Made by a program: the position numbers and the translations under genes. From positions 1-23,249 of IMG/VR virus record IMGVR_UViG_3300032213_001726: a stretch of 23,249 nt of DNA; one strand, 5' to 3'. Positions 1-23,249 of this stretch are shown one piece after another (positions within the stretch are counted from its first letter, which is position 1; the number at the start of each line of letters is the position of its first letter). The DNA comes from a virus. The notes beneath the pieces were generated by a model that did not search any database, was not told the DNA's origin, and was given only the letters and a program-made list of their open reading frames with translations.

Positions 1-2
1 AC

Positions 3-254
3 TTGGATCTGACTTTGGATACTATGCGCGACAAGTTCCTGCGTATCAAGCAGATTGCCACTGACGGCGCATTGTTTCAAGACTATGATTTTGGCGACAT
101 TGGCCGCGACGAGATTCTCGAGTTCATGGACTCTAACAAGAGCAAGCTTCGTGAAATGAGCCTGCGTATGGCGCTGAAGATTGCAGACCTGCGTAAGAGT
201 TTTCCTCTGCGTTGGAAGGCAATGGCAGCAACTACTTGCATGAAGGCTGCTTAA
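3..254 (+). CDS. Probable AAA+ family ATPase, C-terminal fragment (partial at 5' end)
   Basis: This reading frame is open from the window edge to a TAA at 252-254, so only the last 83 or so codons are present and the true start lies upstream. The fragment is helical and charged, with a conserved-looking tail (ELR-SLRMALKIADLRK, then a basic RWK segment). From memory of phage families it resembles the C-terminal lid region of AAA+ (MoxR/dynein-like) ATPases carried by large T4-like phages. No Walker motif lies in the visible part, so the assignment rests on the tail alone. Codon use is richer in G and C than in the genes just downstream. It is followed two bases later by the ATG of the next gene. 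Confidence 0.5.
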   Translation: MDLTLDTMRDKFLRIKQIATDGALFQDYDFGDIGRDEILEFMDSNKSKLREMSLRMALKIADLRKSFPLRWKAMAATTCMKAA

Positions 255-256
255 AC

Positions 257-763
257 ATGGATAACGACAAGGTCTTCTTTGGCTCAATACTAGCCATGAT
301 GGCCTTGTTTTTTTGGATATCCTGTGGCAGCATTTTTTATCTTTTTGATTGCAGTAATATAATGAGCGGGTATAATACAATTCTTCGAATTCGAAAAATA
401 GAAGAACGAGTCGATAAGCTTGGTTTTATGCTTGCATATCCTAGACATAGGTCTAATTATGAAGGCGATTATGTTGCGCTGAAGCCCAAAGATGATCATG
501 TTCTTCCTATCTACGCAAGGGACGCCGAAGTTTTTACAGGCACCCTCGAAGAACTGCAAGTGTGGCTAAATGGTGTCGATTGGGCTCGAGATTATGATCG
601 TATGCTTCGTATGACCGATGATAAAAAACGAACCGTGGCCGAGGACAAAGAACGAACTAGGCAACAATTGGCCAAGGAACATGCCGAGAAACGTAAAGTT
701 TTTGCCATTCTGTCAGACAAGTCTGAAGAAGAAATTGATTTAAATCCTAAGGAGAAATCATAA
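257..763 (+). CDS. Membrane-anchored coiled-coil protein, function unknown
   Basis: A 168-residue protein. I use the ATG at 257, just after the stop of the ATPase fragment. An in-frame start at 212 would overlap that gene. Residues about 6-30 form one strongly hydrophobic membrane segment. The rest is soluble: a mixed region rich in Tyr, Asp and Arg, then a highly charged Lys/Glu/Arg stretch (about residues 110-165) typical of a coiled coil. This suggests a bitopic inner-membrane protein with a cytoplasmic tail. It ends in TAATG, overlapping the next start. It is the first of a series of small envelope proteins leading to the SPFH lipoprotein. I do not recognise the family. Confidence 0.6.
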   Translation: MDNDKVFFGSILAMMALFFWISCGSIFYLFDCSNIMSGYNTILRIRKIEERVDKLGFMLAYPRHRSNYEGDYVALKPKDDHVLPIYARDAEVFTGTLEELQVWLNGVDWARDYDRMLRMTDDKKRTVAEDKERTRQQLAKEHAEKRKVFAILSDKSEEEIDLNPKEKS

Positions 764-951
764 TGAATATGTGGGTACTAATTTTATTTGTTCATGCAGG
801 TATGTTGTCTGACAAAGACAGCATGGCATTAACTAACGTCCCAGGATTTGCCACTGAGGCTGTTTGCCAGGCTGCTGGCAAACAGGCAGAGGCTCTCGCT
901 AAACGGACTACTAAAGAAATTAAGTTTGTCTGTGTTAAGCAAGGAAATTAA
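763..951 (+). CDS. Small exported protein with two cysteines, function unknown
   Basis: A 62-residue protein whose ATG overlaps the previous stop (TAATG). A GGAG-type ribosome binding site sits at 751-754. The first 13 or so residues are hydrophobic and could be a short signal or anchor. The remainder is soluble, with two cysteines (in the sequences AVCQAAG and FVCVKQ) that could form a disulfide if exported. Small proteins of this form are common in marine T4-like phages, where they are annotated as hypothetical. It sits between two membrane proteins, which fits an envelope location. Confidence 0.55.
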   Translation: MNMWVLILFVHAGMLSDKDSMALTNVPGFATEAVCQAAGKQAEALAKRTTKEIKFVCVKQGN

Positions 952-954
952 ACT

Positions 955-1131
955 ATGATAAAAATTGTGCAAGTGTGGTTTACTGCATCAGTTCTAATTG
1001 GCGCACTAATTTATCTTTGGTCTATGGTTAATGGAAAAGAGCGTTGGCAGTTGACTAAAATTGTGTTAATTGCTATACTGTGTGGACTAATTTCAGCAAT
1101 GTTTCTTTCACTGATTTATATTTTGTTTTGA
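955..1131 (+). CDS. Small two-helix membrane protein (58 aa)
   Basis: A 58-residue ORF with an ATG at 955 and a TGA at 1129-1131. Two hydrophobic segments (about residues 8-24 and 35-58) are separated by a short polar loop containing NGKERWQ, so it should be a two-pass membrane hairpin. It begins three bases after the previous stop and is followed two bases later by another membrane ORF. No clear Shine-Dalgarno sequence is visible apart from AAGGAA at 941-946, which has usable spacing. The family is not recognised. Confidence 0.45.
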   Translation: MIKIVQVWFTASVLIGALIYLWSMVNGKERWQLTKIVLIAILCGLISAMFLSLIYILF

Positions 1132-1133
1132 CT

Positions 1134-1229
1134 ATGTATAAAATTGCACTAGAAGTTCTTGGTCGACTTGCATATATTATGTTGGGTGCGACAATCACAA
1201 TCATTCTTTTTACTAATGGAGTTATCTAA
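1134..1229 (+). CDS. Tiny single-pass membrane protein (31 aa)
   Basis: A 31-residue ORF with an ATG at 1134 and a TAA at 1227-1229, overlapping the ATG of the SPFH gene (TAATG). About residues 10-26 are hydrophobic. It starts two bases after the previous stop, and its 3' end carries the GGAG ribosome binding site of the next gene. Its tight packing and hydrophobic character support a real gene or a translational coupling leader, but its length makes this uncertain. Confidence 0.35.
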   Translation: MYKIALEVLGRLAYIMLGATITIILFTNGVI

Positions 1230-2023
1230 TGAAACGTTTTGCTACTTTGAGTCTTATTGCCGCCGCAGTTCTTGCGACTGGTTGTACTCGTATTGAAACC
1301 GGCGAGGTCGGTGTTCGTGTTGGTTTTGATAAACAGGTACAACCTGGTGAACTGCTACCCGGTTCTTTTAATCAGGTTATGATTGGCGATGTTCTTACAT
1401 TCCCAGTCAAGGATGTTAATGTCGCACTCAACGACATGACTCCTGTAGCCAAAGATAACAGCACCATGAAGGACTTTGATGCAGTAGTGGTCTATAATAT
1501 CAACAGCCAACAAGTGGCTGAACTATACAGCCAAAAGAATCGTGCTTTCCATGCAGAGTTTAAAGGTGATGTTTACTTGATGTATAACTACATTGTGCAG
1601 AATGCCCGTAACGCTATCTATAAAGCCGCACGTAAGTATGAAGCGTTGGACATGGCAGACAATCGCACTGAAATGGAAAACTTCATCAAGGAAGAAATCA
1701 TTCGTAATCTTGCTGAAGAAAAACTGGATGGTAGTATTAGTATCAGTCAGGTGCTAATTCGTAATGTTGTACCTGCTGACAGTGTTGTGGCGTCTGCCAA
1801 TGATTTGGTTCGTAGTAAGAACGAACTCAAGCAAAAGGAAGTGGAAGTTAAAACTGCTGAAGCAGAAGCACGTCGGATGGCAGCACTGGCCAATAACAGT
1901 GCCAGTAGTATTGCGTTTATGAATGCCCAAGCCGCTCTAAATATTTCTGAAGGTATTAAGAATGGTAAAGTTCAAACTATCGTGGTTCCTGCTAACTTCA
2001 ATGCTCTGATGATGCCCAAATAA
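1229..2023 (+). CDS. SPFH/band 7 (prohibitin-like) lipoprotein
   Basis: A 264-residue protein. It begins with a lipoprotein signal peptide: basic MKRF, a hydrophobic core, then the lipobox LATGC with the acceptor cysteine at residue 19. The mature protein starts with an SPFH-type strand (about residues 21-40, TGEVGVRVGF), continues through the SPFH domain to about residue 190, and then has an Ala/Glu/Lys-rich coiled coil (EVEVKTAEAEARRMAAL). This order matches prohibitin, HflK/C and stomatin proteins, which build large rings on membranes. A GGAG site at 1218-1221 fits the ATG at 1229. Lipidation, rather than a transmembrane helix, places it on the periplasmic side of a membrane, unlike a cytoplasmic scaffold. 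The role in infection is unknown. Modulation of host FtsH/HflKC or superinfection exclusion are possibilities only. Confidence 0.85.
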   Translation: MKRFATLSLIAAAVLATGCTRIETGEVGVRVGFDKQVQPGELLPGSFNQVMIGDVLTFPVKDVNVALNDMTPVAKDNSTMKDFDAVVVYNINSQQVAELYSQKNRAFHAEFKGDVYLMYNYIVQNARNAIYKAARKYEALDMADNRTEMENFIKEEIIRNLAEEKLDGSISISQVLIRNVVPADSVVASANDLVRSKNELKQKEVEVKTAEAEARRMAALANNSASSIAFMNAQAALNISEGIKNGKVQTIVVPANFNALMMPK

Positions 2024-2024
2024 T

Positions 2025-2444
2025 ATGAAGATCGGTCTAAGCTATAGTCGTTGTGTTCGAGACATCGTAGAAGGAAATGTTGATATCGGTGATGTCTTGA
2101 TAATCATTGCCCGAACAGATTTTGATCCGCGTGACGATGACCAATGGTCAGGAATTTGGGCCGGCTATCATGGTGGCTCGTTTTTTAACACTAATATGGA
2201 ATGGGGCAACACTGCTCATACCGAAGAAGATTTTCGTGCAGTTAGTATAGAGCTTTGGAACTCAGGAAAGCTACACCAGCCGAGAAAGTTCGGGGCTCGT
2301 CCGAGTCGCTTGCCTTATTACTGGTTAGAAACTGTGTTAGTTGGTGAAGATCTTGAAAATAATGTAGCAGTAAAACAAGCTTGGGATCAATTTCAAATTC
2401 TTGCAGGCTTGTCTAATGTTAAATTAAATAATCAAGTATATTAA
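2025..2444 (+). CDS. Conserved phage protein of unknown function
   Basis: A 139-residue soluble protein starting one base after the SPFH stop. The sequence MKIGLSYSRCVRDIVEG followed by DVLIIIARTDFD looks like a conserved family seen in many T4-like marine phages, always annotated as hypothetical. It is rich in Trp, Tyr and Asp and has no membrane segment or recognisable catalytic motif. It is the last gene before the terminator at 2491-2519, so it closes the upstream transcription unit. Confidence 0.65.
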   Translation: MKIGLSYSRCVRDIVEGNVDIGDVLIIIARTDFDPRDDDQWSGIWAGYHGGSFFNTNMEWGNTAHTEEDFRAVSIELWNSGKLHQPRKFGARPSRLPYYWLETVLVGEDLENNVAVKQAWDQFQILAGLSNVKLNNQVY

Positions 2445-2451
2445 TTTTTCG

Positions 2452-2486
2452 GGTCGCCTGTTAATCAGTTAGCTCCTGTGGCGATT
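2452..2486 (+). other. RNA hairpin upstream of the terminator; possible small RNA element
   Basis: GGTCGCC (2452-2458) can pair with GGCGATT (2480-2486), giving seven pairs of which two are G-U. The loop is 21 nt and contains a further CAG/CTG pairing. It lies immediately 5' of the intrinsic terminator, so the transcript end would carry two hairpins in series. This could be a 3' stabilising element or a processed small RNA. It does not fold as a tRNA. Confidence 0.3.
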
Positions 2487-2490
2487 CTTT

Positions 2491-2519
2491 AAAGCCTTGC
2501 GTAAGCAGGGCTTTTTTTT
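2491..2519 (+). terminator. Rho-independent terminator
   Basis: AAAGCCTTGC (2491-2500), a GTAA tetraloop (GNRA type), then GCAGGGCTTT (2505-2514). This makes a 10-bp stem with one G-U pair, running into eight T residues (2512-2519). It separates the SPFH operon from the heme oxygenase gene. Confidence 0.9.
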
Positions 2520-2549
2520 GACTGTTAAATCACCTTAATAAGTAAAAAT

Positions 2550-3077
2550 ATGAGTCTCAAAGAACTTACCGCAGAAAAACATAAACAAGCCGAATCCACA
2601 CAATTCATGCGAGCTATATTTGCAGGAACATTGCCCATGGATCATTGGATAGATTATACATATCAAAAAATGTTGTTCTATAAAACTATAGAAGGCGCTG
2701 CTGGCATGAATGGCTTATTAACAGACCTTCCGGACATAAACAGAGCATTCAAGTTATTTCAGGACTATCAGTCTATGAACACTGACAACAAAAAATATTC
2801 TTTTAAAAAGTCTGCTGTGGATTATCACAATTATTTGTTAAGCATTAACAAAGATCCAGTCAAAATTATGGCTCACTTGTATGTCTGGCACATGGGGGAT
2901 CTGTACGGCGGGCAAATGATCAAAAGGTTAGTTCCTGGTAGTCATATTGCATTAGAGTTTGAAAACAAGGATCAATTAATTGCTACAATTAGATCAAAAC
3001 TAGATGACAGCATGGCAGATGAAGCTAACGTAGCATTTGATTGGGCAATTAAACTTTTGCAAGAATACGATGTCTGA
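2550..3077 (+). CDS. ho1: Heme oxygenase (biliverdin-forming)
   Basis: A 175-residue all-helical protein. Near the N-terminus LKELTAEKHKQAE carries the proximal heme ligand, His11, in the pattern of HO-1 proteins. HMGDLYGGQM (residues 114-123) matches the distal-helix GDLSGGQ signature that contacts the oxygen. The enzyme opens heme to biliverdin, Fe2+ and CO using reduced ferredoxin or a similar donor. Cyanophages carry such genes for bilin pigments, but no bilin reductase is visible here, so iron release or heme breakdown is an alternative role. It is shorter than typical enzymes (about 210-240 aa). The start has no ribosome binding site. A TTGACT (2518-2523) lies upstream without a clear -10 at normal spacing. 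The gene stands alone between the terminator and the promoter at 3090. Confidence 0.85.
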   Translation: MSLKELTAEKHKQAESTQFMRAIFAGTLPMDHWIDYTYQKMLFYKTIEGAAGMNGLLTDLPDINRAFKLFQDYQSMNTDNKKYSFKKSAVDYHNYLLSINKDPVKIMAHLYVWHMGDLYGGQMIKRLVPGSHIALEFENKDQLIATIRSKLDDSMADEANVAFDWAIKLLQEYDV

Positions 3078-3089
3078 CTATCGATAAAT

Positions 3090-3118
3090 TTGATTTGTGA
3101 ATTAAATATTGCTATAAT
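3090..3118 (+). promoter_or_regulatory. Sigma70-type promoter for a predicted leaderless mRNA (HARP-like/uvsW unit)
   Basis: TTGATT (3090-3095), a 17-bp spacer, and a perfect TATAAT (3113-3118). The usual start point, seven bases past the -10 box, is A3125, the first base of the ATG. There is no Shine-Dalgarno sequence. A leaderless transcript is predicted. Confidence 0.75.
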
Positions 3119-3124
3119 AGCAAT

Positions 3125-4168
3125 ATGAGCCAACCTACTTTTAAATACATTGAAGATTATATAGAGTTTATTGGTGGCCGACGCAGCATTGACGGTAAAA
3201 TTTTTGGATTATTTAACTATGCTCCGGTTCCTATAAACTTGGCAAGGTATGATGTATCTATTATTGATAGTTTGTCCTCGCAAACTTGCGAGTTAAATAA
3301 TCCTTATACAGATAAACAAAGTGCATTGGCAATAAAACTTGTAGACAAGTACAGACGGCAGTTGGCAGGTTTAGGTACTCCGGTCATTGTTCCTGAAAAA
3401 CTTGAGTCATTTAGGTTGGGAATTCGATTAGTTGACCGAACAAAATCTGTATACATAGATGATAATCAGTTTGTGGTTAAATTTCCATATGATACTAAGT
3501 TAATCGACTTATTAAAAAAACAGTCAAGGCAAGGAGAAGGTTCTGTCAGATTCGATTATGACAGAAAAATATGGATATTGGGTATGACTGAATACAACTT
3601 AAATTGGATTATGACTATTTGTCCACAGAATGGATTTTCCATTCACGAGTCCGTTGCATCGCTGTATGAAAAATTGTTATCTGTGGAAAACAATAATTAT
3701 GAAATTTGTCTCAAATTGATCAATGACCAGTTAACATTGGAAAATGCCGAATCCAGCTTATTAGAATATGTGGAAAATATTGGCGGGATGTCAATGAGCA
3801 ACTTGTTAAAGTTAGTTGATGTTAGCGCAGTACTGGGATTTAACGTAGATGAAAATTTAACTGAATACGTTAAGGAGTTGGATAATGAGCATCATCGTAA
3901 ATTTTTAATAAATCGAAAAACATTTTGTAGCAAAGAAAAAATATCAATAGAGCAAGTGTTGGAGTATGCAAGAAAGGTAAATAGATTACCTATTCATGTT
4001 TACGAAAACGGATTGCCAAAAAATAATACAGAAGAAATCATTTATTTAAATCGAGGCGTCGGTCCTGAAGTTTGTCCTAAACTACTAGTGACTACTACCA
4101 GTCTGATGATAGGTAGCAAAAAACAAAGTTGGTTAGCCAATGCTGAAAAGATTATAATTCTAGAATGA
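3125..4168 (+). CDS. UvsW-linked protein with a HARP-like segment
   Basis: A 347-residue protein encoded directly upstream of uvsW, with a 4-base ATGA overlap. Residues about 115-165 read FVVKFPYDTKLIDLLKK, a short gap, then a strand ending RFDYDRKIWIL and a helix. This is the pattern of the HARP domain of SMARCAL1-type annealing helicases, where it binds forked or single-stranded DNA. The C-terminal third is mixed alpha/beta, ending in a hydrophobic strand (EKIIILE), with no ATPase motif. The linkage suggests it works with UvsW on branched DNA, as a domain supplied in trans. The HARP match is by eye and moderate. The remainder is unrecognised. The start is supported by promoter geometry rather than by a ribosome binding site. 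Confidence 0.6.
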   Translation: MSQPTFKYIEDYIEFIGGRRSIDGKIFGLFNYAPVPINLARYDVSIIDSLSSQTCELNNPYTDKQSALAIKLVDKYRRQLAGLGTPVIVPEKLESFRLGIRLVDRTKSVYIDDNQFVVKFPYDTKLIDLLKKQSRQGEGSVRFDYDRKIWILGMTEYNLNWIMTICPQNGFSIHESVASLYEKLLSVENNNYEICLKLINDQLTLENAESSLLEYVENIGGMSMSNLLKLVDVSAVLGFNVDENLTEYVKELDNEHHRKFLINRKTFCSKEKISIEQVLEYARKVNRLPIHVYENGLPKNNTEEIIYLNRGVGPEVCPKLLVTTTSLMIGSKKQSWLANAEKIIILE

Positions 4169-5610
4169 ATCAAGCAAAATTAATTATCCGCGACGAAGTC
4201 AACGTAAAGATAGAGGGACTCGAACTCACTGACCGTAAAAAGTTAGTGGAAAAGTTTAAGTACGAAATTCCTGGAGCAAGATATTTGCCTGCGGTTAGAC
4301 TAGGTCGTTGGGATGGTAAAGTTCCATACTTTAATCTAGGTGGAACTACGTACATCAATTTATTGCCAGATATTCTTCCATATCTTGAAGAACGTGGATA
4401 CGATATCGATATAGATGATGTGCGTGAATACAGCACTACATTAGAATTGGGGCAAGTTGTTGATAATAGTTTCGTTCATAAACAATGGCCCAATGGTGAT
4501 CCAATTATATTGCGCGATTATCAAGTTGAAATTATCAATCGCTTTTTAAAAAATCCGCAGTGTATTCAGGAAGTGGCCACCGGCGCCGGCAAAACTATTA
4601 TGACGGCAGCGTTGTCCGCAAGTGTGCAACATTTGGGCAGAAGTATAGTTGTTGTTCCTAGCAAAAGTTTAGTTACACAGACTGAGGCAGACTATAAAAC
4701 TATGGGACTGGATGTTGGTGTGTTGTTTGGGGACCGTAAAGAATATACTAAACAACATACGATTTGCACGTGGCAAAGTCTGAATGCGCTGGTTAAAAAT
4801 ACAAAGAACTACGAAGCAGATGTAACTATACACGACTTTATTGAAAATGTTGTCTGTGTAATGGTAGACGAAGCACACAGCGCCAAAGCAGATGCATTGA
4901 AGTCTATGTTGACTACAATCTTTGCTCGAGTGCCTATTCGCTGGGGATTAACAGGCACCGTTCCTAAAGAAGATTATGCATATCAAGCATTGAACTGCTG
5001 CATTGGTCCAGTGATAGGACAACTTAGTGCCAGTGAATTACAAGAACAAGGACATTTAAGTAACTGTCATGTAAATGTAATACAAATGGTTGACTATGTT
5101 GAATACAAAGACTATCAACAAGAACTAAAGTATCTATTAGAAACAGATGACCGATTAGACTATATTGCTAATCTTATTAATAAGATCTCTGAAACGGGAA
5201 ATACTCTAGTATTGGTTGACCGGGTAGATCCAGGTAAGCGTTTAACTAGTAAAATAAAAAACGCAGTTTTTGTATCAGGGGCTACTAAATCAAAAGCAAG
5301 AAAAGATGAGTATGATGAATTTGCGATTACTGATGACAAGGTTGCTGTGGCGACTTACGGTGTGGCCGCTGTGGGTATTAATATCCCTAGGATTTTTAAT
5401 TTGGTTCTTGTGGAGTCCGGAAAGAGCTTTACACGAGTTATACAAAGCATTGGGCGAGGCATTAGAAAAGCTGAAGACAAAGACTTCGTCCAAATCTGGG
5501 ACATAACATCAACTTGTAAATTTGCCAAACGACACTTAACTAAGCGTAAACAATTTTACAAAGAAGCAAACTATCCATTTAGTGTAGAGAAAACTGAATG
5601 GCAAGGTTGA
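4165..5610 (+). CDS. uvsW: UvsW-like superfamily 2 DNA/RNA helicase
   Basis: A 481-residue SF2 helicase. In order: an N-terminal substrate-binding region with RLGRWDGKVPYF (residues 45-56) as in T4 UvsW; RDYQ (117-120); Walker A ATGAGKT (138-144); DEAH box VDEAHS (234-239); motif III LTGT (262-265); motif V region TYGVAAVGINIP (397-408); and motif VI QSIGRGIRK (427-435) with the arginine finger. UvsW unwinds D-loops, R-loops and Holliday junctions, and switches T4 from origin-dependent to recombination-dependent replication. The length agrees with T4 UvsW (about 500 aa). It is the second gene of a two-gene unit and ends 31 bases before the next operon. Confidence 0.95.
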   Translation: MNQAKLIIRDEVNVKIEGLELTDRKKLVEKFKYEIPGARYLPAVRLGRWDGKVPYFNLGGTTYINLLPDILPYLEERGYDIDIDDVREYSTTLELGQVVDNSFVHKQWPNGDPIILRDYQVEIINRFLKNPQCIQEVATGAGKTIMTAALSASVQHLGRSIVVVPSKSLVTQTEADYKTMGLDVGVLFGDRKEYTKQHTICTWQSLNALVKNTKNYEADVTIHDFIENVVCVMVDEAHSAKADALKSMLTTIFARVPIRWGLTGTVPKEDYAYQALNCCIGPVIGQLSASELQEQGHLSNCHVNVIQMVDYVEYKDYQQELKYLLETDDRLDYIANLINKISETGNTLVLVDRVDPGKRLTSKIKNAVFVSGATKSKARKDEYDEFAITDDKVAVATYGVAAVGINIPRIFNLVLVESGKSFTRVIQSIGRGIRKAEDKDFVQIWDITSTCKFAKRHLTKRKQFYKEANYPFSVEKTEWQG

Positions 5611-5635
5611 CTTACATTAACAAAGACATTATTAT
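5607..5635 (+). promoter_or_regulatory. Sigma70-type promoter for a predicted leaderless mRNA (5642-9103 operon)
   Basis: TTGACT (5607-5612) overlaps the uvsW stop codon. A 17-bp spacer leads to TATTAT (5630-5635). Seven bases past the -10 box is A5642, the A of the ATG. No Shine-Dalgarno sequence is present between the promoter and the start. Confidence 0.65.
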
Positions 5636-5641
5636 AACAAC

Positions 5642-6145
5642 ATGCGTTTATTAACATTAGAAAATACAAGTTACGAATTAAATGAAATACCAGAGGAAGT
5701 GGACGACATCAGATTCTGCGTTCTAGATAACTCAGATCCTAAAGATCCAGATTACTTTTTTATTCCTCTTATCTTTTTGGAAAGTTTTAACAGCCCAGCG
5801 TTAGTCCTTAAAATAGGAAATAGCGTAGTTAAAATGCCTATAGACTGGCAACTTCTAATAGGCGAGCCCGATCTCGGAGATTTAGAAGTTGTTCCGCTTA
5901 CTAGTATTAATGATCGTGGTTTTAGCGCATTTGCTTTTAATCCCATGGCTAGCTTCAGGCCTGAGTTTTATCCCGTAGAAGTTATTGATATATATCAGGA
6001 CGTTAAATGGTATTTTCCTAAACTCAAACATGGACAAATGTTAGCTGTGCCTTTAGAGACTGGAACAGAAAAGCCATTGTGTGTTTATTTTGTTAAAGAT
6101 ATTAGTCGTCAAAGTGAAGTGGTTAACTATTCTAAGGTGTGGTAA
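5642..6145 (+). CDS. Conserved phage protein of unknown function, first gene of operon
   Basis: A 167-residue acidic, beta-rich protein with no signal, membrane helix or recognisable catalytic motif. Notable segments are MRLLTLENTSYELNEIPEE at the start and a central PIDWQLLIGEPDLGDLEVVPLT. It resembles hypothetical proteins found near replication genes in T4-like marine phages. It appears to be translated from a leaderless mRNA, because the ATG is the predicted transcription start. Its stop overlaps the cupin start (TAATG). Confidence 0.65.
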   Translation: MRLLTLENTSYELNEIPEEVDDIRFCVLDNSDPKDPDYFFIPLIFLESFNSPALVLKIGNSVVKMPIDWQLLIGEPDLGDLEVVPLTSINDRGFSAFAFNPMASFRPEFYPVEVIDIYQDVKWYFPKLKHGQMLAVPLETGTEKPLCVYFVKDISRQSEVVNYSKVW

Positions 6146-6480
6146 TGAAATTGCTTGTTAATTCGACAGACATAGGCGGCGATATTGTTAAAGATAACGA
6201 AACTTATCTTCTTAAAGACAATAAAACACTAAACAATCTTGTATTGAGTTCAACAAAATTGTATAGGGGACAATCCACTCGCGGGCACAGTCACGCAGGC
6301 CAAGAGGAAGTTTATTTCTTTGTGCAAGGATCCGGTATTATGATAGTAGACGATGAAAAATTTAGAGTCGGCCCAGGCAGCATTATGTTAATTCCAGACG
6401 GTGCTTTTCATCGTGTTATTAACGATGGAGAGATGAACTTGGTATTCAACTGCGTATTTGACGGAAAACGTAACCACTAA
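6145..6480 (+). CDS. Small single-domain cupin protein
   Basis: A 111-residue cupin. I place the start at the ATG overlapping the previous stop (TAATG). AAGG at 6134-6137 is correctly spaced, and the GTG two codons upstream is not needed. Cupin motif 1 is G42-x5-H48-S-H50-x3-E54-x6-G62. Motif 2 is G78-x5-P84-D-G86-x2-H89-x3-N93. All four metal ligands (H48, H50, E54, H89) are present, so a metal-binding barrel is expected. Such small cupins include sugar-phosphate isomerases, dioxygenases and sugar sensors, and the substrate cannot be told from sequence. Nearby SGNH-like genes make carbohydrate metabolism a reasonable but unproven guess. Confidence 0.85.
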   Translation: MKLLVNSTDIGGDIVKDNETYLLKDNKTLNNLVLSSTKLYRGQSTRGHSHAGQEEVYFFVQGSGIMIVDDEKFRVGPGSIMLIPDGAFHRVINDGEMNLVFNCVFDGKRNH

Positions 6481-6764
6481 TGGGTAATCTTAAGCCTGGC
6501 GCAAAATATATTTACGAGCGTGACGGTGACACGGTGTTTAGAAGAGAATTTGGATCATCAGATCGAGAAGTTGTTGGGTACGATTATAGAACCAATGACG
6601 GCAGGCCCCTGCACGACCACATAATGGAAGATAAGATGTGGGGCGAAATTCGACGAATGGCAAAATCTAATCCTTCGCTACAATCGGAATTAGATCGTGT
6701 GATAATGATATACCTCCTTCTTAAAGAAGAAAAAAATAATTCAGTAACTTGGCATCCAGTATGA
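6480..6764 (+). CDS. Conserved phage protein of unknown function (94 aa)
   Basis: A 94-residue protein starting in a TAATG overlap with the cupin and ending in an ATGA overlap with the next gene. It begins LKPGAKYIYERDGDTVFRREFG and has a helical C-terminal half (KMWGEIRRMAKSNPSLQSEL, then VIMIYLLLKEE). Similar proteins occur widely in T4-like cyanophages and related marine phages as hypotheticals. No catalytic motif is visible. Confidence 0.65.
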   Translation: MGNLKPGAKYIYERDGDTVFRREFGSSDREVVGYDYRTNDGRPLHDHIMEDKMWGEIRRMAKSNPSLQSELDRVIMIYLLLKEEKNNSVTWHPV

Positions 6765-7372
6765 AAAATTTAACAGTGTTTGGTGACAGTTGGCCAGCGG
6801 GCGCCGATTTACAAAATCCGAATAACGATGCATTTCCAGCATTACTTGCAAATAAATTAAACTTAAATCTAGTAGATTTAAGTCAACGAGGCACAAGTAT
6901 AGATCATGCCGTTCGTGCTTTTTTAAATACCGACATCACTGACTCTGTGGTTTTATTTTGCATCACGGGTTATGCAAGAACTATGTATCTGGATAGAGAC
7001 TATGCATTTGAAGTACATCCAATGGATCCAGGCATGGAATGGTACTATACTAAACTGTACTCAGACAAATTAGGTAAGCTTAATCGAATTAAAAATTGTT
7101 TACTAGTTCAGGAAATTTGTAAAAATAAAAAAATTCCTGTATACTTTGTATCTAACTGGGATCAACTACCTGATCATAAATTAATAGACAAGACACTATG
7201 GTGTTCCAAAACACTTATTCAAATGACAGGATCAACTCCTATATCTCTGGATAGTGATGTGGACTGGTCTAAAATTAATAGAAAAAATATGATTCGCTAC
7301 TCTAATCACCCCAATGAAGCAGGTCATAAACTAATAGCAGAAGAATTATACACATGGATAAGCTCTCGATAA
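6761..7372 (+). CDS. SGNH/GDSL-like hydrolase
   Basis: A 203-residue protein starting at the ATG in an ATGA overlap. FGDSW (residues 7-11) supplies the GDS block I with candidate nucleophile Ser10. RGTS (43-46) fits the block II glycine. SNHPNEAGH (181-189) is a clear block V with candidate catalytic His183. The block III Asn (GxND) is not obvious, so activity is uncertain. SGNH proteins are esterases, lipases or carbohydrate O-acetyl esterases. In a phage, sugar or lipid deacylation would be the likely use. The protein has no signal peptide and so would act in the cytoplasm or in the particle. It overlaps the next gene by 19 bases. Confidence 0.75.
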   Translation: MKNLTVFGDSWPAGADLQNPNNDAFPALLANKLNLNLVDLSQRGTSIDHAVRAFLNTDITDSVVLFCITGYARTMYLDRDYAFEVHPMDPGMEWYYTKLYSDKLGKLNRIKNCLLVQEICKNKKIPVYFVSNWDQLPDHKLIDKTLWCSKTLIQMTGSTPISLDSDVDWSKINRKNMIRYSNHPNEAGHKLIAEELYTWISSR

Positions 7373-7818
7373 ACAATGAAATGGCTCAACTCGATATGAA
7401 AAATCGAGAATTTTATGATGAGCTCACTGATGAAGAACGTAAAAAATTCAGCACTTACCTAATGATGAAATACAGTGCCAATGTCGAAGGCAGCAGTGAT
7501 CTTCAAGCTTGGTATTTGATGGCTAGTAATGAACGGGTGAATATAAACTTTTTTGATTTTAACAAACACACAAAACTACAATGGTTAATGTGTACATCGG
7601 TAAGTCCTGGCATGGGCAAGCAACGTCATTATTGGTTAAGTAGTAAAAAGAAAGAAGGATCGAATACTAAAATTATTAAATTTTTAAGTAAGCTTTATCC
7701 TGCGTTAAAAGTAAATGACATTGCTGTTATGGCTGATCTGAATACTGAAAAAGAAATTAAGACCATGGCCAAAGAAATGGGAATGAGTGACAGTGAGATT
7801 AAAAAGGAATTAGGTTGA
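7354..7818 (+). CDS. Conserved phage protein of unknown function (154 aa)
   Basis: A 154-residue helical protein starting at an ATG inside the end of the SGNH gene. The family-like core is KNREFYDELTDEERKKFS, then LQAWYLMASNERVNINFFD, and a strand region LQWLMCTSVSPGMGKQRHYW. The C-terminus is a small helical domain (MAKEMGMSDSEIKKELG). I considered the clamp loader small subunit gp62, because this is a replication neighbourhood, but the sequence does not show that family's pattern. It is co-transcribed with the zinc-finger and DnaE-like proteins and may be a replication accessory, by context only. Confidence 0.65.
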   Translation: MDKLSINNEMAQLDMKNREFYDELTDEERKKFSTYLMMKYSANVEGSSDLQAWYLMASNERVNINFFDFNKHTKLQWLMCTSVSPGMGKQRHYWLSSKKKEGSNTKIIKFLSKLYPALKVNDIAVMADLNTEKEIKTMAKEMGMSDSEIKKELG

Positions 7819-8498
7819 GTTTTGTTTGCAAACACTGTAAAAAATCGTACTTAAAAGAAAGTACATTAGTTGCACATTTATGCGAACCTAAACGCAGATG
7901 GCAACAGCAAAATGAAACAGGAGTCCAACTTGGATTCAAATCTTATTTAAAATTTTATGAAGTATCTCAGGGCAGTGCTCGACTAAAAACCTACGAAGAC
8001 TTTGCATCTAGTCCTTATTACAGTGCATTTGTTAAATATGGCAGACATGTAACAGCAATTAAATGTGTCAGCGTAAGTAATTTTACCAATTGGTTATTAA
8101 AAAACAATAAAAAATTAGATAATTGGTGTAAAGAATCGATGTATTTGGAATGGCTGTCTGATCATATGAAAAAAGAAGCAGTACAAGATGCAATAGAGCG
8201 GGCATTAAAAGAAATGCAAGACTATGCAGACGTCGATCCAAAACTGCAAAATAACTTTAATAATTATTTTCGATTGGGTTCTAGTAATCGCATAGTTCAC
8301 CATATTTCAAACGGACGTATTAGTCCCTGGATAGTGTTTAACTGTGCTAGCGGAATCGATTTTCTTAGTTCACTAAACGAGGAACAACTCGCAATGATAC
8401 TGCCATGGATTGATCCCGATTATTGGCAACGTAAGTTTACAGATTACGCAGCAGACACCGAATGGGTTAAAGATATTTTACAAAAGGCAGGACTATGA
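7815..8498 (+). CDS. C2H2/C2HC zinc-finger protein, function unknown
   Basis: A 227-residue protein. The start is TTG at 7815, inside the previous stop (TTGA). It is preceded by AAAAAGGA at 7801-7808, which is a good ribosome binding site, and no in-frame ATG lies near the conserved N-terminus. Residues 5-23 hold C-x2-C-x12-H-x3-C, a single zinc finger. The rest is helical, with conserved-looking segments such as SPYYSAFVKYGRHV and LLKNNKKLDNWC. Similar proteins occur in large marine phages without known function. It directly precedes the DnaE-like gene with an ATGA overlap, so a DNA-linked role is plausible. Confidence 0.7.
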   Translation: MSFVCKHCKKSYLKESTLVAHLCEPKRRWQQQNETGVQLGFKSYLKFYEVSQGSARLKTYEDFASSPYYSAFVKYGRHVTAIKCVSVSNFTNWLLKNNKKLDNWCKESMYLEWLSDHMKKEAVQDAIERALKEMQDYADVDPKLQNNFNNYFRLGSSNRIVHHISNGRISPWIVFNCASGIDFLSSLNEEQLAMILPWIDPDYWQRKFTDYAADTEWVKDILQKAGL

Positions 8499-9103
8499 AA
8501 TTTAAGTCAGATATTGACATTGATTTTGCTAACAGGGATCAGATTCTCAGTTTGCTAAAACATACGTCAGCCAGCATTATCAAAGACGATAAATTAAGTA
8601 AGCATAATACTGGAGTGTACTTTACAGATATCCCTACAGATCCTTATACCGGACAATCTAGTCTTGATTATCAAAAGGCAGAAGACCGAGGATATTTAAA
8701 ATTAGATTTTTTAAATGTTAGTTTGTATCAGCAAGTAAAAAATGAAAGTCACTTAGATCAGTTAATGCAGCAGGAACCAGACTGGAGCAAATTAAATGAT
8801 CCTGCGTTCTGTGGGCAGTTAATTCACATCGGAAATCATTATAATACGTTGACTAAAATGCCTGAACCTATTAACAGCATTCCCAGAATGGCCATGTTTT
8901 TAAGTGTTATTCGCCCTGCTAAACGACATTTAATCGGATTACCATGGGCAGAAGTTGCTAAAACTGTGTTCGAAAAACCCCAAGATGACGGATACTATTT
9001 TAAAAAAGCACATGCAATTTCATATGCTCATTTGGTAGTAGTTCATATGAATTTGTTGACTAATGTAGAAGATAATTTTAAACGACTCGTCGAACAAGTG
9101 TAA
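8495..9103 (+). CDS. Miniature DnaE-like (C-family DNA polymerase) protein
   Basis: A 202-residue protein, against about 1,160 for bacterial DnaE. It nevertheless keeps, in the same order, several conserved blocks of the DnaE palm and fingers. SDIDIDF (residues 5-11) matches PDFDVDF with its metal-binding aspartates. SKHNTGV (35-41) matches GKHAGGV. GYLKLDFLNV (66-75) matches GLVKFDFLGL, whose third catalytic Asp corresponds to Asp71. SVIRPA (137-142) matches the ALFRPG block. YFKKAHAISYA (168-178) matches FNKSHSAAYA. The PHP, thumb, clamp-binding and C-terminal domains are absent. This is inferred by eye from known family motifs and looks strong because five blocks are collinear. Whether it polymerises DNA is unknown. 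It could be a catalytic core, a nucleotidyltransferase or a decoy. It starts in an ATGA overlap with the zinc-finger gene, and its 3' end overlaps the convergent minus-strand gene. Confidence 0.75.
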   Translation: MKFKSDIDIDFANRDQILSLLKHTSASIIKDDKLSKHNTGVYFTDIPTDPYTGQSSLDYQKAEDRGYLKLDFLNVSLYQQVKNESHLDQLMQQEPDWSKLNDPAFCGQLIHIGNHYNTLTKMPEPINSIPRMAMFLSVIRPAKRHLIGLPWAEVAKTVFEKPQDDGYYFKKAHAISYAHLVVVHMNLLTNVEDNFKRLVEQV

Positions 9104-9452
9104 TACTTCTTCTTTTTGATCTTTTTTGTGCAGATTCTTTAAGACTCAACGCTGGCCCGTATTTTAATTCTACATCTTTGCTATTAAAAGTTTTAAGAGT
9201 GGGCCTAAACACACCCCAATCTGACTTTAGAAAGATATTAATAGGAACCATCCTATTACTTTCCCACCACCATACTTCTCCTAATTCTAGGTACAAACGT
9301 TTTTGATCGGGTGTTTTAAGTAGTCCGAAATCATAGACGCTGGTAATCACATCGTCTAAGTTCTGAATAATTCCTATATATTCATTGCCCCCGTAGGTAA
9401 TGAAACTTAAAAAAGGATACTGGTCTAATAATATTTGGTAAGATAAATCCAC
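9078..9452 (-). CDS. Conserved phage protein of unknown function, only minus-strand gene
   Basis: A 124-residue protein starting at GTG (complement of 9450-9452). It reads MDLSYQILLDQYPFLSFITYGGNEYIGI, then a WWWESNRMVPINIFLK core and a basic tail (KRSKRRSITLVRRVV). The tail is similar to that of a widespread family in T4-like marine phages with no known role. The basic C-terminus suggests nucleic acid binding. There is no ribosome binding site. An AATAAATA box (complement of 9458-9465) lies five bases upstream. It overlaps the end of the DnaE-like gene by 26 bases tail to tail and diverges from the fibre gene. Confidence 0.75.
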   Translation of the reverse strand: MDLSYQILLDQYPFLSFITYGGNEYIGIIQNLDDVITSVYDFGLLKTPDQKRLYLELGEVWWWESNRMVPINIFLKSDWGVFRPTLKTFNSKDVELKYGPALSLKESAQKRSKRRSITLVRRVV

Positions 9453-9513
9453 AATGGTATTTATTTTTCAAAATTTTGTATATGTTGAATATGGAAAAGC
9501 AACTAAATATGTG

Positions 9514-10053
9514 ATGCAAACCGTTATAAGTTACTATTATGACAATACTGTGGATGTACAATTTGACATCAGTTCAACTTGTCTGATACCAGTAGAAATC
9601 CCTCAAAGGAACAGAGTTGTGTATACCAGACCATTACAAATTTACAAAGGCGTGACTAATGTCATTAAAATCGCAGTAAAAAACGCAGATCAAAAACCCA
9701 TTGACGTAACAGGCCATGTGCTCACCTTCGATGTCGTGGATGATTACGTGTTTTCCAATGCCAATGTTGTACTAACTACAACTGTGGTAATGAGCAATGC
9801 TGCTGCGGGATTGGGATACGTTACTTTAACTGGGCTAGATTTAGTACAACTAGACAGAGAACAATATAATTATAATGTAAAAATACAAACTTGTTGGGGA
9901 AATGTGGCATCATACGTCGATGACAATTATGGCGGCGTCGGCCAATTGTATGTAAGTAATTCGGCGTATCCGGTAGATCAACCTGCGGCTTTAGATCTCG
10001 GCTCAGTGGGTGATGGAATAAACAGTGCAATGTATGATTTTGGAACAATTTAA
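9514..10053 (+). CDS. Tail fibre/baseplate-associated protein
   Basis: A 179-residue protein if started at the ATG at 9514. The frame stays open to another ATG at 9454. I prefer 9514 because MQTVISYYYDNTVDVQFD resembles the N-termini of phage fibre proteins, and because 9454 would sit one base from the divergent gene's start. Neither start has a ribosome binding site. The core, LQIYKGVTNVIKIAVKN followed by DQKPIDVTGHVLTFDVVDD, is the beta-sandwich pattern of BppU-like attachment domains that anchor fibres to baseplates. The C-terminus contains YVDDNYGGVGQLYV, also typical. It is followed by an AAGGA site and the collagen-like fibre gene. Confidence 0.7.
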   Translation: MQTVISYYYDNTVDVQFDISSTCLIPVEIPQRNRVVYTRPLQIYKGVTNVIKIAVKNADQKPIDVTGHVLTFDVVDDYVFSNANVVLTTTVVMSNAAAGLGYVTLTGLDLVQLDREQYNYNVKIQTCWGNVASYVDDNYGGVGQLYVSNSAYPVDQPAALDLGSVGDGINSAMYDFGTI

Positions 10054-10062
10054 GGAACAAAC

Positions 10063-11046
10063 ATGAGTTTAGAAAGCCTATTAGGAATCCCTTGCCCAAC
10101 AGGCCCACAAGGACCACAAGGCCCTCGCGGTCCAATCGGGAATGCAGGAATTCAAGGACCACAAGGACCACAAGGACCCACAGGGGTAGTAGGTTTAAGA
10201 GGGGAACAAGGATCCACTGGACCGCAAGGACCGCAAGGATCACAGGGTCCGCAAGGGCCTACTGGCCCACAAGGACCCAGTGGTGTAAGTAATGTAGCTG
10301 GGCCGCAAGGACCACAAGGTCCCATTGGGAATACAGGACCACAAGGCCCAACTGGTGCTGGAGTTCAAGGCCCGCAAGGACCAAGTGGAGATACAGGACC
10401 ACAAGGACCTACAGGCCCACAAGGACCACAAGGACCACAAGGCCCTACTGGCCCAGTGGGATTTACTGGTAGTGCAGGTCCACAAGGTCCACAAGGTCCT
10501 CAAGGTCCTCAAGGTCCGACTGGTGCTGGAGTTCAAGGCCCGCAAGGACCACAAGGCCCTGCAGGTACTAGCAACATGCCTGGGCCACAAGGACCACAAG
10601 GCCCTGGGTCGGAAATTATTGTGCAAGATGAAGGAACTACAATTACTAGTAATGTTTCTACATTAAACTTTGTGGGGGATGGCGTTACTGCAACTAATGT
10701 TGCCAATGTAGTAACGGTAACTATTCCAGGATCAATTGATACGTTATATTCTATAGGTAATATTTCTGGAACATTTGCTCCTAATAGGTCTTATGCGTCA
10801 GTGCAACATGCAACTTTAATCGGAAATGTAACTTTGTCTACACCGACCAATATGATACTCGGACAAAGTTTAACATTAATTTTCACTCAAGATGCCACCG
10901 GAAATCGTTTATTAACTCCTAATTTAAATTATAAATTTGCTGGAAATTTTAAAACATTGAGCACCACTGCTAATAGTATCGATATGTTAAACATGTTTTA
11001 TGATGGCTCTGTCTACTACGTTACTTTAACCACTGGGTATCAATAA
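10063..11046 (+). CDS. Collagen-like tail fibre protein
   Basis: A 327-residue protein with AAGGA at 10051-10055 upstream of the ATG. Residues about 12-182 are Gly-X-Y triplets, mostly GPQGPQGPT, which form a trimeric collagen-type triple helix. Short breaks (GVSNVAG, GTSNMPG) divide it. From about residue 184 a beta-rich head follows ([12 protein letters not shown], then a strand-rich domain ending [11 protein letters not shown]) of the type found at phage fibre tips. The role is a long thin fibre that contacts the host surface. The stop overlaps the next start (TAATG). Confidence 0.9.
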
Positions 11047-11792
11047 TGAATTTTGGTGCTAGCAGATTAGGATTTTGGTACAATAAACCTCCTGATAGAG
11101 GATATAAAAAGAATGTTCTTGTTTTTTATGATCCTCTAACAAACGGTCCAGGTGGTAATATCGATTATTATAACACTGGTGGAGATGTAAATCCCGAAAC
11201 TGATGTTTATCCTGTGATACAATCAAGGGAAGCAACTTTTAATTTTACTACCACATTGGTTCAAAGTTATGCAACTTTAAAGACACTAAATCTGTCAGAT
11301 TACGCACATATTTGGGATATTGGGTATGCAAGCCCATATGTATCTAATCCAAATAATCCAACCAACATACTATATAATTATTTGCAAAGCGGCGGCTCTA
11401 TGTTTATGTTGGGAGAAAATAGTAATTTTGGTGTTCGTGATGATGCTATTGATGTTTTTATAACAGGTATCGGGGGCGGAAATATTACAAGATCTAGTAC
11501 GGATTATAATTATTCAGTTAACACTACATTATTATCGCAATTCAGACTAGCAAATTCTAGTAGTTCGTTGGTTTTTTCTCGGCCAGGCGCTTTTATTTCT
11601 ATTGGCAACGGAACGGCAATGACTACACCTTTTACGACTAATGCGTATCCGGCAGTAATGTGGGAAACTGGAAAACTGTTGGGAGCACCAGCAGGGGCAA
11701 TAGTTTCCGTACTAGACATAAACTTTTTTGTAGGGTTTAATCAAAATTTGCCTTTTATCGATAACTTAATACAGTCTATGAATAGAAGATAA
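11046..11792 (+). CDS. Tail-associated protein, possibly with a GATase-like fold
   Basis: A 248-residue protein between fibre genes. The central part (LSDYAHIWDIGYA, then YLQSGGSMFMLGENSNFG) has the alternating strand/helix and turn pattern seen in class I glutamine amidotransferase-like or ThuA-like domains, where a glycine-rich turn follows a strand. The usual catalytic Cys is absent, so a structural or sugar-binding role is more likely than catalysis. Position argues for a tail fibre, chaperone or adhesin. The fold assignment is tentative. Confidence 0.6.
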   Translation: MNFGASRLGFWYNKPPDRGYKKNVLVFYDPLTNGPGGNIDYYNTGGDVNPETDVYPVIQSREATFNFTTTLVQSYATLKTLNLSDYAHIWDIGYASPYVSNPNNPTNILYNYLQSGGSMFMLGENSNFGVRDDAIDVFITGIGGGNITRSSTDYNYSVNTTLLSQFRLANSSSSLVFSRPGAFISIGNGTAMTTPFTTNAYPAVMWETGKLLGAPAGAIVSVLDINFFVGFNQNLPFIDNLIQSMNRR

Positions 11793-11840
11793 ACCATTAT
11801 TTTGATAAGTATGTATATAACAAATGTTTGGAAGATATAA

Positions 11841-14333
11841 ATGAGCAAAATAGTCCAATGGAAGCGTGGTAACGCTAATGTAAGTTCTACCTATACAGGA
11901 CCAGAAGGTGAGCTTACAATTAATACAACTGACTGGACCTTAAATATTCATGACGGCACCACCCCGGGGGGCCGCCCTGCTAGTTTTAGTCTCGGAAATC
12001 TTGAGGTTTCTAATCAAACAATACTCGGTACAACAGCTAATGCTAATATTGTTATCGATCCCGATGGGTCTGGAATTGTTGTATTAAACAACGGAGTAAC
12101 CACTAGTGGAAATGTAACCGCGTCGTATTTTGTTGGCAATGGTTCGTTATTAACTGGTATTAACAGTAATTACGGAAATGCCAATGTCGCAGCATTTTTA
12201 CCTACATATAGTGGAACTATATCTGCAAATAGAATGAATGTGGGAAATATATTAGTAACATCGAATGTGAATGTAGGAAATATATTAATAACATCAAACG
12301 TTGCTAGGTCATTTTTCTTTTCTCAAAACAAAGACGCACAGATAGTAGCTTCTGACGGAGTTCGTAATTCATCAATTTATCTGTGGGCCAACAACGGCCG
12401 TATGAGTTTTAACACTATTTCCAACGCATTTGATTTTAATTTCAATGGACAACTTAGTGCCACAGATTTTACCGCAAGTAAAAGTAGTTCAGTTGGTTAT
12501 TCATTCTATACACCAGGTGAAGGACTATCTGGGTTTGTACATGTAAACGGTCCTCCGTCTTACATAAAAATTACTCACGATAATATAGACTATACAAAAT
12601 TTTATGCAAACTATACTACCCAAACTATTGGTAATTTAGTTATTTCTTCAAATGCAAACGTATTTGGCAGTTTTCCAACAGCATTTGTACAAGTTTATTC
12701 CAATGTTAATTCTTATAGTCAGATAGTTCATCAAAATTTAAATTCAGGAAATTTATCTAGCTCTGATTTTGTTGGTACAGCTGATAATGGTACAGATTCA
12801 ACACATTATGTAGATTTGGGAATTGCTAGTAGTACTTATAATTTTCCTGGTTTTGAGGTAATCAAACCCAACGACGTTTATTTGTTGGCTGTTGGAAATA
12901 ATGTCACCGGCCCAGGTAGCGTAAGCCGTGGTAATTTAGTTATTGGGTCAACTACTGGAAATATTAATTTCTTCGTTGGTGCACCGCAAGATGCAAATGT
13001 AATTACACAAATTAATTCTACAGGATTTATTCCCGGAGCCAATGTTACTTACAGTTTAGGTAGTGCAACTAGACAATGGAAAGACTTGTGGGTCAGTAAC
13101 AACACTATCTATTTAGGCGGAGTCTCGTTGGGAGTGGATTCCAGTGGTAATCTGACTGTTAACGGTAATGTAGTTTCTGGTGGTGGAGGCGGCGGAGCCG
13201 GACCACAAGGCCCCACTGGCCCAATTGGCAACACAGGACCACAAGGCCCCACTGGCCCAATTGGCAACACAGGACCACAAGGACCACGAGGTCCACAGGG
13301 ACCACAAGGTCCACAAGGACCTACCGGACCACAAGGTCCACAGGGACCAATCGGTCCACAGGGACCACAGGGACCTACCGGACCACAAGGACCTACCGGT
13401 ACTTTTAGTGGAACTCTAACTGCAAACATAAATGGCAACGGATTTAGTATCAGTAATGTGTCGTCTATTTCTTCTACTGGTAATATAACAGCAACAAATT
13501 TCAATGGAAATATTTCAGGGAATGTTACAGGAAGTGATCCAAATGTAACCTTAGTGGCTGATACTTTTAGCTATGTATTTGATAACACTAGCAACGTTTC
13601 ATTTCCTGGTAATCTAAGTGTTGTTGGTAATGTGGATGCAGGATTTGTTAGAGTCTCCAGTGGCATTGTGTCATCGCTGGCAGTAAGTCCTGCTCCTGTT
13701 ATTTCAGGATTTAGTTCTATTTCTACAACTGGTACTCCGGGGAATATCACAGCGTCGGGTAACCTGATTGCTAGTCGCGATGCAATTATAACTGGCAACG
13801 TAACTGCGGGCAATATTAACGTAACAGGTAATATTGTTGACACAGGCTCATTGAGTATCATCACAGGCAGCAACGGCAATATTGCGTTGATTCCTAATGG
13901 CACAGGCATTGTTACAGCTTCAAATGCATTTACTGCTGTTGGCAACATCACAGGTGGTAACATTATTACCGCAGGCAATATAACAGGCAATACAGGCGGA
14001 TTCGCTATAGGTTATAGAGATATTCCTCAGGTTGTATTCACCAGTAACGCTACATTAGCGTTAACTGATGCAGGCAAACATTACTTTAGTTCTAATAGCG
14101 CCAACGTTATTACAGTACCAAATAATACCACAGTAAGCTTCAATATAGGAACCGCAATCAGCATTATCCAGCAAGGTACTGCAAACTTAACTGTGACTCC
14201 TGGCTCAGGTGTAACTATGTACTTGGCTGGAAACAGTACATCAGCATCCAGGACATTGGGTAACTTTGGTATGGCCACCCTAATGAAAGTGGGCACAGAT
14301 ACGTGGTTTATTAACGGCACAGGAGTTAACTAA
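11841..14333 (+). CDS. Large tail fibre with collagen-like stalk
   Basis: An 830-residue fibre. GGAAG at 11830-11834 precedes the ATG. The N-terminus ([19 protein letters not shown], then [13 protein letters not shown]) is a known phage fibre entry domain. Residues about 60-440 are beta-structured, with repeated GNI/SNV motifs that suggest stacked triple-beta repeats, including [12 protein letters not shown] repeated in tandem near residues 130-150. A poly-glycine linker leads to a collagen-like [10 protein letters not shown] stretch (about 453-520), then more GNI/GNV repeats. A C-terminal domain (from about residue 720, [16 protein letters not shown] to FINGTGVN) is common at fibre tips of marine phages. 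The stop overlaps the next start (TAATG). Confidence 0.9.
13201..13272 (+). repeat. 36-bp perfect tandem repeat in fibre collagen region
   Basis: Two identical 36-bp units (13201-13236 and 13237-13272) begin GACCACAAGGCCCCACTGGC, and a third partial copy follows. Each unit codes for the 12 residues [12 protein letters not shown]. Identity at the third codon positions points to recent duplication, a route to changing fibre length. Confidence 0.9.
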
Positions 14334-15040
14334 TGTCTGGCATTATGCAAGCTGCTGTGGGAAATTGGAAACGTGCCGTGGCCGCTACCTCAGGCCCCGC
14401 ATTGGTCTACGATTTAGATGCAGCCAATTATTCAGCTGTACCTGTAAATGGCTCTACAGTAGCAGGTACAGGTGCATTCACTATCACAGTGGCCAATGCT
14501 GGTGCTAGTATATCCTGGCAGGCAGACAGTGGCGGTGTGTTTAGAAAAAGCAATGCCACTGGCACAGATGTAATGTACGGTGGACCTAACTATGTCACTG
14601 GACAAAGTTATTCGGTATTCATGGCCTACAAACGCATAGCCACATCATCTGGACGACTGCTTAACACGCAAAGCGAAGCCAGCAAAGATTGGCTGATGGG
14701 CTTGTACAACGGTAATCCCGACACTTTTTATCCAAACTTTTCAGTAAACTTGCCTGGATCGGGCGCTGATCTTGTATGGCATTTTGGTTGGGCAACTTGG
14801 AACACCACAACATCGTTGGGACAATTGTACACTGCAACCAGCGTTCAACCAACTTCAGTGGCATTTTCTTCAACCAATGCTGGCGGCGGCGGGTTTAATC
14901 AATTGAGATTATTCAGCAGATCAGCTGGCAGCGAAGTCCAAACAGCCGACATAGGATTTGTCAAAGTCTATAATGGGGTGTTGGATTTGGCCACTGTACA
15001 ATCTCTATACGCTGCCTACAAAACTAGATTTGGTTACTAA
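14333..15040 (+). CDS. LamG/concanavalin-like tail adhesin
   Basis: A 235-residue protein starting in a TAATG overlap with the large fibre. ALVYDLDAANYSAV and the C-terminal IGFVKVYNGVLDLATVQSLYAAYKTRFGY match the first and last strands of the LamG/concanavalin A-like lectin domain of phage tail proteins, where the final helix follows a VYN(R/G)xL turn. The likely role is binding host surface sugar at the fibre tip. No signal peptide is present, as expected for a virion protein. Confidence 0.8.
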   Translation: MSGIMQAAVGNWKRAVAATSGPALVYDLDAANYSAVPVNGSTVAGTGAFTITVANAGASISWQADSGGVFRKSNATGTDVMYGGPNYVTGQSYSVFMAYKRIATSSGRLLNTQSEASKDWLMGLYNGNPDTFYPNFSVNLPGSGADLVWHFGWATWNTTTSLGQLYTATSVQPTSVAFSSTNAGGGGFNQLRLFSRSAGSEVQTADIGFVKVYNGVLDLATVQSLYAAYKTRFGY

Positions 15041-15051
15041 CCCAGAATTAA

Positions 15052-15059
15052 TATAAATA
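15052..15059 (+). promoter_or_regulatory. T4-type late promoter box
   Basis: A perfect TATAAATA, the T4 late promoter consensus, 25 bases upstream of the ATG at 15084. AGGA at 15071-15074 serves as ribosome binding site. This is the clearest late promoter in the window. Confidence 0.8.
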
Positions 15060-15083
15060 ACAATAATAACAGGATTTTTAGAT

Positions 15084-15398
15084 ATGGCATCATATACAAT
15101 AGTAACAGCCACAGCGGCAAATGTAGCTGGTAACACTAACACCATAGCCAGTACAAAAGTTAAAATAGTAGCAAATGCAGCCTGCGTTTATGCTATTAAT
15201 GCACCGGCAACACTTACTGCGAACGTGGGCGCAATGATTCCTGCAAACTTTCCCACATATATAAACATGACGGGCATTGGAAACAGAATTTCAGTTTTAC
15301 CAGTTGCAGGCGGCAGCACTGCTATTACACTAACAGAATGTGGTACAGTTTATCAGAGTGCAGTGAATCAAAACAGCACAACATTTTTGAACGCATAA
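15084..15398 (+). CDS. Small structural protein, function unknown
   Basis: A 104-residue beta-rich protein of Ala, Thr, Asn and Val, like the fibre proteins it follows (ASYTIVTATAANVAGNTN at the start). It has its own late promoter box and ribosome binding site, so it is probably made in quantity late in infection. A small capsid-decorating or tail protein is likely. I recognise no family. Confidence 0.65.
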   Translation: MASYTIVTATAANVAGNTNTIASTKVKIVANAACVYAINAPATLTANVGAMIPANFPTYINMTGIGNRISVLPVAGGSTAITLTECGTVYQSAVNQNSTTFLNA

Positions 15399-15402
15399 TA
15401 CT

Positions 15403-15489
15403 ATGAAATCACATGAATTTATCCAAGCCGCAGCAGATATGTTGGCCGCATTTGGCAACAAAGAACAACAGTCTATAAAGCCTAAATAA
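15403..15489 (+). CDS. Very short ORF (28 aa), possible micropeptide
   Basis: ATG at 15403, four bases after the previous stop, and TAA at 15487-15489. The peptide begins MKSHEFIQAAADMLAAFGN. This resembles the T4 capsid-targeting peptide (MK-x-x-x-EFI-x-EA), but it lacks the I/L-x-E cleavage site. There is no ribosome binding site. The coding character is uncertain. Confidence 0.25.
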   Translation: MKSHEFIQAAADMLAAFGNKEQQSIKPK

Positions 15490-15518
15490 TTGATTTTGTA
15501 CAAAAATTAGTGTATACT
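15490..15518 (+). promoter_or_regulatory. Sigma70-type promoter for a predicted leaderless mRNA (primase/helicase unit)
   Basis: TTGATT (15490-15495), a 17-bp spacer, and TATACT (15513-15518). The expected start point is G15525 or A15526, and the primase ATG begins at 15526. No Shine-Dalgarno sequence lies before the ATG. The -35 box is identical to that at 3090. Confidence 0.7.
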
Positions 15519-15525
15519 AACACTG

Positions 15526-16578
15526 ATGTTCAACTCTGTACAGGATTATACCCTAAGCATACTGCCCGCTAAGAAGAAACGTAGCCAAAGTGGTTGGTTA
15601 AGTTTCAATGCAGTCTGCTGCCACCATAATGGCGATAGTGCAGATACCCGAGGTCGCGGCGGAGTCATTACAAATCCAGATGGTGGGGTGTCTTACCATT
15701 GCTTTAATTGTGGATTTAAAACTGGTTACCAACCTGGCCGACCGCTGAGTTTCAAATATCGAAAATTTCTCAATTGGTTAGGTGCAGATGTCAACGAAAT
15801 ACAACGGTTAGTGGTTGAGGCACTGAGAATCAAAGATCTAGTAGACCCTCGAGATGTCAAACCTGTTGTTGAAGAAGAAATAACATTTGTTGCTCGTAAT
15901 CTACCAACAGAAGCACATACTTTTTGGTCCTTGGCAGAATTTTATAAATTGGCAGACTATAACAGAACTCCTAAACAATTTTCAGATGCTGTAAATTATG
16001 TTATAGACAGAAAAATTAATTTAAATCGTTATGATTTTTATTGGACTCCTGAAGTAGAATATAAATTATCACACCGTGTCATTATTCCTTTTAAATACAA
16101 AGGTGAAATAGTAGGTTATACAGCAAGAGCATCAAACGATGATGTCAAACCCAAATACCACAGCGACCACCCAGGCCATTTTGTTTTTAATTTAGATGAA
16201 CAAAAGTCGGACAGTAAATTTGTCATTGTCTGCGAAGGTCCATTTGATGCTATGAGCGTAGACGGGGTAAGTACACAGACCAATGATATCAGTGAGCAGC
16301 AGGCAGAACTAATAGAGTCATTGGGGCGAGAAGTAATAGTAGTCCCAGATTTTGACAAACACATTAATAAGCAAAACAAAGAAGTGTGGCCCGGACAACA
16401 AACTATTAATCGTGCAATAGAATACGGATGGAGTGTTAGTTTTCCTGTTTGGAAAGACACTGCAAAAGATATTAATCATGCAGTTCAATTGTATGGAAAA
16501 CTGTTTGTTATGAAATCTATTCTGGATGCCAAAGAATCCAATCCATTAAAAATTAAATTGTTAGCTAATAAAATATGA
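15526..16578 (+). CDS. DNA primase, TOPRIM type (gp61-like)
   Basis: A 350-residue primase. The N-terminal zinc ribbon has a cluster at Cys31/Cys32, His33/His34 and a second pair Cys59-x2-Cys62 (YHCFNCGFKTG). The TOPRIM domain follows: VCEGPFDAMS with Glu237, then VVPDFDK with Asp275 and Asp277 for metal binding, and KDTAKDINHA (310-319). It makes RNA primers for lagging-strand synthesis as part of a primosome with the helicase encoded next, as T4 gp61 does with gp41. The length matches gp61 (about 340 aa). It overlaps the helicase start by ATGA. The ATG coincides with the predicted transcription start. Confidence 0.92.
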   Translation: MFNSVQDYTLSILPAKKKRSQSGWLSFNAVCCHHNGDSADTRGRGGVITNPDGGVSYHCFNCGFKTGYQPGRPLSFKYRKFLNWLGADVNEIQRLVVEALRIKDLVDPRDVKPVVEEEITFVARNLPTEAHTFWSLAEFYKLADYNRTPKQFSDAVNYVIDRKINLNRYDFYWTPEVEYKLSHRVIIPFKYKGEIVGYTARASNDDVKPKYHSDHPGHFVFNLDEQKSDSKFVIVCEGPFDAMSVDGVSTQTNDISEQQAELIESLGREVIVVPDFDKHINKQNKEVWPGQQTINRAIEYGWSVSFPVWKDTAKDINHAVQLYGKLFVMKSILDAKESNPLKIKLLANKI

Positions 16579-18020
16579 CCAAAGACTATAGTGTTGATCT
16601 CCAAAAATTATTTTTAGAAATGATGCAACAGAATCCTGAAAGTTATGTCAGAGTTCAAAACATTTATAATCCAGAGAACTTTGATAGAAGTCTCCGTGAC
16701 GCCGCACGTTTTATTAAAGAACATGTGGACACGCATAAGATCATGCCCACTCCCGAACAGATCAAAGCAGTGGCAGGCACAGACCTAAAACCAATTCCAG
16801 ATCTCGGAGAAAATCATTATGATTGGTTCATGGTTGAATTTGAAGGATTTACTAAAAAATATGAACTAGAACGTGCAGTGCTCAAAGCCGCAGACATGAT
16901 TGAAAAAGGAGACTTTGACCCCATTGAAAAGATTATCAAAGATGCTGTACAGATCAGTCTGACCAAAGACATGGGCACAGAGTATTTTGCAGATCCCCGT
17001 GCTCGATTAATGAAAATCAAAAGCAACAACGGGCAAATTAGCACAGGCTGGCCCACCATGGACAAGAGATTGTTTGGTGGTATGAATCGTGGAGAGTTGA
17101 ATATTTTTGCCGGAGGCTCGGGTTCGGGTAAGAGTCTATTCATGCAAAACATTGCATTGAACTGGGTGGTTGCTGGATTGAACGGCGTGTTTTTAACATT
17201 AGAACTCAGTGAAGAACTATGTGCCATGCGTATTGACAGCATGGCAGCAAATGTCAGTACTAGAGAGATTTTTAAAGAAATAGATACTGTGGAATTAAAG
17301 ATTGGCATGTTGGGCAAAAAATCTGGCAGTCTGCGTATCAAATACATGCCAGCGCAGAGCAACGTGAATCAGATTCGTGCATATCTCAAAGAGTTAGAAG
17401 TACAGACTGGCCGTAAAACAGATTTTATTATGGTAGACTATTTGGATCTCGTTATGCCGGTCAGTGCCAAAGTCAGTCCCAACGATTTGTTTGTCAAGGA
17501 CAAGTATGTTTCGGAAGAGTTGCGAAATTTAGCCAAAGAATTCAGTGTATTAATGATCACTGCCAGTCAGTTAAATAGAAGTGCAGTTGAGGAGATTGAA
17601 TTTGATCACAGTCATATCAGTGGCGGTATTAGTAAGATTAATACAGCAGACAATGTATTTGGAATCTTTACATCCAGAGCTATGCGTGAGCGTGGTCGCT
17701 ATCAGATCCAGTTGATGAAAACTCGTAGCAGTAGTGGTGTGGGCATGAAAGTAGACTTAGACTATGACATCGATACTCTGCGTATTACAGATCCGGGTGA
17801 GGAGGCACAGGGTACTCCGGGCACGCTAAAACCTCAAGTTGGCAGTATTATGAACAGTATTAAAACAAGATCTACCAGTAGTGACGATGAAGGTTCTCCA
17901 CGGAAGTTTGAAAGAGCCCAAGGAACTCCTGCATGGGAAAAGCCCATGAGTGGCGGAGACGGCGAAGTACAAAGCGCCAAACTTAAACAAATGTTGGCAG
18001 GATTAAAGAAAGCAGAATGA
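16575..18020 (+). CDS. Replicative DNA helicase, DnaB/gp41-like
   Basis: A 481-residue RecA-fold hexameric helicase. The N-terminal helical domain spans about residues 1-150. Motifs are Walker A GGSGSGKS (180-187), the H1a region FLTLELSEE (206-214), Walker B FIMVDYLDL (284-292), H3 ITASQLNR (328-335), and the H4/arginine-finger loop MKTRSSSGVG (381-390). It unwinds DNA 5' to 3' on the lagging strand and recruits the primase. The C-terminal 70 or so residues are polar and low complexity (Gly, Ser, Pro), ending in a helix (AKLKQMLAGLKKAE), which may bind the primase or a loader. The stop overlaps the radical SAM start by ATGA, so they share a transcript. Confidence 0.93.
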   Translation: MTKDYSVDLQKLFLEMMQQNPESYVRVQNIYNPENFDRSLRDAARFIKEHVDTHKIMPTPEQIKAVAGTDLKPIPDLGENHYDWFMVEFEGFTKKYELERAVLKAADMIEKGDFDPIEKIIKDAVQISLTKDMGTEYFADPRARLMKIKSNNGQISTGWPTMDKRLFGGMNRGELNIFAGGSGSGKSLFMQNIALNWVVAGLNGVFLTLELSEELCAMRIDSMAANVSTREIFKEIDTVELKIGMLGKKSGSLRIKYMPAQSNVNQIRAYLKELEVQTGRKTDFIMVDYLDLVMPVSAKVSPNDLFVKDKYVSEELRNLAKEFSVLMITASQLNRSAVEEIEFDHSHISGGISKINTADNVFGIFTSRAMRERGRYQIQLMKTRSSSGVGMKVDLDYDIDTLRITDPGEEAQGTPGTLKPQVGSIMNSIKTRSTSSDDEGSPRKFERAQGTPAWEKPMSGGDGEVQSAKLKQMLAGLKKAE

Positions 18021-19120
18021 GCAACAATTTTTGTAGATTCTTGAGCAACGGGTTAGCTCTGTGGAACGATACTTCGAATAATGAGGTATCTATTGCACCT
18101 TGCTGCCATTTTAAAAATAGACAACTTGTGAATTTATCAATTGATGGAAGTTTGTCCAATGTTCGAGAAGAATTAAAACAAATATCCGATTGGACAGATG
18201 ATTGTTTACATTGTAAACGACTTGAAACAGCAGGCATTCAAAGTCTTAGACAAACATCATTTGATTGGATACCCGACGTTACTAATAATAGCATCCATCA
18301 ACTAGACTTGAGGCTCGACATTAACTGCAATGCTGCTTGTGTTATATGCGACAATTCTAGTAGTACATTGTGGATTAAAGAACATAATAAGTTTTTTAAT
18401 AAAACAATTCCAATTAATACAATTTCTCCAGAATTTAAAATTAAGAAAATTGTGGATTCTATAAATCTAGAATCATTGAATTATATTAAATTTTATGGCG
18501 GAGAACCATTGTTTACAGACGCACATCTTCAACTGTTGCGTCAAATTAAAAATCCTGAAAACATTACATTACAATATACAACGAATGGATCGATATATCC
18601 AAAAGAAGAAGTATTAGAGGTATGGATCAAATTTAAACTAGTACTGTTTTGTGTATCGGTTGACGGCATCGATCAGCAATTTAATTATATTCGTTGGCCG
18701 CTTAAGTGGGACAAACTTAAAAATAACTTATTCAAACTCAGAAACAATGCCCCTGTTAATGTTATGTTTCGATTTGAATATACTGTAAATTTTTTAAATG
18801 CATTTTACTTCAAAGAATTCGAAGAGTGGGTCAATGAACATTTTTCAATTAATCGATTAGGCGATTCAGTAGAAATTAATATACATCCATATTATGGGAT
18901 TGTATGGAATATAGAAAAAATCACAGATCAGTTGTATGATCGAATTATTAAAAAATACGGCAAAGATGACAAACTGGCTAAGTTAGTGAGTCAGTTTAAT
19001 CGAAATGAAGATTTAAAAAATTGGAGAACATTTGTTAACCAATGGGACCCTATCAGAGAATATAAATGGCAAGACGCTTTTCCTGATCTAATAGATTTAT
19101 ATGAACAAAGTAGTAATTGA
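18017..19120 (+). CDS. Twitch-type radical SAM protein
   Basis: A 367-residue protein. The radical SAM cluster is Cys104-x3-Cys108-x2-Cys111 (DINCNAACVICDN), followed by FYGGEPL (159-165), the SAM-binding GGE motif, and later strands such as CVSVDGID. An extra cysteine set near the N-terminus (APCCHF at 27-32 and CLHC at 63-66) suggests an auxiliary iron-sulfur cluster placed before the core, as in twitch-domain proteins of marine phages. The reaction is unknown. Relatives with auxiliary clusters modify peptides or carbohydrate derivatives. It starts inside the end of the helicase gene and overlaps the next gene by 20 bases. Confidence 0.85.
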   Translation: MSNNFCRFLSNGLALWNDTSNNEVSIAPCCHFKNRQLVNLSIDGSLSNVREELKQISDWTDDCLHCKRLETAGIQSLRQTSFDWIPDVTNNSIHQLDLRLDINCNAACVICDNSSSTLWIKEHNKFFNKTIPINTISPEFKIKKIVDSINLESLNYIKFYGGEPLFTDAHLQLLRQIKNPENITLQYTTNGSIYPKEEVLEVWIKFKLVLFCVSVDGIDQQFNYIRWPLKWDKLKNNLFKLRNNAPVNVMFRFEYTVNFLNAFYFKEFEEWVNEHFSINRLGDSVEINIHPYYGIVWNIEKITDQLYDRIIKKYGKDDKLAKLVSQFNRNEDLKNWRTFVNQWDPIREYKWQDAFPDLIDLYEQSSN

Positions 19121-19895
19121 TTTTCCACCGGGGGGCTTAGGCCACTTTTTATCAAGAGTTTTAAATAATGATTATAATTTTCAAGCAGGAGTATTGGGAG
19201 AATTTCATTCACAGCAACATAGTTACGAATCGGTGACTAGTAGCCAAGAAGGATTCGAAAAAACATTCGAACTGTCTGATAAAACCAAAAACGTAATTTG
19301 TTTACATAATTTTAACAACACAGACCTTAAGTTATATTTCCCCAATCATAAATTAATTAATGTTTATCTAGACGACAGTTTAGATATTTTTACTAACAAT
19401 TTTTACTATAAAGCAATAGGGTCCAACAATGCCGCTAAGTTAAAATTTTTGTCTAGTATTAAAACTAAATATCCCGATTCTCCTAATCCTGTCAGAGAAG
19501 AATTTTGTAACTTTCATTCTTGGCTTCCAACTTCCGATTGGGCAAAACAAAAATTAAATTACATAAATTTACCCTTCAGCTATATGTATAATTACACCAG
19601 CCTTAGTGACCTATTAGACGCCCACAAATTTTCAATCCCAAACAACTTTAAGAAGATACACGACGATTTCCTAGTAAAACAAGAAGGGATAATACGTAAA
19701 TCTGTACAATATTCGGAAATATTAAAAAGTGTGTCCGATAGAATAAGTTACAAAATTCCGCAAAATTTTACAGATGTTGATTTTGGAATAATTTCATCAA
19801 TGATTTATAAGTTAACTGGTAAAGATGTTATTAATTTGTTATCGATTAACTGGTTTAGTGATACCTTAGATATTATAGAATATGGAAAAATTTAA
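19101..19895 (+). CDS. Probable P-loop protein, sulfotransferase-like, function uncertain
   Basis: A 264-residue protein. The start MNKVVIDFPPGGLGHFLSRVL pairs a beta strand with a glycine-rich loop and helix, as in the PAPS-binding loop of sulfotransferase-like proteins that marine phages often encode. A second strand region, KLINVYLDD (about 87-95), would follow. The canonical arginine/serine pair for the 3'-phosphate is not clear, so the enzyme class is tentative. It overlaps the radical SAM gene by 20 bases and the next gene by 14, so the three genes form a tightly coupled set. Confidence 0.5.
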   Translation: MNKVVIDFPPGGLGHFLSRVLNNDYNFQAGVLGEFHSQQHSYESVTSSQEGFEKTFELSDKTKNVICLHNFNNTDLKLYFPNHKLINVYLDDSLDIFTNNFYYKAIGSNNAAKLKFLSSIKTKYPDSPNPVREEFCNFHSWLPTSDWAKQKLNYINLPFSYMYNYTSLSDLLDAHKFSIPNNFKKIHDDFLVKQEGIIRKSVQYSEILKSVSDRISYKIPQNFTDVDFGIISSMIYKLTGKDVINLLSINWFSDTLDIIEYGKI

Positions 19896-20661
19896 AATTT
19901 TTACATTTGGTGATGGCTACGCAACCAACCATATATGGCCCGAATGGACTGCGTTGTTATCTGCAATATACAATAATTGCCAAGTAATAAACGTATCAGG
20001 GGTTGGCGCAGGCCATGAATTTTTAACTACATCTATAATTGATCAATACATTAAAGACAAAAATGGGTTATTTTTGGTTCAGTGGCCATGGCCTTTTCGA
20101 TTTGACAAATTAATTGAAAATAATACGTGGGAAAATATCATTAAATTAGATTCTGTTTACAAAGAAAATTATGTTAATCAATCTAATAGAGTTTGGTGGT
20201 TAAGCAGTGAAAGCAAACTGGAAGAAGTAAAAAAGTATCATACATTTTACATACAAAAAGAGCAAGCAAGATTACGTATGTTTAACAATATGTTCTTAAT
20301 TAAAAACTTACTTAAAGATAGTAATTATTATTTCTTTTTAACTGCCAATTGTCCATTAACTGATCAGCAGAAAATTGATCTATTAGATGATAAGTGGATT
20401 TGGGAAACTCCTTGGCAAGGAATGTTGGAATTTAGTCTTAAAGATGAATATAAAGATGTTCGGCAAAACGAAGTGCAACCTAGCCCTATTGTTCATCTGG
20501 AATGGGTTATTAAGTTTTTATTGCCTAAGATACCGTATCATTATTCTGAAAATAGATTAAATCGATTAAGATCAATAGTCAATGAAACAAACTGGGTACC
20601 TTTTTATTGGGACAGAGATTGCTTGTGGGAAAACATACTTCGAAATCTGGATGTTTTATAA
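19882..20661 (+). CDS. Degenerate SGNH-like protein
   Basis: A 259-residue protein with the layout of an SGNH hydrolase but altered catalytic positions. Block I reads FTFGDGYA (residues 7-14), with Gly12 where the nucleophilic serine should be. Block II is GVGAGHEF (40-47). Block V is PSPIVHLEW (200-208), with His205. Many aromatic residues (WPWPF, WIWETPWQ) suggest a sugar- or peptide-binding surface. It probably binds rather than hydrolyses. It is the last gene of the radical SAM set and is followed by a late promoter box. Confidence 0.55.
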   Translation: MEKFKIFTFGDGYATNHIWPEWTALLSAIYNNCQVINVSGVGAGHEFLTTSIIDQYIKDKNGLFLVQWPWPFRFDKLIENNTWENIIKLDSVYKENYVNQSNRVWWLSSESKLEEVKKYHTFYIQKEQARLRMFNNMFLIKNLLKDSNYYFFLTANCPLTDQQKIDLLDDKWIWETPWQGMLEFSLKDEYKDVRQNEVQPSPIVHLEWVIKFLLPKIPYHYSENRLNRLRSIVNETNWVPFYWDRDCLWENILRNLDVL

Positions 20662-20671
20662 TATGAATAGA

Positions 20672-20679
20672 CATAAATA
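20672..20679 (+). promoter_or_regulatory. T4-type late promoter box
   Basis: CATAAATA, one base different from TATAAATA, 23 bases upstream of the TTG start at 20702. GGAG at 20690-20693 is the ribosome binding site. It would drive the virion-type genes from 20702 on. Confidence 0.65.
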
Positions 20680-20701
20680 TAACTAATTCGGAGTCGGTAT
20701 T

Positions 20702-20953
20702 TTGCAGAAAAAAACTCGTAGTTTATTAGAAGAACTAGATTCGTTGCGATTGCACAAAGATAAAGAAAATCTTGTGGAAAGTCGTGCCAATCATGTGATC
20801 ACTGGGGCCATAAATCTTATTAATTTTATACGTGAAAACTACGATAAAGAACAATCCGAGGAATTAGAACGTAGATTAATTAACAGCATCAGGTCGCAGG
20901 ATACAGCTAAATTTAGCCGCGGTGTTAAAAGGATTTCGAATGAAAGTAAATGA
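20702..20953 (+). CDS. Conserved small late protein, function unknown
   Basis: An 83-residue helical, charged protein with a TTG start at 20702, chosen because GGAG lies eight bases upstream and no earlier start exists. It reads KKTRSLLEELDSLRLHKDKENLVESRANHVI and ends FSRGVKRISNESK. Similar short proteins occur in T4-like marine phages beside structural genes. It probably forms a helical hairpin. It overlaps the next gene by 14 bases. Confidence 0.65.
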   Translation: MQKKTRSLLEELDSLRLHKDKENLVESRANHVITGAINLINFIRENYDKEQSEELERRLINSIRSQDTAKFSRGVKRISNESK

Positions 20954-21749
20954 AATTATAACAGAAGCTGGCGTATGGCAAGGCATAAAGAATGTGGGCC
21001 GCGGACTGGGTCAAATAGCAGGTGGTGCCGCAACTGGAACTATTGGCTTATTAGACCGTATGGCTGGCGGCTCAGGTGATGTTGGTACTGTAAAGCAGCG
21101 AGTACAGCGTAAATTAAAACAAACTACCCAAGATTTAGCTAACATAAATCGAGAGTTGCCTAAACAAGCATTGGCAAATTTTGAATTCCAGATGGGCGAA
21201 CAAGGCATTGATATAAATGACCCCAGAACATTTAATCCTCAAACAGTAAGAAATTCTTTGCGTGATTTTGGATTACAATTTTTTGCAGGCGGCGAAGAAG
21301 ATGCTATAAAAGCATACATTGCTCAAACTATTCAATTTGAACCTTTGCCTGGCAAAATTGATAATAAAACTGTATTAAACTATTTTAGAGAGTTAACAAA
21401 AATTAAATCTAATGCAGTGTTATGGGTAGCACAAAATCAATCGTCTCAAGAAATTCAACAAGCACAACAAGCACAACAAGCACAGCAAGCACAGCAAGCA
21501 CAACAAGGCCCTGCATTAACTCCAGGGCTGGCTGATGGTGTTAGTGTATTCGGCACAGGCGAGCCAATGGTTCTGAAGGTCGGTAAACAAATATATTATG
21601 TGGCCGACGACGGGTTATGGCATGAACGCGGGAATAGAAATCCTGTAGATTCTACCTGGAACGCATTCCTAACACAGCAAGCAGATATAGCAACAGCAGA
21701 GAGTAACTTTAGAGACACCTCCTCAACCACTCCTGCTGCAAGGAGGTGA
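20940..21749 (+). CDS. Probable internal/virion protein with capsid-targeting-like N-terminus
   Basis: A 269-residue protein. I use the ATG at 20940, preceded by AAAGGA (20928-20933), rather than one six codons upstream. The N-terminus MKVNEIITEAGVW resembles the T4 capsid-targeting sequence (MKTYQEFIAEA), with a candidate prohead-protease site ITE|A after residue 9. A glycine-rich segment (GRGLGQIAGGAATG) follows, then helices, a Gln/Ala repeat (about residues 173-190), and a C-terminal beta segment (MVLKVGKQIYYVADDGLWHERG). No enzyme motif is visible. It is likely packaged in the capsid or a virion component, by inference. Its end carries an unusually strong Shine-Dalgarno sequence. Confidence 0.6.
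   Translation: MKVNEIITEAGVWQGIKNVGRGLGQIAGGAATGTIGLLDRMAGGSGDVGTVKQRVQRKLKQTTQDLANINRELPKQALANFEFQMGEQGIDINDPRTFNPQTVRNSLRDFGLQFFAGGEEDAIKAYIAQTIQFEPLPGKIDNKTVLNYFRELTKIKSNAVLWVAQNQSSQEIQQAQQAQQAQQAQQAQQGPALTPGLADGVSVFGTGEPMVLKVGKQIYYVADDGLWHERGNRNPVDSTWNAFLTQQADIATAESNFRDTSSTTPAARR
21456..21507 (+). repeat. 9-bp tandem repeat coding for Gln-Gln-Ala
   Basis: Five full units of CAACAAGCA or CAGCAAGCA (21456-21500) and a partial sixth. They encode QQA repeats inside the 20940 gene, a likely flexible or helical linker. Slippage could change its length. Confidence 0.9.
21740..21749 (+). promoter_or_regulatory. Near-perfect extended Shine-Dalgarno sequence
   Basis: AAGGAGGTGA is complementary to ten bases of the 16S rRNA 3' end, the longest match in the window. 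It also forms the last codons (AGG AGG TGA) of the 20940 gene. The next ATG is at 21758, a 12-codon ORF. Confidence 0.7.
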
Positions 21750-21757
21750 GCCCCGAA

Positions 21758-21796
21758 ATGACGCAATTTTTAAATAAACAATTAAGTAAATTATGA
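21758..21796 (+). CDS. 12-aa leader ORF coupled to the nucleotidyltransferase gene
   Basis: ATG at 21758 opens MTQFLNKQLSKL, and the stop TGA (21794-21796) overlaps the ATG of the next gene (ATGA at 21793). The strong Shine-Dalgarno sequence at 21740-21749 precedes it, while the downstream gene lacks one. Translational coupling is likely. Whether the peptide itself matters is unknown. Confidence 0.4.
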   Translation: MTQFLNKQLSKL

Positions 21797-23055
21797 AACT
21801 ATTTGAAATCCGCCAAACACCGCCAAGGTGGTTAATATTAGAAGGAGCCGAGGGTAAGAACTTACATCTGGAGCACATTGAAGATCTTGTATTCAACGAG
21901 GGATACATGGGGGCCCAACGTGCCTTAAGCTATATGGAAAGTCTAAGGCAAATGTTTGCTGACGGAAAAGGCACTACTACCAAAGTCACTGTTAAATGGG
22001 ACGGCGCCCCTGCAATTATTTGTGGTATAGATCCTGTGGATGGCAAATTTTTTGTAGGTACAAAAAGTGTTTTTAGTAAAGATTCTAAAGCTTGTAAAAC
22101 ACAAAAAGACATTACAAAATTTTACGGAGAACAAGAAGGCTTGGCCACTAAATTATCAGTGGCATTAAAATATCTACCAAAACTAGGAATTGGTAATGTA
22201 CTACAGGGGGACTTAATGTTTACTCCTGGTGATCTTCAAACAGGTGTCATCGACAACGAAGAAGTTTATTTTTTTACACCGAATACTATAACATACGCAG
22301 TCCCTGTGGCCAGTGAACTGGGTAGCCGAATCGCAAGATCTAAATTGGGTATAATTTTTCACACAGCATACGAAGGTTCGAGCTTGCCTGAAATGTCTGC
22401 TAGGTTTGGCGCAGAAGTAACCGGGTTAAATCGAACAAATGACGTTTGGTTTGATGATGCCACATACAAAGACTATACAGGCATAGCCAGCTTAACTCCA
22501 GCAGAGAATAGTCAAATTTCCAGGACTATCGGCCAAGCAGCTATTACACTTAAAAAAATTAATGCAAACAAGTTTGACATTATTTTAGGCAATCCTGAAT
22601 TTGCAAATTACATTAAACCTTTTATTAATAACATGGTCAGAGCCGGCGAACAAGTAGGAGAACCTATAGCTTTTTTAAATAGATTTCTAGCTTATTACAA
22701 AGGCAAACAAGAAACTGAAATAGCTAAATTACGTGGTGGCCCAGAGAGTGCTGCTGCCAAAGCAAGAGTTGCCAAAATAGAGCAAAATGAAAAATTCATA
22801 GAAGATAATAGTAATACTTTATTGGGAATTCTTGCAATTTATAAAAGAATAATCGAACTTAAATTAATGATACTTGCAAAAATACAAAAAGTCGAAAGCA
22901 TTGGTACTTTTATTAAAACTGACGATGGCTATAAAGTAACTGCACCTGAAGGGTTTGTTGCTATAGGTCATGACGGCGGAGCAGTAAAACTAGTTGATAG
23001 ATTAGAATTTAGCAAACAGAATTTTTCAGCAACAAAAGCTTGGAAAAAAAGTTAA
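21793..23055 (+). CDS. KxDG nucleotidyltransferase/ligase-like protein
   Basis: A 420-residue protein. VTVKWDGAPAI (66-75) is a nucleotidyltransferase motif I, with Lys68 as candidate AMP-accepting lysine. KFFVGTKSVFSK (85-96) and LQGDLMF (137-143) fit motifs Ia/III. Near the C-terminus EGFVAI (386-391) and GAVKLVDR (396-403) resemble motifs IV and V. About 240 residues, including a helical, Lys/Glu-rich stretch (about 300-370), separate motif III from IV, far more than in compact ligases. I recall similar large proteins of unknown function in T4-like cyanophages. It may seal or nucleotidylate RNA or DNA. The N-terminus MKLFEIRQ, then LILE|G, could be a capsid-targeting peptide, which would place the protein in the virion. 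It lacks its own ribosome binding site. Confidence 0.75.
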   Translation: MKLFEIRQTPPRWLILEGAEGKNLHLEHIEDLVFNEGYMGAQRALSYMESLRQMFADGKGTTTKVTVKWDGAPAIICGIDPVDGKFFVGTKSVFSKDSKACKTQKDITKFYGEQEGLATKLSVALKYLPKLGIGNVLQGDLMFTPGDLQTGVIDNEEVYFFTPNTITYAVPVASELGSRIARSKLGIIFHTAYEGSSLPEMSARFGAEVTGLNRTNDVWFDDATYKDYTGIASLTPAENSQISRTIGQAAITLKKINANKFDIILGNPEFANYIKPFINNMVRAGEQVGEPIAFLNRFLAYYKGKQETEIAKLRGGPESAAAKARVAKIEQNEKFIEDNSNTLLGILAIYKRIIELKLMILAKIQKVESIGTFIKTDDGYKVTAPEGFVAIGHDGGAVKLVDRLEFSKQNFSATKAWKKS

Positions 23056-23058
23056 ACG

Positions 23059-23249
23059 ATGCAACATAATTTCGTCGACGAAATACATCGTAGGGCTGAG
23101 AATAAACACATAGTTTTATTTTCAAATTATCGTACTGGATCGAATGTCTTGGGTATAGCCATATCAAATTTAACAAACTTAAAATTTTATCCAGAAGTAT
23201 TTTTACCAAATAACACAAATGGATTTAGTCGGATGTGGGATTCGGTTAA
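23059..23249 (+). CDS. Sulfotransferase-like protein, N-terminal part (cut by window end)
   Basis: ATG at 23059, three bases after the previous stop. The frame stays open through the last complete codon (63 codons). The final TAA of the window is out of frame. IVLFSNYRTGSNVLGIAIS (residues 18-36) is a strand, loop and helix like the 5'-phosphosulfate-binding loop of sulfotransferases (RTGS). FYPEVF follows, as in the Stf0/LPS-type group. The substrate is unknown. Surface glycan or lipid sulfation is possible. Confidence 0.6.
   Translation, partial: MQHNFVDEIHRRAENKHIVLFSNYRTGSNVLGIAISNLTNLKFYPEVFLPNNTNGFSRMWDSV

Follow-up and report, generated by a model that had tools for sequence, protein, structure and literature searches.

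The DNA analyzed here (the window, 23,249 nucleotides of IMG/VR record IMGVR_UViG_3300032213_001726) encodes the C-terminal, Mg-binding unit of a split Pol III alpha, hereafter PalmC. For jumbo phages, Iyer et al. (Viruses 2021, PMC7824862) predicted a minimal Pol III alpha in split form, and the window protein is a further member of this kind: in the parts of that article available to us, the description matches in family (phrog_11778, with phrog_11127 for the other half, hereafter PalmN), in the two distant genes, and in the B-family polymerase alongside. Unlike the members described there, this one comes from an uncultured phage. Taken as a whole, the data are probably best explained by a two-chain mini Pol III alpha that adds dNTPs in short patches. 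Its most secure part, argued from sequences and structural models, is that PalmN and PalmC very probably constitute a C-family polymerase carried on two chains. ORF analysis placed the PalmC gene, with an ATG start, and its main blocks as follows.

8495..9103, + strand: PalmC, 202 aa, putative C-terminal catalytic half of a split mini C-family polymerase (phrog_11778, residue map, invariants, AlphaFold and VIA-align)
8495..8531, + strand: DxDxD block with the predicted metal-binding Asp6 and Asp8 and the conserved Asp10, the chain starting at the conserved cut (aligned with E. coli 400-406, PDFDVDF)
8692..8715, + strand: GYLKLDFL block with Lys69 and the third catalytic Asp71, E. coli K553 and D555 (alignment, invariants)
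8999..9028, + strand: FKKAHAISYA block, in which His173 matches the E. coli steric gate H760 and Tyr177 matches Y764 (alignment, invariants; H760 role from PMC8485763)

The sequence-only reading of this DNA had claimed ordered C-family motifs in a 202-residue protein. Both the ORF and the motifs were confirmed: all five C-family (DnaE/PolC) blocks were found in the correct order, an order that none of 200,000 shuffled versions of the protein reproduced, and a chance match was thereby ruled out. In the alignment, S5-D6-I-D8-I-D10-F of PalmC corresponds to P400-D401-F-D403-V-D405-F of E. coli DnaE (reference sequence from NC_000913; the comparison set was E. coli DnaE plus phage DnaE). The full residue map equates D6 with D401, D8 with D403, D10 with D405, H37 with H511, K69 with K553, D71 with D555, R140-P141 with R639-P640, H173 with H760, and Y177 with Y764. 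The active-site residues of E. coli DnaE are D401, D403 and D555, and H760 is a modelled steric gate against ribonucleotides (PMC8485763). Hence the earlier assignment of Asp71 to the active site was right, whereas its pair Asp8/Asp10 has to be shifted to Asp6/Asp8; the triad D6, D8, D71 is invariant.

PalmC matched phrog_11778 ("DNA polymerase", E 3.2e-63); by single sequence, it was only weakly connected with full Pol III alpha (phrog_405, E 7.8e-4). No Pfam match was obtained with the single sequence, nor any match in a solved-structure search, and a solved-structure profile search gave one weak, unrelated match (E 0.12). The family search across phages proposed in the sequence-only reading retrieved relatives in 63 of 50,697 records of a phage collection (tblastn), and relatives were confirmed in at least 595 IMG/VR stretches. 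The phages concerned are mostly jumbo phages (RaK2, 121Q, CBB/GAP32, PA5oct, Atu_ph07, SCTP-2 and XacN1 kinds); two 141-kb Alishewanella phages also encode PalmC. Conservation of the Asp positions, which the same reading had wished to see verified, held without exception. In a 33-member alignment covering the whole range, D6, D8, D10, H37, G40, P47, K69 and D71 were invariant, and so were L73, W97, I139, R140, P141, K143, H173 and Y177. DxDxD was kept in 266/266 PalmC sequences, among which the rare motif departures (KIDCL, MRP, KQSH, etc.) altered neighbouring residues, never the Asp, Arg or His. As read from sequence, the PalmC active site is intact in all 266, and since the Asp, Arg and His residues do not vary, the predicted site for two metals and the dNTP sugar is kept. 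The PalmC gene is also under strong purifying selection, with a dN/dS of ~0.07-0.09 against its nearest relatives; it is therefore a real, constrained gene.

Structure prediction pointed the same way. An AlphaFold2 model of PalmC (91 sequences) reached pLDDT 95.7 and pTM 0.84. Its best eight Foldseek matches were all C-family polymerases, as were those of PalmN, with probabilities of at most 0.99 and every E-value above 0.001. VIA-align superimposed the PalmC model on PolC 3f2b (Z 9.7, rmsd 3.5, 193 residues aligned), on Taq Pol III alpha 3e0d (Z 9.5) and on residues 398-829 of E. coli 5fku (194 residues, Z 7.0), and the first unrelated structure appeared at Z 3.5. Coverage by C-family structures was 193-197 residues, nearly the whole chain, and at Z 9.7 the model has the C-family palm and fingers fold. 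The fold check suggested in the sequence-only reading thus gave good matches to C-family polymerases only, and neither of the two outcomes named there as refuting was obtained. What Iyer et al. describe as a minimal stand-alone Mg-binding part is found here as a 202-aa chain with the Asp triad and a fold on 398-829.

The PalmC chain lacks the GRGS motif of C-family polymerases, which in relatives lies on a chain of its own, PalmN. When nine phage records and a 338-kb IMG/VR contig were searched with PF07733, each of these ten relatives proved to have a second small gene, scoring above the curated cut-off and located apart from the PalmC gene. The two genes are far apart in relatives: in RaK2, PalmN lies at 148852-149367 and PalmC at 115183-115767. 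PalmN has ~171 aa, belongs to phrog_11127 and bears a GxGRGSS motif, GRG[SC] being retained in 103/103 PalmN sequences. The window, a 23-kb fragment, had no PalmN; the distant NTP-binding gene of Iyer et al. was present in all large relatives tested. PalmC as a stand-alone mini-polymerase was therefore ruled out, the GRGS half being a separate gene in every one of them. Of the earlier idea of a "stripped-down C-family enzyme", the C-family part stands, since PalmC fits only these polymerases well, but not its stand-alone character. As a separate observation, a GroES-like protein, recognized by eye, lies close downstream of PalmN in two loci (L110:842-1258 and L106:744-1079, both on the - strand).

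The two halves largely travel together, although the counts are non-independent because the genomes share descent: among the matches listed, PalmN was present in 61 of the 63 PalmC phage records. One exception is an unverified 109-kb phage record, whose kin are ~350 kb; the other is Slickus01, for which no PalmN was among the matches listed and whose sister Slicko01 has it. All ten IMG/VR contigs of at least 134 kb that were chosen for PalmC (G001, G036, G039, G041-G047) also carry PalmN. The reverse case was met once, in a 289-kb contig, possibly incomplete, with PalmN and no PalmC detected.

Where is the catalytic domain cut? PalmN sequences typically end in VVWGVGRGSSVASYVLYLIGVH...EFLK, which corresponds to a stretch of E. 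coli DnaE after which DnaE runs PERVSM-PDFDVDF, where PalmC starts. In 103/103 sequences, the PalmN terminus lies 35-37 residues past GxGRGS, and PalmC starts 1-17 residues, most often 5, ahead of DxDxD; the corresponding spacing in E. coli DnaE is 42. The cut therefore loses almost nothing and leaves no room for intein halves, so that a split intein at this place was ruled out. Profile comparison matched PalmN to DnaE 320-393 with Prob 97.7 and a pairwise E of 2e-12, and PalmC to DnaE 508-641 with Prob 96.3 and a pairwise E of 2e-9. PalmN of a relative was modelled by AlphaFold2 with pLDDT 87.4 and pTM 0.66, the two proteins being modelled as separate chains. In VIA-align, PalmN residues 65-171 aligned to C-family chains only, on E. 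coli 275-393, with a best Z of 10.4 (8.8 against 2hqa, 8.9 against 5fku 279-393). Thus, the independently predicted halves, PalmN on 275-393 and PalmC on 398-829, abut at 393|398 of E. coli DnaE.

Two rival readings can be weighed at this point. The loss of large C-family parts and a gene in two pieces might suggest a decaying remnant of a former full-length DnaE. This possibility is negligible: it is refuted by the low dN/dS and by the recurrence of the same two pieces, with identical ends, across phages that infect many hosts and across hundreds of metagenomic contigs. It had also been proposed that the protein is a decoy touching host Pol III and, more broadly, an inactive decoy or regulator could bind host Pol III or the phage replisome. 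Small size, lost DNA-binding parts and another polymerase in the same genomes would suit such a role. Yet metal- and dNTP-binding positions are invariant in the 266 PalmC sequences, GRG[SC] is kept in 103/103 PalmN, and a decoy has no need of an intact active site spread over two genes. Full retention of catalytic and dNTP-contacting residues and a co-conserved other half hence disfavour the decoy, which we regard as very improbable.

PalmC shares with DnaE and PolC the motif order, the fold over 193-197 residues, and the metal and steric-gate residues. It differs from them by lacking the PHP domain, the thumb, the greater part of the index finger and every C-terminal domain, by a catalytic domain distributed on two chains, and by a length of ~200 versus 1160 residues. 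Indeed, the DxD-to-KH distance is 29 residues in PalmC versus 108 in E. coli and the RP-to-FxKxH distance 28 versus ~116, which indicates that PalmC has lost the thumb and the larger part of the index finger. A PHP gene was found in 0/10 relatives, and the B-family polymerase (PF00136) in 10/10 PalmC relatives tested, a combination that Iyer et al. associate with the split enzyme and that a 23-kb window is too short to show. PalmC is carried by large T4-like phages that have a normal polymerase besides. Searching the relatives with PF17657 (fingers) for a third C-family fragment that could supply thumb or index finger found just PalmC itself, apart from one weak sub-threshold match in phage CBB (E 0.019).

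DNA binding is thus the weak point of the two-chain model. One may ask whether the two chains are an active nucleotidyltransferase other than a template-directed DNA polymerase, adding template-independently to ends or using another substrate. The parts that hold template and primer are missing, no gene for them was found in the relatives searched, and the PalmN/PalmC core looks like a bare nucleotidyltransferase. On the other hand, R140-P141, H173 and Y177 of the fingers are invariant, H173 is the counterpart of the deoxyribose-reading residue of E. coli, needless for a non-DNA substrate, and PalmC sits among replication genes. We consider this alternative unlikely, albeit less so than a decoy.

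Our preferred reading remains a two-chain DNA polymerase. PalmC would supply the metal-binding Asp triad together with a shortened fingers segment that carries the steric-gate His, and the GxGRGSS loop of PalmN is expected to bind the dNTP triphosphate. We infer that the two proteins bind each other, at the cut equivalent to E. coli 393|398, and that the complex is active. The joined enzyme would add deoxynucleotides to DNA 3' ends in short patches, during repair, gap filling or recombination-linked primer extension, and bulk replication would be left to the phage B-family polymerase. The intact steric-gate His argues for dNTPs as substrate and the lost thumb and index finger for non-processive synthesis; the gene context favours a function in repair or in gap filling linked to recombination. 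Taken by itself, the repair or gap-filling role is a tentative proposal that may well not hold.

The gene context in question was examined in the window and in relatives. The window has the following genes around PalmC.

4165..5610, + strand: UvsW-like DNA helicase (phrog_16, E 9.4e-77)
7354..7818, + strand: 154-aa protein, phrog_11758, conserved neighbour
7815..8498, + strand: zinc-finger protein, 227 aa, phrog_11058 (E 5.5e-54), candidate third subunit
9078..9452, - strand: 124-aa protein, phrog_11637, conserved neighbour, convergent with PalmC and overlapping its 3' end
15526..16578, + strand: DNA primase (phrog_47, E 1.5e-36)
16575..18020, + strand: DnaB-like replicative helicase (phrog_19, E 1.9e-71)

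PalmC thus lies near uvsW, primase and helicase genes in the window, and amid uvsX, uvsW, primase and DnaB-type helicase genes in relatives. Its closest neighbours recur: the 154-aa gene is upstream in 218/239 loci, and the convergent 124-aa gene, present in 58 phage records, is downstream in 198/205. The zinc-finger gene is upstream of PalmC in 226/239 loci, 90 of which show an ATGA overlap; in the window too, the PalmC start overlaps the stop of the zinc-finger gene in this manner. The zinc-finger gene is often translationally coupled to PalmC. Its product has an invariant CxxC...HxC zinc-binding pattern, and sequence search found no solved relative. By tblastn, the gene occurred in 61 of the 50,697 phage records, nearly the distribution of PalmC (63 records), and all 60 among the matches listed were PalmC records. 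In XacN1 and RAS14, it lies ~3 kb from PalmN and ~10 kb from PalmC. A joint function with PalmC is only suggested by these data, as clade-core genes would distribute similarly. A three-part polymerase, in which the zinc-finger protein would replace the lost thumb and hold DNA for PalmN and PalmC, is accordingly a speculative and rather doubtful extension of the two-chain reading; the co-distributed gene is nonetheless a specific candidate for the DNA-binding part that the pair lacks.

We also noted other genes in the window, all on the + strand: an SPFH/Band 7 protein (PF01145, E 5.3e-17) at 1229-2023; a heme oxygenase (PF01126, E 4.4e-16) at 2550-3077, likely a host-derived metabolic gene; two likely tail-fibre proteins with collagen-like GPQGPQGP repeats at 10063-11046 and 11841-14333; a radical SAM protein (PF04055, E 4.9e-10) at 18017-19120, followed by 264-aa and 259-aa proteins without Pfam match; and a DUF6267 protein (PF19782, E 1.8e-109) at 21793-23055, whose KWDGAPA resembles, by eye, the KxDG motif of ATP-dependent ligases.

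To the description of Iyer et al., the present analysis adds the exact cut, a site intact at residue level, a wider distribution and the zinc-finger association; the residue-level cut, the invariant set and the zinc-finger association were not found in the available parts of the article (PMC7824862). In the portion of the literature covered, we found no experimental study of the activity of a split mini polymerase. If the pair is active, it would be a catalytic core of ~370 residues on two chains, far below the size of bacterial C-family polymerases, and would reveal how small a portion of the bacterial replicase suffices for nucleotidyl transfer. It would also provide T4-like phages with a second polymerase, unrelated to the first, and open to testing the idea of Iyer et al. 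that minimal forms model ancestral versions of the bacterial replicase.

Cyanobacterial intein-split DnaE is likewise a C-family polymerase made from two genes (split DnaE inteins: PMC3919608). Unlike it, the PalmN and PalmC chains end exactly at the cut. From what is generally known of cyanobacterial DnaE, its cut lies elsewhere than that between PalmN and PalmC.

Other C-family arrangements were observed along the way. The 150-kb IMG/VR contig G039 has, besides the split pair, a single-chain 559-aa C-family polymerase without PHP (L301:1504-3183). In two further PalmC contigs, G048 (83456-83704) and G050 (822-1034), the PalmN-like match falls within an ORF of 563 aa and of 420 aa, respectively; these may be of the same kind. 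In Tenacibaculum phage Larrie (L389:2146-5726), a full-size C-family polymerase is encoded as adjacent 515-aa and 676-aa ORFs, with a break near the same place as the PalmN/PalmC cut; the first ORF runs on past FLNSGRMG by ~50 extra residues, perhaps left over from an intein. Lastly, in Gordonia phage Terapin (L385:2142-5774), a 319-aa "Pol III alpha" gene lies upstream of an 811-aa palm-bearing C-family chain, the polymerase being split at a different place from PalmN/PalmC.
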